NCBI RefSeq assembly: GCF_014117445.1
Contig: NZ_CP059851.1
Coordinates: 2,232,001-2,296,000 of the forward strand
Direction of reading: 5' to 3'
Length of the DNA: 64,000 nt
Source: Sandaracinobacteroides saxicola
GTDB lineage: Bacteria > Pseudomonadota > Alphaproteobacteria > Sphingomonadales > Sphingomonadaceae
Within the stretch, counting starts at the first letter, position 1, and each line of letters begins with the position of its first letter. The notes beneath the pieces were generated by a model, which was not told where the DNA came from, ran no database searches, and was given only the letters and a program-made list of their open reading frames with translations. Position numbers and translations under genes: made by a program. Below are positions 1 through 64,000 of this stretch, one piece after another.

Positions 1-13
1 TTATCGACCAATC

Positions 14-577
14 TCAGCCTCGGGCGGTCTTCTTGCGCTCCACGCTGAAGCGCTTCAACTGCTCGATCGGCTCTTCCCAGCCGGGTTTCGCCGCCGCCGC
101 CGCCTGATAATCCTCGAACGCCTGCCGCATGTCGCCGGTCAGTTCATAGGCGACCGCCCGCGTGTAATAGGCGACCTCAGGCCGGGACGGGTTCATCGAC
201 AGGCCCTGGCTCAGCGCCGCGATGGCGTCGCGGTCGCGCCCGCCCTTGTGCAGCAGCGCAATGCCATGGTTGACATAGGCCTCCGCCAGCGAGCCGTCGA
301 CGCGGATCGCCTCGGCATAATCGGCGATCGCGCCATCCAGGTCGCGGCCCTGCATCTTCAATATGCCGCGATTGACCAGCGTCGCGGCGCGGTCCCGCCG
401 GCCCAGCGCCTCTTCCTCCAGCGCCTGCGTGCAAATCTCGATGCTCGTGCGCGTGCTGCGCTTCATCTCCGCCGCCTCGAAACAGCTGCGGCCCATGCCA
501 CCGCCCATCAAGGTCACCGCCGCATGCCCGGGCAGCGCCAGCAGCAACGCGGCCCCCACCATCACCGAACGGATCAT
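14..577 (-). CDS. Secreted tetratricopeptide repeat (TPR) protein
   Basis: A protein of about 187 residues that starts with a hydrophobic export signal (MIRSVMVGAALLLALPGHAA) and then has at least two TPR-like helix pairs in the middle (residues ~75-160, with AEAYVNHGIALLHKG and RPEVAYYTRAVAYELTGD). TPR units hold protein partners, so a periplasmic scaffold role is inferred; no catalytic motif is visible. The ATG at 577 is chosen because a GGGGAGAAA Shine-Dalgarno sequence lies just upstream and the signal peptide follows directly. The specific function is unknown. Confidence 0.8.
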   Translation of the reverse strand: MIRSVMVGAALLLALPGHAAVTLMGGGMGRSCFEAAEMKRSTRTSIEICTQALEEEALGRRDRAATLVNRGILKMQGRDLDGAIADYAEAIRVDGSLAEAYVNHGIALLHKGGRDRDAIAALSQGLSMNPSRPEVAYYTRAVAYELTGDMRQAFEDYQAAAAAKPGWEEPIEQLKRFSVERKKTARG

Positions 578-697
578 GGCTTTCTCCCCTTGCCACTCAC
601 ACCTCATGGTACAATAGCACATCCACGAAGCAAGAAAAGCGTCATCAATCCTCCCGCGCGACGCGCGCGGGCTTGGCCGGACGTCGACGCGGGCGGC

Positions 698-1756
698 CTA
701 TAAAAAATTCACATGCCCCATCTTGCGGCCCTCCGCCGCCTCCGACTTGCCATAGAGGTGCAGCTTCGCCGCGGGGTCCGCCAGCAGCGCCGGCCAGCGG
801 TCCGCCGTGTCGCCCAGCAGATTCTCCATCCGCACCCGCGGCACCCGCATCGTCACCGGCCCCAGCGGCAGGCCGCAGATGGCGCGGACATGCTGCTCGA
901 ACTGGCTGGTCAGCGCGCCGTCCTGCGTCCAGTGGCCGCTGTTGTGCACCCGGGGCGCCATCTCGTTGAACAGCGGGCCCTCGGCGCACGCGAAAAACTC
1001 GCACGCCAGCACACCGACATAGTCCAGCGCGTCGGCGATCCGCACCGTCAGCGCAGTCGCCTCCGCCATGCACGCCGCCACCGCCGCCCCCGCCGGCACA
1101 TGCGATTCGGACAGGATGCCGCCACGGTGCACATTTTCCGCCGCCGGATAATGCACCTCCGCGCCGCCCGGACAGCGCGCGACCAGGATCGAGAATTCCG
1201 CCGCGAACGCCACATAGCCTTCCAGCACGCACGGCGCGCCCGCCACCGCCGCCCATGCCGCCCCGGCCTCGTCGGCAGAACCGATGCGCACCTGGCCCTT
1301 GCCGTCATAGCCCAGCCGCCGCGTCTTCAGGATCGCCGGCGTGCCCACGTCCGCCAGCGCGGCATGCAGGCCGGCAAGCGAATCGACTGCCGCGAACGGC
1401 GCCGGCCGGCCGCCAAGTCCGGCGACGAAGCGTTTCTCGATCATCCGGTCCTGCGCCACCCGCAACGCCGCCACGCCGGGCCGCACCGGTTTCAGCGCCG
1501 CCAGCCGCTCCACCGTCGCCACCGGCACATTCTCGAATTCATAGGTGATGACATCGACCGCCGCCGCAAAGCGGTCCAGCGCCGCCGCATCGTCCCACGC
1601 CGCGCGCGTCACCGCCGCCGCGACATCGCCCGCCACCAGTTCGGCATCGGGTGCATAAACATGCACGCGGTATCCCAGCGGCGCCGCCGCCAGGGCCAGC
1701 ATCCGCCCCAGCTGCCCGCCCCCCAGGATGCCGATGGTCGCACCCGGCAGGATCAA
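698..1756 (-). CDS. purK: 5-(carboxyamino)imidazole ribonucleotide synthase PurK
   Basis: A 352-residue ATP-grasp enzyme of purine biosynthesis. It converts AIR, ATP and bicarbonate to N5-CAIR, the substrate of PurE encoded just upstream. The N-terminal [12 protein letters not shown] motif is the family signature, followed by the ATP-grasp core ([32 protein letters not shown]). The reading frame stays open far upstream, but the protein begins at the TTG at 1756, which overlaps the purE stop codon (TTGA). This makes the pair translationally coupled. Length and motifs are normal for the family. Confidence 0.95.
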
Positions 1757-2253
1757 GCCGCCGGCTCCGCCGCCACGCGCTCGCTCTGCGCCGCGCGCCA
1801 GGCCTCCAGCCGCGTCGCCAGCGCATCGTCCGTGGTCGCCAGCATGGCGGCGGCCAGCAGCGCCGCGTTCACCGCACCGGCCCGACCGATCGCCAGCGTG
1901 CCCACGGGGATGCCCGCCGGCATCTGGACGATCGACAGCAGGCTGTCCATGCCGCCCAGCGCCGCCGATGGCACCGGCACCCCCAGCACCGGCAGGCGGG
2001 TCATGCTGGCGACCATGCCGGGCAGGTGCGCCGCGCCGCCGGCGCCGGCGATCACCACCCTCAGCCCGCGCGCCACCGCGCTTTCGGCATAGTCCACCAG
2101 CCGCCGCGGCGTGCGGTGCGCCGAGACGATCCGCGTCTCGTGCGCGACGCCCAGCGCCGCCAGCGTCTCCGCGGCATGCCGCATCGTCTCCCAGTCGGAC
2201 TGGCTGCCCATGATGATTCCCACCATGCAACCTGCACGCGGTGTCTCGCCCAC
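1753..2253 (-). CDS. purE: 5-(carboxyamino)imidazole ribonucleotide mutase PurE
   Basis: Class I PurE, which moves the carboxyl group of N5-CAIR to give CAIR. The signature [16 protein letters not shown] is at the N-terminus, and later glycine-rich stretches ([18 protein letters not shown]) form the active site. Two starts are possible: GTG at 2253, which has a strong GGAGGG Shine-Dalgarno, and ATG at 2226, which has a weaker one. The GTG start is given, making 166 residues. It is the first gene of the purEK pair and follows the terminator behind sppA. Confidence 0.94.
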
Positions 2254-2270
2254 CTAAGCCCTCCGGCCGC

Positions 2271-2301
2271 AAAAAGGCGGCGTAGCGCCGGCGTCGCCGC
2301 C
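2271..2301 (-). terminator. Rho-independent terminator after sppA
   Basis: On the minus strand a GGCGGC...GCCGCC stem (2276-2301) is followed directly by five T residues (2271-2275). It lies between the sppA stop and the purE Shine-Dalgarno, so it should end sppA transcripts and separate the two units. Confidence 0.7.
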
Positions 2302-2314
2302 CGGCAAGCCCCGC

Positions 2315-4180
<1,866 letters not shown>

Positions 4181-4307
4181 GCCAATTCTCCTGCTCTCGC
4201 TTTAGGGTGCCCAAGGCAACCGACGCAAGCGCGGCACATTGACTTTTGCCATCTTGCAGCGTTGAATGGCACTTGAGAGGGGGGCCATCTCACCCGAGGA
4301 TTGCCCT

Positions 4308-5351
4308 GTGTTTGAACGCGAAGACCTGGATGCCGCCGTCGCCGCCGGCGTGCTCGACCGCCGCGCGCGCGATGCGCTTGTCACGTTCGTCGCGCAGCGC
4401 CGCGCCGGAGAGGCCGAGCCCGACGCCGAACGCTTCCGCCTGCTGACCGGCTTCAACGACATTTTCGTCACCATCGCCTGCGGGCTGCTGCTGGCGGCGG
4501 CGGCCTCGCTCGGCAGCAGCGTAGCAGCCGGCTTGGGGGCAGCGGCGGGGGCGGCGCTTGCCTGGGGCCTTGCTGAGTATTTCACGCGTGTCCGCCGCAT
4601 GGCGCTCCCCAGCATCGTGCTGCTGCTCGCCTTCGTCGGCGGCGTATTCTTGGCGACGATGGCCTTCACCAAGCCGCTGTTGGGCGAAGACGGCCCGTCC
4701 GTCGCAGGTGTCGTGCTGGGCAACGCCGGTCCGCCGCTGGTCATCGCCGCGCTCGCCGCGACGCTTGCCGCTGCCCTGCACTGGTGGCGTTTCCGCGTGC
4801 CGATCACCGTCGCCGCCGGCACCGCCGCGCTGGTCGGGCTGGTCGCCTCCGCCGCCGCCGCCGGCCTCGGCATCACCGGCAACCCGCTGCTCGCCATCAT
4901 GCTGGTCTGCGGTCTCGGCGTCTTCGCGCTCGCCATGCAGTATGACATGGCCGACCGGCTGCGCGTGACGCGCAAGACCGACGTCGCCTTCTGGCTGCAC
5001 CTGCTCGCCGCGCCGCTGATCGTCCACCCGATCTTCGCGCTCACCGGCCTCCTGGACCGCACCCCCGCCCCCGGCGGCGCGGTCGTGGTGCTGATCGTCT
5101 ATGCCGGCCTCACCCTGGTGGCGCTGGCGGTCGACCGCCGCGCCCTGCTGGTGTCGGCGCTGATCTATGTGCTCTGGGCGATCCAGGCGCTGTGGGCGGC
5201 CGGGCGCGGCGTGGAGGCCGGCTTCGGCCTGACCGCGCTCACCATCGGCACCTTCCTGGTGCTGCTGTCCGCCGCCTGGGGCCGCATCCGCGGCGCCCTG
5301 GTGCGGCAATTGCCGCCGGCGCTGGCGGAGCGGCTGCCGGTTACCGCGTGA
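4308..5351 (+). CDS. Polytopic inner-membrane protein of unknown function
   Basis: Not recognised with certainty. A short helical N-terminal segment (FEREDLDAAVAAGVLDRRAR) resembles the cytosolic head of DUF2157-like membrane proteins. After it come about ten hydrophobic helices up to the C-terminus. The GTG at 4308 is preferred because GAGG lies about 9 nt upstream. The ATG at 4266 would add 14 residues but has no clear Shine-Dalgarno. Its 3' end overlaps the convergent lipoprotein gene by 11 bp. A transport or envelope role is possible but nothing in the sequence shows it. Confidence 0.75.
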   Translation: MFEREDLDAAVAAGVLDRRARDALVTFVAQRRAGEAEPDAERFRLLTGFNDIFVTIACGLLLAAAASLGSSVAAGLGAAAGAALAWGLAEYFTRVRRMALPSIVLLLAFVGGVFLATMAFTKPLLGEDGPSVAGVVLGNAGPPLVIAALAATLAAALHWWRFRVPITVAAGTAALVGLVASAAAAGLGITGNPLLAIMLVCGLGVFALAMQYDMADRLRVTRKTDVAFWLHLLAAPLIVHPIFALTGLLDRTPAPGGAVVVLIVYAGLTLVALAVDRRALLVSALIYVLWAIQALWAAGRGVEAGFGLTALTIGTFLVLLSAAWGRIRGALVRQLPPALAERLPVTA

Positions 5352-5580
5352 ACGGGGTTACCGCGGCGCTCTGCGTCAGCGGCACGGTCGTCACCGGGCG
5401 GACATCGGCCGGGCTGGTCGCGGGCGGCGGCTTGATCGCCGCCCAGATCGGCTCGCCGCGGCCATCGCGCGGCACTTCCCCGCCGGTGCCCGGCCCGGCG
5501 GCCCGCTGCCCGACATAGAGCGGCGACGGCGCGCACGCCACCAGCGGCAGCAACAGCGCCAGACTCAATAGCTTCCCCAT
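5341..5580 (-). CDS. Small lipoprotein
   Basis: A 79-residue protein with a lipoprotein signal (MGKLLSLALLLPLVAC, lipobox LVAC with Cys16), then a short proline-rich mature part without known domain. It is predicted to be anchored in the outer or inner membrane. The upstream in-frame extension is rejected because this ATG opens directly into the signal peptide. The function is unknown. Confidence 0.65.
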   Translation of the reverse strand: MGKLLSLALLLPLVACAPSPLYVGQRAAGPGTGGEVPRDGRGEPIWAAIKPPPATSPADVRPVTTVPLTQSAAVTPFTR

Positions 5581-5666
5581 CCTCAAACCCTTTTTATGTG
5601 CTTCCGTACCCGACCCCAGTACGGCCCGCTTGCACGCGCCCCCCTGCGACGGCAAGCAAGACTGCG

Positions 5667-6863
5667 ATGAAACGGTGGACTGGCGTGACGGGATTGGCGG
5701 CGCGGGGCGACGGCCTGACCGCCGACGGCCGCTTCGTGCCCGGCGCGCTGCCCGGCGACCAGGTCGGCGACGATGGCGAGATCGCCCGCGGCCCCGGTCA
5801 TGCCACCCCCGCCTGCCACCATTTCGGCCGCTGCGGTGGCTGCCAGCTGCAACATGCCAGCGACGCCGTCTATGCCGATTTCACCGTCGACCGCATCCTG
5901 CGGCCGCTGGCGGCGGTGGGCATCGTTCCGGCAGAGATAATGCCGGTGGCGCTGTCCCCGCCCCACAGCCGCCGCCGCGCCAGCCTGCGCGCGGTGAAAA
6001 GCGGCCGCGAGGTGGCGCTGGGCTTCAATGCGGAGGGGAGCCACGACCTCATCGACCTCGCCGAATGTCCGGTGCTCAACCCTGCGCTGTTCGCCCTGCT
6101 GGCACCGCTGCGCGGGCTGCTGCCGCCGCTGATGCGCGAGCGGCAGACGGTGGGCGTCACCGTCACCCGCGTCGACCAGGGCGTCGACCTGCTGCTCGCC
6201 AACCTCAGCGCCGACGGCCTGCGCGCGCGCGAAGCGCTGACCGCCTTTGCCCAGGCCCACGGCCTCGCCCGGCTTTCGGTGGAGGGGCCGGCTGGCGTGG
6301 AGACCGTGATCGATGCCGGCGCCACCGTGACACTGGGGGGCATTGCCGTCGCCCTGCCGCCGGGTGGTTTCCTGCAGGCCACGGCGCAGGGCGAGGCGGC
6401 ACTGGTTTCGGCGGTGCTGGCGGGCGTCGGCCCGGCCCGCCGCGTCGCCGACCTGTTCGCCGGGGCCGGCACCTTCGCGCTGCCGCTCTCCGCCACCGCC
6501 CATGTGGAGGCCGCCGACGCCGCCGGGCCCGCCATCGAGGCGCTCAAAGCTGCCGCCCGTGCCGCCGGACGCCCGGTGAAGGCCGTGCACCGCGACCTGT
6601 TCCGCCGGCCCTACACTGCCGCCGAGCTGGACTGCTTCGAGGCGCTGGTGATCGACCCGCCGCGCGCCGGCGCCGCCGCGCAGACCGCCGAAATCGCCGC
6701 CAGTGCCGTTCCCCGCGTGATGGCGGTCAGCTGCAACCCCGCCACCTTCGCCCGCGATGCGGAACGGCTGGTGAAATCCGGTTTCACCCTTGGACGGCTG
6801 TGGCCGGTGGCGCAGTTCCGCTGGTCGACGCATGTAGAGCTTGCGGCACTTTTTCTGCGCTGA
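5667..6863 (+). CDS. TrmA/RlmD-family RNA (uracil-C5) methyltransferase
   Basis: A class I SAM-dependent RNA methyltransferase of about 398 residues. Cysteines 50, 56, 59 (ACHHFGRCGGC) and 134 (LAECP) fit the 4Fe-4S cluster of the TrmA/RlmC/RlmD family. The SAM motif RRVADLFAGAGTFALPL and the catalytic loop AVSCNPATFARD are present. The likely substrate is 23S rRNA uridine (RlmD type) or tRNA; the sequence does not settle which. The ATG at 5667 is chosen because it opens the short N-terminal TRAM-like stretch. A CTERM-type secreted protein gene follows after about 210 bp. Confidence 0.88.
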   Translation: MKRWTGVTGLAARGDGLTADGRFVPGALPGDQVGDDGEIARGPGHATPACHHFGRCGGCQLQHASDAVYADFTVDRILRPLAAVGIVPAEIMPVALSPPHSRRRASLRAVKSGREVALGFNAEGSHDLIDLAECPVLNPALFALLAPLRGLLPPLMRERQTVGVTVTRVDQGVDLLLANLSADGLRAREALTAFAQAHGLARLSVEGPAGVETVIDAGATVTLGGIAVALPPGGFLQATAQGEAALVSAVLAGVGPARRVADLFAGAGTFALPLSATAHVEAADAAGPAIEALKAAARAAGRPVKAVHRDLFRRPYTAAELDCFEALVIDPPRAGAAAQTAEIAASAVPRVMAVSCNPATFARDAERLVKSGFTLGRLWPVAQFRWSTHVELAALFLR

Positions 6864-7073
6864 CGGTAGACGCCGCAACCGGTTGTGGGATGATTAATTG
6901 GCATAAGATGCGTCAACATATGCATCCTGTCGCCAGAATTTACAATCTTGGGTTGTGCCGACGATCGATCGCGTTGTTTTTCAAGGCCCTGGCTCGTCGA
7001 GGGCAAGTTGGCACGAAATTTGATTAACAACCATCGTCGGCGTCGTGCCGATTGCAACAACAGGGGTTAAGCG

Positions 7074-7724
7074 ATGCGTAAATTCATGCTCTCCGCTCTT
7101 GTCGCCGCTGCCGCGTTCGCCGCGCCGGCCAGCGCCGTCACCGTGCTGACCTTCGAAGGCCTGGGCAACCTGGCGCCGGTCGGCAACTTCTATGCGCCGA
7201 ACTACATCTTCTCGCCCGCGACGCTGGCGATCGTCGATGCCGATGCCGGCGGATCGGGCAATTTCGCCAACGAACCCAGCCCGAATACCATCATGTTCTT
7301 CCTGGACGCGAACAACGCCATCCTGAACGCGCCGAACGGCTTCACCACCGGCTTCAGCTTCTTCTACTCCTCGTCGACCGCCGCGTCGGTCAACGTCTAT
7401 GACGGGCTGAACGCCACCGGCAACCTGCTCGCGTCGCTCAACCTGACCGCGCAGGGCTTCGACAATTGCAGCGGCGATCCCGGCGGCGCCTTCTGCAACT
7501 GGACGGCCGTCGGCGTGGCCTTCAGCGGCACTGCCCTGTCGATCGACTTCGGCGGCACCGCCAACCAGACCGGGTTCGACAACATCACCTTCGGCTCCGA
7601 CAAGCCGGTGGTGCCGGAACCCGCCACCTGGGCGATGATGATCGTCGGCTTCGGCCTCGTCGGCGCCGCGCTGCGCCGTCGCGCCAAAGGCGCGCCGCAT
7701 CACCGCACCGCCGTCGCCGCCTGA
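7074..7724 (+). CDS. PEP-CTERM sorting-domain secreted protein (PEPxxWA subtype)
   Basis: A 216-residue exported protein. It has a signal peptide (MRKFMLSALVAAAAFAAPASA), a beta-rich middle like the lectin-type domains of this class, and the C-terminal sorting tail VPEPATWAMMIVGFGLVG plus an arginine cluster. In this system an exosortase cleaves at PEP and the protein is displayed or released with exopolysaccharide. No exosortase gene is in this window. An AGGGGTTAAGCG sequence precedes the ATG and a terminator follows 20 bp after the stop, so it is probably monocistronic. Confidence 0.92.
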   Translation: MRKFMLSALVAAAAFAAPASAVTVLTFEGLGNLAPVGNFYAPNYIFSPATLAIVDADAGGSGNFANEPSPNTIMFFLDANNAILNAPNGFTTGFSFFYSSSTAASVNVYDGLNATGNLLASLNLTAQGFDNCSGDPGGAFCNWTAVGVAFSGTALSIDFGGTANQTGFDNITFGSDKPVVPEPATWAMMIVGFGLVGAALRRRAKGAPHHRTAVAA

Positions 7725-7743
7725 GCCAAGGCAGGGACAAGAG

Positions 7744-7773
7744 GGGGCGGGCGCCACGCGTCCGCCCCTTTTT
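7744..7773 (+). terminator. Rho-independent terminator of the PEP-CTERM gene
   Basis: A GGGGCGG stem (7744-7750) pairs with CCGCCCC (7762-7768) and is followed by a run of five T residues. Confidence 0.85.
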
Positions 7774-7832
7774 CATGTCCGGTTGACCCCGCCGCCATCG
7801 CGCGGGAAGATGCCGCGGGAAAGGACAGCGCG

Positions 7833-8459
7833 ATGGCAGCCGGCTCCGAACCCCAGATCGACCCCCGCATCGACGCCTATATCGAACGCGCCGCGCCCTT
7901 CGCGCAGCCGATCCTGCGCCACATCCGCGAAACGCTGCACGCCGCGCTCCCCGGCCTTGCCGAGACCATCAAATGGGGCATGCCCTTCTTCGAACATGGC
8001 GGCAAACCACTCGCCAACATGGCGGCGTTCAAGGGCCACGCCGCCTTCGGCTTCTGGAAACGCGAGGGCGCCGCGCCCGCCGGCGAAAAGGACAATGCCA
8101 TGGGCCAGTTCGGCCGTCTGGCCAGCCTCGCCGACCTGCCGCCCGACGCGGAGATCGGCGCACTGGCCCGCGCCGCCGCCGCGCTGATCGATGCCGGCGC
8201 CACCACCGCCAAATGGCCGAAAACCCGCGCCCCCGCCCCCGCCATGCCCGCCGACCTTGCCGCCGCGCTCGACGCCATGCCCACGGCACGCGCCGCCTTC
8301 GATGGCTTCCCACCCAGCGCGCAACGCGAATATCTCGACTGGGTGACAGAGGCCAAGGCGCCCACCACCCGCGCCCGCCGCATCGAAGCCACCGTCAGCC
8401 AGTGCGCGGAAGGCAAGCGCCGCTACTGGCAGAACCGCGCCCGCGCTCAATCGGCATAG
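7833..8459 (+). CDS. YdeI/OmpD-associated (DUF1801) family protein
   Basis: A 208-residue cytosolic protein. The N-terminal half matches the DUF1801 type (PILRHIRETLHAALPGLAETIKWGMPFF), and the C-terminal part matches the YdeI/OmdA helical domain (FPPSAQREYLDWVTEAKAPTTRARRI). E. coli YdeI is linked to cationic peptide resistance, but the biochemical role of the family is not established. AAAGGA lies upstream of the ATG. The 3' end overlaps the convergent neighbour by 13 bp. Confidence 0.85.
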   Translation: MAAGSEPQIDPRIDAYIERAAPFAQPILRHIRETLHAALPGLAETIKWGMPFFEHGGKPLANMAAFKGHAAFGFWKREGAAPAGEKDNAMGQFGRLASLADLPPDAEIGALARAAAALIDAGATTAKWPKTRAPAPAMPADLAAALDAMPTARAAFDGFPPSAQREYLDWVTEAKAPTTRARRIEATVSQCAEGKRRYWQNRARAQSA

Positions 8460-9505
8460 ACATCATAATCCACCGTCGCCCAGTGCGGCGACGCCAGCAT
8501 CAGCTGGTTCAGCAGCACGCTGTTCACATACTTCGCATCATAATAAAAATCGTCCGGAATCACGTCGGACAGGCGGCAGACCATGCTGTCGTGGATGCCG
8601 AACAGCCCGGTCTGGATCTTCAGCCAGAAATAGTCGGTGTCGGTCGCGGTCGCCAGCGACGCAAGATTGGGAAAAAATGTCGGATATTGGTCCTGCATCG
8701 CCTGTGCGTTGTTCACATTGGTCGCCCTGGTGCGCGCCTGGTTGAGCGATGCGACCAGCCCCGGCAACGGCGCCCGGTTGCTGTTGGCGCGCAGCGCCGC
8801 GCCCTTCAGGATCGGCTTCGGCCACTCCACACCCTCGATCTTCTCGGCCTCCTCCAGCGGCACGCGCAGCCGCAGGTCCTTCTTGGTCTCCAGCTTGCCG
8901 TCGATCTTTCCCATCAGCGCCTTGTCCAGCTTTTCCAGCACGCCGGCATCGCGCAGGAACAGCCGCATCGCCGCCGCCTGGTGGCAGGCCGCCACGAACG
9001 CCGCGCAGGTGATGCCGCGGTTGATGCTCAGCGGCGTCTTCTCGTGCAGCCGCAGCGTCCATTTCATCAGCCGCACCAGTGCGGTCACATCCAGCGGGAT
9101 GGAGGCGATCGACGCGGTCTGCATCATCGCCGAAAAACGGTTCGCGCGCAGTTCCTTGGTCAGGCTCTGCTTCGATCCCGGCGTGCTGCCATAGGGCGTG
9201 CTGGCCAGGTCCTTCTGCCCGATGGTGCGGTCCGTCGCCCACACTTTCGCCGCTTCGGACGCCGCCTTGCCCAATTCCCCGCCGCGCCGGGCACGGCGAT
9301 ATTTCGGCATCTCGGCATAGCCGCCGAACCCCTCGATGATCACGCCGTCATTGGCGGCATGGACGAACGCCGGCTCGCGAGAGGGCGAATGCGCGCCTTC
9401 CAGATACACCGTCATGTGCAGCGGGCGCTTGTCCGCCCCCGGCACATAGGTGATGATGATGTCCCCGGTCTGAAACCCCGCCCGCGCCCCCAGCAATGCC
9501 GCCAT
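8447..9505 (-). CDS. Putative permuted papain-like (YiiX/NlpC-P60-type) cysteine hydrolase
   Basis: A 352-residue protein without a signal peptide, not assigned with certainty. The N-terminus (FQTGDIIITYVPG, then HMTVYLEG) and a later Cys (INRGITCAAFVAACHQAA) resemble circularly permuted papain-like amidases. In those the His strand comes first and a CxxFVxxC helix carries the nucleophile. About 150 further residues at the C-terminus are not recognised. A strong GGGAGGTGAGGC Shine-Dalgarno precedes the ATG, and a 26-bp palindrome lies upstream of it. The target could be peptide or lipid amide bonds. Confidence 0.6.
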   Translation of the reverse strand: MAALLGARAGFQTGDIIITYVPGADKRPLHMTVYLEGAHSPSREPAFVHAANDGVIIEGFGGYAEMPKYRRARRGGELGKAASEAAKVWATDRTIGQKDLASTPYGSTPGSKQSLTKELRANRFSAMMQTASIASIPLDVTALVRLMKWTLRLHEKTPLSINRGITCAAFVAACHQAAAMRLFLRDAGVLEKLDKALMGKIDGKLETKKDLRLRVPLEEAEKIEGVEWPKPILKGAALRANSNRAPLPGLVASLNQARTRATNVNNAQAMQDQYPTFFPNLASLATATDTDYFWLKIQTGLFGIHDSMVCRLSDVIPDDFYYDAKYVNSVLLNQLMLASPHWATVDYDVYAD

Positions 9506-9530
9506 GCCTCACCTCCCGCGACTCGACCCC

Positions 9531-9556
9531 GCGCCACAATGTTAACATCGTGGCGC
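9531..9556. promoter_or_regulatory. 26-bp inverted repeat, possible operator
   Basis: GCGCCAC-a-ATGTTAACAT-c-GTGGCGC reads as an almost perfect palindrome 26-51 bp upstream of the start of the papain-like gene. The position fits an operator for a dimeric repressor. No such repressor gene lies next to it. Confidence 0.5.
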
Positions 9557-9604
9557 GCTGTTGGCAGGGGTTGCCGTATGACTGGGGCCGGCGCCCCACT
9601 CCCA

Positions 9605-10048
9605 TCAGATCAGCGATGACCCGCCCCTCGAATACAGATCCTGGGTCAGGCAGGTGCGCAATGCAGTACTCGCCTCTTGCCCGACAGTATAATCATGGTC
9701 GCTGACCAGATCGTCGTGGCGTGTTTCATCTGCCGACAGCTTGTCAAGGACAGACTGGAAAAACAGATATGCGGCCTGCGTCTTGCCGACCATGTACAAC
9801 CCGCCGCCTTCCTCGAAATACCATGTGCGCAGCTCTACCATGCGTTTGGCGACCTGCTCATGGCGTAGCGTCCGGTCGCGCGGGTACAGCGGAAAAATGC
9901 CCGTCAATCGCCAAAGCGTCAGATAGAGCTCCGTCCGCTTGGCCAGCAGGCCGTCATCGATCCGCGCTCGCCGGTCGAGCCACGCCTTGCCGACGCCGCC
10001 GACAAAGCCGGCGACGATTCCGATGAACGCAACAAAAAGCTCCGACAT
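9605..10048 (-). CDS. Hypothetical protein with one N-terminal membrane helix
   Basis: A 147-residue protein that begins with a membrane segment (MSELFVAFIGIVAGFVGG), followed by a soluble, mostly helical part rich in Arg, Tyr and Leu. No known domain is recognised. The ATG at 10048 is favoured over an upstream extension because it opens the membrane helix and follows a GGGGGG-containing stretch. Base composition is less GC-rich than in the neighbours, which may point to recent acquisition. Confidence 0.6.
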   Translation of the reverse strand: MSELFVAFIGIVAGFVGGVGKAWLDRRARIDDGLLAKRTELYLTLWRLTGIFPLYPRDRTLRHEQVAKRMVELRTWYFEEGGGLYMVGKTQAAYLFFQSVLDKLSADETRHDDLVSDHDYTVGQEASTALRTCLTQDLYSRGGSSLI

Positions 10049-10098
10049 GATGCGCAATCCCCCCGCGAAGGTGGAAAGGTTACACCATGTGGCCGGCT

Positions 10099-11148
10099 TC
10101 AGCCAAACAGCTTCGCCCAGCCGCGCTTCGGCCGGTCCTTCCAGTGGCCACGGTGCCAGGCATCGCTTGCCAGCAGCGGCATCACGCTGCCGGCTTCGGC
10201 AAACACCATCTGCTCGTGCACCGTCTGCACCTTGCCCCAGCTCGCCGCCTCCTGAAGGGTGGAGCTGCTGCACGCCCCGTCGCGCGTGTCCGCCACCGTG
10301 ATCTGCACCGCATATTTGTGCATCTCGACATCATGGTGCCCCAGGATCTCGGCGCACACCACCGTATCCTGGATGAAGTTCTTCGGCACCCCGCCGCCGA
10401 TCATCAGCAGGCCGGTCGGCCCCGCCTTGATCTTGATGTCGGTCAGCTCGCGGAAATCGGCGATGGCGTCCAGCACCATATAGGGTGCGCCGGCCTTCAT
10501 CCGGTCCACCTGATGCTTCACCAGCCCGAACCCCGCGGAGGAATCCACGAACGCCGGGCAGAAGGTCGGCACGTCATGCTCATAGGCGAGCTTGACCAGC
10601 GAATTGTCCTTCTTGCCATGCTCGGCCAGATATTTCCCCATCTCGCGGATGAAGGCGCGGCTGGAATAGGCCTTCGGTTCCAGGCTGTTGGCGATCTCGC
10701 CGATGGTATGGTCGCAGTCCTGCAACTGCTCCTCATCGATATAGGTATCATAGATGCGATCGATGTAGAGCGAGCGCAGCGTGTTGTCGTTGGGGATTTC
10801 CAGCGCCTGGTAATGTTTGTGGCCCAGCCCCTCGAAGAAATCCATGTCGACGATGCTGGCGCCGGTCGCCACCACGGCATCGACCATGTTGGAACGGATC
10901 AGCTCGGCATAAAGGTCCATGCAGCCGCCCGCGGACGTGCTGCCGGCGATCACCAGGAAGATGGTGCAGTCCCTGTCGGCCAGCATCTGGTTGTAGATGC
11001 CGGTCGCGCGCGCCAGGTCGCGGCTGGTGAAGCTCATGTTCGCCATCTGGTCGATGATCGGCCGCGCGTCGAAGCTGGTGATGTCGATATGCTCGACGGT
11101 CTTGGACAGCAGCTCCGCCTTGCGCTGCTGGTCGATCTGTTCGCTCAT
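10099..11148 (-). CDS. Deoxyhypusine synthase-family enzyme (probable homospermidine or related polyamine synthase)
   Basis: A 349-residue member of the deoxyhypusine synthase fold family, with an NAD-binding region (LVIAGSTSAGG, TGASIVDMD) and the active-site lysine Lys256 in GGGVPKNFI. In eukaryotes this lysine carries the aminobutyl group for eIF5A; bacteria lack eIF5A. Bacterial homologues are thought to move the aminobutyl group between small polyamines, for example to make homospermidine. The partner gene upstream encodes a PLP decarboxylase, which supports a polyamine role. The ATG at 11148 is chosen because GGAGAG lies 5-8 nt upstream. Confidence 0.85.
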   Translation of the reverse strand: MSEQIDQQRKAELLSKTVEHIDITSFDARPIIDQMANMSFTSRDLARATGIYNQMLADRDCTIFLVIAGSTSAGGCMDLYAELIRSNMVDAVVATGASIVDMDFFEGLGHKHYQALEIPNDNTLRSLYIDRIYDTYIDEEQLQDCDHTIGEIANSLEPKAYSSRAFIREMGKYLAEHGKKDNSLVKLAYEHDVPTFCPAFVDSSAGFGLVKHQVDRMKAGAPYMVLDAIADFRELTDIKIKAGPTGLLMIGGGVPKNFIQDTVVCAEILGHHDVEMHKYAVQITVADTRDGACSSSTLQEAASWGKVQTVHEQMVFAEAGSVMPLLASDAWHRGHWKDRPKRGWAKLFG

Positions 11149-11167
11149 GATGCTCTCCATAAAGGAA

Positions 11168-11193
11168 CCCGGCCCCCGCGCAGGGGGACCGGG
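11168..11193 (-). promoter_or_regulatory. Intercistronic hairpin between decarboxylase and DHS-like gene
   Basis: On the minus strand CCCGG(T)CCCCCTG pairs with CGGGGGCCGGG and is followed by TTCCTTT, just before the DHS-like Shine-Dalgarno. It could weaken read-through, as a partial terminator or attenuator, or protect mRNA ends so that the two genes are expressed at different levels. Confidence 0.5.
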
Positions 11194-11214
11194 TCGTCAT
11201 ATCCCTGTAACCCT

Positions 11215-12441
11215 TTACTTCCCGCTTTTTGCGAAAAGATGACGGACATTGCCCGGCAGTTCGACCGGTTCCGGCGTGCCGGTGATCAGGCTGGACATCG
11301 GCGCGTCGCCGACCTCCACCGACTGGCACAGGCAATCGCCAAAGCCGTTGAACCCGGTGCGCATGGCGCTGCCATAGGCGCCCAGCTGGCCGATCTCCAG
11401 ATAGTCACCGGCCTGCACGTCGGCGGGCAGCACGAACGGCCCCTTCATATGGTCCATGTCGTCGCAGGTCGGACCATAGAAATCATAGTCGAGCGGCTTG
11501 GCATGCGACGCCACCTCCCGCACCAGCGCCACCGGATAGCGCCAGGCGACATGCGCGGCATCAAACAACTGGCCATAGGCGCCGTCGTTGATGAACAGCG
11601 TGTCGTCCCGCCGCTTCTCCACGCGCACCAGCAGGCTGGAATAATCCGCGCACAGTGCCCGCCCCGGCTCGCACCACAGCTCGGCGGAGTAGCTGACCGG
11701 CAGCGCCTCGAACCCGCGATGGATCACCGCGAAATAGGCGGCGAGCGCCGGCGGTTCCATCCCCGGATAGCGCGACGGAAAACCGCCGCCAACATCGATC
11801 ACATCCACCGTCACGCTGGCCGCCACGATCGCCGCGCGCGTCAGCGCCAGCGCGTCGGCATAGGCCTGCGGAGTCATCGCCTGGCTGCCGACATGGAAAC
11901 AGATGCCCAGCGCATCGGCCACCTGCCGCGTTGCCATCAGCAGCGCCGGCGCGTCGGTCAGGGAAACCCCGAACTTCGAGGCCAGGCTCAGCTTGCTGTG
12001 CGCCGACGAGACCCGCAGGCGTACGCACAGCGTCAGGTCCGCGGCGTTCACGCCATCGGTCGCGGTCGCCGCGACGATCTTCGCCAGCTCCTCATGGCTG
12101 TCCAGGCTGAAGATGCGCACGCCGAGCGCATGATAGGCCTCGGCGATTGCTTCCGGCGCCTTCACCGGATGCATGAAGGCCAGCGTGGCTTCGGGCAGCA
12201 GGTCGCGCACCAGACGGGCTTCCGTCAGGCTGGCGACGTCGAAATGCCGGATGCCGCCCTCCCACAGCAGCCGGATCAGCTCCGGCGTGGGATTGGCCTT
12301 CACGGCATAGAAGCTCTTGCCGGGAAATTCCGACGCGAACAAGGCCGCCGCAGCGATCGCTGCATGCGGGCGGACCAGGGTGACGGGCGCTGCCGGTCGC
12401 AGCGCGCGCGCTACCCGAAGCGCGTTATGATGCTTTGCCAA
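11215..12441 (-). CDS. Fold-III PLP-dependent ornithine/lysine-type decarboxylase
   Basis: A 408-residue decarboxylase of the alanine-racemase fold, the eukaryotic ODC type. PLP-binding Lys48 is in FYAVKAN, the phosphate-binding stretch is DVGGGFP, the substrate region is WCEPGRALC, and the catalytic Cys (about residue 326) is in FYGPTCDDMDHM. It makes putrescine or cadaverine; the substrate cannot be fixed from sequence. The start is TTG at 12441, eight to nine nt after a strong GGAGG. The frame is open further upstream, but no comparable ribosome site exists there. It is transcribed with the DHS-like gene. Confidence 0.88.
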   Translation of the reverse strand: MAKHHNALRVARALRPAAPVTLVRPHAAIAAAALFASEFPGKSFYAVKANPTPELIRLLWEGGIRHFDVASLTEARLVRDLLPEATLAFMHPVKAPEAIAEAYHALGVRIFSLDSHEELAKIVAATATDGVNAADLTLCVRLRVSSAHSKLSLASKFGVSLTDAPALLMATRQVADALGICFHVGSQAMTPQAYADALALTRAAIVAASVTVDVIDVGGGFPSRYPGMEPPALAAYFAVIHRGFEALPVSYSAELWCEPGRALCADYSSLLVRVEKRRDDTLFINDGAYGQLFDAAHVAWRYPVALVREVASHAKPLDYDFYGPTCDDMDHMKGPFVLPADVQAGDYLEIGQLGAYGSAMRTGFNGFGDCLCQSVEVGDAPMSSLITGTPEPVELPGNVRHLFAKSGK

Positions 12442-12514
12442 CTCAAGGGACCTCCGGTGTGCTGTTGCAAACAAGCTGCCTTGCGGTGGAAGTCCCATGG
12501 GGCAGCGGAGGCGC

Positions 12515-12543
12515 GATTTAGGGCGTGACCCCCCCCATGTAAA
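12515..12543 (-). promoter_or_regulatory. Sigma-70-type promoter for the decarboxylase operon
   Basis: On the minus strand TTTACA (12543-12538) and TAAATC (12520-12515) are spaced by exactly 17 bp. This predicts a leader of about 65 nt before the TTG start at 12441. A purine/pyrimidine hairpin-like stretch lies upstream. Confidence 0.55.
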
Positions 12544-12591
12544 GGCTTTTTTTGTGACAGCGAAAAACGCGATTTTCCGCTGATGCGTCAA

Positions 12592-12630
12592 CGGCTTGTC
12601 AGCACCGCTCGCAGCGGTTCCGACAAGCCG
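12592..12630. terminator. Long inverted repeat behind the second PEP-CTERM gene
   Basis: CGGCTTGTC (12592-12600) pairs with GACAAGCCG (12622-12630), and ACCGCT with AGCGGT inside it, giving a 39-nt hairpin. It lies 30 bp beyond the stop of the PEP-CTERM gene on the minus strand. There is no clear T run, so its role as a terminator is uncertain. Confidence 0.45.
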
Positions 12631-12659
12631 TCAACCAGCCGTCAAAACGGCGTCGCCCC

Positions 12660-13331
12660 TCAGGCGATGCGGTGCAGCCCCAGCATGGCCTTGCGGCGCC
12701 GGATCGCCACGCCGACCAGGCCGAAACCGGCCACCATCATCGCCCAGGTCGCCGGCTCGGGAATGGGCAGCGTGTAGCGCAGCTGCGCCACCGCGAAGCC
12801 GCGCGCACCGGAATCGGCCGTCACCGTCACACTGGTGAACCTGTTGGCGCCGTCATAGACCGCGGCCAGCAGCCGCGCCCCGGAATTGCCAACGATCGAC
12901 CGGCTGATCGAACCGACCAGCGTCGCCCCATTGTAATAATCGACGGTGAAGCCGTGCGTGCCGAAATCATTCGGCTCCGCTTCGAACCCCCACGCCGTCA
13001 CCGGCTTCGAGAAGGTGAAGGTCAGCATGCCGGCGCCCTGCGTCGACCAGACCCGCGGGTTGCTCTGCTCGGTATCGGGCGGCGAGCCCCAGGTCGCCCA
13101 GCCACTGCCCACCGTGATCGGCCGCAGCGAGGTGGAGAAGGACACCGTGAGATCGACATCGCCCCAGCTGGTGCGCGCGCCCGGGCTGGACGGCACGCCG
13201 ATCAATGTGGTGTTGCTGCGATAGGTCGCGTCCGGTGACAGGACCTGGGTAATTGCCCCCACCGGTGCGGCAAAACCGATGCCGCCAAGCGCCATGGCAA
13301 TGATGATGAAGTTACGCCCCCTGCTACGCAT
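12660..13331 (-). CDS. PEP-CTERM sorting-domain secreted protein
   Basis: A 223-residue exported protein with a signal peptide (MRSRGRNFIIIAMALGGIGF), a beta-rich extracellular domain and the C-terminal tail IPEPATWAMMVAGFGLVG followed by RRRK. The tail is nearly the same as in the protein at 7.1-7.7 kb, so both should use the same exosortase. The middle (WGFEAEPNDFGTHGFTVDYY) resembles domains of this class that bind carbohydrate, but this is only inferred. The ATG at 13331 has GGGGAGGTTGAG upstream. Confidence 0.9.
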   Translation of the reverse strand: MRSRGRNFIIIAMALGGIGFAAPVGAITQVLSPDATYRSNTTLIGVPSSPGARTSWGDVDLTVSFSTSLRPITVGSGWATWGSPPDTEQSNPRVWSTQGAGMLTFTFSKPVTAWGFEAEPNDFGTHGFTVDYYNGATLVGSISRSIVGNSGARLLAAVYDGANRFTSVTVTADSGARGFAVAQLRYTLPIPEPATWAMMVAGFGLVGVAIRRRKAMLGLHRIA

Positions 13332-13666
13332 CTCAACCTCCCCATGAAGAGAAATAGTGGCGCAAGCATAGCATAAAGCTGCCCGCCCGTCGACTGGCGC
13401 AACACGGGAAAAGGCTGAAATCATGTAAAAATTGCCGACTTGGCAGTGTCAGTGACGTCGACGCTCCATAAGCGCCACTGTTGGCTTGTTTGACATCCAA
13501 CCCGTCCGCAATCGAAAAAAACGCCATTTCGCACCCATCGGCCACAACCGGTCGGCGCCGGAATATATTGGCACTGTGATGGACATGAAATTGACCCGAT
13601 GGCGCCTGCACCGCCCGCCGCGAATCAGCTGCGGCGCGGCCTGCGCCGGAAATTCCGCCCGCAGCC
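13332..13666. other. 335-bp gene-free stretch
   Basis: Relatively AT-rich DNA between the ACP gene (stop at 13667, minus strand) and the PEP-CTERM gene (start at 13331, minus strand). It presumably holds the promoter of the PEP-CTERM gene and the end of the ACP transcript. An imperfect repeat (GCCGACTTGGCAGTG and CGCCACTGTTGGC) is visible near 13435-13480. No convincing small gene is seen. Confidence 0.4.
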
Positions 13667-13951
13667 TCAGCTGCTGCGCAGTTTCCTCGCGACGAAATCG
13701 CTCAGGCTTCCCAGCGTCTCGAACAGCTCGCCGTCCACCTCGTCATCGTCGATGATGATGCCGAAACGGTCCTCGATCGCCGTCAGCACGGTGGCCACCG
13801 CCATCGAATCCAGCTCCGGCAGCGCCCCGAACAGCCGGCTGTCCTGCCGCAGCCCGGCACGGCTCGCCACCGACAGGGACAGCGCCGCGCCCAGCACCGC
13901 GGCGACATCCGCATCGATCCGGTCACTGGGGGGCGGGTTGAGCGTGGCCAT
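13667..13951 (-). CDS. Acyl carrier protein-like protein
   Basis: A 94-residue acidic protein with the phosphopantetheine attachment motif LDSMAV (Ser in DSM) and the usual helices after it (VLTAIEDRFGIIIDDDEVDGE). It probably carries an acyl or aminoacyl group for a dedicated pathway rather than general fatty acid synthesis, since it stands alone and is divergent from canonical AcpP. Stand-alone ACPs like this accompany exosortase/polysaccharide loci, and a PEP-CTERM gene lies next to it. The start is uncertain; ATG 13951 is the first that gives a normal length. Confidence 0.78.
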   Translation of the reverse strand: MATLNPPPSDRIDADVAAVLGAALSLSVASRAGLRQDSRLFGALPELDSMAVATVLTAIEDRFGIIIDDDEVDGELFETLGSLSDFVARKLRSS

Positions 13952-14049
13952 GCCGTTCAGCTGTGATTGTTTCAGACCTGTGAAGGGCAGCGCGTTAGCC
14001 AGCAGGGCCGCGGTTGGCAATCCCCGCGATGCGCTCTAAACGCCCCGCC

Positions 14050-14844
14050 ATGCAGCGCGCTTTCACGAAAATGCACGGCCTCGGCAATGATTTCGCCGTG
14101 TTCGACGCGCGCGCCCAGCCCTTCACCCCCACGCCGGCGCAGGCGCGCCACATCGCCGACCGCCGGCGCGGCGTCGGCTGCGACCAGCTCATCCTGATCG
14201 AGCCCAGCACCCGCGCCGACGCCTTCATGCGCATCTTCAACCCCGACGGCAGCGAGGCGGAGGCCTGCGGCAACGCCACCCGCTGCGTCGCCAGCCTGCT
14301 CGGACGCAGCGCCACCATCGAAACCCGCGCCGGCCTGCTGCGCACCCGGACCATCGATCGCGCCGTCCGCGTCGACATGGGCCAGGCCCGCTTCGGCTGG
14401 CAGGAGGTGCCGCTCGCCTATGCCATGGACACCAGCGCGCTGCCGGTCGGCTGGGATGGCCTCGCCCACCCCGTGGCGCTTTCCATGGGCAACCCGCACC
14501 TGGTGTTCATCGTCCCCGATGTCGACGCCGTCGACCTCGCCGCGCTCGGCCCGGTGATCGAACAGGACCCGCTCTTCCCGCAGCGGATCAACGTCAACAT
14601 TGTCCAAATCACCAGTGAAACGGCAGTTCGCCACCGCGTGTGGGAACGCGGCGCCGGCCTGACCGAGGCCTGCGGCTCGGGCGCCTGCGCCGTTGGCGCC
14701 GCACTGGTGAAACGGCGCCTCACCCATGCAACGCTCACGGTGCACATGCCCGGCGGCGCACTGCTGATCGAGGTCGCCGAGGACTTCGCTGTCGCCATGA
14801 CCGGGCCCGTGGCGACCGCCTTCTCCGGCGTGATCAAGCTGTGA
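14050..14844 (+). CDS. dapF: Diaminopimelate epimerase DapF
   Basis: A 264-residue epimerase converting LL- to meso-diaminopimelate for lysine and peptidoglycan. Both catalytic cysteines are present: Cys73 in EACGNATRC and Cys208 in EACGSGACAVGAA. The N-terminus FTKMHGLGNDF is typical, so the ATG at 14050 is chosen over one at 14029. It is the first gene of a tightly overlapping operon with mtaB, ftsY and yciB (GTGA overlap with mtaB). Confidence 0.95.
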   Translation: MQRAFTKMHGLGNDFAVFDARAQPFTPTPAQARHIADRRRGVGCDQLILIEPSTRADAFMRIFNPDGSEAEACGNATRCVASLLGRSATIETRAGLLRTRTIDRAVRVDMGQARFGWQEVPLAYAMDTSALPVGWDGLAHPVALSMGNPHLVFIVPDVDAVDLAALGPVIEQDPLFPQRINVNIVQITSETAVRHRVWERGAGLTEACGSGACAVGAALVKRRLTHATLTVHMPGGALLIEVAEDFAVAMTGPVATAFSGVIKL

Positions 14845-16079
14845 CCGGCATCATCCCAAGCAACGTCGTCACCCAGGGCTGCCGCCTCAACCTGGCGCAG
14901 GCCGACGCGCTCGCCGCGCTCTCCGCCGGCCGCACCGTCATCAACAGCTGCGCCGTCACCGCTGAAGCCGTCCGCGACGCGCGTGCCGCCGCGAAACGCG
15001 CGCTGCGCGACCACCCGGGCGCCGACATCATCGTCACCGGCTGCGCCGCCGAAGTCGAACCCCAGCGCTTCGCTGACCTCCCCGTCCGCCTCATCGGCAA
15101 CCGCGCCAAATTCGATCCTTTCAGCTGGCGCGCCACAGAGACCGGCCAAAGCTCCTCCCCCACTTGGGGGGGAGGCGACTCGCGCCAGCGAGCGGGAGGG
15201 GGTCTCCCCGCCTGGCCCAATGCTCTCGCAACCACCGCCCGGGCGCGCGGCTTCGTCGCCGTGCAGGACGGCTGCGACCATCGCTGCACCTTCTGCATCA
15301 TCGCCCCCGCCCGCGGCCCGGCGCGTTCCGCCCCCATCGAGACCGTCGTCGCCGCCGTCACCCGCCTCGTTGAACAGGGCGTCAACGAAATCGTCCTCAC
15401 CGGGGTCGACGTCACCAGTTGGGGCCAGGACCTCCCCGGCAGCCGCGCCTTCGGCACGCTGGTGCAGGCGCTGCTCACCCGCGTCCCCGCCCTCCCCCGC
15501 CTCCGCCTCAGCAGCCTGGACGCCGCGGAGGCCGACCCGGCACTGCTCGAAGCGCTCGCCGATCCGCGCCTGATGCCGCACCTGCACCTCAGCCTGCAAT
15601 CGGGCGACGACCTGGTCCTGAAGCGCATGAAGCGCCGCCACGCCCGCGCCGACGCGGTCCGTCTGGTCGAACGCATCAAGGGGATCCGCCCCGACATGGC
15701 ATTCGGCGCCGACATCATCGCCGGCTTCCCGACGGAAAGCGCCGAGGCCCACGCCAAAAGCCTGAAACTGCTGGACGACTGCGATATCGTCCACGCCCAC
15801 ATCTTCGCCTACAGCCCGCGCGCCGGCACGCCGGCCGCCCGCATGCCAGCCGTCCCGCCGGCCGTCGCCAGGGCCCGCGCCGCCGAATTGCGCGCCGCCG
15901 CCGCAACCCGCCACGGCCGTTGGCTGCACCAATGGATCGGCACGCCGCTCGATATCGTGGCCGAGGGCGAGCGCGGCTGGTCGCCGCACTATGCCAGCGT
16001 CGCGCTGCCCGCCGGAAGCCCGCGTGGCGCGATTGTCCGCGTGACTCCCACCCGCATCGAGGGCAACGGCCTGGCATGA
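14841..16079 (+). CDS. mtaB: tRNA (N6-threonylcarbamoyladenosine-C2) methylthiotransferase MtaB, with an in-frame repeat insertion
   Basis: A 412-residue radical-SAM methylthiotransferase that converts t6A37 to ms2t6A in tRNA. The N-terminal UPF0004 domain carries Cys residues for one iron-sulfur cluster (TQGC, NSCAV, TGCAA). The radical-SAM motif is CDHRCTFC. A short Gly/Ser/Arg-rich linker between the domains (about residues 104-122, SSSPTWGGGDSRQRAGGG) is encoded by a dispersed hairpin repeat. The GTG start overlaps the dapF stop and the stop overlaps the ftsY start (ATGA). No C-terminal TRAM domain is evident. Confidence 0.92.
   Translation: MTGIIPSNVVTQGCRLNLAQADALAALSAGRTVINSCAVTAEAVRDARAAAKRALRDHPGADIIVTGCAAEVEPQRFADLPVRLIGNRAKFDPFSWRATETGQSSSPTWGGGDSRQRAGGGLPAWPNALATTARARGFVAVQDGCDHRCTFCIIAPARGPARSAPIETVVAAVTRLVEQGVNEIVLTGVDVTSWGQDLPGSRAFGTLVQALLTRVPALPRLRLSSLDAAEADPALLEALADPRLMPHLHLSLQSGDDLVLKRMKRRHARADAVRLVERIKGIRPDMAFGADIIAGFPTESAEAHAKSLKLLDDCDIVHAHIFAYSPRAGTPAARMPAVPPAVARARAAELRAAAATRHGRWLHQWIGTPLDIVAEGERGWSPHYASVALPAGSPRGAIVRVTPTRIEGNGLA
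15154..15202 (+). repeat. Type I double-hairpin repeat inside mtaB
   Basis: CCTCCCCCACTT-GGGGGGAGG, then GACTCGCGC/GCGAGC, then GGGAGGGGG: the same plan as the intergenic copies at 17.6, 39.6 and 47.5 kb. It is read through in frame within the mtaB linker. Confidence 0.8.
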
Positions 16080-17014
16080 CCGACACCACCGAAAAGACCG
16101 GCTGGCTCGCCCGCATGCGCGGCGGCCTCGCCCGCTCCACCGAGAAGCTGGGCGCCAGCCTCTCCGGCCTGATCGGCGGCGGCGCCATCGACGCCGAGAC
16201 CATCGAGGCGATCGAGGAGGCGCTGATCGCCGCCGACCTCGGCCCCGCCTTCGCCGCCCGCCTCGCCGCGCGCCTGGCGGACGAGCGCCAGCGCGGCAGC
16301 ATCACGGAGAAACAGGCCCGCGCCCTGATCGCCCGCGAAATCGCCGCCGTGCTCGCCCCCGTCGCCCGCCCGCTGGAGATCACCGCCTTCCCCCGCCCGC
16401 ACACCATCCTGGTCGTCGGCGTCAACGGCAGCGGCAAGACCACCACCATCGCCAAGCTGGGTCATTTGTTCCAGGAGGCCGACTATGGCGTGATGTTCGC
16501 CGCCGGCGACACCTTCCGCGCCGCCGCGGTCGAACAGCTGAAGGTCTGGGGCAGCCGGCTGGACATCCCCGTCATCAGTGCCGAGGTCGGCGCCGACGCC
16601 GCCGGCCTCGCCTATACCGCGATGGAACAGGGCCGCGCCTCGGGCCGCGACGTGCTCTTGGTCGATACCGCCGGCCGGCTGCAGAACAAGGGCGGGCTGA
16701 TGGAGGAGCTGGCGAAGGTGAAGCGCGTGCTGGCGAAACAGCTGCCGGCCGCGCCGCACGACGTGCTGCTGGTGCTGGACGCCACCACCGGCCAGAATGC
16801 GCTGGAACAGATCCGCGTCTTCCAGGAAATCGGCGGCGTCACCGGCCTCGTCATGACCAAGCTCGACGGTACCGCGCGCGGCGGCGTGCTGGTCGCCGCC
16901 GCCGAACGTTTCCGCCTGCCGATCCATGCCATCGGCGTCGGCGAAAAACTGGGCGACCTGCGCCCGTTCGACGCGCGGGCCTTCGCCGATGCCCTTGCCG
17001 GAGTGAATGAATGA
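16076..17014 (+). CDS. ftsY: Signal recognition particle receptor FtsY
   Basis: A 312-residue SRP GTPase that docks ribosome-nascent-chain/SRP complexes at the membrane. It has the helical N domain, then the G domain with the P-loop GVNGSGKTTTIAKLG, DTAGR and TKLDGTARGG. The acidic A domain of E. coli FtsY is missing, as is usual in this class. The start overlaps the mtaB stop and the stop overlaps the yciB start, so translation is coupled. Confidence 0.96.
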   Translation: MTDTTEKTGWLARMRGGLARSTEKLGASLSGLIGGGAIDAETIEAIEEALIAADLGPAFAARLAARLADERQRGSITEKQARALIAREIAAVLAPVARPLEITAFPRPHTILVVGVNGSGKTTTIAKLGHLFQEADYGVMFAAGDTFRAAAVEQLKVWGSRLDIPVISAEVGADAAGLAYTAMEQGRASGRDVLLVDTAGRLQNKGGLMEELAKVKRVLAKQLPAAPHDVLLVLDATTGQNALEQIRVFQEIGGVTGLVMTKLDGTARGGVLVAAAERFRLPIHAIGVGEKLGDLRPFDARAFADALAGVNE

Positions 17015-17604
17015 GCGAGAAAGCTGAACTTCAGGGCGTGTCGAAACTGCTGGTCGATTTCGGCCCGATGCTGGTCTTCTTCGGCGCCTATCAGGTGATG
17101 AAGCGCGCCTATGGCATGGCCGATACGCAGGCGACCGTCTGGGCCACCGGCATCTTCATGGTCGCCGTCGCCATCAGCATGGTCTTCGCCTACGTCCGCA
17201 TCCGCCGCATTCCCGCCATGCTGTGGTTCACCGCCGCGCTGGTCGGCATCTTCGGCGGGCTGACGATCTGGCTGCAGGACGACACCTTCATCAAGATGAA
17301 GCCGACCATCCTCTATGCCCTGTTCGGCGCCATCCTGTTCTTTGGCCTGTGGCGCGGCACCAACTATCTGAAACTGCTGCTGGGCAAGGCGTTCGAAGGG
17401 CTGAGCGACGAAGGCTGGAACGGCCTGACCCGGCGCTGGGCCATCTTCTTCGTAGCGATGGCGGTGCTGAACGAAGTGATCTGGCGCAGCTTCTCCACCG
17501 ACATCTGGTTCCACTTCAAGACCTGGGGCGACGTCGCCCTCACCTTCGTCTTCGCGCTCGCCATGTCCCCCTACATGATGAAACATGGGGTGAAGTGGGA
17601 GTGA
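17011..17604 (+). CDS. yciB: Inner membrane-spanning protein YciB (septation protein A family)
   Basis: A 197-residue protein with five or six membrane helices. It has the family features LLVDFGPMLVFFGAYQV at the N-terminus and RRWAIFFVAMAVLNEVIWR and KTWGDVALTF near the C-terminus. YciB is linked to cell-envelope synthesis and division. It is the last gene of the dapF operon (ATGA overlap with ftsY) and is followed by a pair of hairpin repeats that may end the transcript. Confidence 0.93.
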   Translation: MSEKAELQGVSKLLVDFGPMLVFFGAYQVMKRAYGMADTQATVWATGIFMVAVAISMVFAYVRIRRIPAMLWFTAALVGIFGGLTIWLQDDTFIKMKPTILYALFGAILFFGLWRGTNYLKLLLGKAFEGLSDEGWNGLTRRWAIFFVAMAVLNEVIWRSFSTDIWFHFKTWGDVALTFVFALAMSPYMMKHGVKWE

Positions 17605-17630
17605 TCGTCCAAGGCAAGCGGCTGCACGCT

Positions 17631-17679
17631 CCTCCCCCACTTGTGGGGGAGGTGTCAGGCGAAGCCTGACGGAGGGGGC
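17631..17679 (+). repeat. Type I double-hairpin repeat
   Basis: CCTCCCCCAC-ttg-TGGGGGAGG, GTCAGGC-gaa-GCCTGAC, GGAGGGGG. The last block can pair with the first as an alternative to the local hairpin. It lies between convergent yciB and the M17 peptidase gene. Confidence 0.8.
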
Positions 17680-17686
17680 AAGTTTT

Positions 17687-17760
17687 CCCCCTCAGCACCC
17701 CAGGAACTTGTTCGTGGGGTGCTGAGGGGGAACGACTCGGCACAGCCGAGCGCAGGGGGC
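17687..17760 (+). repeat. Second, divergent double-hairpin repeat in tandem
   Basis: CCCCCTCAGCACCCC...GGGGTGCTGAGGGGG, then GACTCGGC-aca-GCCGAG, then CGCAGGGGG. It has the same architecture as its neighbour but a longer first stem. Confidence 0.75.
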
Positions 17761-17768
17761 CAGCCCCC

Positions 17769-19307
17769 CTACCGCTCATACCCCCGGATCAGCGCATCGA
17801 ACAGCCGCACGCCCCAGCCGGTCGCCCCCTTCGGCGCCGTGGGGCTGCCCGTGCTGCTCCAGTTCACGCCGGCGATGTCCAGATGCACCCAGGGCGTCGC
17901 CGCCGGCGTCAGATACTGGATGAAATGCGCTGCCAGCCCCGCGCCGGGCCCGCCCCCCTCCACCACATTCTTGATGTCGGCGATCTCGCTCTTCATGTCC
18001 TTGGCATAGTTGGCGTGCAGCGGCAGCCGCCAGATGGCCTCGCCGCTCGCCGTCGCCGCCGCCTGCACCCGCGTCATCAGCGCCTCGTCCCGCGCGAAAG
18101 CGGCGGCGAATTCGTCATCCAGCGCCGCGCGCGCCGCCCCGGTCAGCGTGGCGATGTTCACCAGTGCCGCGGGCCTGAAGCGATCGATGACATATTGGTT
18201 GGCATCGGCCAGCACCAGGCGGCCTTCCGCATCGGTGTTCAGCACCTCCACGGTGCGGCCGTTCATCGTCCGCACCACATCACCGGGGCGCTGCGCGTTA
18301 CCGTCGGGCATGTTCTCAGCGAGCGCCGCGGCCGCGACGACATTGGCCTTCGCCCCCCGCTTCGCCGCGGTCAGCGCCGCGCCGATGGCGCTCGCCGCCC
18401 CGCTCATGTCGGCCTTCATCGCCCACATCCCCAGCCCCGGCTTCAATGAAATCCCGCCGCTGTCGAAGGTGATACCCTTCCCCACCAGCGCCAGCGGCGC
18501 CGCGTCCCCGCCGCCACGAACCTCCACGATCAGCAGCCGCGGCGGCCGCACGCTGCCGATGCCCACCCCCAGGAAACTGCCCATGTTCAGCCGGCGCATG
18601 TCCGCCTCGGTCAGCACGCTGATCCGCACGTTGGGCAGCCCCTTGAAGGCCGCCTGCACCCGCTCCACGAAGCTTTCCGGATAGATGACGTTCGCCGGCT
18701 CGGCCGACAGGTCGCGGCTCAACATCACGCCGGCGACCAGCGCCTCACCGTCCCGCCGGAACCGCGCTTCCGCCCCCGCTTCCGTCGTCACCACGGTCAG
18801 CGGCGCGGTCGGCGGCACCTTCTTGCCATCGGTCTTGTACCGGTCGAAACGATAGCTCCCCAACTGGAAGCCGGTGGCGACCGCCGCCGCGTCCAGCCCG
18901 CCCGCCAGAATGGCGACGGGCGCGTCCATGTCGCGCAACTCGCCGGCGATGCGCCCGCTGGTTTCCAACGCCGGATCCGCCCCCACCACCAGCACCCGCG
19001 CATAGGGCCCCGGCGCCCAGACCGACAGCGTCGTTCCCGCCTTGCCATCATATTTCGCCGCTTCCGCCGCCGCCAGCACCGGTGCCCGCGCCGCCTCGGG
19101 CAGCGACCCTACGGCGGTCCGCAGCGCCTCCATCGACGCGGCGGGGATCGCCACCACGCCCGATGCCGGCACGGCGGCCGCGAACGCCACCGGCCGCAGC
19201 GCGCTGTTGACCGCGGTAGAGGGCAGCACGCCGCCGGGGACGGGCACCGTTCCCTGGGCGATGGCAGGCGACGCGGCGGCGAGCAGCAGGGCAGCAAGAA
19301 GGCGCAT
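17769..19307 (-). CDS. Exported leucyl aminopeptidase (M17 family)
   Basis: A 512-residue M17 metallo-aminopeptidase with an N-terminal signal peptide (MRLLAALLLAAASPAIA), which cytosolic PepA lacks. It is therefore expected in the periplasm. Metal and active-site motifs are LVGKGITFDSGGISLKP, KADMSGAA and NTDAEGRLVLADA, the PROSITE-type signature. CGGAG lies upstream of the ATG and a 17-bp palindrome sits 28-44 bp before the start. It ends against the repeat cluster behind yciB. Confidence 0.9.
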   Translation of the reverse strand: MRLLAALLLAAASPAIAQGTVPVPGGVLPSTAVNSALRPVAFAAAVPASGVVAIPAASMEALRTAVGSLPEAARAPVLAAAEAAKYDGKAGTTLSVWAPGPYARVLVVGADPALETSGRIAGELRDMDAPVAILAGGLDAAAVATGFQLGSYRFDRYKTDGKKVPPTAPLTVVTTEAGAEARFRRDGEALVAGVMLSRDLSAEPANVIYPESFVERVQAAFKGLPNVRISVLTEADMRRLNMGSFLGVGIGSVRPPRLLIVEVRGGGDAAPLALVGKGITFDSGGISLKPGLGMWAMKADMSGAASAIGAALTAAKRGAKANVVAAAALAENMPDGNAQRPGDVVRTMNGRTVEVLNTDAEGRLVLADANQYVIDRFRPAALVNIATLTGAARAALDDEFAAAFARDEALMTRVQAAATASGEAIWRLPLHANYAKDMKSEIADIKNVVEGGGPGAGLAAHFIQYLTPAATPWVHLDIAGVNWSSTGSPTAPKGATGWGVRLFDALIRGYER

Positions 19308-19334
19308 GGAAACTCCGATTGTTACAGTATTGCA

Positions 19335-19351
19335 ATGTTACCTAGTAACAT
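19335..19351. promoter_or_regulatory. 17-bp inverted repeat upstream of the M17 peptidase
   Basis: ATGTTAC-CTA-GTAACAT, a perfect 7-bp-arm palindrome just upstream of the ribosome site, in otherwise AT-rich promoter-like DNA. This fits a TetR- or MarR-type operator. Confidence 0.5.
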
Positions 19352-19372
19352 CTCTCGCGGCACGCAAGAGCC

Positions 19373-20467
19373 TCAACGACGGCTTTTCAGCCACGCGTCG
19401 CGCTGCATCGCCGCCAGCGTCACCAGATTGCCCATCGCCAGGCTGACATCCGCCACATGCAGGCCCCAGCCGCCATCCGGCCGTTCCGCCCGTGCCAGGA
19501 AATCATCATAGACCGAGGCGCGCGGTGCCACCGACAGATAATGCGCGCCATCCGCCGACCGCATGCACACCCCGCTGAACGCGCCCGTCATGGTATAGGA
19601 AGGCGTCTTCACCGCTGTCAGGAAGGGCGGCACCGGGTTCACGCGGCCGCCGATCTGCCGGCCGCGCACCGGCAGCACCGGCCGCAATTCGCCCTTGTCG
19701 CCGCTCAGCATCGCCGGGCTGACGCAGGCCACCTCCATCCCCGCCGCCTCGCTGCGGCCGAAGCGCGCGTTCGCCGGCGGCGGCGCGCTGCTCCTGAAAC
19801 TGACATAGCTGACGGCGCAACCAGTCTGGTCGCCGCGCTCGCACAGCGGAAAGGCGCCCAGCTCGCCGCCGCTGACCTTCCCCGCCGGCACCAGCAGGTT
19901 GTTGCCGATCAGATAGGCGGCGATAATGCGTTTTTCGGCCGGCGTGCCCACGATCGCCTCGGCCAGCAGCGCCTTCAGCATGCGCGCGCCCTGCGAATGG
20001 CCGATCAGGATCACGCCCCGCCCGTCATTGTCGGCCTGAAGGTAGCGCGTCCAGGCCGCCTTCACGTCGCCCAGCGCCAGCGCCCGGTCGCCGCCGGCGG
20101 CGACCAGCCCGCGCAGCGTCACCTGCCGATACAGCGGCGCGAACAGCCGGCACACCGTGCCGAAACGCGCGAACTGCTGCGCCACGGCATAGCGTTCCGC
20201 CTCGCTGGCCTGCCCCCCGGCGTTCAGCCCCGGCTCCTCCGACACGGTCGGATAGACGTAGAAGCAATCGACCGCCGGCGCCGTCGCCGCCACCGGCCGG
20301 CTGACCGAGCGCGTCCTCAGGTCCGTCACCCCCAGGTCGACGTCGCACGCCGCATTGCTCCCCGGCCGGCACAGCCAGCTCTCCGCCCGCGCATAATCCG
20401 GCGCAGGCGCATCCTGCGCAAGGAGCGGCGCGGCCAGCAGGGCAGTGGCAAGGATGAATGTGCGCAT
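19373..20467 (-). CDS. DUF3089-family alpha/beta hydrolase, exported
   Basis: A 364-residue protein with a signal peptide (MRTFILATALLAAPLLAQ). The lipase-like nucleophile elbow GHSQG (Ser158) lies in the DUF3089 context (VDCFYVYPTVSEEPG, FGTVCRLFAPLYRQVTL). The ending around VADVSLAMGNLV carries a late Asp and His region (GWGLHVADV) that could complete the triad. It is probably an esterase or lipase with unknown substrate. A strong GGAGGCTTCTG precedes the ATG. The gene upstream on the same strand ends only 11 bp before it, so the two likely share a transcript. Confidence 0.85.
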   Translation of the reverse strand: MRTFILATALLAAPLLAQDAPAPDYARAESWLCRPGSNAACDVDLGVTDLRTRSVSRPVAATAPAVDCFYVYPTVSEEPGLNAGGQASEAERYAVAQQFARFGTVCRLFAPLYRQVTLRGLVAAGGDRALALGDVKAAWTRYLQADNDGRGVILIGHSQGARMLKALLAEAIVGTPAEKRIIAAYLIGNNLLVPAGKVSGGELGAFPLCERGDQTGCAVSYVSFRSSAPPPANARFGRSEAAGMEVACVSPAMLSGDKGELRPVLPVRGRQIGGRVNPVPPFLTAVKTPSYTMTGAFSGVCMRSADGAHYLSVAPRASVYDDFLARAERPDGGWGLHVADVSLAMGNLVTLAAMQRDAWLKSRR

Positions 20468-20477
20468 CAGAAGCCTC

Positions 20478-21227
20478 CTATCGCGCCGGCAGTGCCGCGC
20501 CTGGTTTGAACAGCGCCGCATCCAGAGGCGGGTTCACCACCGCACGCTCCCAGATCACCTCATTCTGCTTCACGCCATTATAGTAGAGCGTGACCTTGCC
20601 CGGCTGCACCCATGGGCCGACCATGAAGAAATCGGCGTAGGTCCGCACATGCCAGCCCTTCGGCGTCAGGAACCCCGCCAGCCGCACGCGATGGGTCCGC
20701 TGGTCGATGCCGAACAGCGTCACTGTCCCCGCCGGGTCGGTCACCCGCACCATGTGGACCGCATCGCCCAGCACATTGTCATCCGGCAGCCGCGTCAGCG
20801 TGAAGCCCGGCTTCAGGGCATGGCGGATCACGCCGAAACCGAAATTGTTCGCCCAGGTTTCCGCGGCTTTCTCCGCCGGGATCACGCCATTCTGGTTCCA
20901 GCTCACCGCCCCGTCACTGGCGATCTCGAACAGCGTCTTGCCCTTCACCCGCGCCACGATGCGCACCATCCCCGCCTCGGCATGGGCGTCGGCCCGATCC
21001 TCCTCGAACAGCCGCCACATGCGGTAATCATCCGCCACCGTGCGCGGCGCGGCGCTGTCGGGCGCGTAAAACACCGCCCGCCCCGTCAGCAGCAGGGACC
21101 GCGCCTGCGCCCACTCCTTGCCCCCCATCGCCTCGAAAGCCCGCGCCACGATCTCCCGCGCCGGCGTCTCGACGGGTTGCGCCAGCGCGGGCGTGGACAG
21201 CAACAGGAAAAGCGCGACACTCCGCAT
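20478..21227 (-). CDS. Exported protein of unknown function
   Basis: A 249-residue protein with a signal peptide (MRSVALFLLLSTPALAQ). The mature part opens with a short helix (AREIVARAFEAMGGKEWAQA) and continues as beta strands ending in NEVIWERAVVNPPLDAALFKP. This pattern resembles LolA/outer-membrane-lipoprotein-sorting-like beta sheets, but the match is only in style. The ATG at 21227 is preferred to an upstream in-frame start because of the signal peptide. It is likely co-transcribed with the DUF3089 hydrolase. Confidence 0.7.
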   Translation of the reverse strand: MRSVALFLLLSTPALAQPVETPAREIVARAFEAMGGKEWAQARSLLLTGRAVFYAPDSAAPRTVADDYRMWRLFEEDRADAHAEAGMVRIVARVKGKTLFEIASDGAVSWNQNGVIPAEKAAETWANNFGFGVIRHALKPGFTLTRLPDDNVLGDAVHMVRVTDPAGTVTLFGIDQRTHRVRLAGFLTPKGWHVRTYADFFMVGPWVQPGKVTLYYNGVKQNEVIWERAVVNPPLDAALFKPGAALPAR

Positions 21228-21324
21228 GGCCGATACCCTGCAATGCCCGTCGCATGCTGGCAATAGGCGCGGGTTACGCCGCGCCACGCCCCTGCTACAG
21301 CGGCCGCAACCTTGGGAGAGTGAC

Positions 21325-22764
21325 ATGCGTGAGAAGCTGCAATTCTACATCGACGGCGCCTGGGTCGATCCGGCCGGGGGCGTGAACGCCCTGGACGTCA
21401 TCAATCCCGCCACCGAAAAGCCCATGGGCCGCATCGCCATGGGCAGCGCCGCCGATGCCGACCGCGCCGTCCGCGCCGCCGCCGCCGCCTTCCCCGCGTT
21501 CAGCGCCACCAGCGTCAAGGACCGCCTCGACCTTCTGGGTGCCATCGCGTCCGAATATCAGAAACGCTACGCCGACATCGCCGCCGCCATCACCGAGGAG
21601 ATGGGCGCCCCGGCATGGCTCGCAACGCAGGCGCAGGCCGCGCTCGGCATCGCCCACCTGCAAACCGCGATGGGCGTGCTGCAACACTATAAGTTCAGCG
21701 AGCTGCGCGGCACCACAATGATCAGCAAGGAACCCATCGGCGTCTGCGCCTTCATCACCCCGTGGAACTGGCCGATCAACCAGATCGCCTGCAAGGTCGC
21801 GCCGGCGCTCGCCACCGGCTGCACCATGGTGCTGAAACCGTCGGAAATCGCCCCCTTCAACGCCATCATCTGGGCGGAAATCCTGCACGCCGCCGGCGTG
21901 CCAAAGGGCGTGTTCAACCTGGTCAACGGCGACGGGCCGACGGTCGGCGCCGCGCTGTCGGCGCATCCGCTTGTCGACATGGTCAGCTTCACCGGCAGCA
22001 CCCGCGCCGGCGTCGAGGTGGCGAAAAATGCCGCCCCCACCGTCAAGCGCGTACACCAGGAACTGGGTGGCAAATCGCCCAACATCGTGCTCGACAGCGC
22101 CGATCTGGAGGCCGCGGTCGGCGGCGGGGTCAAATCCATGATGATGAACAGCGGCCAGAGCTGCAACGCGCCCACCCGCATGTTCGTCCCCGCCGCGAAG
22201 ATGGACGCCGCCGCCGAGATTGCCAGGGCGGCCGCCGAGAGCATGGCCGTCGGCGATCCCAACGGCAATGCGGCACTGGGCCCGGTCGTCAGCGAAACAC
22301 AGTATAACAAGATCCAGGGCCTGATCGAAAAGGGCATTGCCGAGGGTGCCACGCTCGTGACCGGTGGCCCCGGCCGCCCCGCCGGGCTGGACACGGGCTA
22401 TTATGTCCGCCCCACCGTCTTCGCCAATGTGCGCAACGACATGACCATCGCGCGGGAGGAAATCTTCGGCCCCGTGCTCGCCATGCTGCCCTACAACAGC
22501 CTGGATGACGCCGTCACCGCCGCCAACGACACGCCCTATGGCCTGGCCGCCTATGTCCAGGGCGCGCCGGACGAAGCCCGCGCCGTCGCCGCCCGGCTTC
22601 GTGCCGGCCAGGTCAACATCAACGGCGCCGGCCCCGATTTCATGGCGCCCTTCGGTGGCTACAAGCAGTCCGGCAACGGCCGCGAATGGGGCGACCATGC
22701 CTTCGCCGAATTCCTGGAGGTGAAAGCCACCCTCGGCTACGAGACCGCAGCCGCCGCGGAATGA
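21325..22764 (+). CDS. Aldehyde dehydrogenase family protein
   Basis: A 479-residue NAD(P)-dependent aldehyde dehydrogenase. The cofactor region has TPWNWP and SFTGSTRAG. The general base Glu246 is in HQELGGKSPN and nucleophile Cys280 in NSGQSCNAPTR. The C-terminal PFGGYKQSGNGREWG is typical. The substrate is not known. GGGAGAG precedes the ATG. It overlaps the metallophosphoesterase gene by ATGA, which suggests co-expression rather than a shared pathway. Confidence 0.92.
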   Translation: MREKLQFYIDGAWVDPAGGVNALDVINPATEKPMGRIAMGSAADADRAVRAAAAAFPAFSATSVKDRLDLLGAIASEYQKRYADIAAAITEEMGAPAWLATQAQAALGIAHLQTAMGVLQHYKFSELRGTTMISKEPIGVCAFITPWNWPINQIACKVAPALATGCTMVLKPSEIAPFNAIIWAEILHAAGVPKGVFNLVNGDGPTVGAALSAHPLVDMVSFTGSTRAGVEVAKNAAPTVKRVHQELGGKSPNIVLDSADLEAAVGGGVKSMMMNSGQSCNAPTRMFVPAAKMDAAAEIARAAAESMAVGDPNGNAALGPVVSETQYNKIQGLIEKGIAEGATLVTGGPGRPAGLDTGYYVRPTVFANVRNDMTIAREEIFGPVLAMLPYNSLDDAVTAANDTPYGLAAYVQGAPDEARAVAARLRAGQVNINGAGPDFMAPFGGYKQSGNGREWGDHAFAEFLEVKATLGYETAAAAE

Positions 22765-23609
22765 GGTTCATCACCCGGGTGCTGGCGCTGCTGGCGCTCG
22801 GACTCATCCTGCTTCTCGGCAAGGGCGTCTGGAACGCCACGCGCGATCCCGTCGTCGTCCGCGCCACGATCCCCGTTGCCGGCCTCACCCGCCCGGTCAC
22901 GGTCGCGCTGCTGTCGGACACCCACAGCGGCCACCCCGACATGCCGCGTGCCCGGCTGGAGCGCATTGTCGCCCAGGCGAACGCGCTCCGCCCCGACCTC
23001 ATCCTGCTTGCCGGCGACTATCATGGCGGCAAGACGCTCGACTGGCCCCGCACCAAACTGGAAACCGCGCTGAACCCTTTCGCCGCGCTGCGCGCCCCGC
23101 TGGGCGTCTTCGCCGTGCTCGGCAACCATGATGAACCCGGCTGGACCCGCTGGGTGCTCCGGCGGCAGGGGGGCACCCCGCGCCTGCTGGTCAACGAAAC
23201 GGTCGATCTCGGTCCATTGCTCCTTGGCGGCGCCGACAGCCTCAGCCGATCCGTGATGGTGCAAAGGATGTTTCCGGCACGGCATGGTCGGAAGCCACGC
23301 CTGCTGCTTGTGCACGAGCCGGACTATTGGCGATGGGCGCCGAACATCGCTGTCGATCTCACCCTGTCCGGACACACCCATGGCGGCCAGATCGTGTTGC
23401 CGCTGGTCGGCACGCCCTGGGAATGGTTCACCGGCCCGATGGGCTGCCGTCGCGGCCTCTGCACCGCCGACAACCATCGCATCTTCATTACCAGCGGCGT
23501 CGGCACCAGCTGGCTGCCGGTCCGCTTCGGCGTCCCCCCCGAAATCGCGCTGCTCACGCTCACCCCTCTCCCGGATGCGGGAGAGGGAGGCGACAATCCG
23601 CCTAAATGA
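22761..23609 (+). CDS. Membrane-anchored metallophosphoesterase (YkuE/YaeI-like)
   Basis: A 282-residue calcineurin-like phosphoesterase with an N-terminal membrane anchor. All metal-ligand blocks are present: SDTHSGH, AGDYH, GNHDE and SGHTHGGQ. Family members with this layout cleave phosphodiesters, including lipid A precursors or lipids. The last ~15 residues (TPLPDAGEGGDNPPK) come from a hairpin repeat that runs into the 3' end. They overlap the next, convergent gene by 8 bp. Confidence 0.88.
   Translation: MRFITRVLALLALGLILLLGKGVWNATRDPVVVRATIPVAGLTRPVTVALLSDTHSGHPDMPRARLERIVAQANALRPDLILLAGDYHGGKTLDWPRTKLETALNPFAALRAPLGVFAVLGNHDEPGWTRWVLRRQGGTPRLLVNETVDLGPLLLGGADSLSRSVMVQRMFPARHGRKPRLLLVHEPDYWRWAPNIAVDLTLSGHTHGGQIVLPLVGTPWEWFTGPMGCRRGLCTADNHRIFITSGVGTSWLPVRFGVPPEIALLTLTPLPDAGEGGDNPPK
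23564..23587. repeat. Hairpin repeat forming the 3' end of the phosphoesterase gene
   Basis: CCCTCTCCCG-gatg-CGGGAGAGGG followed by AGGCGAC, the first half of the double-hairpin repeat family found elsewhere in the window. It encodes part of the C-terminus. Confidence 0.65.
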
Positions 23610-23823
23610 TCCCGCCGCCCATCATCAGCCGCACCACCCCGATCACGATCACCACAATGTTCAGGTTGCGCCCGGCCTTGCCGTCCGCCATCGCGCCCAC
23701 CGCCAGGCCCACCAGCGCGATCGGGATCACCAGCCAATAGGCCCAGCCGAGGAAGGGCAGGAAGGCCGGAATCGCGAACAAGAGCGCGAACAGGCCGATG
23801 AAAATGGAAATGATGTTCAACAT
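23602..23823 (-). CDS. Small membrane protein
   Basis: A 73-residue protein made almost entirely of two or three hydrophobic segments (MLNIISIFIGLFALLFAIPAF, WLVIPIALVGLAVGAMAD, NIVVIVIGVVRLMMGGG). It is predicted to sit in the inner membrane. The function is unknown. It is divergent from the type III polyketide synthase gene, whose start lies 100 bp away. Confidence 0.7.
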   Translation of the reverse strand: MLNIISIFIGLFALLFAIPAFLPFLGWAYWLVIPIALVGLAVGAMADGKAGRNLNIVVIVIGVVRLMMGGGII

Positions 23824-23922
23824 GACCGGGAATGTGGCGCAGCCGATGCCGCACCACAAGGGGCGGCGCTGGCAACCCCGCGCCATCTGTGCCATCAGGC
23901 GTGTGGGGAGCCAGGAGAACGC

Positions 23923-25002
23923 ATGACTGTCGCCCATCTCAACGCCGTCGCCACCGCCAACCCGCCGCACGATGTCCACCGCGCCTTCGAAACCTTCGTC
24001 GAAGGCCTGCTGAACGAACGGCGGGACAAGGCGCTGTTCCGCCGCATGGCCGGCCGGTCGGGCATCGAGCATCGTTACAGCTTCTTCGAGCCGGTCTATG
24101 ACCCCAACGGCTTCGTCGCCGACCGCGAGGGCTTCTACACGCCCGGCGCCTTCCCCCCCACCTCCAAACGCATGGCGCGCTACGCCGCCACCGCGCCCGG
24201 CCTCGCCGCCGACGCCATCGCCAAACTGGATCTCGACCCCGAAAGCATCACCCATCTGGTGGTCGCCAGCTGCACCGGCTTCATGGCTCCCGGCCTCGAC
24301 CAGGTCATCGTCGAGAAAACCGGCATGAACCCCGGCGTCGAGCGCAGCGTGCTCGGCTTCATGGGCTGCTACGCTGCGGTGAACAGCCTGCGCACCGCCC
24401 ATCACATCGTCCGCTCCACGCCCGACGCGCGCGTGCTCGTCGTCAACCTCGAACTGTGCAGCCTGCATTTCCAGGACGTGCCCGACCTCGAACGGCTGCT
24501 GTCGATGCTGCTGTTCGGCGACGGTGCCACCGCCGCGCTCGTCACCGCCGACGCCAGCGGCCTCGCGCTCACCGATTTCCGTGCCGTGGCACTCCCCGAC
24601 AGCGCCGGCCTCATCACCTGGGACGTCGGCGACAGCGGTTTCGACATGCATCTGTCGGGCGAGGTGCCGCAGCGCATCCAGAAGGCGATGGCCGCCGAAC
24701 TCGCCCGCAACGACGATGGCGGCATCCTGCGCGGCCAGCGGCCCGAGGATTATCCGATCTGGGCGGTGCATGCCGGCGGCCGCGCCATCCTCGACGCGGT
24801 CGAAACCGGCCTCGGCCTGGGCGCCACCGCGCTGCAACGCTCCCGCGACGTGCTGCGCGAATTCGGCAACATGAGCAGCGCGACGCTGATGTTCGTGCTT
24901 GCCCGCATCCTCGCCAGCCGGCCGGCGTCCGACCAGGCCGGCCTCGGCATGGCATTCGGCCCCGGGCTCGCGGCGGAAAGCTTCCGCTTCCGCACCGTGT
25001 GA
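23923..25002 (+). CDS. Type III polyketide synthase
   Basis: A 359-residue chalcone-synthase-fold enzyme. It condenses an acyl-CoA starter with malonyl-CoA units without a carrier protein. The catalytic triad is in place: Cys149 (VLGFMGCYAA), His283 (AVHAGGRAIL) and Asn316 (EFGNMSSAT). Family marks are LVVASCTGF and LFGDGATAA. CCAGGAGAAC precedes the ATG. It is the first of three genes that overlap by GTGA and ATGA, followed by a methyltransferase and an FAD oxidoreductase. This is the same order as srsABC for phenolic lipids in Streptomyces. The product here is unknown. Confidence 0.92.
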   Translation: MTVAHLNAVATANPPHDVHRAFETFVEGLLNERRDKALFRRMAGRSGIEHRYSFFEPVYDPNGFVADREGFYTPGAFPPTSKRMARYAATAPGLAADAIAKLDLDPESITHLVVASCTGFMAPGLDQVIVEKTGMNPGVERSVLGFMGCYAAVNSLRTAHHIVRSTPDARVLVVNLELCSLHFQDVPDLERLLSMLLFGDGATAALVTADASGLALTDFRAVALPDSAGLITWDVGDSGFDMHLSGEVPQRIQKAMAAELARNDDGGILRGQRPEDYPIWAVHAGGRAILDAVETGLGLGATALQRSRDVLREFGNMSSATLMFVLARILASRPASDQAGLGMAFGPGLAAESFRFRTV

Positions 25003-25709
25003 GCCGGCCCGATTTCACCGCCCGCGCCACCGAGGCGGAGTGGATGGACACGCATGACGTGTCCGAGGCCGACTTCGCCGCCTGCCTGCGCGACCTGGAG
25101 GCGGTGAACGCCCTCACCTTCGCCGCCCCGCCCACCCTCGGCTTCCTGTCCCGCGCCACCGCCGGCTGGGAACCCGGCCGGCCTCTGCGCGTCCTCGATT
25201 GCGGCAGCGGCCAGGGCGGCATGCTCCGCCGCATCCACCGCTGGGCGACCGCGAAAGGCTTCGTGCCCGATCTCGTGGGGGTCGACCTCAACCCCCGCAG
25301 CCGCGCCGCGGCCCTCGCCGCCACGCCGGCGGACATGGCCATCGAATGGCGCACCACCGACATCTTCGACGTTCAGGCCGACGACGGCTTCGATGTCATC
25401 ATCAGCGCGCTGTTCGCCCACCATCTCGACGATGCCGACCTGCCCCGCTTCCTGCGCTGGATGGAGGCGACCGCCGCGCGGGGCTGGTTCATCAACGACC
25501 TGCACCGCCACTGGTTCGCCTGGGGCGGCTTCACGCTGCTCTCCCAGGCGATGCGCTGGCACCGCTTCGTCCGCCACGACGGCCCGCTCAGCGTCCGCCG
25601 CGCCTTCGTTTCCGCCGACTGGCGGCGACTGCTCGCCGAGGCCGGCATCGCCGACGCAACGCTGCGCTGGCACCCGCTGTTCCGCCTCTGCGTCAGCCGC
25701 CTGAAATGA
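24999..25709 (+). CDS. SAM-dependent methyltransferase of the type III PKS cluster
   Basis: A 236-residue class I methyltransferase with motif I LRVLDCGSGQGGMLRRI, an acidic residue at the end of strand 2 (LVGVDLNP) and the following DIFDVQADDGFDVIISALFAHHL. It likely methylates the polyketide (O- or C-methylation) made by the upstream enzyme. GTG at 24999 overlaps the PKS stop codon and the gene's own stop overlaps the next start, so the three proteins should be made together. Confidence 0.88.
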   Translation: MSRPDFTARATEAEWMDTHDVSEADFAACLRDLEAVNALTFAAPPTLGFLSRATAGWEPGRPLRVLDCGSGQGGMLRRIHRWATAKGFVPDLVGVDLNPRSRAAALAATPADMAIEWRTTDIFDVQADDGFDVIISALFAHHLDDADLPRFLRWMEATAARGWFINDLHRHWFAWGGFTLLSQAMRWHRFVRHDGPLSVRRAFVSADWRRLLAEAGIADATLRWHPLFRLCVSRLK

Positions 25710-26845
25710 ACGGGACGCTGATCATCGGCGGCGGCCTCGCCGGCGCCGCCAGCGCCGCCTTGCTGGCGAAGGCCGGCCAACGCGTCACGCTCTGGGAACG
25801 CGAACGCCACCCCCACCACAAGGTCTGCGGCGAGTTCCTGAGCGGCGAGGCGGTCGCCTGGCTGCGCACCCTCGACATCGACGTCACCGCGCTGGGCGCC
25901 TCGCACCTCACCCATGTGCGCGTCACCAGCGGCAGCCGCGCCGTCGCCGCGAAACTGCCCTTCGCCGCCGCCGGCCTCTCCCGCCGTGTCCTGGACGAAG
26001 CCCTGCTCGACCGCGCCGCCGCGCTGGGTGCGGAGGTGGAACGCGGCGTCACCGCGCGCGAGATCGCCGGCGACAGCGTGCAGTCCAGCCATGGCAGCGT
26101 GGCGCCCGCCCGCATCCTGCTGGCCACCGGCAAGCATGAACTGCGCGGCGCCCGCCGCGATTCCGCCGGCACCCTGAACGGCCTGGTCGGCTTCAAGACC
26201 CACCTGCGCCTGCTGCCCGGCCAGCGCGCCGCGCTCGCCGGCCATGTCGAACTCCACCTCTTCCCGGGCGGCTATGCCGGCCTTCAGATGGTGGAGCGCG
26301 ACGCCGCCAACCTGTGCCTGCTGCTCTCGCCGGAAAGGCTCGCCGCCAGCGGGGGCAGCCTCGATGGCGTGATCGACGGCTTCGTCGCCGACGCCCCGCT
26401 GCTCGCCGCCCGGCTCCATGGCGCGACTGCCCTGTTCGACCGCCCGCTCGCCATCTCCGGCGTGCCCTATGGCTTTCTGCACCGCGCCGCGCCCGGCGAA
26501 ACCCTGTTCCGCCTGGGCGACCAGGCCGCCGTCATCCCCAGCTTCTGCGGCGATGGCATGGCGATCGCGCTGCACAGCGCCCGGCTGGCGGCGAACGCGT
26601 TGCTGCTCGGCCAGCCACCGGCTGCCTATCATGATCAGGTTGAACGCGACGTCGGCCGCCCGGTGCGGCTTGCCGCGCGGGCGCAGCGGCTGGTCGGCAC
26701 CGGCGGCAGCGGCCACCCCCGCCTGCTGTCGCTCGCGGCCCTCTGGCCCGGGTCGCTGGCGCTCGCCGCCCGCCTCACCCGCGTCCCCGGCTCCGCGCTC
26801 CGCCGTGCCGGGCTGGTACAGGACACCCGGCCACCCCCTCGGTGA
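25706..26845 (+). CDS. FAD-dependent oxidoreductase of the type III PKS cluster
   Basis: A 379-residue flavoprotein of the geranylgeranyl-reductase/aromatic hydroxylase superfamily. The dinucleotide-binding motif TLIIGGGLAGAASAALLAKAG is at the very N-terminus. HKVCGEFLSGEA is the second FAD segment and FRLGDQAAVIPSFCGDGMAIALHSA the third. It probably hydroxylates or oxidises the methylated polyketide ring. The ATG overlaps the methyltransferase stop. Confidence 0.88.
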   Translation: MNGTLIIGGGLAGAASAALLAKAGQRVTLWERERHPHHKVCGEFLSGEAVAWLRTLDIDVTALGASHLTHVRVTSGSRAVAAKLPFAAAGLSRRVLDEALLDRAAALGAEVERGVTAREIAGDSVQSSHGSVAPARILLATGKHELRGARRDSAGTLNGLVGFKTHLRLLPGQRAALAGHVELHLFPGGYAGLQMVERDAANLCLLLSPERLAASGGSLDGVIDGFVADAPLLAARLHGATALFDRPLAISGVPYGFLHRAAPGETLFRLGDQAAVIPSFCGDGMAIALHSARLAANALLLGQPPAAYHDQVERDVGRPVRLAARAQRLVGTGGSGHPRLLSLAALWPGSLALAARLTRVPGSALRRAGLVQDTRPPPR

Positions 26846-26866
26846 CCGGGCATCCCGCCTCGATTT

Positions 26867-27139
26867 TTACTTCAGATGCTTGGCCAGATACTTGTTCATT
26901 TCGAACATCGTCACCTTGTCCTTGCCGTCGAAGATCGGCTTCAGCTTGCCATCCGCCACGATGACGCGCTTGTCCTTGTCATCCTGCAGTTTGTGCGCCT
27001 TGATATAATCCCATACCTTCGACACCACCTGGCCACGCGGCAGCTTGTCGGCCCCCACGATCGCCGCCAGGTCCTTCGACGGGGTCAGCGGCGTTTGCAG
27101 TGCATTGGGCTTCTTTTCGGCGGTTTTGCTGTCGGCCAT
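26867..27139 (-). CDS. SWIB/MDM2 domain protein
   Basis: A 90-residue basic protein that is little more than one SWIB domain (LTPSKDLAAIVGADKLPRGQ, VSKVWDYIKAHKLQ, MFEMNKYLAKHLK). SWIB domains occur in eukaryotic chromatin remodelling factors. Stand-alone forms are found in chlamydiae, where one is a fusion with topoisomerase I, and in several alphaproteobacteria. A DNA-associated role is inferred. It has its own transcription unit, convergent with the PKS cluster. Confidence 0.9.
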   Translation of the reverse strand: MADSKTAEKKPNALQTPLTPSKDLAAIVGADKLPRGQVVSKVWDYIKAHKLQDDKDKRVIVADGKLKPIFDGKDKVTMFEMNKYLAKHLK

Positions 27140-27220
27140 CGGCGTTCGCTCCTCTTATTTTTACATTTGTTGCACTTCGGTGAAGCGCTGAAATGGTTCT
27201 TCCCCAAAAAGCCAGGCCCG

Positions 27221-27829
27221 TCAAATGTTCATGTCGATGATCCGCGCATTTAACGCGGTCAGTTCGCGCAAATCATGGCTAACATACAGGATCGGTACCC
27301 GCGCCGCTGCCGCCAGCCCGCGGATCAGCTCCAGGATGCCGTCCGCCCGCGCCCGGTCCAGATGCGCCAGCGGCTCATCCAGCAGCAGCAGGCGCGGCTT
27401 GCTGAGCAGCGCCCGCCCGATCGCCACCCGCCGCGTCTCCCCGCCGGACAGGTGCCGCGGCCAGCGGTCGAGCAGCCCCGCGATCCCCAGTTCCGCCGCC
27501 AGCGCCGGCATCTCCGCCGGCACCCGCGCGCCATAGAGCAGGTTGCGCCGCACGCTCAGGTGCGGGAACAGCCGCGCGTCCTGGAACACAGTGCCGATGC
27601 GCCGCGCCTCCGGTTGCAGGTTCACCCCCGCTGCACTGTCGAACAGCGTCTCGCCATCCACCACGATCCGGCCGGCGTCCGGCCGCCGCAGCCCGGCGAT
27701 CATGTCCAGCGTGCTGGTCTTGCCGCAGCCGGATGCCCCGAACAGCGCCGTCACCGCCGCGTCGCTCTCGAACGCCAGCGCGAACGCCCGCTCCCCCAGC
27801 CGCGCCTCCACCGCCACCGAAAGGCTCAT
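27221..27829 (-). CDS. modC: Molybdate ABC transporter ATP-binding protein ModC, short form
   Basis: A 202-residue ABC ATPase with Walker A GASGCGKTS, signature LSGGETRR, Walker B LLLLDEPLAHLD and the switch His (VSHDL). It drives molybdate uptake with ModB. Standard ModC has about 350 residues because of a C-terminal TOBE molybdate-binding domain. This one stops after the ATPase core, so molybdate regulation by that domain should be absent. The ATG overlaps the modB stop. Confidence 0.88.
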   Translation of the reverse strand: MSLSVAVEARLGERAFALAFESDAAVTALFGASGCGKTSTLDMIAGLRRPDAGRIVVDGETLFDSAAGVNLQPEARRIGTVFQDARLFPHLSVRRNLLYGARVPAEMPALAAELGIAGLLDRWPRHLSGGETRRVAIGRALLSKPRLLLLDEPLAHLDRARADGILELIRGLAAAARVPILYVSHDLRELTALNARIIDMNI

Positions 27830-28503
27830 GCCCGATACCGCCGCGCCCGCCGCGCCAGCCATTCGGACAGCAGCAGCGCCGCCACCGCCAGCGCCACCGC
27901 CATCAACGAAAGCCGCGCCGCCACCCCCTCCTGCCCCGGCACCTGCAAGGCCGCATAGATGGCCAGCGGCAGCGTCTGCGTCTCGCCCGGAATGCTGGAC
28001 ACGAAGGTAATGGTCGCGCCGAACTCCCCCAGCGCCTTGGCAAAGCCCAGCACCGCGCCCGCCAGCACGCCCGGCACCGCCAGCGGCAGCGTAATGCTCA
28101 TGAACGCCCGCCGGCGCGACGCCCCCAAGGTTCGCGCCGCCGCCGGCAGCCGCGGGTCCACCGCCTCCAGCGCCTGCCGGATGGGCCGCACCAGCAGCGG
28201 CAGCGACATCAGCGCCGCCGCGATCGCCGCGCCCTGCCAGCTGAACAGCACCGACACGCCCAGCGCCGCCAGCGCCTGCCCCAGCACGCCGTCGCGGCCG
28301 AAGGCGATCAGCAGCAGGTAGCCCGTCACCACCGGCGGCAGCACCAGCGGCAAATGCACCGCGCTGTCCAGCAGCGCCCGCCCCGGCCAGGCCGGCTTCG
28401 CCAGCGCCCAGGCGAGCGCCAGCGCCAGCGGCAGGCTGAACAGCGTCGCCACCAGCGCCACCTTCAACGACAGCAGGATGATGAGCGTCTCGGCCTCGCT
28501 CAC
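27826..28503 (-). CDS. modB: Molybdate ABC transporter permease ModB
   Basis: A 225-residue permease with about five membrane helices and the EAA-type loop (AARTLGASRRRAFMSITLPLAVPGV) that contacts ModC. The ending GEFGATITFVSSIPGETQTLPLAIY is typical of ModB. The GTG at 28503 overlaps the modA stop codon, and the longer open frame upstream is a shadow of modA. Confidence 0.93.
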   Translation of the reverse strand: MSEAETLIILLSLKVALVATLFSLPLALALAWALAKPAWPGRALLDSAVHLPLVLPPVVTGYLLLIAFGRDGVLGQALAALGVSVLFSWQGAAIAAALMSLPLLVRPIRQALEAVDPRLPAAARTLGASRRRAFMSITLPLAVPGVLAGAVLGFAKALGEFGATITFVSSIPGETQTLPLAIYAALQVPGQEGVAARLSLMAVALAVAALLLSEWLARRARRYRA

Positions 28504-29249
28504 CGCGCCATCCCGAACCCCCGCGCCACGAACAGCCGCCGCGCCGCCGGCCCCCGCAGGAAGGCCAGGAACGCCCGCGCCTCCGCGCTGTCCCCCCCCT
28601 TCACCACCGCCACCGGATAGACGATCGGCGGATGGCTGACCGCCGGAAACACGCCCGCCACCCGCACCTTCGCGCTCGCCTTGGCATCGGTCGCATACAC
28701 GATGCCCGCCACGGCATCGCCGCGCTCCACGAACGCCAATGCAGAGCGCACATTTTCCGCCCGCGCCAGTGTCGGCTCGGCCGCCGCCCACACGCCCAGG
28801 TTGCTCAGCGCCGCCCGGGCATAGCGCCCCACCGGCACGCTCGCCGGATCGCCCGTCACCCAGCGCGCCCGGCCCACCAGCGCCGCAAAGGCGAAATTGT
28901 TGCCGATCACCACCTTTCGCCTGTCCGCCGCCGGCACCACCAGCACCAGCCGGTTGGTCAGAAGGTCGGCCCGCGTTCCCGCCACCAGCAGCCCGGCCCT
29001 GTCCAGCACATCCATCCACTGCTCATCCGCCGACAGGAACAGGTTCGCCGGCGCCCCCGCCTGCACCTGCCGCGCCAGCGCGGAGGACGCACCGAGCACC
29101 GGCACCGGCCGTTCATGCCCCGCCTTCGCCCAGGCATCGGCCAGGTCATTCACCACCTCGGTCAGGCTGGACGCCGCATAGATGTTGAGCGGCGCCGCCA
29201 TCAGCGGCGCCGACAGCAGGCCCAGCAGCAACAGCAGCAGCCGCATCAT
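28500..29249 (-). CDS. modA: Molybdate-binding periplasmic protein ModA
   Basis: A 249-residue substrate-binding protein with a signal peptide (MMRLLLLLLGLLSAPLMA). The mature start LNIYAASSLTEVVNDLADA and later GASSALARQVQAGAPANLFLSAD give the oxyanion-binding serines. It feeds molybdate to ModBC. It is the first gene of modABC and divergent from a glutathione transferase gene. No molybdate-responsive regulator gene is adjacent. Confidence 0.93.
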   Translation of the reverse strand: MMRLLLLLLGLLSAPLMAAPLNIYAASSLTEVVNDLADAWAKAGHERPVPVLGASSALARQVQAGAPANLFLSADEQWMDVLDRAGLLVAGTRADLLTNRLVLVVPAADRRKVVIGNNFAFAALVGRARWVTGDPASVPVGRYARAALSNLGVWAAAEPTLARAENVRSALAFVERGDAVAGIVYATDAKASAKVRVAGVFPAVSHPPIVYPVAVVKGGDSAEARAFLAFLRGPAARRLFVARGFGMAR

Positions 29250-29402
29250 CCACGCATCCCATACCGCACCATGCGCCTTCTTTAGCGCCGCCGCGCGCCC
29301 CCGCACAATCGGTCACGTTCGGCGCACCCCTTCGCCCGGTCCGCTTGACAGGCACGAAACCAGGGTCGATGTTCCCGCTATGTTCATTCCTGGAGATGCC
29401 TC

Positions 29403-29999
29403 ATGAGCCTCACCTTATACACCAACCCGAAATCACGCGGCCGCACCGTCCGCTTCATGCTGGAGGAGCTGGGCGTGCCCTATGACACGGTCGTGCTGGA
29501 CTATGGCACCAGCATGAAGGCGCCCGACTATCTCGCCATCAACCCGATGGGCAAGGTGCCGGCCATCCGCCACGGCGACCAGATCGTCACCGAATCCGCG
29601 GCGTGCTGCGCCTATCTCGCCGATGCCTTCCCGGAAAAGGGTCTGGCGCCCCCGCCGGCCCGGCGCGGCTCCTACTATCGCTGGCTGTTCTTCGGCGCCG
29701 GCCCGGTCGAATCGGCGATCATGGATCGCTACCGCAGAATCGAAAATGATGCCGAGGCGCAGGTCATGGCCGGCTATGGCAGCTTCGATGCCATGGTCGC
29801 GGCGCTCGATGTCGCCGTGCGCGCCAACCCCTGGCTCGCCGGCGAGGACTTCAGCGCCGCGGACGTCTATGCCGGATCGCAGATCGACTGGCCGATGCAG
29901 TTCGGCATGCTTCAGGGCACGCCCGCGCTCAACGCCTATGTCGAGCGCCTGCGCGACCGCCCCGCCTACAGGCGCGCCAAATCGCTCGACGACGGATAA
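29403..29999 (+). CDS. Glutathione S-transferase family protein
   Basis: A 198-residue protein with the thioredoxin-like N-terminal domain ([46 protein letters not shown] with the ES glutathione contact) and an all-helical C-terminal domain. Substrates are unknown; detoxification is the usual role. GGAGATGCCTC lies before the ATG. Its 3' end overlaps the convergent gpmA gene by 34 bp. Confidence 0.9.
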
Positions 30000-30667
30000 T
30001 AGCGTTCCACCAGCTGCAAATCGGCGTCCAACTCATAGACCAGCGGCGCCCCTGTCGGGATCTCCTCGTGCAGGATGTCGGCGTCGCTGATGCCGGACAG
30101 ATGCTTCACCAGCGCCCGCAGCGAATTGCCGTGCGCCGCCACCAGCACCCGCTGCCCGCGCCGCAGTTCCGGCGCGATCGCGGTTTCGAAATAGGGCAGC
30201 ACGCGCGCGATCGTATCCTTCAGACTTTCCGCCACCGGCACCTCGATGCCGGCATAGCGCCGGTCGGCGGAGAGGTCATAGGCGCTCCCCGCCTCCATCG
30301 GCGGTGGCGGCACGTCGAAACTGCGCCGCCATATCAGCACCTGTTCCTCGCCGTGCAGCGCCGCCGTCTCGGCCTTGTTCAGGCCCGTCAGCCCGCCATA
30401 ATGCCGCTCGTTCAGCCGCCAGTCCTTGGTCATCGGCAGCCACAGCCGACCCATCGCCTCCAGCACGATGTTCGCCGTCTTGATGGCGCGCATCTGCACG
30501 CTGGTGAACACCTGGTCGAAATCAAAGCCTTTTGCCGCCAGCAGCTCGCCCGCCGCCCGCGCCTCGGCGGCGCCCTTTTCGGTCACATCCACATCCCACC
30601 AGCCGGTGAAACGGTTCTCCAGGTTCCAGGCGGATTGCCCGTGGCGGATCAGCACCAGCGTCGGCAT
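29966..30667 (-). CDS. gpmA: 2,3-bisphosphoglycerate-dependent phosphoglycerate mutase
   Basis: A 233-residue glycolytic enzyme interconverting 3- and 2-phosphoglycerate. The phosphohistidine motif [18 protein letters not shown] is at the N-terminus, and [12 protein letters not shown] and [14 protein letters not shown] complete the active site. GGAGC precedes the ATG. The gene follows a GNAT gene by one base and ends the M14-GNAT-gpmA unit. Confidence 0.95.
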
Positions 30668-30668
30668 G

Positions 30669-31124
30669 TCAAAGCTCCATCGTATAGCATATGTTATGCG
30701 GGCTGTCGGGATAATCCCCGAACGGCGCGCAGGGCACAAACCCGAACCGCGCGTACAAGGCCCGCGCCGCGGCATAATCGTCGGACGTCCCCGTCTCCAG
30801 GCTCAACCGCGTCCAGCCCCGCGCGCGCGCCACTGCGACCAGGTGCGCCAGCAGCGCCGCCGCCACGCCCCGCCGCTGGAAGTCCGCCGCGGTGCGCATG
30901 GACTTCACCTCGCCATGCCCGTCGCCCAGATCCTTCAACGCCGCCATCCCGGCCAGCTCCCCGCCGATCCATGCCGACCAGAAGGTCATGTCCGGCGCCC
31001 GCAGCGACGCCAGGTCGAGCGCGAAGCTGAACCCCTCCGGCGTCACCGCCCGCGCCTCCGTGACATGCGCGGTGATCAGCTTGGCGATGGCGTCGCCGGA
31101 CAGGTCATCCTCGACGATGCGCAT
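30669..31124 (-). CDS. GNAT family N-acetyltransferase
   Basis: A 151-residue acetyltransferase. The acetyl-CoA pyrophosphate loop is [21 protein letters not shown] and the late strand is [17 protein letters not shown]. The substrate is unknown. Its ATG overlaps the stop codon of the M14 peptidase gene and its stop is one base from gpmA, so it lies in the middle of a coupled set. The longer frame upstream belongs to a shadow of the M14 gene. Confidence 0.85.
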
Positions 31125-32254
31125 CACAGCCCGTCGATGATCAGCGCCAGCGCCCGCAGGCAATCGCGCGCCAGCGCCGCGCTGCGTTCGGGCGACCAGC
31201 CGTGCACCGCGTCGGGCATCTCCTTCGCATCCTTGAACGGCATCTCCAGCGTGCCGGCCACCGCGCCGAACCGATGCGCCACCGCATTGGTGCTCATCGT
31301 CAGGTTCGCCTTCCCCGCGCCCGCCGGCGGATAGCCCACCCGCGTCTGGAAATCCGGCGACAACCGCGCCAGTTCCGCCTTGTACCGGTTCAACAGCGCC
31401 AGCTGCTTCTCGGTGATCCCGGGAATCCCCTCGAACCCGGCGATGAAATTGTGCGGCAGCGCCTCGTCGCCATGCACGTCCAGCGCGAAATCCACGCCCG
31501 TCGCATCCATCGCATCGCGCACGCACAACACCTCGGGCGAGCGCTCCGCGCTCGGGTTTGCCCATTCGCGATTCAAATTCGCCCCCGCCGCATTGGTCCT
31601 GAGATACCCCCGGCGGGAGCCATCCGGGTTCATGTTCGGCACGATGTGGAACGTCGCCTTCGCCCGCAGCGCCCGCGCGACGGAATCGGCGGCGTCGGTC
31701 AGCAGGGCAAGCGCGCCCTCCATCCACCATTCCGCCATCGTCTCGCCCGGATGCTGCCGGGCATAGAGCCACACCTGTTTCGGCCCGTCGCCCAGGGTCA
31801 GGCAATCCATCGCCTGCCCGTCCAGGCTCTGCCCCAGCACGCGCAGGGTCACGCCCGGCATCGCCGCCATGCGCGCCACCAGGTCATGATGCCGCTCCAT
31901 GCTGTAGGGCGCGAAATAGGCCACCCACAGCGCGCCCGTCTGCAGCGGCGCCACGATCGTCAGCGTGCCTTCGTCGACAGCCTTATCGAAAGTCGTCTCC
32001 GCCTGCGTCCAATGCACCCGGTCGCCGCTCACCCGCGCGCGATAGCCCGGCCAGCCCAGCGGATAGGCGGACGCGTTCAACCCCGTGATTCGCAGCGTCG
32101 CCACCGTCCCCGGCTTGGCCGTCACGCGGAAATGGAACCACTGGAAGAATTCGCCGCCGGCATCGCGACGGATGCCCAGCGTCGCCCCATCACCCTCGAT
32201 GCCGCGCACCTCGATATTGCCCGAATCAAAGGCGCTGTGGATCGCGATCGTCAT
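31124..32254 (-). CDS. M14-type cytosolic carboxypeptidase
   Basis: A 376-residue zinc carboxypeptidase of the Nna1/AGBL-like cytosolic branch. It has an N-terminal beta domain (~120 residues) and then the peptidase domain with the zinc pair His168/Glu171 ([13 protein letters not shown]). DVHGDE supplies the third ligand, and LEMPF carries the catalytic Glu. Eukaryotic relatives remove glutamates from tubulin tails; bacterial substrates are not known. There is no signal peptide. It heads the M14-GNAT-gpmA unit. Confidence 0.9.
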
Positions 32255-32293
32255 GCCGCCCGCGTTAGCAGCGCCGGCCGCCGTCCCGAAAGC

Positions 32294-32878
32294 CTATTTC
32301 AGCTTCACCCGCACCGTCTTGCCTGATTCGCCGGGAAAACCCTGCAACAGCGCGCCGGCCAGCGCCTCCACCACCGGCGCCTTCAACACCCCATCCTCGA
32401 CCGTGGTCGCCCGGCCTTCCCACACCACGCTCTGGTCGCTCTTTCGCTTCATCTGCAACGCCAGCATCGTCGTGCGCACCTGCGTCGGCGTCGATTGCCC
32501 CACCGGCACATTGACGCTGCCGCCGATCCCCACGCCCCCGCCGAAGGTGCCGCCGCCGATGCCAATGCGGAACGGCGACGGCTTCGGCACGCCCGCCTGC
32601 ACGCTCTGCGTCACCGTCATGGTGGCGATCACCTCCGCGCTCTCCGGCGGCGCACTGCGATAGCCCGCCGCCTCCAGGCCCCGCGCCACCGCGGCCGCCT
32701 GCCCGCGAAACTCCAGGCTGTCCGTCACGCGCGGATCGGCGCTCACCACCGCCACGGTGGAGCGCGGCGGCGGCGGCGCCAGGTGGAAGCGCGTCACATC
32801 CGCCTGCAACCCCGGCTGCGCGCAGGCCGCCAGCAACAGCGGCACCAACCCCAGCCCCAGCTTCGCCCCATGCCGCAT
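32294..32878 (-). CDS. DUF4136-type lipoprotein
   Basis: A 194-residue protein with a lipoprotein signal (LGLVPLLLAACAQ, lipobox LAAC). A DUF4136-like body follows: an alternating beta pattern, a central glycine-rich loop (GIGGGTFGGGVGIGGSVNV) and a late KSDQSVVWEGRATT strand. It is anchored in the envelope and the role is unknown. GGAGAAGGGTG stands upstream of the ATG at 32878. Confidence 0.82.
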   Translation of the reverse strand: MRHGAKLGLGLVPLLLAACAQPGLQADVTRFHLAPPPPRSTVAVVSADPRVTDSLEFRGQAAAVARGLEAAGYRSAPPESAEVIATMTVTQSVQAGVPKPSPFRIGIGGGTFGGGVGIGGSVNVPVGQSTPTQVRTTMLALQMKRKSDQSVVWEGRATTVEDGVLKAPVVEALAGALLQGFPGESGKTVRVKLK

Positions 32879-33009
32879 CACCCTTCTCCCGCTTCTCCAG
32901 CGCAATCTACGCCCTAACCGATACGCCCCACAAGCCAGCCGGTTGCGGCCGTCACAATCGTTGATGCCGAACTACGGGAAACACATTCGAAGCCACTACA
33001 TCCATTTTG

Positions 33010-33441
33010 TCATTCAGTTTTTGACCTGCGCCTCATGCGCATAACGCACCATGCTACCAATGCAGCCCCATGCACAAGCGACGTCAAAAGCAGAACTGCA
33101 AATGCGGGCAATAGCGCATAGCCTTCAATGCTATCACCATCCGGTACGCCAGCAGCAAAAAACAGAATTGATGCCCCGACGTGATAAATCATAAACGCAC
33201 ATGGAAAAAATAATACATGCAAAATCCAATGAAATCTGCTGTCATCTATCAATTTCCAGATTATTATAGACAACATTATTGGAAAAAGTGCCGAAATGAT
33301 CCACCCAATAGCTTTAAGATCGGAAGATTTTGAACCGATTCTTTCGAAGAATATAACATTCGGATTGATCGCGTCTTGCAGAAAAGTTAGCAAAACATAT
33401 GCGATTGCCGCGACATAAACCAATTTCAAGATGCGGGTCAT
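33010..33441 (-). CDS. Small four-helix membrane protein, AT-rich
   Basis: A 143-residue protein with four hydrophobic segments and a basic C-terminus (MRMRRRSKTE). No family is recognised. Its codons are much richer in A and T than those of every neighbouring gene, which suggests acquisition by transfer. No strong Shine-Dalgarno is visible before the ATG. Confidence 0.6.
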   Translation of the reverse strand: MTRILKLVYVAAIAYVLLTFLQDAINPNVIFFERIGSKSSDLKAIGWIISALFPIMLSIIIWKLIDDSRFHWILHVLFFPCAFMIYHVGASILFFAAGVPDGDSIEGYALLPAFAVLLLTSLVHGAALVAWCVMRMRRRSKTE

Positions 33442-33517
33442 CCCATAACATCGCTCTAAAAATGTGGGTTAGCAAGGGGACTAACTCGCTTCGGAAGCGA
33501 CGTCGCTCACCCCGCGG

Positions 33518-33546
33518 TTGACTCCGCCCCCCATCCCCCTTATGCG
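33518..33546 (+). promoter_or_regulatory. Sigma-70-type promoter of rpmJ
   Basis: TTGACT (33518-33523), exactly 17 bp, then TATGCG (33541-33546). This gives a leader of about 30 nt before rpmJ. The rpmB promoter has the same -10 hexamer and spacing. Confidence 0.7.
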
Positions 33547-33582
33547 ACCGCGCTTTCCAAGACCACCTGCAGGGCCCGACCA

Positions 33583-33708
33583 ATGAAGATCCGCAACAGC
33601 CTGAAGTCGCTCAAGGGGCGGCATCGCGACAACCGCGTCATTCGCCGCCGCGGCCGCACCTACGTCATCAACAAGACCAACCGCCGCTTCAAGGCCCGCC
33701 AGGGCTGA
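33583..33708 (+). CDS. rpmJ: 50S ribosomal protein L36
   Basis: A 41-residue, strongly basic protein ([20 protein letters not shown] ... RRFKARQG) identical in style to alphaproteobacterial L36. It lacks the four zinc-binding cysteines of the C+ type, so it is the zinc-independent form. GCAGGG precedes the ATG. Its stop codon TGA overlaps the first base of a 142-bp palindromic repeat that probably also ends the transcript. Confidence 0.95.
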
Positions 33709-33849
33709 GCGTGTCTGCAAATCGTCCAAGGCGGGCTGCAAACGTCGATTCCCTGCGCTTCGGTGCTCACGTGCCTTCACGCACGCTGCGCTCCGATGCT
33801 CGACAATCACCGTTTTCGCCACGCCCTGAACGATTTTCAGACACGCTCA
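33708..33849 (+). repeat. MITE-like near-palindromic element, copy 1
   Basis: A 142-bp element with terminal inverted repeats AGCGTGTCTG / CAGACACGCT and an interior that folds on itself over most of its length. It aligns base for base with the reverse complement of 59166-59310 except at the outer ~10 bp, where both arms differ together. It begins at the last base of the rpmJ stop. Confidence 0.75.
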
Positions 33850-33862
33850 TCTGATCCAGGGC

Positions 33863-34471
33863 ATGACGATACGTGCCGCGGTCTTCGACGTCGGCCATGT
33901 CCTCTATGACTGGGACCCGCGCTACCTCTACGCCAAGCTCATCCCCGATCCGGCGCGGCTGGACTGGTTTCTCAGCCACGTCGTCACCCACGCCTGGCAT
34001 TTCCAGCATGACGCCGGCCGCGCCTTTGCCGACACCAGCGCCGAGCTGATCGCGCAATATCCAGCCGAACGCGCGCTCATCGAACTCTACGCCCCGCGCT
34101 GGCTGGAAACCGTCGGCGACCCCGTCCCCGGCATGGCGGCCATCGTCGCCGCGCTGCACGCCCGCGGCGTGCCGCTCTACGCCATCACCAACTTCTCCGC
34201 CGAGTTCTGGTCCCTGTTCCGCCCCACCGCCCCCGTTTTCGACGCCTTCACCGACATCATCGTCTCCGGCGCCGAAAGGTTGGTGAAACCCGATCCAGCC
34301 ATCTATGCACTGGCAAAACGCCGTTTCACCCTTGATACAGGCGAGGCCATCTTCATCGATGACCGGCCGGACAATGTCGCCGCCGCCGAAGCCGCCGGCT
34401 GGATCGGCCACCAGTTCACCGACGCCGCCAGCCTGAAACGCCGGCTCACGCACCTGAAACTACTCGGGTAG
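33863..34471 (+). CDS. HAD-family hydrolase
   Basis: A 202-residue haloacid dehalogenase-like protein. Motif I is FDVGHVLYDWD (nucleophile Asp in FDVG), motif II ITNFS, motif III Lys in RLVKPDP, and motif IV FIDDRPDNVAAAEAAGW. The layout matches the small-cap branch that acts on haloacids or phosphorylated metabolites. The substrate is unknown. The gene sits just after the palindromic repeat, which also holds its upstream region. Confidence 0.88.
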   Translation: MTIRAAVFDVGHVLYDWDPRYLYAKLIPDPARLDWFLSHVVTHAWHFQHDAGRAFADTSAELIAQYPAERALIELYAPRWLETVGDPVPGMAAIVAALHARGVPLYAITNFSAEFWSLFRPTAPVFDAFTDIIVSGAERLVKPDPAIYALAKRRFTLDTGEAIFIDDRPDNVAAAEAAGWIGHQFTDAASLKRRLTHLKLLG

Positions 34472-34483
34472 CACCTGCCAAAC

Positions 34484-34768
34484 TTAGTTTTCGGGCAGTA
34501 CCTGCCGCCAGGCGGTCACCGCCACGCTCGCGAACAGCCCGACCTCGGCATAGGGGTCCTTCGCCGCGAACGCCACCGCCGCCTTGCGATCGGGAAAGTT
34601 CATCAGCAGCATCGAGCCGATGGGCGCCCCGGCATCATCCAGCAGCGGCCCCGCCACCACCACCTTCTCGACGGCCGCCTTCAGATAGCGCAGATGCTCC
34701 GGGCGCGTCGCCGCCCGCAATTCCGCGGACAGCGGCTTGTCGATGCAGTGGATCGCAAAGGTCGGCAC
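34484..34768 (-). CDS. YciI family protein
   Basis: A 94-residue dimeric alpha/beta-barrel protein of the YciI type ([46 protein letters not shown]). These are muconolactone-isomerase-like and mostly of unknown function. The frame is open up to 34891. The start is placed at GTG 34768 because the family has about 95 residues and because the rpmB promoter lies in the upstream extension. The exact start is uncertain. Confidence 0.78.
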
Positions 34769-34829
34769 CGCCAAGGCTTTGGCACTTTCCCCCAGGCCGG
34801 TCCATAGGCTTTCCGCCGTCGCAGCCACC

Positions 34830-34858
34830 TTGACGCCCGCCGCCGTCATCGCTATGCG
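34830..34858 (+). promoter_or_regulatory. Sigma-70-type promoter of rpmB
   Basis: TTGACG (34830-34835), a 17-bp spacer, and TATGCG (34853-34858). It is 44 bp upstream of the rpmB start. Confidence 0.7.
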
Positions 34859-34901
34859 CCGCCCTTCGATTTCCCCATTCAGCAAACCCAAGGATCACAT
34901 G

Positions 34902-35192
34902 ATGTCGCGCGTCTGCGAACTCACCGCCAAAGGTCGGCAGGTCGGCCACAATGTCAGCCACGCCAACAACAAGACCAAGCGCACCTTCCTGCCCAACCTG
35001 CAACCGGTCACGCTGATGTCGGATGCGCTCGGCCGCTCGATCCGCCTCCGCGTTTCCACCCACGGCCTGCGCTCGGTCGAGCATGTCGGCGGCCTCGACA
35101 ACTGGCTGCTGAAGACCAGCGAAGCTGACCTCAGCCTGAAGGCCCGCCGGCTGAAGCGCGAAGTCGCCAAGAAAGTCGCACCGGCCGCCTGA
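34902..35192 (+). CDS. rpmB: 50S ribosomal protein L28
   Basis: A 96-residue ribosomal protein, recognised by [20 protein letters not shown] and [16 protein letters not shown] near the N-terminus. Two ATG codons stand in a row. The second (34902) is preferred for its spacing of about 7 nt to AAGGA. A GNAT gene starts 14 bp after the stop and may be co-transcribed. Confidence 0.97.
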
Positions 35193-35206
35193 CGCGCGCC
35201 GGGGCC

Positions 35207-35806
35207 ATGCACCGCCCGCCCGCACGGATCGCAACCGATACCGACCGGGCCGCCGCCCTCGCCCTGCTCACCGCCGCGTTCCAAAGCGACCCGGCGATGA
35301 CCTACATCTGGCCGGACGCCGCCAGCCGCGCCCGCCGCCTGCCCGCCCTGTTCGCCGCCATCTGGGATGACGACCATGCCCAGGGCGGCACGGCCTTCGT
35401 CACCGCCGGCGGCGAGGCCGCCACCCTCTGGCTGCCACCCGGCCACCAGCCCCTGTCCCTCGCCGCCGTGCTGCCGCGGCTCCCCCTCTTCATCCGCCTG
35501 CTCGGCGGCGGTTTCTTCCGCGCGCTCGCCAACACCCAGGCGATGGAACGCCACCGTCCCCGCTACCCGCACCATTACCTGCACTTCGCCGGCTGCCACC
35601 CCACGCACCAGGGCAAAGGCCACGGCGGCCGCGCCATCCGCGCCGGCCTCGCCCGCGCCGACGCCGACGGTCTCCCCGCCTACCTCGAAACCGCCACCCC
35701 CACCAACGTCCCGCTCTACGAATCGCTCGGCTTCCGCACCCTGCACCAATGGACCGTCGGCCAAACCCTCCCTTTCTGGGGCATGCAACGCCCTGCGAGT
35801 CCCTAA
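35207..35806 (+). CDS. GNAT family N-acetyltransferase
   Basis: A 199-residue acetyltransferase. The acetyl-CoA loop is CHPTHQGKGHGGRAIRAGL and the C-terminal strand-turn is NVPLYESLGFRTLHQW. The central DDHAQGGTAFVTAGGEAATLWLPP resembles the group containing puromycin-type acetyltransferases. The substrate is unknown. It lies directly behind rpmB. Confidence 0.85.
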   Translation: MHRPPARIATDTDRAAALALLTAAFQSDPAMTYIWPDAASRARRLPALFAAIWDDDHAQGGTAFVTAGGEAATLWLPPGHQPLSLAAVLPRLPLFIRLLGGGFFRALANTQAMERHRPRYPHHYLHFAGCHPTHQGKGHGGRAIRAGLARADADGLPAYLETATPTNVPLYESLGFRTLHQWTVGQTLPFWGMQRPASP

Positions 35807-35859
35807 GGCGCATCGTATGAGCGAAGGTAATGCGCCTGATTAGAGGCAGCGGCGCAATA

Positions 35860-35928
35860 CACCCCTCCTGCCCGGCGTAGCCGAGAGCGGGAGGGGCGAC
35901 TCGCGCGATAGCGCGGCGGGGGTGGGTG
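35860..35928 (+). repeat. Type II double-hairpin repeat
   Basis: CACCCCTCCTGC-ccGGC-gta-GCCgaGAGCGGGAGGGG, CGACTCGCGC-gata-GCGCG, then GCGGGGGTGGGTG. A second copy with different hairpin stems is at 45422-45489. Confidence 0.75.
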
Positions 35929-35942
35929 CAAACCGCGCCCTT

Positions 35943-36965
35943 TCACTCTCCCACCAGCTCGAACTTCAGCAACAACGTCCGCTGCACGGACCGGAAATTG
36001 TCATCCGACATCAGATAGAGGAACATCCGCCCCCCCTCCCGACGCAGCGCCATCCCCTCCATATTGTCCACGCTCAGCGGCGGCGCGATCGTCGCCAGCA
36101 CCTCCGGCCGCACCAGCGTTTCCGTCGCGCTGCCGTCCAGCTGGCCGGCAATGTCCGCCACGGCAATCGCCGCCGCCGCGCCCGTCAACGGCGAGAATTT
36201 CCGGTGCAGCACCAGCGCCTTCGTGCCCACCATCACCATGTCGGTGGGATCGAACCCGCTCGGCGGCAGCCAGCTGAAGCGCCGCTCCACCTTGCCGTCG
36301 CGCCAGATCAGCGCATCGCGTCCGCCATCCGGCCCCGCCGCCTCTTCCGAAAGCGCCAGCATCCGCCCATCGCCCAGCCGCGTGAACGCCTCCGCGCCGC
36401 CATTGCGGGGCCAGGCGCCGCTCGCCGGAATCGCCTCCACCGCCCGCGCCCGCGCCGCCAGCGTCTCCGGCGCGCACGCATCGATCCCGTCATAACGCTG
36501 GATGCGATGGGTCTGCTCGAACGCCACGTCCGCCTCACCGCCGCTCAGCGAGACCGCCTCGGCATCCCCCGCCTCCTTGGTGGGCGGCGGCGCGCCATCC
36601 GCCCCCAGCACCGGCGCCAGCCAGGCCCGCCCCACGCCGGTCAATCGCCCCTTGCCTTCCACCGGCTCGAACGCCATCCAGTTGCCGGTATCGCTCACCG
36701 CCAGCAGCCGGCCGCACCGCCCCTCCCAGGCCAGCGCAGACCAGCCGCCGAACCGCCGCTCGTCGGACCGCAGCACCAGCCCGCCCATGAAGCGCAACCG
36801 CCCCACCCGGTCCGCCGCCGCATCCTCCGGGTTCATCGCCAGCGCTTCGGCCCGCACCGCAATCTCGCTCACCTCCCCCGCCGCGGAGGGCGCGCCGGCC
36901 GCGAACAGCGCCACCGCGCCCCCGAACGCCACCGCCAGCAGCATCTTCACCGTCTCGAAAAACAT
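35943..36965 (-). CDS. Esterase-like activity of phytase family protein
   Basis: An exported protein of about 340 residues from the phytase-like propeller family. It has a signal peptide (MFFETVKMLLAVAFGGAVAL) and then blade-type repeats with GWSALAWEGRCGRLLAVSDTGNW near the N-terminus and VDNMEGMALRREGGRMFLYLMSDDNF near the C-terminus. These are typical of the acidic metal-binding faces. The enzymatic substrate is unknown. An ATG four codons upstream (36977) is an alternative start. Confidence 0.85.
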   Translation of the reverse strand: MFFETVKMLLAVAFGGAVALFAAGAPSAAGEVSEIAVRAEALAMNPEDAAADRVGRLRFMGGLVLRSDERRFGGWSALAWEGRCGRLLAVSDTGNWMAFEPVEGKGRLTGVGRAWLAPVLGADGAPPPTKEAGDAEAVSLSGGEADVAFEQTHRIQRYDGIDACAPETLAARARAVEAIPASGAWPRNGGAEAFTRLGDGRMLALSEEAAGPDGGRDALIWRDGKVERRFSWLPPSGFDPTDMVMVGTKALVLHRKFSPLTGAAAAIAVADIAGQLDGSATETLVRPEVLATIAPPLSVDNMEGMALRREGGRMFLYLMSDDNFRSVQRTLLLKFELVGE

Positions 36966-37012
36966 GGGGGCGGCCATAGCAGGGCGCGCGCCGCCCCGCT
37001 ATCACCCGCAAC

Positions 37013-38809
37013 GTGTTTCCCCCGCCACCCCCCGCCGCCCGCGACTGCCTCACCCGCATCTTCGGCTTTGCCGATTTCCGCCCCTCCCAGGGTGCAATCG
37101 TCGGCGCGCTCTGCGCCGGGCAGGATGTCGCCGCCATCATGCCGACGGGCGCCGGCAAATCGCTCTGCTACCAGATCCCCGCCCTGGTCCGCCCCGGCAC
37201 CGCCCTCGTCATCTCGCCGCTCATTGCCCTCATGCAGGACCAGGTGCGCGCCTTGACCGGCTTCGGCGTCCGCGCCGCCAGCCTCACCAGCGCCGACCCG
37301 GCAGACGCGCAGGCCCGCACCCGCGCGGCGCTCGAACGCGGCGCGCTCGACCTGCTGTACGTCTCCCCCGAACGGCTCGCCACGCCGGCCTTCCAGTCGC
37401 TCCTCGCCACCACGCGAATCGCGCTGGTGGCGGTGGACGAGGCACATTGCGTCTCCGAATGGGGCCATGATTTCCGCCCCGAATACCGCCTCATCCGCGG
37501 CGTCCTCGATTCGCTGCCGAACGTCCCGCGCATCGCGCTCACCGCCACCGCCGACGCCAACACCCGCGCCGACATCTGCGCCAACCTGGGCATCGATCCC
37601 GCGAACATGCTGGTCGCCGGCTTCGACCGGCCCAACATCACCTACCGGGTCGAACCCCGCCGCAACCCCCGCGCCCAGATCACCGCCTTGTTGCAGAAAC
37701 ACCCGCAGGCGTCCGCGATCATCTATTGCCGCAGCCGCGCCCAGGTGGACCAGATCGCCGACGCGCTCGCCGCCGCCGGCTTCCCGGCGCTGCCCTACCA
37801 CGCCGGGCTGGACGCCCCCACCCGCAGCGCCAACCAGGCGCGCTGGGCCGCCGAACCCGGCCAGATCATGGTCGCCACCGTCGCCTTCGGCATGGGCGTG
37901 GACAAGCCAGACGTCCGCCTCGTCATCCACCTCGGCCTGCCCAAAAGCATCGAGGGCTATTATCAGGAAACCGGCCGCGCCGGGCGGGACGGCGACCCCG
38001 CCACCGCGGTCACCCTGCACGGCAGCAGCGACATCAGCCGCAACCGGCAATGGCTGGACGAGATCGAGGACCCCGCCCGCCGCGCCATCGAGGCCGAGCG
38101 CCTGGCCGCGCTGCTGCGCTTCGTCGAGGCCACCGGCTGCCGCCGCGTCCCCCTCCTCGCGCATTTCGGCGATTCGCCGGCGCCGTCCTGCCGCGCCTGC
38201 GACAATTGCCTGTCACCGCCGCGCCTCAGCGACCTCACCGAACCGGCGCGCAAGCTGCTCTCCGCCGTCTATCGCACCGGGCAGCGCTTCGGCATCGCCC
38301 ACCTCACCGACGTGCTGCGCGGCCAGGCCACGCCGCGTGTCAACGATCTCGGCCACGACCGGCTGCCGCTGTTCGGCATCGGCGCCGACCTGCCCAAGAC
38401 CGCCTGGGCCGCCCTTGCCCGCACGCTGGAGGCCGAGGAAGCGCTGCTGCGCGATGCCGACCATCACGGCCTCCGCCTCGGCCCCGCCGCGCGCGCCATC
38501 CTGAAGGGCGAACGCAGCGTGCGCGTCGCCGACAGCGCGCTGGCGCCCAGGGCGAAACGCGAACGCCGCCGTGATCGCGGCACCCCCGCCGACAGTTCCG
38601 ACCCCCGGTTTGAGCGCCTGCGCGCGCTGCGCCGCGAGCTTGCGGTCGCCGCCGGCGTGCCCCCCTACGTCATCTTCCACGACAGCGTGCTGCACGCGAT
38701 CGTCGCCGCCAACCCGCGCAACCTCGCCGACCTCGCCACCATCCCCGGCGTCGGCGAAGCCAAGCGCGAGCGCTACGGCGCCGCCTTCCTCGCCGCCCTC
38801 GGCCGATGA
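37013..38809 (+). CDS. recQ: ATP-dependent DNA helicase RecQ
   Basis: A 598-residue superfamily-2 helicase for recombination and fork repair. Motifs in order are FRPSQ (0), IMPTGAGKSLCYQIP (I), VAVDEAHCVSEWGHDFRPEY (II), LTATA (III) and YYQETGRAGRDG (VI). A zinc-binding RQC part with CRACDNC comes next, then a winged helix and a C-terminal HRDC domain (FERLRALRREL...ATIPGVGEAKRERYG). The GTG start at 37013 is 48 bp from the divergent phytase-like gene. Confidence 0.96.
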   Translation: MFPPPPPAARDCLTRIFGFADFRPSQGAIVGALCAGQDVAAIMPTGAGKSLCYQIPALVRPGTALVISPLIALMQDQVRALTGFGVRAASLTSADPADAQARTRAALERGALDLLYVSPERLATPAFQSLLATTRIALVAVDEAHCVSEWGHDFRPEYRLIRGVLDSLPNVPRIALTATADANTRADICANLGIDPANMLVAGFDRPNITYRVEPRRNPRAQITALLQKHPQASAIIYCRSRAQVDQIADALAAAGFPALPYHAGLDAPTRSANQARWAAEPGQIMVATVAFGMGVDKPDVRLVIHLGLPKSIEGYYQETGRAGRDGDPATAVTLHGSSDISRNRQWLDEIEDPARRAIEAERLAALLRFVEATGCRRVPLLAHFGDSPAPSCRACDNCLSPPRLSDLTEPARKLLSAVYRTGQRFGIAHLTDVLRGQATPRVNDLGHDRLPLFGIGADLPKTAWAALARTLEAEEALLRDADHHGLRLGPAARAILKGERSVRVADSALAPRAKRERRRDRGTPADSSDPRFERLRALRRELAVAAGVPPYVIFHDSVLHAIVAANPRNLADLATIPGVGEAKRERYGAAFLAALGR

Positions 38810-38903
38810 AGGTCACATGAAGGAAAGTTTAAGGAACGCTTCAATCAGGCGCACGTAATTCCCGTCTCACACCAGCAGATGGTGGATTCGAAGGAGCATG
38901 ATG

Positions 38904-39506
38904 ATGCAGAAAGCCATGATCACCGCCGCCGCTGCCCTGCTGGCCGCCCCGGCGCTGGCCAGCCCGCCGGACTGGGCGCCCGCGCACGGCTGGCGCGGCG
39001 ACCGCGTCCAGTATCAGGACTGGCGCGACCCCGATTTCCGCGACGGTTATCGCAACGGCTATTGGCAGGGCGTGCGCAAGGACGACCGCGACGACTGGCG
39101 CGATGAACGCCGCGCCTACCGCGAGGGTGTGCGCGACGGCCGCCGCTATGAAAAGCGCCATGACGACTGGCGCGACGACCGCCGCGACTGGCGCCAGCAT
39201 TATCGCGGCGATCGCTATTATTACACCCAGGCCTACAACAACGGCTGGCGCTACCAGAATGACCGCTGGTATCGCGGCGACCCGCGTTACAGCCGCAACG
39301 TCGGCTACTGGCGTGGTGACGACGGCCGCTATTATTGCCGTCGCAGCGACGGTACCACCGGCCTCTTGGTCGGCGCGCTGGCCGGCGGCACCCTCGGCAA
39401 CCTCGTCGCCGGCCGCGGCGACAAGCTGCTCGGCAGCGTGCTCGGCGGCGGCATCGGCGCCATCATCGGCAGCGAAATCGACAAAGGTAGTGTTCGCTGC
39501 CGCTGA
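38904..39506 (+). CDS. Exported Arg/Asp/Tyr-rich protein with a glycine zipper
   Basis: A 200-residue protein with a signal peptide (MQKAMITAAAALLAAPALA). A long low-complexity stretch of W/R/D/Y repeats follows (for example DDWRDERRAYREGVRDGRRY). The C-terminus has a two-helix glycine zipper (GLLVGALAGGTLGNLVAGRG, GSVLGGGIGAIIGSEID). It is probably envelope-associated and the role is unknown. Of three ATG codons in a row, the third has the best spacing to AAGGAG. After the stop the last seven codons (KGSVRCR) and the stop occur again. Confidence 0.82.
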   Translation: MQKAMITAAAALLAAPALASPPDWAPAHGWRGDRVQYQDWRDPDFRDGYRNGYWQGVRKDDRDDWRDERRAYREGVRDGRRYEKRHDDWRDDRRDWRQHYRGDRYYYTQAYNNGWRYQNDRWYRGDPRYSRNVGYWRGDDGRYYCRRSDGTTGLLVGALAGGTLGNLVAGRGDKLLGSVLGGGIGAIIGSEIDKGSVRCR

Positions 39507-39560
39507 AGCGGCAAGGGCAGCGTCCGCTGCCGCTGATCGAGTGCATGGGATAGAAGCGAA

Positions 39561-39609
39561 GCCCCTCCCCCGCTTGCGGGGGAGGTGTCAGCAAAGCTGA
39601 CGGAGGGGG
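39561..39609 (+). repeat. Type I double-hairpin repeat
   Basis: CCCCTCCCCCGC-ttg-CGGGGGAGG, GTCAGC-aaa-GCTGAC, GGAGGGGG, between the glycine-zipper gene and the rsmB-like gene. Confidence 0.8.
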
Positions 39610-39633
39610 ACATCCCTGCACACGCCCCACAAA

Positions 39634-39691
39634 ACCCCCTCCCCCCACGTGAGCGCAGCGAACGTAGAGTGGGGGGGACGGGGTGGGGGTC
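39634..39691 (+). repeat. C-rich/G-rich hairpin repeat, variant
   Basis: CCCCCTCCCCCCACgtGAGCGCAGCGAACgtaGAGTGGGGGGG followed by ACGGGGTGGGGGT. It is a third relative of the double-hairpin family, in tandem with the type I copy. Confidence 0.65.
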
Positions 39692-39717
39692 GTGCCGCAA
39701 AGACCAAATCACGTGCG

Positions 39718-40905
39718 TCACCCCCTCCGCCACCGCGCCATGAAAAACCCGTCCGCGCCACCCTCCACCATCCCCGGCAGCACCCGCACCGTGCCATCCG
39801 CCGCGGGCGTCACCCAATCCGGCAGCTCCGCTGTCAGCAGCGGCTCAGCCACCACCCCGGGCGGCGGTGCATGCTCCTCTCCCTCCGCCCGCTCCAGCGA
39901 GCACACCGCATAGACCATTCGCCCCCCCGGCTTCAGCCATGCCGCCGCCCGGGCCCGCAACGCCGCCTGCACCACCAGCAGCGCGCCCAGATCCTCCATC
40001 GCCTTCAGGTGCAGCAGGTCGGGATGCCGCCGGAACACGCCGCTTGCCGAACAGGGCGCGTCCAGCAGCACCGCATCGAACGCCTGCCCCGGTTCCCACT
40101 CCAGCGCATCGGCCACCACGATCTCCGCGCGCAGGTCCGTGCGCGCCAGGTTCGCCTCGATCCGCGCCACCCGCCGCGCCTCCTTCTCCAGCGCCACCAC
40201 ATGCGCCCCGCGCGCCGCCAGCTGCATCGTCTTGCCCCCCGGCGCCGCGCACAGGTCCAGCACGCGCATCCCCGCCACATCGCCCAACAGCGTCACCGGC
40301 AGCTGCGCCGCCACATCCTGCACCCACCAGTCGCCGCTGGCATAGCCGGGAATCGCCTCTACGCCATGGGTCCCCGCCAGCCGAAGATGCCCCGGCAGCA
40401 AGGACACCCCCTCCAGCCCGTCAGTCGCCCGCTGCACCGCCACATCCAGCGGCGGCACCTCGGCGAGCGCCGCGCTCGCCGCCGCCACCATGTCCTCGCC
40501 CCACTGCGCCCGCCACCGCGCCGCCCACGCCGGCGGCAGCGTCGGCACCGGCGGCAATGCCGCGCGCCGCTTGAACAGCGTCGAGAGCACCCCGTGCGCC
40601 AGCCGCCGCGGGCCGCCCGCCAACAGCGGCAGCGCGGTCGCGATCACCGCATGCGGCGGCGTCCCCAGCCGCAGCGCCCCCACCAGCGCCACCCGCAGCA
40701 CCTGCCGCACGCGCACGTCGGGCGCCAGCACCTCGGCCGTCGTGCTGTCGATCAGCGCGTCCAGATCCACCAGCCAGCGCAGCGCCTGCCCCACCAGGGC
40801 GTGCGCCAGCGCCCGGTCATTGCCCTGCGGCAATCCCCCCAGCGCGCCGCCCAGCACCGCGTCCAGCGGCTTCCCCAGCACGGTCACCGCGTGCAGCAGC
40901 TGCAC
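39718..40905 (-). CDS. RsmB/NOP-family rRNA (cytosine-C5) methyltransferase
   Basis: A protein of about 395 residues with an N-terminal NusB-like helical domain and a C-terminal Rossmann methyltransferase. The SAM motif is MRVLDLCAAPGGKTMQLA. The two catalytic cysteines are in DAPCSASG and VYAVCSLERAEGE. It is predicted to make m5C in 16S rRNA. The GTG at 40905 is the only standard start, but conserved-looking sequence (GTPARRAV) continues upstream without a start codon. The real N-terminus may be longer. Confidence 0.85.
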   Translation of the reverse strand: MQLLHAVTVLGKPLDAVLGGALGGLPQGNDRALAHALVGQALRWLVDLDALIDSTTAEVLAPDVRVRQVLRVALVGALRLGTPPHAVIATALPLLAGGPRRLAHGVLSTLFKRRAALPPVPTLPPAWAARWRAQWGEDMVAAASAALAEVPPLDVAVQRATDGLEGVSLLPGHLRLAGTHGVEAIPGYASGDWWVQDVAAQLPVTLLGDVAGMRVLDLCAAPGGKTMQLAARGAHVVALEKEARRVARIEANLARTDLRAEIVVADALEWEPGQAFDAVLLDAPCSASGVFRRHPDLLHLKAMEDLGALLVVQAALRARAAAWLKPGGRMVYAVCSLERAEGEEHAPPPGVVAEPLLTAELPDWVTPAADGTVRVLPGMVEGGADGFFMARWRRG

Positions 40906-40942
40906 CGCCGCCCGCCGCGCCGGCGTGCCCGCGGGATCGCCC

Positions 40943-41779
40943 TCAGCGATTGCCGCCGCCCAGGAACAGGCCGATCCGCTTCATGTAGCTGACCGGGAAC
41001 AGCCGCGTGATCACATCGATGAACCGCGCATCCGGTCCGATCAGCACCCGATGCCGTCGCTTTTCCATGCCCGAGATGATCACCTCCGCGGCTTCCTCCG
41101 GCGTCGTCCGCGCCGCCTTCTCGAACTCGGCGGCACTGTCGATGGCGTTCGGCGTCCCCGGCATGTGCGCGATCTGCTTGGCGTTCCGCGCCACATTGGT
41201 CTTGATGCCGCCCGGGTGCACGCGGATCACCGTCACGTTCGGATCGGTGACCTTCAGCTCCTCATGCATCGCCTCAGTGAGCCCGCGCACCGCGAACTTG
41301 CTGGCGTTGTAGGCCGATTGCGTCGGATAGGCCATCATCCCGAACACGCTGGAAATATTGACGATCCACCCCGACCCCTGCGCCGCCGCGCGGGCGCGGA
41401 CATGCGGCAGCGCCAGCCGGCAGCCTTCCACCACCGCATCGAAATTCACCGCCATCACCCGGTCGAAATCCTCGCGCGGGCAGTCGGCGAACGGCGCCAC
41501 CACGCTCAGCCCGGCATTGTTGATGATGCCGTCCAGCCCGCCGAAGGACGTGACCGCCCCCTCCACCCAGCGCCGCAACGCCGCATGGTCGGTCACATCG
41601 AACGCGGCGCTCGAAACGGGATAATTGCCCAGCAGCCGCACCGTCTCGGCCAGGCCATCGGCGTCCTTGTCGGCGAGCGCAACGCTGGCCCCGCGCCGCG
41701 CCAGTCCCAGCGCCAGCGCCCGGCCGATGCCGCTCCCCGCGCCGGTCACCGCGATCACCTTCCCCTGCAAAGACGCCAT
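40943..41779 (-). CDS. SDR family oxidoreductase
   Basis: A 278-residue short-chain dehydrogenase. Cofactor motif TGAGSGIGRALALGLARRG, NNAG, catalytic Ser in VNISS and the YNASK active-site pair are present. The C-terminal extension with VSYMKRIGLFL resembles SDRs that act on lipophilic substrates at the membrane. The substrate is unknown. AAGGAGGGGTGG precedes the ATG. Confidence 0.9.
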   Translation of the reverse strand: MASLQGKVIAVTGAGSGIGRALALGLARRGASVALADKDADGLAETVRLLGNYPVSSAAFDVTDHAALRRWVEGAVTSFGGLDGIINNAGLSVVAPFADCPREDFDRVMAVNFDAVVEGCRLALPHVRARAAAQGSGWIVNISSVFGMMAYPTQSAYNASKFAVRGLTEAMHEELKVTDPNVTVIRVHPGGIKTNVARNAKQIAHMPGTPNAIDSAAEFEKAARTTPEEAAEVIISGMEKRRHRVLIGPDARFIDVITRLFPVSYMKRIGLFLGGGNR

Positions 41780-41842
41780 CCACCCCTCCTTGTCGTGCCT
41801 TGCGCGAAACCCTAGATGCCAAGGCGGAAAAGGAAACCCCTG

Positions 41843-41992
41843 ATGGCCGACCAGCCCGTTCCGCCAGCCGCCCCGCCACCGGCCGACCCGCCCGAACCCC
41901 CCGCCCTTCCCCCGGAAAAAGGTGGCCGCAAAGGCCCCGAACCCACCCGCTATGGCGACTGGGAGAACAAGGGCATCTGTTCGGATTTTTAA
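41843..41992 (+). CDS. DUF1674 (SDHAF4-type succinate dehydrogenase assembly) protein
   Basis: A 49-residue protein with a proline-rich N-terminus and the conserved C-terminal block GRKGPEPTRYGDWENKGICSDF. This block is the DUF1674 signature and ends in the family's typical Ser-Asp-Phe. Eukaryotic SDHAF4 binds flavinylated SdhA during complex II assembly, so a similar role is inferred. A GGAAA sequence lies before the ATG. It is divergent from the SDR gene. Confidence 0.9.
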   Translation: MADQPVPPAAPPPADPPEPPALPPEKGGRKGPEPTRYGDWENKGICSDF

Positions 41993-42062
41993 GCGGTAAA
42001 CTCACAAAAGTTGCCGCTCCCCAAGCTCCACGCTAAACCTGCTCGGCAGTGAAGGAAGGCTG

Positions 42063-42386
42063 ATGACGGAAACGCCATTCGTAGAACGCAGGTTCGAGCT
42101 CAATGGCGGTGCGTTGACTGTCCGCTTTTTCACGCCATCAAAGGCACCTGGAGGCGAATTCCAGTGCCATTATTTCATAGGATGGCCGGGGCGGGAGGTT
42201 CGCCGGTATGCGTGCGGGGAAGATGGCCTTCAAGCACTCATGCTGGCCCTGCGCACAGTTCATTCCGACCTTGTCCACAGTGATGCTTACAAGGCCGGAC
42301 ACCTTACGTGGTGTGATCAGGCTGATCTTGACCTTCCGCCTACTTGGGGCGTTGGGCCACTATATGACCAGCCCCCACAGCCATAA
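42063..42386 (+). CDS. Hypothetical protein, DUF6968-like
   Basis: A 107-residue soluble protein (RFELNGGALTVRFFTP, FQCHYFIGWPGREVRRYACGEDGLQALMLALRTVHSDL). The last block matches what is remembered of DUF6968 proteins, but this is not certain. Base composition is less GC-rich than the surroundings. The function is unknown. It stands alone between convergent or divergent neighbours. Confidence 0.6.
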   Translation: MTETPFVERRFELNGGALTVRFFTPSKAPGGEFQCHYFIGWPGREVRRYACGEDGLQALMLALRTVHSDLVHSDAYKAGHLTWCDQADLDLPPTWGVGPLYDQPPQP

Positions 42387-42462
42387 GCCTTGGCGGCATG
42401 TTTAGCTTATGGTTCAACGTCGGCATCAGCCGCCATAACCTGACAGACTTTGAGTCTACGGC

Positions 42463-43614
42463 TTAGGTCACAGCCCGCAACGCCGCCCCCAGCCGCGCCA
42501 CCGCCGCGTCCAGCGTCGCCGCCGCCTTGGCATGGCACAGCCGCAGGATGTGCCGCGGGCCATCGTTCTCGTAAAAGGCGCTCACCGGAATCCCCGCCAC
42601 GCCATGGTCGGCGATCAGCCGCGCATTGAACGCCGCGTCATCCATCGCCACGCCCGACGCCGCCAGGTCCACATTCAAAAACCAGGTCGCGTCGGACGGC
42701 AGCACCGCATAGCCCGCCTCCCGCAGCCCCGCCGCCAGCCGCGCCCGCCTGCCCGCGATTTCGGCCCGCATCGCCGCCAGCCAGCCGGCATCGTCCGCCA
42801 GCCCCCGCGCCACCGCCATCTGCAGGGAAGGCGGCGTGGTGAAGGTCAGAAACTGGTGCACCGCCCGCAGCCGCGCGCCCAGCGCCGGCGCCGCGCACAG
42901 CCACCCCACCTTCCACCCCGTCAGCGCGAAAATCTTCCCCGCGCTCCCCACCTTCACCGTCCGTGCCGCCAGCCGCGCATCCGCCAGCATCGACGCATGC
43001 GCCACGCCCGGGTCGAGCACCCACTCCCACACCTCGTCACACAGCAGCCAGGCGTCGTTCGCCAGCACCGCGTCGGCCAGCGCCGCCCGGTCGTCGGCAT
43101 GCAGCCGTGTGCCGCACGGATTGACCGGATCATTCACGATCAGCAGCCGGGCCCCCTCGGCCGCCCGCGCCAGCTCTTGCCGGTCGATGCGCCAGTCCGG
43201 CGGCCGCACCTCGATGGCCCGCACCACGCCCCCCGCCCGCCGCACCAACGGCGCATAGGCATCATAGGCCGGCTCGATGATCACCACCGCATCGCCCGGC
43301 TCCACCAGGGCGAAAATCGCGCACGCCAGCGCCTCGGTCGCGCCGCTCGTCACCGTCACGCCGTCCATGGGCTCGATCGCCAGCCCCAGATGCCGCGCAT
43401 AATGGTCCGCCACCGCCACCCGGAGTTCCGGCAAGCCCGCCATCGGCGGATAATGGTGCGGGCCGTCGATCACCGCCCGCGCCGCCGCCTCCCGCACCGC
43501 CAGCGGCCCGCAGCCATCGGGAAAGCCCTGCCCCAGGTTGATGGCCCCGCTCGCCCGGCACGCGGCGGATGTCGCCTCGAACACCGTGGTCTTCGGCGCA
43601 ATCAGCACGCTCAT
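42463..43614 (-). CDS. Class I/II pyridoxal phosphate aminotransferase
   Basis: A 383-residue fold-I aminotransferase of the kynurenine/methionine aminotransferase type (INLGQGFPDGCGP, HHYPPMAGLPELR). The PLP lysine is in VGSAGKIFALTGWKVGW, and ending RLCHAK carries the substrate-carboxylate Arg (ILRL). The usual NPTG block reads NPCG here. The substrate is not known. Its ATG overlaps the DUF177 gene stop by 4 bp. Confidence 0.88.
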   Translation of the reverse strand: MSVLIAPKTTVFEATSAACRASGAINLGQGFPDGCGPLAVREAAARAVIDGPHHYPPMAGLPELRVAVADHYARHLGLAIEPMDGVTVTSGATEALACAIFALVEPGDAVVIIEPAYDAYAPLVRRAGGVVRAIEVRPPDWRIDRQELARAAEGARLLIVNDPVNPCGTRLHADDRAALADAVLANDAWLLCDEVWEWVLDPGVAHASMLADARLAARTVKVGSAGKIFALTGWKVGWLCAAPALGARLRAVHQFLTFTTPPSLQMAVARGLADDAGWLAAMRAEIAGRRARLAAGLREAGYAVLPSDATWFLNVDLAASGVAMDDAAFNARLIADHGVAGIPVSAFYENDGPRHILRLCHAKAAATLDAAVARLGAALRAVT

Positions 43615-44132
43615 CTCTTCAGCTTCGCGAACGGGCTCGCCGCCAGCCGGTCGCGTTCGATCTGCGCCGCCGCCTCCTCCTCGCTCAGCAGCCGCCGCCG
43701 CACCCCCGCCAGCACCGCCTCGTCCGCGCGCGGAAATGCCGGCAGCGCGAGCAGTAGCGTCTCGGCCACCGCCGCCCCCAGGTCGATCGCCCCGCCCTCG
43801 ATCGGCACCACATCCAGCTCGTCGTCGGCCAGCTCCACCTCCTCGCCGGGTGCCAGCACCGCGAAGCGCAGGCTCACCGCCTCGTCCACCTCCGCCACCA
43901 CCGGCTCGCCCGACACCACGCAGGCCTGCACCGCGCGCCCCGTCACCCGCCCCGTCGCCACCGCGCCGTCGGCCGTCCGCGCCACCTCCAGCACCGCCTC
44001 CAGCCGCTCCAGCGCAATCAGGTCGTACCGCGCCGCCAGCGCCGCCCGCTGCCTGTCATCCGCCGCCATCCGATAGGGTTGGGCGGTCGCGCCCAAGCGC
44101 TCCAGCGGCACCCGCAGCTCAAAATCGCCCAT
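43611..44132 (-). CDS. DUF177 (YceD-like) protein
   Basis: A 173-residue acidic protein of the YceD/DUF177 group (ELRVPLERLG at the start, GRVTGRAVQACVVSGEPV and VEVADDELDVVPIEGG-like region in the middle). Homologues are linked to 23S rRNA accumulation and usually precede rpmF. Here the gene sits between the bc1 chaperone and an aminotransferase. It overlaps the upstream gene by 14 bp. Confidence 0.85.
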   Translation of the reverse strand: MGDFELRVPLERLGATAQPYRMAADDRQRAALAARYDLIALERLEAVLEVARTADGAVATGRVTGRAVQACVVSGEPVVAEVDEAVSLRFAVLAPGEEVELADDELDVVPIEGGAIDLGAAVAETLLLALPAFPRADEAVLAGVRRRLLSEEEAAAQIERDRLAASPFAKLKR

Positions 44133-44631
44133 TCAGCAGCGCCTCCCCCGGCAGCGCGTCCAGGCGCGCCTTCAGCGCCACCACCGCCGCCGCCAGCTCC
44201 GCCGGCGCCGTCTCATCGGGCGCCGCCCCGCGCCACACATTGCGCACCAGCGCCGCCGCCAGCGCCGCCCTGTCCGCCTCCGGCTCCAGCGCCCGGCGAT
44301 AGCCGTCGATCCGCCCGCCCAGCGAGCCGGTCACCTTCCCCATATGCTTGCCGATCACCATGTCGCCGATGCCCAGTTGCCGCAGGCTCCCGTCCATGTC
44401 GTCCACGAAACTCTCGGTCAGCCAGGCGCTGTCCTGCAACGCCCCCTCGCGCTCGAACCGCAGCATCACCAGGCTCGTCACCAGCGCCACCATGTCGAAC
44501 CGGCCATCCACCGTGTCCGGCACGCCGTGGCGCAGATACCAGCGCTCCTCCCGCGCCACGCGCACAATGGCGTCCCACAGGTCGGCGCGCTCGCGGCGCT
44601 TCGGCGTGAACAGGCGGGTCAGGAATGACAT
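44119..44631 (-). CDS. Ubiquinol-cytochrome c chaperone (Cbp3/UQCC1 type)
   Basis: A 170-residue helical protein of the CBP3 family (LWDAIVRVAREERWYLRHGVPDTVDGRFDM, FVDDMDGSLRQLGIGDMVIGKHMGK). It assists assembly of the cytochrome bc1 complex. It is divergent from bamE with 78 bp between the starts, and it overlaps the DUF177 gene. No clear Shine-Dalgarno is present before the ATG. Confidence 0.9.
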   Translation of the reverse strand: MSFLTRLFTPKRRERADLWDAIVRVAREERWYLRHGVPDTVDGRFDMVALVTSLVMLRFEREGALQDSAWLTESFVDDMDGSLRQLGIGDMVIGKHMGKVTGSLGGRIDGYRRALEPEADRAALAAALVRNVWRGAAPDETAPAELAAAVVALKARLDALPGEALLNGRF

Positions 44632-44709
44632 GGTCTTGCCGTGCCGCAGCGCCTTCCCTATGGCAAGCGCACAGGTGGGCCGCGACCGGGCGGAGCAAAG
44701 GGTGTGTCG

Positions 44710-45159
44710 ATGCGTCTCATGTTGATCAGTGCGGTGCTGGCCGCGGGCCTGCTCCCGGCCTGCACCCGCATTCCCATCTCCGAAGGCTATGTCGCGGACG
44801 AGCAGCTGCTCGCCTCGGTGCAGCCCGGCGTCGACAACAAAAGCTCGGTGCAGCGCACCCTGGGCCGCCCCACCATGGCCGCCCAGTTCGACGGCCGGCA
44901 ATGGTATTACATCAGCCGCAACTCGAAACAGCTCGCCTTCCTCCGCCCCGTCCCCAGCGCGCAGAGCATCCTGATCATCACCTTCGATGCCAAGGACGTG
45001 GTGCAGAAGGTCGAACGCCGCGGCCTGGAACAGGTCGCCAGCATCACCCCCAACCCCGACAAGACCCCCACGCTGGGCCGCGACGAAAGCCTGCTCGACG
45101 ACCTGTTCGGCAACATCGGCCAGTTCGGCGGCGTCCCGGCCGGCGGGCCGCCGCAATAG
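44710..45159 (+). CDS. bamE: Outer membrane protein assembly factor BamE
   Basis: A 149-residue lipoprotein with signal MRLMLISAVLAAGLLPAC (lipobox LPAC) and the BamE/SmpA fold (GYVADEQLLASVQPGVDNKSSV, TLGRPTM, WYYISR). It stabilises the beta-barrel assembly machine at the outer membrane. The last base of the stop codon is the first base of a structured repeat element that carries a terminator. Confidence 0.93.
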   Translation: MRLMLISAVLAAGLLPACTRIPISEGYVADEQLLASVQPGVDNKSSVQRTLGRPTMAAQFDGRQWYYISRNSKQLAFLRPVPSAQSILIITFDAKDVVQKVERRGLEQVASITPNPDKTPTLGRDESLLDDLFGNIGQFGGVPAGGPPQ

Positions 45160-45350
45160 GCCAAGGCGGCTCGCGCTTTGAAGGACCGTCGGTCCGAAAC
45201 GCGCGAGACTCGCCGCAGTGCCCGGCCGGCATGCAGGCGAGCCGGCTCGCCTGACATGGCCGACGAGTCGGCTCCGCCGACATTTTCTTTCTTTTCTTCA
45301 CCTCCCAGCGGACTCGGTGGCTTCGCCGCCGGCCGCATCGGCAAGGCCCC
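45159..45350 (+). repeat. Multi-hairpin 3'-end element, copy A
   Basis: Shares GGCCAAGGCGGC, GACTCGCCGCAGTGCCCGGCC, ACATGGCCGAC and a T/C-rich tract with copies B (47351-47773, minus) and C (62506-62766). Its hairpins differ in sequence but not in position: CTCGCG...CGCGAG, AGGCGAGC/GCTCGCCT, GTCGGC/GCCGAC and GGTGGC/GCCGCC. It begins at the bamE stop. The right end is not clear and copy A lacks the distal block shared by B and C. Confidence 0.75.
45267..45287 (+). terminator. Terminator hairpin of copy A (bamE)
   Basis: GTCGGC-tcc-GCCGAC followed by ATTTTC and a T/C-rich tract, about 110 bp after the bamE stop. Confidence 0.7.
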
Positions 45351-45421
45351 CACACGTATATCCTCTGAGTACAGTGAACAGAAAAGGGCAACCCCGCGTC
45401 AGCGAGCCGGTGTAGCTGCCA

Positions 45422-45489
45422 CACCCCTCCTGCGCTGCGAAGCAGACAGCGGGAGGGGCGACTCGGCGACAGCCGAGCGGGGGTGGGTG
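45422..45489 (+). repeat. Type II double-hairpin repeat
   Basis: CACCCCTCCTGC-GCTGC-gaa-GCAGaCAGCGGGAGGGG, CGACTCGGC-gaca-GCCGAG, CGGGGGTGGGTG. The same plan as 35860-35928 with altered stems. It lies before the 3' end of the convergent DNA methyltransferase gene. Confidence 0.78.
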
Positions 45490-45516
45490 CCTCCTCCGCA
45501 TGAGTGCACCACCCCC

Positions 45517-47163
45517 CTAAACCCCCAGATCCCCCTGCACCTTCGCCTCCACCGGCGCCGCCTTGAACATCGCCGCGCTCACATTCGGGATCAGCGGCCG
45601 CTTGCCCGCGAACAGCTCCGCCAGCGTCAGGATCTGGATGCGCGGCACTTTCGCATGCAGCCCGGTCTCGAAAAACCCCGCCGCTGCCGCCCTGCTTTCC
45701 ATCTCCTTCGTCGGCAGCGCCGCCATGATCAAGATGCCCAGCGCGGCCTTTTCGCGGCCGATGGTCTCCACCAGCTCCGACACAAAGCCGACACCGCGCG
45801 TGGCGCCGCCCTTCACCGAGATGATCGCCTTTTCATGGGTCATCTTGCCGGAACCGTCATACCCGTTGAAGAACATCAGCCCGTCGATGCCGCCGTCCGC
45901 GCCCTTCTGCCCGCCCTTCCACGGCCGCCCGCCAATCCAGGTCACCACCCATTTCTGGAACTCATGCTTGTCCCGCTCGGCCAGCAGCTGTGCCGAGGCC
46001 AGGTCCTTCGGCAGCCCCTCCGTGACGAAGGAAATCCCCGGAAACGCATCCCGCAACCGCTTCTCGATCAGCGCGATCGACAGGTGCGTGATGTCGATCC
46101 CGATCCACTTCCGGCCCAGCTTCTCCGCCGCATGCACCGCCGTCCCGCAGCCGCAGAACGGGTCCAGCACCACATCGCCGGGATTGGACGAAGCGGAAAT
46201 GATGCGCTCCAGCAGCGCAAGCGGTTTCTGCGTGGGGTAGCCGAGGCGTTCTTGGGCGGACGCATGAATGGGAGGCAAGTCATCCCAGGCATCCGTCAAC
46301 GGAACTCCGGGGCTCTCGTCTAAGTATATCTTTTTTCTCAATCTCGCATCAGCTTTGGCGGGGAAAAAGAGGCGGTTCTCGGCATCAAGCTGCTGCATAA
46401 CGGGCAATGAAACCTTCCACCCATTCCGGTGAGGTTTATAAACTCTGCCATTGCTAGCATGAAAATCATACGTCAGATTTGGACGTATTGAAGGATTTAC
46501 CAAATCTGATCGTCGAAACCTACGACCATCAGAGTCAAAATGTACAAAATGCTCTGCGATATATTCCTCACTATATGGCGTATATAGCTGATTCCAGATC
46601 GCCGATTCAGATTTAACGTACAGTAGAATGACATCGTGGACAGCAGCCAGCTTCCGCGTCGCATTTGAATGTGCGCTAGTGCGCTTCCAGATAATTTCAT
46701 TCCGGTAGTTCTCTACCCCGAACGCCGCATCCAGCAGCAACTTCAGATAATGGCTCGCCGTCGGATCGCAGTGCAGATACAGGCTGCCCGTCGGCTTCAG
46801 CACCCGGTGCAGCTCCACCAGCCGCGCCGACATCATCGCCAGATAGGCCATCATCGCATTGTCGTGCAGGAACCCGCGCAGCGCCTGCAACAGCTGCGCC
46901 ACGTCGGTATTCCCCTCGCGCAGCACCCGCTCATAGGCCGCCTCGGCCGAAACCCCCCAGGCCCACGTGTCCTCGAACGCCTCGATCTGGCTGTCCGCCG
47001 TCTTCCCGTCCGGCGACTTGAACAACTGGCTGTAGGTCGCGTTCGAATTGAACGGCGGGTCCAGGTAAATCAGGTCCACGCATCCGTCCGGAAACACCGC
47101 CGCATTCGCCAGCCAGTCCAGATTGTCGCCATAATAAAGCCGGTTCACCATGTCCCCGACCAT
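45517..47163 (-). CDS. DNA amino-methyltransferase with C-terminal PD-(D/E)XK-like domain
   Basis: A 548-residue protein. Motif IV DPPF (residues 35-38) comes first and the SAM motif DPFCGCGTA (334-342) later, so it is a beta-class N6-adenine or N4-cytosine methyltransferase with the target-recognition region between. Residues ~405-520 hold GADGGIDG (Asp427) and IISVKGG (Lys451), which looks like a restriction-endonuclease fold. One protein might therefore both modify and cut. The stretch coding for residues ~150-280 is strikingly AT-rich. No separate endonuclease or specificity gene is adjacent. Start at ATG 47163; 47151 is also possible. Confidence 0.85.
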
Positions 47164-47420
47164 GCCGCGCCCCGCCCCGGAAAAACAGTTGCATTTTTCA
47201 ACGCAATCTGATAACCATATGGGTTAATAACCCTCATCTTCGACCGACCCGCTGTCAACCCCCATACCGCCGCCCTGCTGAACCTGGTTCAGCATCCATC
47301 GCGCCACCGATCCCCGACGCCGCGCAAAAACAGCCCTTTTCCGCTAACCCCTTGATTCAGGCTGTCACTTTTTGCGAAAAACCTTCCAAGTTTCCTACCC
47401 GCAACAAACCAACACCCCCC

Positions 47421-47474
47421 GTCACCCCGGGCTCGACCCGGGGCCCCGTCACCCCGGGCTTGACCCGGGGCCCC
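47421..47474. repeat. Tandem pair of 27-bp palindromic units
   Basis: GTCACCCCGGGCTCGACCCGGGGCCCC occurs twice in a row (second unit with TTG for TCG). Each unit is a CCCCGGG...CCCGGGG hairpin. It lies inside copy B. Confidence 0.8.
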
Positions 47475-47498
47475 ACACTATCGGCTCCAGCGCCAAAG

Positions 47499-47549
47499 CC
47501 CCTCCCCCGCCTGCGGGGGAGGTGTCAGGCAAAGCCTGACGGAGGGGGC
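47499..47549 (+). repeat. Type I double-hairpin repeat nested in copy B
   Basis: CCCCTCCCCCGCctgCGGGGGAGG, GTCAGGC-aaa-GCCTGAC, GGAGGGGG. Confidence 0.8.
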
Positions 47550-47653
47550 CAGCGCGTCTGCACCAACCCCGAACCATCGCCCCTGCGCGGCCAAGCCGCG
47601 CGAACTCGGGCAGCAGGCGGGGCGGAGAGCGTGAGAAGAAGAAAAGAAAGAAC

Positions 47654-47675
47654 AAAAAAGCGGGCAAAGCCCGCT
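47654..47675 (-). terminator. Terminator hairpin of copy B (rimP-rbfA operon)
   Basis: On the minus strand AGCGGGC-ttt-GCCCGCT is followed by six T residues, about 85 bp after the rbfA stop. It should end the rimP-nusA-infB-rbfA transcript. Confidence 0.75.
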
Positions 47676-47757
47676 TGTCGGACGTGTCGGTTGGACACGG
47701 CCAACCGCACGCCGGCCAGGCCTGCGGCGAGTCTGGAAATAGCGCTGCGCGCTATTT

Positions 47758-48159
47758 TCAGCCGCCTTCGGCCAGGTCCCTCGCCACCCGCGGGTCCCGC
47801 AACAACGCATCGATCTTCCCGCCCACGGCATAGCTCTCGTCCAGCCGGAAATGCAGCTCGGCGGCATATTTGGTGTTCACCCGCCGCGCCACCTCGCCCT
47901 TCAGGCTTTTCGACACGCGGTTCAGCGCCTTCAGCACCTTCGCCTGCGCCGCCTCGTCGCCCCCCACCGGCATCACGAACGCGGTTGCATGCCGCAGGTC
48001 GGGCGACACGCGCACCTCGCTCACCGAGATGATCGCCCCCTCCAGGTCCGGATCGCGCGCCTCGCCACGTGCCAGCAGGTCGGCCAGCACATGGCGCATC
48101 GCCTCGCCCACCTTCAGCAGGCGAACCGATGGTCCCAAGGGCGCATCACCGCGCTTCAT
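47758..48159 (-). CDS. rbfA: 30S ribosome-binding factor RbfA
   Basis: A 133-residue KH-fold protein needed for 16S rRNA maturation (VGEAMRHVLADLL, VSEVRVSPDLRHATAFV, RVSKSLKGEVARRVNTKYAAELHF). It is the last gene of the rimP operon, starting 4 bp after infB. Its final codons (GluGlyGly-stop) are encoded by the conserved edge of repeat copy B. Confidence 0.95.
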   Translation of the reverse strand: MKRGDAPLGPSVRLLKVGEAMRHVLADLLARGEARDPDLEGAIISVSEVRVSPDLRHATAFVMPVGGDEAAQAKVLKALNRVSKSLKGEVARRVNTKYAAELHFRLDESYAVGGKIDALLRDPRVARDLAEGG

Positions 48160-48163
48160 CCGT

Positions 48164-50713
48164 TCACAAACTCCGCAGCCGTTCCTCGATGTCGAACGTC
48201 TCGATGATGTCGCCCACGGCGATGTCCTGGAAACCCTCCAGCCCGATGCCGCATTCGAAGCCCTGGCGCACCTCGTTCACATCGTCCTTGAACCGCCGCA
48301 GCGAAGCGATGCTGCCGGTATAGACGATGACATCGTCGCGCAGCACCCGGGCGCGCAGGTTGCGCTTGATCAGTCCCTCCTGCACCATCACGCCGGCGGC
48401 CTTGCCGAACTTGCCGGCCTGGAACACTTCGCGGACCTGGGCACGGCCCACCACCGTCTCGAAATATTCCGGACCCAGCTTGCCCGCCATGGCGAGCTTC
48501 ATCTCGTCGAGCAGGTCATAGATGATGTCGTAATATTTCAGCGCCACGCCCGCCTGCTGCGCCGCCTCCCGCGCCTTGGCATTCGGCCGCACGTTGAAGC
48601 CGATGATCGGCGCGCCCGAAGCCCGCGCCAGCGTCACGTCGGATTCGGTGATGCCGCCCACGCCCGAATGCAGCACCCGCACCTTGATGTCATCGGTGGA
48701 CAGCTTGTTGACCGCCGAGACGATGGCCTCGACCGAACCATGGACATCGGCCTTGATGACGCAGGGGAACTCCACGGCCTTCGTCGCGCTGATCGCCGAG
48801 AACATCGATTCGAGGCTCGCCGGCGCAGACGTTGTCCGCTTCGCCGTCGCCACCTGCTGCCGATAGAGCGCCACCTCGCGGGCCCGCGCCTCATTCTCCA
48901 CCACGGCCAGATTGTCGCCGGCCATCGGCACCCCGGTCAGGCCGAGCACCTCCACCGGCACCGACGGCCCGGCCTCCTTCACCTGCTGGCCCTTGTCATT
49001 CACCAGCGCGCGCACCTTGCCGCTTTCCGTGCCCACCACGAAGATGTCGCCCGTGCGCAGCGTGCCGCGGCGAACAAGAACCGTCGCCAGCGGCCCCTTG
49101 CCCTTGTCCAGCTTGGCCTCCACCACCGTCGCTTCCGCCATCCGGTCCGGATTGGCGCGCAGCTCCAGCAGTTCGGCCTGCAACAGGATCTTGTCGGTCA
49201 GTTCATCGAGCCCGGTCTTCTTCAGCGCCGAGACCTCGACATCCTGCACCTCGCCGCCCATCGCCTCGACCTGCACGTCATGCTGCAACAGTGCGGTGCG
49301 GATCTTGTTGGCATCGCTGCCCGGCTTGTCCATCTTGTTGATCGCCACGATCATCGGCACGCCGGCCGCCTTGGTGTGGTTGATCGCCTCGATCGTCTGC
49401 GGCATCAGCCCGTCGTCACCGGCGACCACGATCACCACGATATCGGTGATCGTCGCGCCGCGTGCCCGCATCTCGGTAAAGGCCTCGTGCCCCGGCGTGT
49501 CCAGGAAGCTGATCTTCGCGCCCGATTTCAGCGTCACCTGATAGGCGCCGATATGCTGCGTGATGCCACCGGCCTCGCCGGCCACCACATCGGTGCCGCG
49601 CAGCGCATCCAGCAGGCTGGTCTTGCCATGGTCGACATGGCCCATGATCGTCACCACCGGCGGCCGCGGCTGCAGGTCGGTATCCACGTCCGCCTCGCCA
49701 CCCACGCCGATTTCCACGTCGCTGTCGGACACGCGCTTGATGATGTGGCCGAACTCGGTCACCAGCAGCTCGGCGGTGTCCTGGTCGATGGTCTGCGTCG
49801 CCGTCACCGGCGTGCCCATCTTGAACAATGTCTTCACAAGGTCGGAGGTGCGCTCCGCCATCCGGTTCGCCAGCTCCTGCACGGTGATCGCCTCGGGCAC
49901 CTGCACCTCGCGCGGCTGCCGCGCCGGCGCCGCGCCGGCACCACCGCCATGGCTGCGCCGGTCCTTCTCCCGCGCCCGCTTCAGGCTGGCGAGCGAGCGC
50001 GCGCGGAAGCCATTGTCATCCTCGCCCAGCGCGCGGGTGATGGTCAGCTTGCCACCCTGGCGCCGATCGTCGACGCGCGGCCGCGCCGGCTTGGCCGGCG
50101 GTTCCGGCGCACGGCGGGGGGCCAGCGGCGCGCGCGCCACGGGCGCACCGCCCCGCGGGCGTTCCTCCTCCGCTTCCGCCGCCGCCACCGCCTCGGCCGG
50201 TGCCTCCACGGCGGCCTTCGCCGCCCGTTCCGCTTCCGCCGCGGCGGCCGCCGCCGCTTCGGCTTCGGCCCGTGCCTTTTCCTCGATGCGGCGTTTTTCC
50301 GCTTCCGCGGCCTCCGCCCTGGCGCGCTCCTCGCGCACCCGCATGTCCTCGGCGATGCGCAGCCGCTCTTCCTCGGCCTGGCGCAACATCATCGCCTGCC
50401 GCTCCTTGGCAGACATCGATCCCATCGCCGGCATCACCGGGCGGGGCGGCGGCGCCGGGACGGGCGCGGGTTTCGGCGGCGCGGCCACGGGCGCGGGCGG
50501 CGCCACGGGTGCCGGCGCTTCCACCATTTCCTCGGCCACGTCGGCGTCAACCGGGTCCCCCGGCTTGCGGAACACGCGCTGCTTCTTGGTCTCCACCACC
50601 ACCTTGTGCGTGCGGCCATGGCTGAAGGTCTGTTTCACCTGGCCCACCTCCACGGTGCGCTTCACCCCCAGCTGGGGACGGAGGCCGAGTTTGGGCTTGT
50701 TGTCTTCGGTCAT
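48164..50713 (-). CDS. infB: Translation initiation factor IF-2
   Basis: An 849-residue GTPase that places fMet-tRNA on the 30S subunit. A long Ala/Glu/Arg-rich, proline-rich N-terminal region (roughly residues 30-240, including a charged coiled coil) precedes the G domain with [23 protein letters not shown] and NKMDK. The C-terminal beta-barrel domains follow, ending in [17 protein letters not shown]. It overlaps the DUF448 gene stop by 4 bp. Confidence 0.97.
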
Positions 50714-51396
50714 GCTTCGTCTTCTGCCTTCAGCGGGGCCGCGGCCCCTTCATTATCCATGATTTCGCCGCACCATGCAGCCAGCCGGGCGACATCGGCC
50801 ATGATCCGAGCCGCCGCGCTGCTGTTGGTGACACCAAGATGCACCGTATTGTCACGTCCCAGCGCGCGCGACAAGGCGAGCCGGTCGATCGGCAGACGAA
50901 CGGGCGCAATCGCCTCCCCCACCCGCGCCGCCTGCGCCAGCTTGCCCGCGCCATCCTCCGCCGCGTCGGCGGCGTGGAACAGCGCGAACAGCTGCCCCCG
51001 CCGCACGCCTTCGCCCAGCCGGTCGCTGCCGAACATCAGATGCCCGGCGCGATGCTCCAGCCCCAGCCGCTGCAACAGCCGCGCCCGCAACCCAGCATCG
51101 ATGCGCTCGACCAGATCGTCCGGCACCGACGTCGGCGCGCGCAGCGCCCGCGTCAGCAGGCCGGACAGTTTCCGCGGCGCCACCGCCGCCAGCAGCGAAC
51201 GGTCGGGCACGATCCACGCCCCGCGGCCCGGCAGCTTCGCCGCAAGGTCCGGCCAGGCCGCGCCATCGGGCCCGCGCACCAGCCGGATGAAGGCGGCGCG
51301 GTCACCGGTGGCGCGCGTCAGCACACAGGTCCGGGTCGGACCTGCCTCGCTCGCGTCGCCTTCCTCAGGGCTTAGGAGGGTCTCATCGGGGACCAT
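50710..51396 (-). CDS. YlxR-type RNA-binding protein (DUF448 plus L7Ae-like domain)
   Basis: A 228-residue protein. The N-terminal DUF448 domain ([37 protein letters not shown]) is followed by a C-terminal part similar to ribosomal L7Ae-like YlxQ ([31 protein letters not shown]). In many bacteria these are two genes between nusA and infB; here they are fused, as is common in alphaproteobacteria. The ATG is not well resolved; 51396 is the longest start. Confidence 0.85.
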
Positions 51397-51435
51397 GCGT
51401 CAGAACGCCCTCCCCGATGGTGAAACGGGCGCGCA

Positions 51436-52980
51436 TCAGGCGGCGTCCTCCTCGAACCAATGCTTGCGCGCCGCCATGATGATCGCGTTGCCATCGTCCT
51501 GGCTGATGTTGAACATCGCCAGGATGCCGGCCGGAATCTCCCGCCGCTTGTCGCCTTTGCCGATCAGCTCGTCGGTGGACAGGTCGGCCAGGTCGTCGAG
51601 CGTCTTGATCCCCTTCTGCCCCAGCCGCACCAGCATCGCTTCGGTCAGCCCGGGGATTTCGCTCAGCGCATCCTCCACGCCCAGCGCGCGCCGTGCCTCG
51701 CGGAAGCCGGCCTCGCGCCGCTCGATGGCGTCGTTCGCCCGCTCCTGCAGCGCGCCTGCCAGCTCCTCGTCGAAGCCCTCGATCTCCGCCATCTCGGCAA
51801 GCTCGACATAGGCGACTTCTTCCAGGCTGGTGAAGCCCTCGGCGACCAGCAGTTGCGCCAGCGTCTCGTCGACATCCAGCTCGCGCTGGAACAGTTCGCT
51901 GCGCTCGACGAACTCCTTCTGCCGCTTCTCGCTCTCCGCCGCCTCGGTCATGATGTCGATCTGGTGGCCGGTCAGCATGCCGGCCAGCCGCACATTCTGG
52001 CCGCGCCGGCCGATCGCCAGGCTCAGCTGGTCATCGGGCACCACCACCTCGATGCGGGTGTCCTCCTCGTCGATCACCACCTTGCTCACCTCGGCGGGCT
52101 GCAGCGCGTTCACCACGAAGGTCGCGGTTTCCGGCGACCAGGGGATGATGTCGATCTTCTCGCCCGCCAGTTCCTGCACCACCGCCTGCACGCGGCTGCC
52201 GCGCATGCCGACGCAGGCACCCACGGGGTCGATGCTGCTGTCGCGGCTGATGACCGCGATCTTGGCCCGGCTGCCCGGATCGCGGGCGCAGGCCTTGATC
52301 TCGATGACGCCGTCATAGATTTCCGGCACCTCGGCGGCGAACAGCTTCTTCATGTAATCGGGGTGCGCGCGGCTGCAGAAAATCTGCGGCCCGCGGTTTT
52401 CGCGCCGCACCAGCGTGATCAGGCTGCGCACCCGGTCGCCCACGCGCAGCATCTCGCGCGGGATCTGCTGGTCGCGGCGGATCACGCCCTCGGCGCGGCC
52501 CAGGTCCACGACGATGTGGCCGAATTCCACCCGCTTCACCACGCCGGTGATGATCTCGCCCTGCCGGTCCTTATATTCCTCATATTGCCGCTCGCGCTCG
52601 GCATCGCGCACCTTGGTCACGATCACCTGCTTCGCCGCCTGCGCCGCAATCCGCCCGAACTCGATGGGCGGCAGCGGATCGATGACATAGTCGCCCAGCT
52701 TGGCGTCCTTTTCCTTCGCCTGCGCATCCGCCAGGCTGATCTGCTTGAAATAATCCTCGACGAACTCGACCACCTCCAGCACGCGCCACAGCCGCAGGTC
52801 GCCGCTGCGCGGATCGATCTTCGCGCGGATGTCGTTCTCGGCGCCATAGCGGGCGCGGGCGGCGCGCTGGATGGCTTCCTCCATCGCCTCGATCACGATC
52901 ATCCGGTCGATGCTCTTCTCGCGCGCGACGGCGTCGGCGATCGCGATCAGCTCGGCGCGGTTGGCGGAAATCGGGTTCAT
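51436..52980 (-). CDS. nusA: Transcription termination/antitermination factor NusA
   Basis: A 514-residue RNA polymerase partner. The N-terminal domain (ANRAELIAIADAVAREKSIDR) is followed by an S1 domain, two KH domains (CVGMRGSRVQAVVQELAGEKIDIIPW; AIGRRGQNVRLAGMLTG) and C-terminal helix-hairpin-helix repeats (EIPGLTEAMLVRLGQKGIKTLDDLADL). The ATG at 52980 is 5 bp from the rimP stop and has AGAGGGATG upstream. It is co-transcribed with rimP and infB. Confidence 0.97.
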   Translation of the reverse strand: MNPISANRAELIAIADAVAREKSIDRMIVIEAMEEAIQRAARARYGAENDIRAKIDPRSGDLRLWRVLEVVEFVEDYFKQISLADAQAKEKDAKLGDYVIDPLPPIEFGRIAAQAAKQVIVTKVRDAERERQYEEYKDRQGEIITGVVKRVEFGHIVVDLGRAEGVIRRDQQIPREMLRVGDRVRSLITLVRRENRGPQIFCSRAHPDYMKKLFAAEVPEIYDGVIEIKACARDPGSRAKIAVISRDSSIDPVGACVGMRGSRVQAVVQELAGEKIDIIPWSPETATFVVNALQPAEVSKVVIDEEDTRIEVVVPDDQLSLAIGRRGQNVRLAGMLTGHQIDIMTEAAESEKRQKEFVERSELFQRELDVDETLAQLLVAEGFTSLEEVAYVELAEMAEIEGFDEELAGALQERANDAIERREAGFREARRALGVEDALSEIPGLTEAMLVRLGQKGIKTLDDLADLSTDELIGKGDKRREIPAGILAMFNISQDDGNAIIMAARKHWFEEDAA

Positions 52981-52984
52981 TCGG

Positions 52985-53521
52985 TCATCCCTCTTCTTCG
53001 ATGATATCATCAGCGCCGCTCGCGTCCAAGGGCGCGGTTTCGGCGATCAGCTTGTCGGTCAGCAGCAGCTTGGCGGTCCGGATCGCGGCAAAAGGCAGCG
53101 CGATCGGCCCCAGCCCCTCGGCCTCGAGGCGAATGTCATCGCCCTCCGTCGGCAGCAGCGGCCCCTGAAAGCGCTTGCGGGCCGCCCCGTTGAACGGCAG
53201 CGGCTCCGAAAGGTCGATGCGCGCCACATGCCCCACCCAGCGGTCGAAGTCGGCCAGGCGGGTCAGCGGCCGGTCGATGCCCGGGGAGGAGACCTCCAAA
53301 CGGTATGCCGCCTCGATCGGGTCCTTCTCGTCCAGCATGGCCGACAGGGCACGCGACAGCCGGGCGCATTGCTCCAGTGTCATCTGGCCGGTCGCCGGGT
53401 CTTCCGCCATCACCTGAAGCGTCGGCGCCCGCTCGCCGCCGATCATGGCGACGCGCACCAGCGCGAAGCCGGTGGCGGTCACCACCGGTTCGATCAACGC
53501 CTTCAGCTTCTCGTCGCCCAA
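52985..53521 (-). CDS. rimP: Ribosome maturation factor RimP
   Basis: A 178-residue 30S assembly factor (LIEPVVTATGFALVRVAMIG, DPIEAAYRLEVSSPGIDRPLT, FDRWVGHVARIDL). No ATG fits. TTG 53521 (GAGG 7 nt upstream) and TTG 53539 (next to GGAGGG) are both possible, and the first gives the normal start. A perfect 16-bp palindrome covers the GGAGG sequence and may control translation. It is the first gene of the operon. Confidence 0.9.
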   Translation of the reverse strand: MGDEKLKALIEPVVTATGFALVRVAMIGGERAPTLQVMAEDPATGQMTLEQCARLSRALSAMLDEKDPIEAAYRLEVSSPGIDRPLTRLADFDRWVGHVARIDLSEPLPFNGAARKRFQGPLLPTEGDDIRLEAEGLGPIALPFAAIRTAKLLLTDKLIAETAPLDASGADDIIEEEG

Positions 53522-53543
53522 AATCCTGCCTCGTGCCAAAAGC

Positions 53544-53559
53544 CCTCCGGCGCCGGAGG
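53544..53559 (-). promoter_or_regulatory. Palindrome over the rimP ribosome-binding region
   Basis: CCTCCGGCGCCGGAGG is a perfect 16-bp palindrome. In the mRNA its second half (GCCGGAGG) contains the GGAGG sequence upstream of the TTG start codons, so folding would hide it. Confidence 0.5.
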
Positions 53560-53608
53560 CGCTGTGCCGTCCGACTTCCCTGCGGGCCTGCTTGTTGGAA
53601 GTGACGGC

Positions 53609-53637
53609 GATATAGGCCCGCCCGTGGCGCGGCGCAA
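53609..53637 (-). promoter_or_regulatory. Sigma-70-type promoter of the rimP operon
   Basis: On the minus strand TTGCGC (53637-53632) and TATATC (53614-53609) with a 17-bp spacer, about 90 bp before the rimP start. Confidence 0.55.
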
Positions 53638-53652
53638 CACCCATCGACAGGA

Positions 53653-53683
53653 AAAACCCCCGGCGACAGGCGCCGGGGGTTTT
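53653..53683 (-). terminator. Bidirectional terminator behind urcA
   Basis: AAAACCCCCGGCG-acagg-CGCCGGGGGTTTT, a perfect 9-bp GC stem flanked by A and T runs. On the minus strand it ends with TTTTTC, 23 bp after the urcA stop and just upstream of the rimP promoter. Confidence 0.88.
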
Positions 53684-53705
53684 GAGCGGCAAAGGCCGGC
53701 TGCCG

Positions 53706-54011
53706 TCAGTTCGCCGAGGCCAGCGCACTGCGGCGGGCGATCAGGCCTTCCGCCCATTTCTGCGCCTTGCCCATCGATTCCAGGCGGCAGCGGCGCAGGT
53801 CCTGCGTGTCGCTCAGGTTGCGGACGTCGCTGTCGCTGCAGGCCGCCTTCACCGCCACCGCGATCCGGCTGTTCAGGGCGGCGATGCCCTCGACGCTGGC
53901 CAGGTTGAGGTCGCCGGTTTCGACGGCGATGCTCTTGGCCGGCCCGGCCTGCACCGGCAGGGCGGCCACCGAAACCAGGGCGGCGGCGATCATCAGGTTG
54001 AACTTGGTCAT
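53706..54011 (-). CDS. UrcA family protein
   Basis: A 101-residue exported protein with signal MTKFNLMIAAALVSVAALPVQA. The UrcA pattern is present: V..GDLNLAS.EG...L..RI..A....C, with paired cysteines (AVKAACSD, LRRCRLESM). These proteins are widespread in sphingomonads and have no known role. GAAGGATCACGCC precedes the ATG. It is monocistronic, ending in a strong terminator. Confidence 0.88.
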   Translation of the reverse strand: MTKFNLMIAAALVSVAALPVQAGPAKSIAVETGDLNLASVEGIAALNSRIAVAVKAACSDSDVRNLSDTQDLRRCRLESMGKAQKWAEGLIARRSALASAN

Positions 54012-54232
54012 GGCGTGATCCTTCTCTGTCCCCGCCGGATCCGCTGGCTGCCCGGGATTGGGCGGTGCGTTCGGCGTGGCACCCTTGTCGGCCCTGCCCG
54101 CCCGACGAGACAGGGACGCAGGCCGTTCATTGCCCGACCGCCACCCGATCAAATCCCGATCCGGCGCTTTTCTTTGACTTTCGGGGTTGTTTCCGCCTCT
54201 AGTCGCGCATCGCAGGGGGCGTCGGGACGGGT

Positions 54233-56143
54233 GTGAGCGGCAGCGAAAAACGCATCATCTTGGCCGACGAGCCAATCTTCACGCTGGGTTCGACCATCGT
54301 TGACCCGGCCGGGCTGCGCGTGACGGGAGCGGACGGTGTTCACCACAGCCTGCAACCCCGAACCATGCAGGTGCTGGTCGCGCTGTTCCACCAGGCCGGC
54401 ACCACCGTCAGCCGCGAATCGCTGAACCAGAGCTGCTGGGAAGGCCGCATCGTGGGGGAGGATGCGATCGACCGTGTGCTGGTGCAGCTGCGCAAGCTGG
54501 CCCATGACAGCGGTGGTTTTCACCTGGAAACGATCCGCGGCGTCGGTGTCCGCCTGCTGGCACAGGCGGCGACCACGCCCGCGCCGGCGCCTGCCGGCAG
54601 CCCGCCGCCCGCGACGGCCGCCGCGGCCGTCGAACCGCTGGCAGCCCCCGTGCAGCCGCCCGCGGCCCCCACCGCTGCTTCCGTCGAAACACCCCTGTCC
54701 TGGTGGAAACCGCTTCGACTCTACGTTGCGGGGCTCCTCCTCCTGCTGGTCGCGGCCGGCGCATGGTGGGCGCTGCGGCCGGCGGGCGGCAACGCCGACG
54801 CCGTGCTGGTGCTGCCGTTTCAGGACATGTCGCCGCGCCGCGACCAGGCCTGGTTCGCCAACGGCGTGGCGGAGGAAATCCTCAGCGCGCTGTCGCGCGA
54901 CCCGCGCCTGCGGGTGATGGGCCGCACCACCGGCGAATCGCTGCGGGCCCGCGCGCTCGACCTGGCGACCCTCCGCGCGCAGCTCGGCGTGGGGCATGTG
55001 CTGGAGGGCAGCCTGCGGCAGGCGGGCGGGCGCATCCGGGTGGCGGTGCGCCTGATCGACACGCGCGACGGCACCGAACGCTGGACCGAGAGCTTCGACC
55101 GGCCGGACGGCGACATTTTCGCGGTGCAGGACGAAATCGCCCAGGCGGTCGCCAGCCGGCTGGGCGGCACGCTGGACGCGGTCGAAACCCGACCGGCCAC
55201 CCGGTCGGTACCGGCGCACGACGCCTTGCTGCGCGGCCAGCAGCTGGTCAACCTGTCCGGCGACGAAGCGACCTGGCGGGCGGCGCTGGCGCAGTTCGAC
55301 GCCGCCATCCGCGCCGATCCCGACTATGCCGCGGCCCACGCCGCGCGCGCCGGCGCGCTGTCCGCCATCGCCGGCCAGTTCGACGACGAGCAGCAGGCGC
55401 CACGCCGCAACCGCGCCGCGCTGGAGGCGGCGCAGACCGCGGTGCGGCTGGCGCCCGACCTGGCGGACGCGCATGCCGCGCTGGCCTACGTTCTGGAGCG
55501 CGGGCAACTGGACGTTCGCGGCGCCGCCCGCGCCTATGACCGGGCCTATGCGCTGGCGCAGGGCGATCCCGACCTGCTGATCCGCTTCGGCATCTTCAAC
55601 GTGCGGGTGGGCGATGCGACGCGCGGCCTGGCGGCGCTGCAACGGGCGTCCGCGCTCGATCCCTACAACCCGCGCGCTTGGCGCGCGCTGGGGACGGCAC
55701 TCTATCAATCCCGCCGCTTCGCCGATTCGATTCCCGCCTTCGATTCGGCGTTGCGCCTGTCGCCGGGCATGGCGGCGGGCCATGCCTATCGCGGCGACGC
55801 GCTGCTGATGCTGGGCCGCGTGGCGGAGGCGCGCGCCTCCTATGCCGCCGAGACCACCGGCTGGGCGCAACTGGCGGGCCTGGCCATCGTGGAGGCGCGG
55901 TCGGGCAACCGACCGGCGTCCGATTCGGCCTTGGCATCGCTGCGCCGCATCCCCGGCGCCGGCTATCAGGTGGCGCAGGTGCTGGCGCAACGCGGCGAAG
56001 CGGCGGCGGCGCTGGCGATGCTGGAAACCGCCCATGCCGCCCGTGATCCGGGCATGCTGAACCTGCGCAACGACCCGATGCTCGACCCGCTGCGCGGCGA
56101 CCCGCGCTTCCGCGCCCTGCTGGCGCGGCTGGGGATCGGCTGA
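54233..56143 (+). CDS. CadC-like winged-helix regulator with membrane helix and TPR periplasmic domain
   Basis: A 636-residue one-piece signal protein. An OmpR-type winged helix at residues ~15-108 ([43 protein letters not shown]) is followed by a Pro/Ala linker and a single membrane helix (~161-181). A TolB/FlgO-like segment ([27 protein letters not shown]) comes next, then about eight TPR units. It resembles the CadC/ToxR layout, binding DNA in the cytosol and sensing outside. The GTG at 54233 is preceded by GGGACGG. The targets are unknown. Confidence 0.88.
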
Positions 56144-56204
56144 CGCCGGCGGATCGTCGCGGCGGTTCCCATATCGCGGCAAGGCCGCTAAGCCGCGCCG
56201 CACC

Positions 56205-56864
56205 ATGGCCGAACCGCTGATCATCGCCCTTCCCAAGGGCCGCATCCTGAAAGAGGCGCTGCCGCTGCTGGCGCGCGCCGGCATCGTGCCGGAGCCGGCG
56301 TTCCACGACGAGGCGAGCCGCGCGCTGAAATTCGCCACCTCCCACCGCGACGTCGAGTTGATCCGCGTGCGCAGCTTCGACGCCGCGACCTTTGTCGCCT
56401 TCGGCGCGGCGGCGCTGGGCATCGTCGGCAATGACGTGCTGCTGGAGTTCGCCTATCCGGAGCTTTATGCGCCCATCGACCTCGGCATCGGCCACTGCCG
56501 GCTGTCGGTCGCCGACCATGCCGACGCGCCGCCGATCACGGGTGAAACGGCGTCTCACCTGCGGATCGCCACCAAATATCCCCGCCTGACCCAGGCGCAT
56601 TTTGCGGCGCGCGGCATCCAGGCGGAGTGCATCAAGCTGAACGGTGCGATGGAGCTGGCGCCCCTGCTGGGACTGGCGCCGCGCATCGTCGATCTGGTCT
56701 CGACCGGCGCGACGCTGCGCGAGAATGGCCTGGTGGAGCGCGAGGTCATCCTGGACGTGACCAGCCGGCTGGTCGTCAACCGCGCCGCGTCCAAGACCGA
56801 TGCGCGGGTGTCCGTGCTGGTGGAGGCGCTGCGGCGGGCGGTGGGCGATGCCGCTGCGGCTTGA
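56205..56864 (+). CDS. hisG: ATP phosphoribosyltransferase, short form HisG
   Basis: A 219-residue enzyme for the first step of histidine synthesis ([45 protein letters not shown]). The short HisG lacks the C-terminal regulatory domain and normally needs HisZ, which is not in this window. The stop lies inside the hisD start region, with a 17-bp overlap. Confidence 0.96.
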
Positions 56865-58131
56865 CGCCCGCGCGCCCGGCTTCGCCGAGGCCTTCGCCGC
56901 GCTGGTCGCCGACCGGCGGGAGGAAGATGCCGGCGTCAGCGCCGATGTGGCACGGATCATCGCCGAGGTGCGCGCGCGGGGCTATGCGGCGGTCGCCGAG
57001 CTGACGGCGCGTTTCGATGGCGTCGATCTGGCGGCGGGCGGGATCGAAATCGGCCGCGATGAACGGGCAGCGGCAGCAGCGCGGGTGACACCGGAAACGC
57101 GCGCCGCGTTGCATCTGGCCGCAGACCGAATTGGAATGTTCCACGTGGAACAATTGCCAAAAGGGCATGATGCCGTGGATGGAAGCGGCATCCGCGCCGG
57201 CTGGCGCTGGACGCCGGTGGAACGGGCGGGGCTTTATGTGCCGGGCGGACGCGCCGCCTACCCCTCCAGCGTGCTGATGAATGCCCTTCCGGCGAAGGTC
57301 GCCGGCGTGCGCGAGCTGGTGATGGTGACGCCGACGCCGGGGGGCGAGCTGAACCCGCTGGTGATGCTGGCGGCGGAGATCGCCGGCGTGGACCGGGTGT
57401 TCCGCATCGGTGGCGCGCAGGCGGTGGCGGCGCTGGCCTATGGGGTCGCGCCGGTGCCGGCGTGTGATGTCATCGTCGGCCCGGGCAATGCCTGGGTCGC
57501 CGAGGCGAAGCGGCAGCTTTATGGCGTGGTCGGGATCGACATGGTGGCGGGGCCGTCGGAAATCCTGGTGATCGCCGATGCCAGCGCGGATCCGGCGCAT
57601 GTCGCCGCCGACCTGCTGAGCCAGGCCGAGCATGATCCGGTGGCGCAGTCGATCCTGATCACGGACAGCGCCACGCTGGCAGGCGCGGTGGCGGCGGAGG
57701 TGGAGCGGCTGCTCCCCGGCCTGGCCAGCGCCGCAACCGCGCGGGCGAGCTGGGCGCGGTTCGGCACGATCATCACGGTCGCCGACATCATGGACACCGT
57801 GCCGCTGGCGGACGCGCTCGCCGCCGAGCATCTGGAGCTGATGCTCGCCGATCCCGAACCGCTGTTCCGCGCCATCCGCCATGCCGGCAGCATCTTCCTG
57901 GGGCACCGCACGCCGGAGGCGATCGGCGACTATCTGGGCGGCCCCAACCATGTGCTGCCCACCGGCCGCCGGGCGCGGTTCGCCAGCGGGCTGGGCGTGC
58001 TGAACTTCATGAAACGCACGACCTTCCTGGACAGCAGCCGGGGATTCGACGCGGTCGCCGATGCGGCAGCCACGCTGGCCGACGCCGAAGGCCTGCCGGC
58101 GCACGCGCTGTCGGTGCGCATCAGGAGCTGA
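56848..58131 (+). CDS. hisD: Histidinol dehydrogenase HisD
   Basis: A 427-residue zinc enzyme for the last two steps of histidine synthesis. Signature blocks are [68 protein letters not shown] and [11 protein letters not shown]. The stretch MFHVEQL (about residue 98) is encoded by a perfect parS palindrome. The ATG at 56848 overlaps hisG by 17 bp. Confidence 0.96.
57137..57152. promoter_or_regulatory. parS centromere-like site (ParB binding)
   Basis: TGTTCCACGTGGAACA, a perfect 16-bp palindrome that matches the known chromosomal parS sequence of Pseudomonas and close forms in alphaproteobacteria. It lies inside hisD and encodes part of MFHVEQL. parS sites cluster near replication origins. 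Confidence 0.85.
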
Positions 58132-58176
58132 CACCGCGTCGCAACGAAATGAACGCGCGCGCGTTCATCGCAGGTC

Positions 58177-59178
58177 ATGGCCAGCCTGCCCGATGCCGAG
58201 CCCGCGCTGCATTTCTCCGACCTCGATGCCCCCGGTTTCACGCGGGTGCGGCGGGGCAGCGGTTTTCACTATCGCGATGCCGCGGGCCGGCCGGTGCGCT
58301 GCCGGGAGACGATCGCGCGGCTGAATTCCGTGGCGCTGCCGCCGGCCTATCGCGACGCCTGGTATTGCGCCGATCCCGACGGGCATATTCAGGCGGTGGG
58401 CATCGATGCGCGCGGCCGGCGGCAATATCGCTATCACCCCGCCTTTCGCGCCCGGCAGGAGCTGAGCAAGTTCGAGGCCTGTGTGGCGTTCGGGGAGGCG
58501 CTGCCGCGTGTTCGCCGCGCCGTTGCCCAGGCGCTGGAGACGCGCGGGCTGGACCCGGCGCGGGTGATCGCGGCGGTGGTGCGGCTGCTCGACCTCGGCC
58601 GGATTCGCGTGGGAAACGAGCGCTATGCCCGCGACAACCGCACGCATGGCGCGACCACGCTGCGCGGGCGGCATGCCGCGGTGAAGGGCGCGCGGGTGCG
58701 GCTGCGGTTTCGCGGCAAGCATGGGATCGAGCGGGAGGTGGTGCTGAGCGATCGCGCGCTGGCGTCCACGGTGCGCCGCTGTCAGGAGCTGCCGGGGCAG
58801 CATCTGTTCGCCTGCGAGACCGGTGACGGCGTGCGCGCGGTCACCTCGGCCGATGTCAATGCCTGGTTGCAGGGTGTCGCCGGCGCCGGGGTGACGGCGA
58901 AGGCGTTCCGCACCTGGTGGGCGAGCACGCTGGCGCTGGCGGCGGGGCAGCGCGGCGCGGGCCTGCGCGAGGCACTGGACATGGTTGCCGCCGAACTGGG
59001 GAACACCCCGGCGATGGCGCGCAAAAGCTATGTCCACCCCGCGGTGGTCGGCTGGCTGCGCGAGGGCGCGCCGGCGCTCCGCCGGCAGCGCGCGACACGG
59101 TGGATGAGCGCCGACGAGCGCACGCTGCTGGCCTTCCTGTCCAAGCCGGTCAACGGCACCCTATCAGAACCTGTTTGA
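58177..59178 (+). CDS. DNA topoisomerase IB, poxvirus type
   Basis: A 333-residue type IB enzyme that relaxes supercoils through a 3'-phosphotyrosine. It has the N-terminal recognition domain (VALPPAYRDAWYCADPDGHIQAVGIDARGR). In the catalytic domain are RIRVGNERYARDN, KGARVRLRFRGKHG and the nucleophile Tyr285 in ARKSYVHPAV. The final residues (SEPV) and the stop codon are provided by the palindromic element that begins at 59166. It follows hisD by 45 bp. Confidence 0.92.
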   Translation: MASLPDAEPALHFSDLDAPGFTRVRRGSGFHYRDAAGRPVRCRETIARLNSVALPPAYRDAWYCADPDGHIQAVGIDARGRRQYRYHPAFRARQELSKFEACVAFGEALPRVRRAVAQALETRGLDPARVIAAVVRLLDLGRIRVGNERYARDNRTHGATTLRGRHAAVKGARVRLRFRGKHGIEREVVLSDRALASTVRRCQELPGQHLFACETGDGVRAVTSADVNAWLQGVAGAGVTAKAFRTWWASTLALAAGQRGAGLREALDMVAAELGNTPAMARKSYVHPAVVGWLREGAPALRRQRATRWMSADERTLLAFLSKPVNGTLSEPV

Positions 59179-59310
59179 GAAATCGTTCAGGCCGTGGCGA
59201 GAACGTTGATTTTCGACCACCGAAGCGCAGCGACCTTCAGGGTCGTGAGCATCGGAGCGCAGAAAATCGGCGTTCGCAGCCCGGCATGGACGATTTATCA
59301 AACAGGTTCT
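59166..59310 (-). repeat. MITE-like near-palindromic element, copy 2
   Basis: A 145-bp element ending in AGAACCTGTTT / AAACAGGTTCT. The interior is the reverse complement of copy 1 at 33708-33849. It exactly fills the gap between two convergent genes and contains the stop codon of each (TGA at 59176-59178 and 59312-59310). Confidence 0.78.
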
Positions 59311-60098
59311 CAGACGAACTTGCCGGGCACCACCGGATGGCTGCTGCTGAGGCCGCCGTCGACCGCCAGTGCCTGGCCGTTGACATAGCTTGCCTCGTCG
59401 CTCGCCAGGAAGACCGCGACGGCGGCGGCCTCGTCGGCGCTGGCGGCGCGCTTCAGCGGGTTGAGCTGTCCCAGCTTGCCATCCGTTCCGCGGGCACGGG
59501 CGCCATCGAACAGGCCCTGTGTCATGCCGGTTTCGGTGAGGCCGGGGCAGATGGCGTTGACGCGCACGCCGCTGCCCTGGAGCTGGTTGGCGCTGGTCAT
59601 CACCAGGTTGATGACGCCGGCCTTGGACGCGGAATAGGGCATGCCGCCGGCGCCGGAGCGGATGCCGGCCACGCTGGCGGTGGCGACGATGGCGCCCGAC
59701 CCCTGCGGCACCATGATGCGTGCCGCCTCCCGGATACCCAGGAACACGCCGATCAGGTTGACGCGCAGCACGGTCAGCCATTCATCGACCCCGACATCCG
59801 GCAGCCGCGCCAGCCCGCCGCCGACGCCGGCGTTGGCGAAGAAGGCGTCGAGCCGGCCGAAGCTCGCCACCGCCTCGTCCACGATCTGCCGGTTGAACGC
59901 CTCCTCCCCGCAGTCGCCGCGCATGGCCACCGCCCGTCCGCCGCTGGCGGCGATGGCGTCGGCGGTCTCGTTGACGCCGGCGGACCAGTCCACGGCGACC
60001 ACGGCGGCGCCTTCGGCGGCGAAGCGCAGGCTGGCGGCGCGGCCGATGCCGCTGGCGGCGCCGGTCACCACGGCCACGCGGTCGAGAAATCGGGTCAT
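59310..60098 (-). CDS. SDR family oxidoreductase
   Basis: A 262-residue short-chain dehydrogenase with TGAASGIGRAASLRFAAEG, NAGVGG, catalytic Ser in TASVAG and YSASK. The C-terminus YVNGQALAVDGGLSSSHP is the usual substrate-loop end of classical SDRs. The substrate is unknown. ATG 60098 (the second of two) has best spacing to GGAG. The last residues and stop lie in repeat copy 2. Confidence 0.9.
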   Translation of the reverse strand: MTRFLDRVAVVTGAASGIGRAASLRFAAEGAAVVAVDWSAGVNETADAIAASGGRAVAMRGDCGEEAFNRQIVDEAVASFGRLDAFFANAGVGGGLARLPDVGVDEWLTVLRVNLIGVFLGIREAARIMVPQGSGAIVATASVAGIRSGAGGMPYSASKAGVINLVMTSANQLQGSGVRVNAICPGLTETGMTQGLFDGARARGTDGKLGQLNPLKRAASADEAAAVAVFLASDEASYVNGQALAVDGGLSSSHPVVPGKFV

Positions 60099-60163
60099 CA
60101 TTGTCTCCTTCCTGCGCTATGCTAGCCTTTGCAAGGCGCGGCGCAACCGGATAACCAGCGGCG

Positions 60164-61618
60164 ATGCAACCGCTGATCCTTGCCATCGACGAAGGCACCA
60201 CCTCCACCCGCGCGCTGGCGTTCGACCTGAACGGCGGCATCGTTGCCAGCCATGGCGTGGCGTTGACGCAGCATTATCCGCAGCCCGGCTGGGTGGAGCA
60301 TGACGCGGACGAAATCTGGGAACATACGCTGGCCTCCATCCAGACCGTGCTGGCCGAGGTGGGAAGGGTTGCCGCCATCGGCCTGACCAACCAGCGCGAG
60401 ACCATCGCCTTCTGGAGCCGGGCCAGCGGCCGGCCGCTGGCGCCGGCGATCGTCTGGCAGGACCGGCGCACGGCGGACATCACCGCGCGGCTGAAGGCGG
60501 GCGGGCAGGAGCCGGCGGTGCAGGCGGCGACCGGCCTGCTGCTCGACCCCTATTTCAGCGCGTCGAAGATCGGCTGGGCATTGGCGCACTGGCCGGCGGT
60601 GGCGGAGGCCGCGGCGCGCGGCGACCTGGCGGTGGGCACCATCGACAGCTGGCTGGTGTGGAAGCTGACCGAAGGCCGGACGCACATCAGCGACGCCACC
60701 AACGCCAGCCGCACCCTGTTGATGGACCTGAAGACGCGGCAATGGCGACCCGACCTGTGCGCGCTGTTCGGGGTGCCGGCGGCGGCGCTGCCCGCGATCG
60801 TGCCGTCCGCCGGGGCGCTGGCCGAAACCAGGCTGTTCGGCGCGCCGATCCCGATCACCGGCATCGCCGGGGACCAGCAGGCGGCGAGCATCGGCCAGGC
60901 CTGCCTTTCGCCCGGCATGGTGAAGACCACCTATGGCACCGGCATCTTCATGCTGGCGCATGCCGGCGCGGCGCCGCCGATCAGCCGCAGCCGGCTGCTG
61001 GCGACGCTGGCCGCGGAGACGGACGCGCCGAGCTATGCGCTGGAGGGATCGATCTTCATCGGTGGTGACGCGGTGAAATGGCTGCGCGACGGGCTGGGCA
61101 TCCTGCACACCGCGGCGGAGTCCGAGGCGCTGGCCGCGAGCGTGGCGGACAGCGGCGGCGTGACCTTCGTGCCGGCCTTCGCCGGGCTGGGGGCGCCGCA
61201 CTGGAACCCGCGCGCGACCGGCATGCTGACCGGGATCACCGGCGGGACGACGCGGGCGCATATCGTGCGCGCCACGCTGGAAGCGATGGGGATGCAGACC
61301 GCGGACCTGCTGGACGCGATGGCGGGCGACGGGGTGCGGCCCGGCGTGATGAAGGTGGATGGCGGCATGGTGGCGAACAACTGGCTGTGCCAGGACCTGG
61401 CCGATGCGACGGGCCTGGTGGTGGAGCGGCCGCGCTGCATCGAGACGACGGCGATGGGCGCGGCGATGCTGGCGGCGGTGGGGGCCGGGCATTTCGCCGA
61501 CCTGACGGTGGCGGCGGCGGCGATGGTGGCGCCGGACGCGCGGTTCGAGCCGCGCGAGGGCGATCGCGCCGGGCGTCGCGCGGCGTGGGCGGCGGCGATC
61601 GCCAAGGTGCTGGCATGA
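60164..61618 (+). CDS. glpK: Glycerol kinase
   Basis: A 484-residue FGGY-family kinase that makes sn-glycerol 3-phosphate. Blocks are AIDEGTTSTRALAFD, GLTNQRETIAFW, GTIDSWLVWKLT, GIAGDQQAASIGQ, TTYGTGIFMLAH, GLGAPHWNPRATG and MKVDGGMVANN. No glycerol facilitator or dehydrogenase is adjacent. The stop overlaps a small membrane protein gene (ATGA). Confidence 0.95.
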   Translation: MQPLILAIDEGTTSTRALAFDLNGGIVASHGVALTQHYPQPGWVEHDADEIWEHTLASIQTVLAEVGRVAAIGLTNQRETIAFWSRASGRPLAPAIVWQDRRTADITARLKAGGQEPAVQAATGLLLDPYFSASKIGWALAHWPAVAEAAARGDLAVGTIDSWLVWKLTEGRTHISDATNASRTLLMDLKTRQWRPDLCALFGVPAAALPAIVPSAGALAETRLFGAPIPITGIAGDQQAASIGQACLSPGMVKTTYGTGIFMLAHAGAAPPISRSRLLATLAAETDAPSYALEGSIFIGGDAVKWLRDGLGILHTAAESEALAASVADSGGVTFVPAFAGLGAPHWNPRATGMLTGITGGTTRAHIVRATLEAMGMQTADLLDAMAGDGVRPGVMKVDGGMVANNWLCQDLADATGLVVERPRCIETTAMGAAMLAAVGAGHFADLTVAAAAMVAPDARFEPREGDRAGRRAAWAAAIAKVLA

Positions 61619-61803
61619 TTGACGCGCTGCTGGCGCTGGGCGTGCTGGTGAGTTTCGCGCTGGTCGGCGGCGGGCTGTGGCTGTGGCGGCGGGACCGGAA
61701 GCGGGCGCTGTTGATGCTTGCGGCGGGCGTGGTGTTGCTGTTCAATATCGTGATGTGGAGCACGTTGCCCGTGATGCCGACCCTGCCGGTGGCGAAGGGC
61801 TGA
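61615..61803 (+). CDS. Small two-helix membrane protein
   Basis: A 62-residue protein with two hydrophobic segments (MIDALLALGVLVSFALVGGG and LLMLAAGVVLLFNIVMWS) separated by a short basic loop (RRDRKR). The ATG overlaps the glpK stop codon and the MerR gene starts 3 bp after its stop, so it is probably co-translated. The function is unknown. Confidence 0.75.
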   Translation: MIDALLALGVLVSFALVGGGLWLWRRDRKRALLMLAAGVVLLFNIVMWSTLPVMPTLPVAKG

Positions 61804-61806
61804 ACG

Positions 61807-62526
61807 ATGCGGATGCGGATGCGGGAGCTGGAGCGGGAATCGGGGGTGGGGCGGGAGACCATCCGGTTCTACATCCGCGAGGGGCTGTTGCCGGAGCCGG
61901 AGCGGGCGACGCGCAACAGCGCGGTCTATTCGGACGATCACCTGACCCGGCTGCGCGCCATCCGGCGGTTGCAGGACGAGCGTTTCCTGCCGCTGGCGGT
62001 GATCCGCAGCCTGCTGGACGAGGATCATGGCGCGCGCTGGCTGCATCCGGAGGCGCTGCCCGACCTGGACAGCGTGCTGCGGGCGCGGCTGGACGGGGCC
62101 GGCGGGCGGCTGCCGGCGGCGCAGGTGGCGGCGGACGCGGGGCTGGTGGAGGATGGCCTGGCGGATGCCGCCGCGGAAGGGCTGATCGAGCTGGCGGGTG
62201 ACGGCAGCGTCAGCCCGCGCGATGCCCGGATCATCCGGCTGCTGGCGGAGGCGAGCAAGCTGGGGTTCGACCGCGAGCATGGCTATGAGCCGTTCGCCAT
62301 GGTGCGGTACCTGAATGTGGCGCGGGCGCTGGCGGAGGCGGAGGTGCGCGAGTTCTTCGAGAATATCGCGCCGCATGTGGATGTGGCGCAGGCGGCGGAC
62401 ATGGCGGAGAATGGCATCGGGTTGATGAATGCGCTGCTGTCTGAACTGCACACGCGGGAGATATTGCGGTTGTTGGATGCCCGCCGGCGGGTGGCGAATG
62501 ACAACGGCCAAGGCGGCCGGGAATAG
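61807..62526 (+). CDS. MerR-family transcriptional regulator
   Basis: A 239-residue regulator with the N-terminal MerR winged helix (MRELERESGVGRETIRFYIREGLLPEP, SDDHLTRLRAIRRLQ). A longer C-terminal region without the metal-binding cysteines follows, so it is more like ligand- or drug-sensing members. Three ATG codons occur within 7 codons at the start; the first is given. The last codons (GlyGlnGlyGlyArgGlu) fall in the conserved edge of element copy C. Confidence 0.88.
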   Translation: MRMRMRELERESGVGRETIRFYIREGLLPEPERATRNSAVYSDDHLTRLRAIRRLQDERFLPLAVIRSLLDEDHGARWLHPEALPDLDSVLRARLDGAGGRLPAAQVAADAGLVEDGLADAAAEGLIELAGDGSVSPRDARIIRLLAEASKLGFDREHGYEPFAMVRYLNVARALAEAEVREFFENIAPHVDVAQAADMAENGIGLMNALLSELHTREILRLLDARRRVANDNGQGGRE

Positions 62527-62766
62527 CGCAAGGCGCTATTCCCGGACTCGCCGCAGTGCCTGGCCGGCGTGCGGTTGGCCGGTGGCCAACCGACACGTCC
62601 GACAAGCGGGCTTTGCCCGCTCTTTTCTGTTCTTCTTTTCTTCTTTCGTCTTTTCCGCTGCCACCTCCGCCCGTTTCGCGCGGCTTGGCCGCGCAGGGGC
62701 TGTTGGTTTGTTGCAGGGCCGAATTCTGGAAGGTTTGTCGAAAAAAGTGACAGCTTTTATCAAGGG
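62506..62766 (+). repeat. Multi-hairpin 3'-end element, copy C, complete
   Basis: GGCCAAGGCGGC, CCGGGAATAGCGC-aa-GGCGCTATTCCCGG, GACTCGCCGCAGTGCCTGGCC, CGGTTGGCC-ggt-GGCCAACCG, ACACGTCCGAC, AGCGGGC-ttt-GCCCGCT plus T/C tract, and GCGCGGC-ttg-GCCGCGC. The distal block then follows (TGTTGGTTTGTTGC...GGAAGGTTTGTCGAAAAAAG...TGACAGC). With no insertions, this is the best reference copy. No gene is seen here. Confidence 0.78.
62605..62627 (+). terminator. Terminator hairpin of copy C (merR)
   Basis: AGCGGGC-ttt-GCCCGCT followed by CTTTTC and a T/C-rich tract, about 80 bp after the merR stop. It is identical in its stem to the one in copy B. Confidence 0.75.
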
Positions 62767-62960
62767 CTTGGCGATTTTGGGGGATCCGGGCGGCCTGCGG
62801 GGAGGGAAAAGCCGCTGGCGATTGATCCGATAATTCCGATATGGTTATCATTGCCGAGCGAAAAAAGCAAGCAATTTTGCAGCGGTTTCGGGCGAGCGCA
62901 CCGTGGGGCGGATTGGCCGGGGGGTTGGGGGGTGTTATGGAATGGGGGAAGGAGTGGCGC

Positions 62961-63194
62961 ATGGCGAGCGTGACGGTGTCGGCGGAGGATGAGGCCTGGA
63001 TCGCGGCGCAGGTGCGGGCGGGGCGGGCGCGGGATGCGGCGTCACTGATTTCGGCGCTGATGGAGCGCGAGCGGGCGGATGCAGCGAAGCTGGCGACGTT
63101 GCGGGCCATGGTGGAAGAGGGCCGGCAGAGCGGGATCAGCAGCCGGACGATCGATGATATTTTCGCCGGTGCGATGGCGAAGGCGGGCGCCTAG
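62961..63194 (+). CDS. ParD-like ribbon-helix-helix antitoxin
   Basis: A 77-residue protein with a short beta-strand (MASVTVSAEDEAWIAAQV), two helices of the ribbon-helix-helix fold (DAASLISALMERERADAAKL) and a C-terminal toxin-binding tail (QSGISSRTIDDIFAGAMAKAG). It resembles ParD antitoxins that pair with ParE. No ParE-like gene follows within the window, so it may be solitary. AAGGAG lies 8 nt before the ATG. Confidence 0.78.
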   Translation: MASVTVSAEDEAWIAAQVRAGRARDAASLISALMERERADAAKLATLRAMVEEGRQSGISSRTIDDIFAGAMAKAGA

Positions 63195-63245
63195 TTTCTT
63201 CCGACGGAACAGTTCACCAGATGAACCGTCGCCGCAATTCAGCCT

Positions 63246-63758
63246 CTAGTCGTCCTTGAATCCCATGCCTCTGAGGCCGCCGCCGGTGTGGTTGCCGATT
63301 TGCGTTCCGGTAACGTCCTCTCCGTCAAAGTCGTTCGTTCGGAGCGCCAGGGCGAATTCGACAAGCTCGTCTCGGACAGTCGCGCTGTGCAGGGGATATT
63401 CGTGGGCGATGGCGTTATCCACCGTTCCCGGCAATCCCCGTTCCACGTCATCCCTGGGCGTGGCGCGGGGATAATTCCCGATCAGATAGTTTTTCATGTC
63501 CGCGATCCATTGTGCCCTTCGCGCGCCGCAGAAACCCTGAATGGTCAGGGGCGCAGGTGGCAGGGCGTTCAGGTTGAGCTTGCTGTAATATTTGAGCCGG
63601 GTGGAGCGAGCGGGATCGCGAGCGACATTTTCCTGACCCACCGCCACCTCCAGCGACGTTGCCCGGTCGGCCTCTCTTTCAAGGTCTTCGAAGGCGTTGA
63701 CGATCTCTCTGGGTGCCTGCAGCAGCCGGGCGGGCGTGAGGAGCGGTGTTCGCGCCAT
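63246..63758 (-). CDS. Hypothetical protein
   Basis: A 170-residue protein that is not recognised. It is charged, with an acidic helix-like N-terminal half (REIVNAFEDLEREADRATSL). The C-terminal part ends in a glycine-rich run (GTQIGNHTGGGLRGMGF). GATGGAGGTTCC precedes the ATG. A longer upstream frame to 63899 lacks a ribosome site. Base composition is lower in GC than the rest, so the gene may be recently acquired. Downstream to 64000 nothing clear is seen. Confidence 0.55.
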   Translation of the reverse strand: MARTPLLTPARLLQAPREIVNAFEDLEREADRATSLEVAVGQENVARDPARSTRLKYYSKLNLNALPPAPLTIQGFCGARRAQWIADMKNYLIGNYPRATPRDDVERGLPGTVDNAIAHEYPLHSATVRDELVEFALALRTNDFDGEDVTGTQIGNHTGGGLRGMGFKDD

Positions 63759-64000
63759 GGAACCTCCATCATGTGCTGACAGGGAATTGTTAAGAAGGTG
63801 GTAGGCTTGATGGCCAGCGGCTGCAATGCGAAACGGTGAGCTTGGACGTGCAGTGCGGTAATATGCGGAGCGGCGCTTAATGCGAAGATTGCGCAGCAAT
63901 CAGCGAGTTAACGCACGACACCGGGTAGTGCGCTGCCCCCTTTCGGCAGGGCATGCTTGAAATAAACTTGCCGTGAAGTGCAAGCAATACCTAGCGGCGA

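Follow-up and report, generated by a model that had tools for sequence, protein, structure and literature searches.

A three-gene type III polyketide synthase operon of Sandaracinobacteroides saxicola and its apparent kinship to hierridin-type clusters

The stretch of Sandaracinobacteroides saxicola DNA analyzed here (the window, 64,000 nucleotides) contains an operon of three genes that encode a type III polyketide synthase (PKS), a methyltransferase (MT) and an FAD-dependent oxidoreductase, hereafter the flavoprotein. Its features, in coordinates of the window, are these:

23824-23922, plus strand: probable 5′ region of the operon; contains an AGGAGA motif resembling a ribosome-binding site
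23923-25002, plus strand: type III PKS, 359 amino acids, chalcone/stilbene synthase domains
24367-24369, plus strand: PKS catalytic Cys149, aligned with C175 of PKS18
24619-24621, plus strand: PKS Trp233, aligned with L266 of PKS18; inferred match to Trp281 of ArsB
24769-24771, plus strand: PKS catalytic His283, aligned with H313 of PKS18
24868-24870, plus strand: PKS catalytic Asn316, aligned with N346 of PKS18
24999-25709, plus strand: class I SAM-dependent MT of the PRK06202 family, 236 amino acids, GTG start
25706-26845, plus strand: FAD-dependent oxidoreductase, 379 amino acids, with the fold of flavin halogenases, geranylgeranyl reductases and aromatic hydroxylases (PHBH)

The GTG start of the MT gene lies over the stop codon of the PKS gene (a four-base overlap, GTGA), and the ATG of the flavoprotein gene lies over the stop codon of the MT gene (again four bases, ATGA). 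The AGGAGA motif ends four bases 5′ of the ATG of the PKS gene. A consensus scan found no sigma-70-like promoter in the 5′ region, the promoter and terminator scan was uninformative, with no hits, and a search of PHROGs gave no match. GC content at the three codon positions is that of real genes (0.70/0.49/0.89 for the PKS, 0.71/0.53/0.93 for the MT and 0.79/0.55/0.90 for the flavoprotein). Pfam recognized the N and C domains of chalcone/stilbene synthases in the PKS (2.5e-20 and 1.7e-22). In the MT it found a class I methyltransferase (4.7e-10), and in the flavoprotein FAD-binding families (best 1.7e-7). An earlier, sequence-only reading of this DNA had described three coupled genes for a PKS, a methyltransferase and an FAD oxidoreductase at 23923-26845, and it was right as to coordinates, strand, order and the class of each product.

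The PKS belongs to the type III family both by its chalcone/stilbene synthase domains and by its Cys-His-Asn triad; the alignment to PKS18 agrees with the three catalytic residues that the earlier reading had picked out. In addition, C117, W233 and M242 are common to all 15 of 15 cyanobacterial and 6 of 6 planctomycete sequences of the ABC type, and the positions of C117 and M242 are occupied by S, T or V and by V, L or I, respectively, in eight SrsA-type and three Bps-type sequences. We equate Trp233 with ArsB W281 and ArsC G284 by inference from the nine-residue spacing to ArsC Met293 (W233-M242 in the window). The ArsB/ArsC literature favors Trp at this position as a marker of resorcinol synthesis (PMC6274091; this and the other papers are cited from excerpts). 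We have set Trp233 aside as such a marker, however, because Bps-type sequences and PKS11, which make pyrones, also have Trp. Identity with DpgA (NF042429) was likewise rejected, the PKS scoring 114.9 bits against a curated cut-off of 425 bits. A plasmid record annotated as PhlD is a 29% match to the window PKS.

We counted as window-type those loci with a best PKS match of 48% identity or more; there are 44, the window included. In 39 of them the MT gene and the flavoprotein gene both follow the PKS gene on its own strand, and because the pair recurs in this way, the three-gene arrangement is no chance grouping. Some of the loci are close relatives, so that not all counts are independent. In two further loci the MT gene is upstream on the opposite strand. 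Overall, the flavoprotein is present in 43 of the 44 loci and the MT in 41 (by tblastn and by profile) or 42 (by clustering of open reading frames). Two gammaproteobacterial loci, L329 and L330 (PKS 49-50%), have the flavoprotein gene and no MT gene on that strand, which brings the count to 39 of 46.

The same three-gene set occurs in several distant bacterial phyla. Profiles of the two accessory families were built from 36 loci, window proteins included, and showed both families adjoining the PKS in 41/44 window-type loci, 16/17 cyanobacterial loci (15/15 in the main set plus L054, and not L285), 10/16 planctomycete loci (10/11, plus 0/5 with more distant PKSs), 17/20 Bacteroidota loci (15/18 plus L097 and L100) and 2/2 Cohnella loci; the loci that match profiles containing their own proteins are 23/44, 2/15 plus L054, 4/11, 5/18 and 1/2, respectively. 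The window MT was found in none of 14 actinobacterial loci with an isoprenylcysteine-carboxyl-methyltransferase (ICMT) beside the PKS and in none of 15 Bacillus/Paenibacillus-type loci. Among 39 loci outside the main profile count, which were scored separately, only L054, L097 and L100 have both families. The planctomycete locus L247, with a distant PKS, gave an MT match of 144 bits and a flavoprotein match of 41 bits, L249 and L292 gave flavoprotein matches only (140-152 bits), and the rest reached at most 33 bits. In the Flavobacteriaceae loci L097 and L100 the MT (196-199 bits) and the flavoprotein (327-347 bits) stand beside PKSs that fall outside the 60-sequence clade described below, and hence the pair is not strictly tied to one PKS clade. 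Over the 36 loci, pairwise distances are correlated among the three proteins (r 0.89-0.92, a level that 0 of 999 permutations reached), and within 23 alphaproteobacterial and verrucomicrobial loci r is 0.57-0.79. Therefore, the trio has largely been inherited together.

Upstream of the operon is a metallophosphoesterase gene, and downstream are genes for a SWIB protein, a transport permease and a substrate-binding protein. No gene for an acyl-CoA ligase, an ACP or an ArsA-like fatty acid synthase was recognized among the scanned neighbors in the window. Neighboring genes were rejected as members of the pathway: within 6 kb of each locus (less at shorter loci), no family beyond the trio was present in more than 6 of the 44 loci, antisense reading frames aside, and six scanned neighbors (from L033, L036, L040 twice, L221 and L225) were of housekeeping types, namely a histidine-kinase-like ATPase fragment, isocitrate dehydrogenase, NAD synthase, topoisomerase IB, a penicillin-binding protein and an aminotransferase. 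Locus L230 has a neighboring KS/ACP pair.

The placement of the PKS was examined in a quick tree of 108 sequences and in a careful tree comprising 71 of these and five gammaproteobacterial sequences; the 37 left out include L097, L100, L285 and distant planctomycete sequences. The trees are without PhlD, ArsB and ArsC, and SrsA is represented by PKS11 and four actinobacterial PKSs with a linked ICMT. The careful tree puts the window PKS in a clade of 60 sequences with HidC-type enzymes (support 100/99); the split that sets off trio-type PKSs has only 75% support in the quick tree. The 60-sequence clade also holds two PKSs that lack the trio (L253 and L256) and, in the careful tree only and on a long branch, PKS18. 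Within it the window PKS falls not inside the HidC-type clade but in a separate, mainly alphaproteobacterial clade (100/98), whose members are 33-41% identical to cyanobacterial and planctomycete sequences of known type. Uniting this clade with the HidC-type sequences does not give the best tree and is not rejected (AU p 0.29). The sequence-only reading had named grouping with a sphingomonad enzyme of known product as a finding that would count against it. Many sphingomonad enzymes do fall together with the window PKS, among them ones encoded on megaplasmids of Novosphingobium pentaromativorans US6-1 and Sphingobium yanoikuyae, and no product tied to sphingomonad PKSs of this clade was found among the literature matches listed.

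As judged by sequence, the closest relatives of the window operon are hierridin-like clusters. Families of the HidA-type MT, HidB-type flavoprotein and HidC-type PKS are adjacent in the window, as they are in hidABC of picocyanobacteria; the loci standing in for hidABC in our comparisons were MT-flavoprotein-PKS loci from the order of the L054 genome and Vulcanococcus L077, not HidABC of Cyanobium LEGE 06113 itself. Hierridins are made by hidABC, and the order hidC>hidA>hidB, which is that of the window, is also reported from cyanobacteria (PMC8086630) and is seen in L054, whose proteins are 40% (PKS), 30% (MT) and 36% (flavoprotein) identical to those of the window. The window differs in that its PKS belongs to its own, mainly alphaproteobacterial clade. 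The same three families make up a planctomycete operon, whose usual order is, unlike that of the window, MT-flavoprotein-PKS (L236 and L243 have the window's order). In Corynebacterium glutamicum, pentadecylresorcinols, heptadecylresorcinols or both were reportedly obtained with the PKSs of Rhodopirellula baltica and Gimesia maris, species with the three-gene operon, and with that of Stieleria maiorica, which has a two-gene variant, whereas two PKSs without such an operon gave nothing detectable; when the MT and FAD genes of G. maris were expressed alongside, the product gained a single methyl group, probably on carbon, and the FAD gene product could be given no role (PMC10896814). The trio itself has already been described from Acetobacteraceae, as a Rhodospirillales cluster of type-3 PKS, methyltransferase and FAD monooxygenase whose product was reported as unknown (PMC8776678). 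That cluster, although from another alphaproteobacterial family, very probably belongs to the same clade as the window, into which Roseococcus, Azospirillum and Skermanella sequences fall; the excerpt compares it with ArsC and does not name hierridins. Azotobacter ArsB and ArsC are also long-chain alkylresorcinol and alkylpyrone synthases and accept acyl-ACP, but they are supplied by the fatty acid synthase ArsA (PMC6274091), a counterpart of which was not recognized among the scanned neighbors of the window operon.

Most likely, then, the operon makes a modified long-chain lipid of phenol or quinone type from a fatty acid. More specifically, we favor, with a probability of roughly 0.56, a self-contained hierridin-like operon that converts an alkylresorcinol to a methylated membrane lipid of the alkyl-hydroquinone/benzoquinone type, a reading that builds on the gene structure, residues, families, co-occurrence, tree placement and predicted folds seen here. 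We infer its starter length, extender, mode of cyclization, sequence of steps, MT and flavoprotein chemistry and biological role as follows. Cys149 would accept a long fatty acyl chain, delivered as acyl-CoA or acyl-ACP, three extensions with malonyl-CoA would follow, and C2-to-C7 aldol condensation with decarboxylation would yield a 5-alkylresorcinol. The MT would then place a methyl group on a ring carbon or a phenol oxygen, and ring hydroxylation by the flavoprotein would lead to the proposed lipid. Several points weigh against this reading: no member of the window's PKS clade is known to have an assigned product, that clade is distant from the sequences of known type and lies outside the HidC-type clade in the careful tree, Trp233 does not discriminate, and the scanned neighbors include no recognized acyl-CoA ligase or ACP gene. 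As to the methyl group, carbon is slightly preferred. The fold matches of the MT model are headed by the C-methyltransferases NovO (Z 20.6, rmsd 2.6 over 202 residues) and CouO (Z 20.1, rmsd 2.8 over 205 residues), nearly tied with the N-methyltransferase BpumL (Z 19.9) and others, and HidA is reported to methylate oxygens (PMC10896814).

It is also conceivable, if unlikely, that the PKS lactonizes its chain to alkyl-α-pyrones, as PKS18 and Bacillus Bps do, and that the MT and flavoprotein decorate the pyrone. Related enzymes with the same triad include pyrone synthases, ArsB and ArsC are 71% identical with a single residue setting the difference in cyclization (PMC6274091), and the presence of Trp in Bps-type sequences and PKS11, together with the position of PKS18 in the large clade, would be compatible with this alternative. 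On the other hand, the planctomycete relatives with the same type of operon made resorcinols, HidC is an alkylresorcinol synthase (PMC10896814, PMC8086630), the window PKS has Trp rather than Gly at the position inferred to match ArsB W281 and ArsC G284, and its MT is missing from the Bacillus/Paenibacillus-type loci. We consider it quite unlikely that the flavoprotein is instead a reductase, an oxidase or halogenase-like, in which case the product would be a methylated alkylresorcinol with its side chain changed or halogenated. Among NCBIfam families the geranylgeranyl reductase superfamily matches the flavoprotein best (2.2e-20, below the cut-off), and flavin halogenases are nearest both in sequence-profile matches (3.6e-31 to 1e-22, CmlS at 3.6e-31) and among fold matches to the predicted structure (FasV, PltA, ChlB4 and Bmp2, Z about 34-36). 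A geranylgeranyl-reductase-like protein is close by (5.7e-23; Z 32.8), and hierridin C carries chlorine by a mechanism reported as unknown (PMC8086630). Aromatic hydroxylases, lower in the profile matches (from 2e-15), nevertheless come close behind in the fold matches (Z 31-33). The fold searches gave no separation of halogenase, hydroxylase and reductase, and hierridin B is reported to be formed by the methyltransferase and the oxidoreductase (PMC8086630).

Kinship with the srsABC cluster of Streptomyces griseus, to which the earlier reading had likened the operon, is very improbable. The likeness holds for the order PKS, MT, oxidoreductase and for the phenolic lipid-to-quinone logic, both shared with the mycobacterial pkq operon, and 4 of the 14 actinobacterial loci in which an ICMT adjoins the PKS have a downstream flavoprotein matched by the window profile (120-135 bits). 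It does not extend to descent. SrsB is an ICMT-type enzyme (PMC6669644) and not a class I SAM-dependent MT; no ICMT is present beside the window PKS, the only ICMT-like match in the genome being about 0.8 Mb away and below the cut-off; and the window MT, as noted above, is absent from all the ICMT-linked loci. The comparison of the PKS with SrsA, which the earlier reading had proposed, places it in the superclade containing HidC-type enzymes and not with the SrsA/PKS11-like sequences, union with which is rejected (lnL 141 lower, p-AU 7e-89); an AU test with all ICMT-linked sequences (p 4e-100) was set aside because these do not form one clade. By these comparisons the likeness to srsABC is contradicted as homology and stands as a functional analogy. 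The broader proposal of that reading, a phenolic-lipid-type cluster whose product in sphingomonads is not established, is supported in both respects.

The link to the hierridin and planctomycete alkylresorcinol pathways offers a concrete product class to seek, in a system that is small and amenable to testing. Were the product a redox-active quinone, it would be relevant to variation of the quinone pool in these aerobic bacteria. Going further, and tentatively enough that we think it rather doubtful, the alphaproteobacterial clade might make a C-methylated, ring-hydroxylated alkylbenzoquinone that carries electrons in the membrane as an auxiliary to ubiquinone, like the mycobacterial polyketide quinones, and the module might be a mobile, phylum-crossing quinone pathway that starts from fatty acids rather than chorismate. 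Clusters designated "T3PKS" by antiSMASH, for which excerpts give no product, have been listed in Sphingomonas and Erythrobacter genomes (PMC9723273, PMC9716278, PMC8170138) and may or may not correspond to that of the window. Of 35 genomes sampled from the window's family, its own among them, 20 have a PKS of the window clade (one copy is broken), against none of 24 from the other families of the order; such PKSs are also found on plasmids of sphingomonads and other alphaproteobacteria.

The sequence-only reading is confirmed: the operon comprises three plus-strand genes without gaps, joined by GTGA and ATGA overlaps (families from Pfam and NCBIfam):

23923-25002, + strand, type III polyketide synthase (PKS) of the chalcone/stilbene-synthase type
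24999-25709, + strand, class I SAM methyltransferase (MT)
25706-26845, + strand, FAD flavoprotein (FAD) nearest the geranylgeranyl reductase superfamily

The flavoprotein matched that superfamily at 73.5 bits (NCBIfam cut-off 158.8), and the sole NCBIfam match of the methyltransferase was the unnamed PRK06202 family (132 bits against a cut-off of 243), which all 36 methyltransferases of our profile set also matched. The genome holds a single copy of such a PKS, the next match (E = 4e-5) probably being, as we infer, a KAS III-type enzyme, and a single copy of such a flavoprotein (next match 1.8e-4). Divergent to the operon is a 72-residue hydrophobic small ORF (23605-23823, minus strand) with no Pfam match. 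Directly 3' lies a SWIB/MDM2 domain protein (26867-27139, minus strand; 1e-29), which as far as we could see is outside the pathway.

The trio recurs well beyond the Alphaproteobacteria. Among the 44 loci whose PKS is at least 48% identical to that of the window, MT and FAD lay downstream on the same strand in 39, as judged with profiles that derive from 36 loci; 23 of those 36 are alphaproteobacterial or verrucomicrobial, and their own matches are by construction. Two more (Novosphingobium US6-1 and PP1Y) carried MT upstream on the opposite strand and FAD downstream, two had FAD without MT, and one had neither. The order MT-FAD-PKS was found in all 15 cyanobacterial loci tested (14 from the order of the genome carrying locus L054, plus Vulcanococcus) and in 8 of 11 planctomycete loci, of which two were PKS-MT-FAD and one had neither gene. 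L054 is arranged PKS-MT-FAD. Both genes were absent beside the distant PKS of cyanobacterial locus L285, and the full pair was absent from five more planctomycete loci (PKS 27-33% identical). The 18 Bacteroidota loci had both genes downstream (seven), the order FAD-PKS-MT (eight), MT only (one) or neither (two); both Cohnella loci had the pair. Gammaproteobacteria were mixed, three of nine loci having MT together with FAD at more than 130 bits or, for L325, a 44-bit FAD match. MT lay near the PKS in all 11 actinobacterial and spirochaete loci, with FAD profile scores of 26-49 bits in eight and no match in three. Pairwise distances of PKS, MT and FAD were correlated (r 0.89-0.92; 36 loci). The profile test found the window's methyltransferase family in none of 14 loci with an SrsB-like (ICMT-type) methyltransferase beside the PKS, the srsABC kind to which the trio had been likened, and in none of 15 Bacillus/Paenibacillus-type loci.

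Several loci depart from these arrangements. A broken PKS without MT (L228), a locus without MT (L233) and one with neither gene nearby (L032, Microvirga rosea) we read as decay or loss of the module. The actinobacterial loci with MT near the PKS and a weak (26-49 bits) or absent FAD match (L057, L060, L061, L062, L068, L074-L076, L078 and L251) we read as a variant that has two genes or is completed differently. In L289, a plasmid locus of Psychrobacter urativorans, the PKS faces a FAD-MT pair on the other strand, a further rearrangement. Two Flavobacteriaceae loci (L097, L100) have both tailoring families upstream of a type III PKS far from the window's group, and the pair may have been re-used there with another PKS.

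In a tree of 76 PKSs the window's enzyme fell in a clade of 24 (support 100/98; 22 alphaproteobacterial, one verrucomicrobial and one gammaproteobacterial). This clade was nested in one of 60 (100/99). The larger clade also contained cyanobacterial and planctomycete enzymes of the type of HidC, the hierridin PKS, enzymes from Bacteroidota and Gammaproteobacteria, Microbacterium-type enzymes and a small number of PKSs not accompanied by the trio (L253, L256); PKS18 and an Ectocarpus enzyme joined it on long branches. ICMT-linked, PKS11, Bps-type, THNS and CylI rows lay outside. A quicker tree of 108 PKSs recovered both the window's clade (30 rows, support 96) and the ICMT/Bps/PKS11 group (31 rows, 98); it supported the split between the two sides at 75% only, with PKS18 and the Ectocarpus enzyme falling on the side away from the window. 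Uniting the window's clade with SrsA/PKS11-like rows was rejected (141 lnL units worse, p-AU 7e-89); forcing it together with HidC-type rows cost 5 lnL units (p 0.29). The phylogeny proposed in the sequence-only reading was thus realized, with proxies defined by operon structure standing for the true HidC and SrsA and with no row for ArsB, ArsC or PhlD.

The catalytic triad named earlier, Cys149, His283 and Asn316, proved correct, aligning to C175, H313 and N346 of PKS18. Among 45 PKSs of the window's own type (alpha-type), C117, C149 and W233 were present in 45 and M242 in 43; the triad His and Asn were present in 44, the exception being the broken L228. C117, W233 and M242 were common to every ABC-type row from cyanobacteria (15) and planctomycetes (6), and eight SrsA-type and three Bps-type rows of the tree set had the Trp and lacked C117 and M242. 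A Trp/Gly switch sets resorcinol versus pyrone formation in ArsB/ArsC (PMC6274091); because pyrone-making types also have the Trp, we give Trp233 little weight as a resorcinol sign. At 24769-24774 Ala replaces Pro after the catalytic His (HAGG for HPGG), as in 30 of the 45 alpha-type rows, the window among them, and in 1u0m, a solved chain that served as a THNS row.

What might the operon make? In PMC10896814, PKSs of the same operon type gave pentadecyl- and/or heptadecylresorcinols in C. glutamicum, that of G. maris also a heptadecenyl compound, and two operon-less planctomycete PKSs gave no product. There the product gained a single methyl group, probably C-linked, when the G. maris MT and FAD were present together, the role of FAD being left open, whereas HidA, the hierridin methyltransferase, is reported to methylate phenolic oxygens. 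From this planctomycete and hierridin chemistry, a long-chain acyl starter and three malonyl-CoA would give a 5-alkylresorcinol, which would then be methylated and finally hydroxylated by a flavin-dependent step. The likeliest product is accordingly put, with a probability of roughly 0.56 for the whole statement, as a ring-oxidised methyl-alkyl phenol or hydroquinone.

The predicted methyltransferase structure (pLDDT 96.4) was nearest the C-methyltransferases NovO (Z 20.6) and CouO (20.1); almost level with these came BpumL, an N-methyltransferase (19.9), and others. The profile match to NovO was weak (5e-5). Invariant residues of the methyltransferase include H141-H142, D167 and R170. The flavoprotein model (pLDDT 93.8) matched FasV best (Z 35.6, rmsd 3.0 over 356), followed by PltA, a Cytophaga flavoprotein, ChlB4 and Bmp2; it matched a geranylgeranyl reductase-like protein at Z 32.8 and many aromatic hydroxylases at 31-33. 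Invariant in 36 members were the GxGxxG glycines, the C and G of KVCGE, R93/D97, Y190, G192, G271-D272, G282 and G284. In the sequence-profile ranking halogenases came first (CmlS, 3.6e-31) and aromatic hydroxylases lower (from 2e-15), a point in favor of a reductase, oxidase or halogenase-like enzyme and not a ring hydroxylase; we consider this unlikely overall, and the ranking, with the Flavobacteriaceae rows, slightly lowers our confidence in the phenol or hydroquinone. By analogy to polyketide quinones, which are described in mycobacteria as alternate electron carriers, a role also proposed for them in Streptomyces (PMC9927152), the alphaproteobacterial product could conceivably, though doubtfully, be a C-methylated, ring-hydroxylated alkylbenzoquinone serving as an auxiliary electron carrier beside ubiquinone.

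In 59 genomes (the window's own, 34 others of its family and 24 from the order's other families) we found a match to the PKS at E ≤ 0.001 in 24. An alpha-type PKS (at least 51% identity) was present in 20 of 35 family genomes, one of them broken (G026, L228), and three more had only a 29-34% match; the other families yielded one weak match (4e-4). A scan across 84,980 species, each represented by one genome, retained the best 80 of 90 relatives, among them other Alphaproteobacteria (Microvirga, Azospirillum, Skermanella, Roseococcus) and a verrucomicrobium, Bacteroidota, cyanobacteria, Cohnella, actinobacteria, bacilli and others. PF02797 was matched in 12 of 200 genomes of the phylum and 20 of 368 of the class of genome G290. 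Plasmid records with a match numbered 190 (82 covering 80% of the query), the top six (61-62%) being Sphingobium, Novosphingobium and Microvirga replicons. The clade's PKS is often plasmid-borne (Sphingobium, with 13 records at 51-62% identity, Novosphingobium, Microvirga, Methylobacterium, Roseomonas, Mesorhizobium and Paracoccus), which fits horizontal spread. Accessible parts of earlier reports note the trio in Acetobacteraceae, its product given as unknown (PMC8776678), hierridin-like clusters in cyanobacteria and Planctomycetota (PMC10896814, PMC8086630), and antiSMASH "T3PKS" calls without product in sphingomonads (PMC9723273, PMC9716278, PMC8170138); among the matches listed from the open-licence literature we found no product for any sphingomonad type III PKS.

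Finally, four sphingomonad loci (L286, 3560-4992; L288, 3563-4995; L287; L230), including N. pentaromativorans US6-1 pLA3, Novosphingobium sp. PP1Y Mpl and S. yanoikuyae pKN1, have a dedicated acyl carrier protein and a FabF-like ketosynthase directly upstream of the PKS, which suggests that an acyl-ACP starter is made on the spot there. These genes are absent from the window. The three of these loci that are represented in the 76-PKS tree form a single supported clade there (97/96). Six actinobacterial loci (L255, L258, L259, L261, L264 and L265) have a ketosynthase-like gene, 30-32% identical to that of L288, at 0.8-2.2 kb from an ICMT-linked (SrsA-type) PKS.
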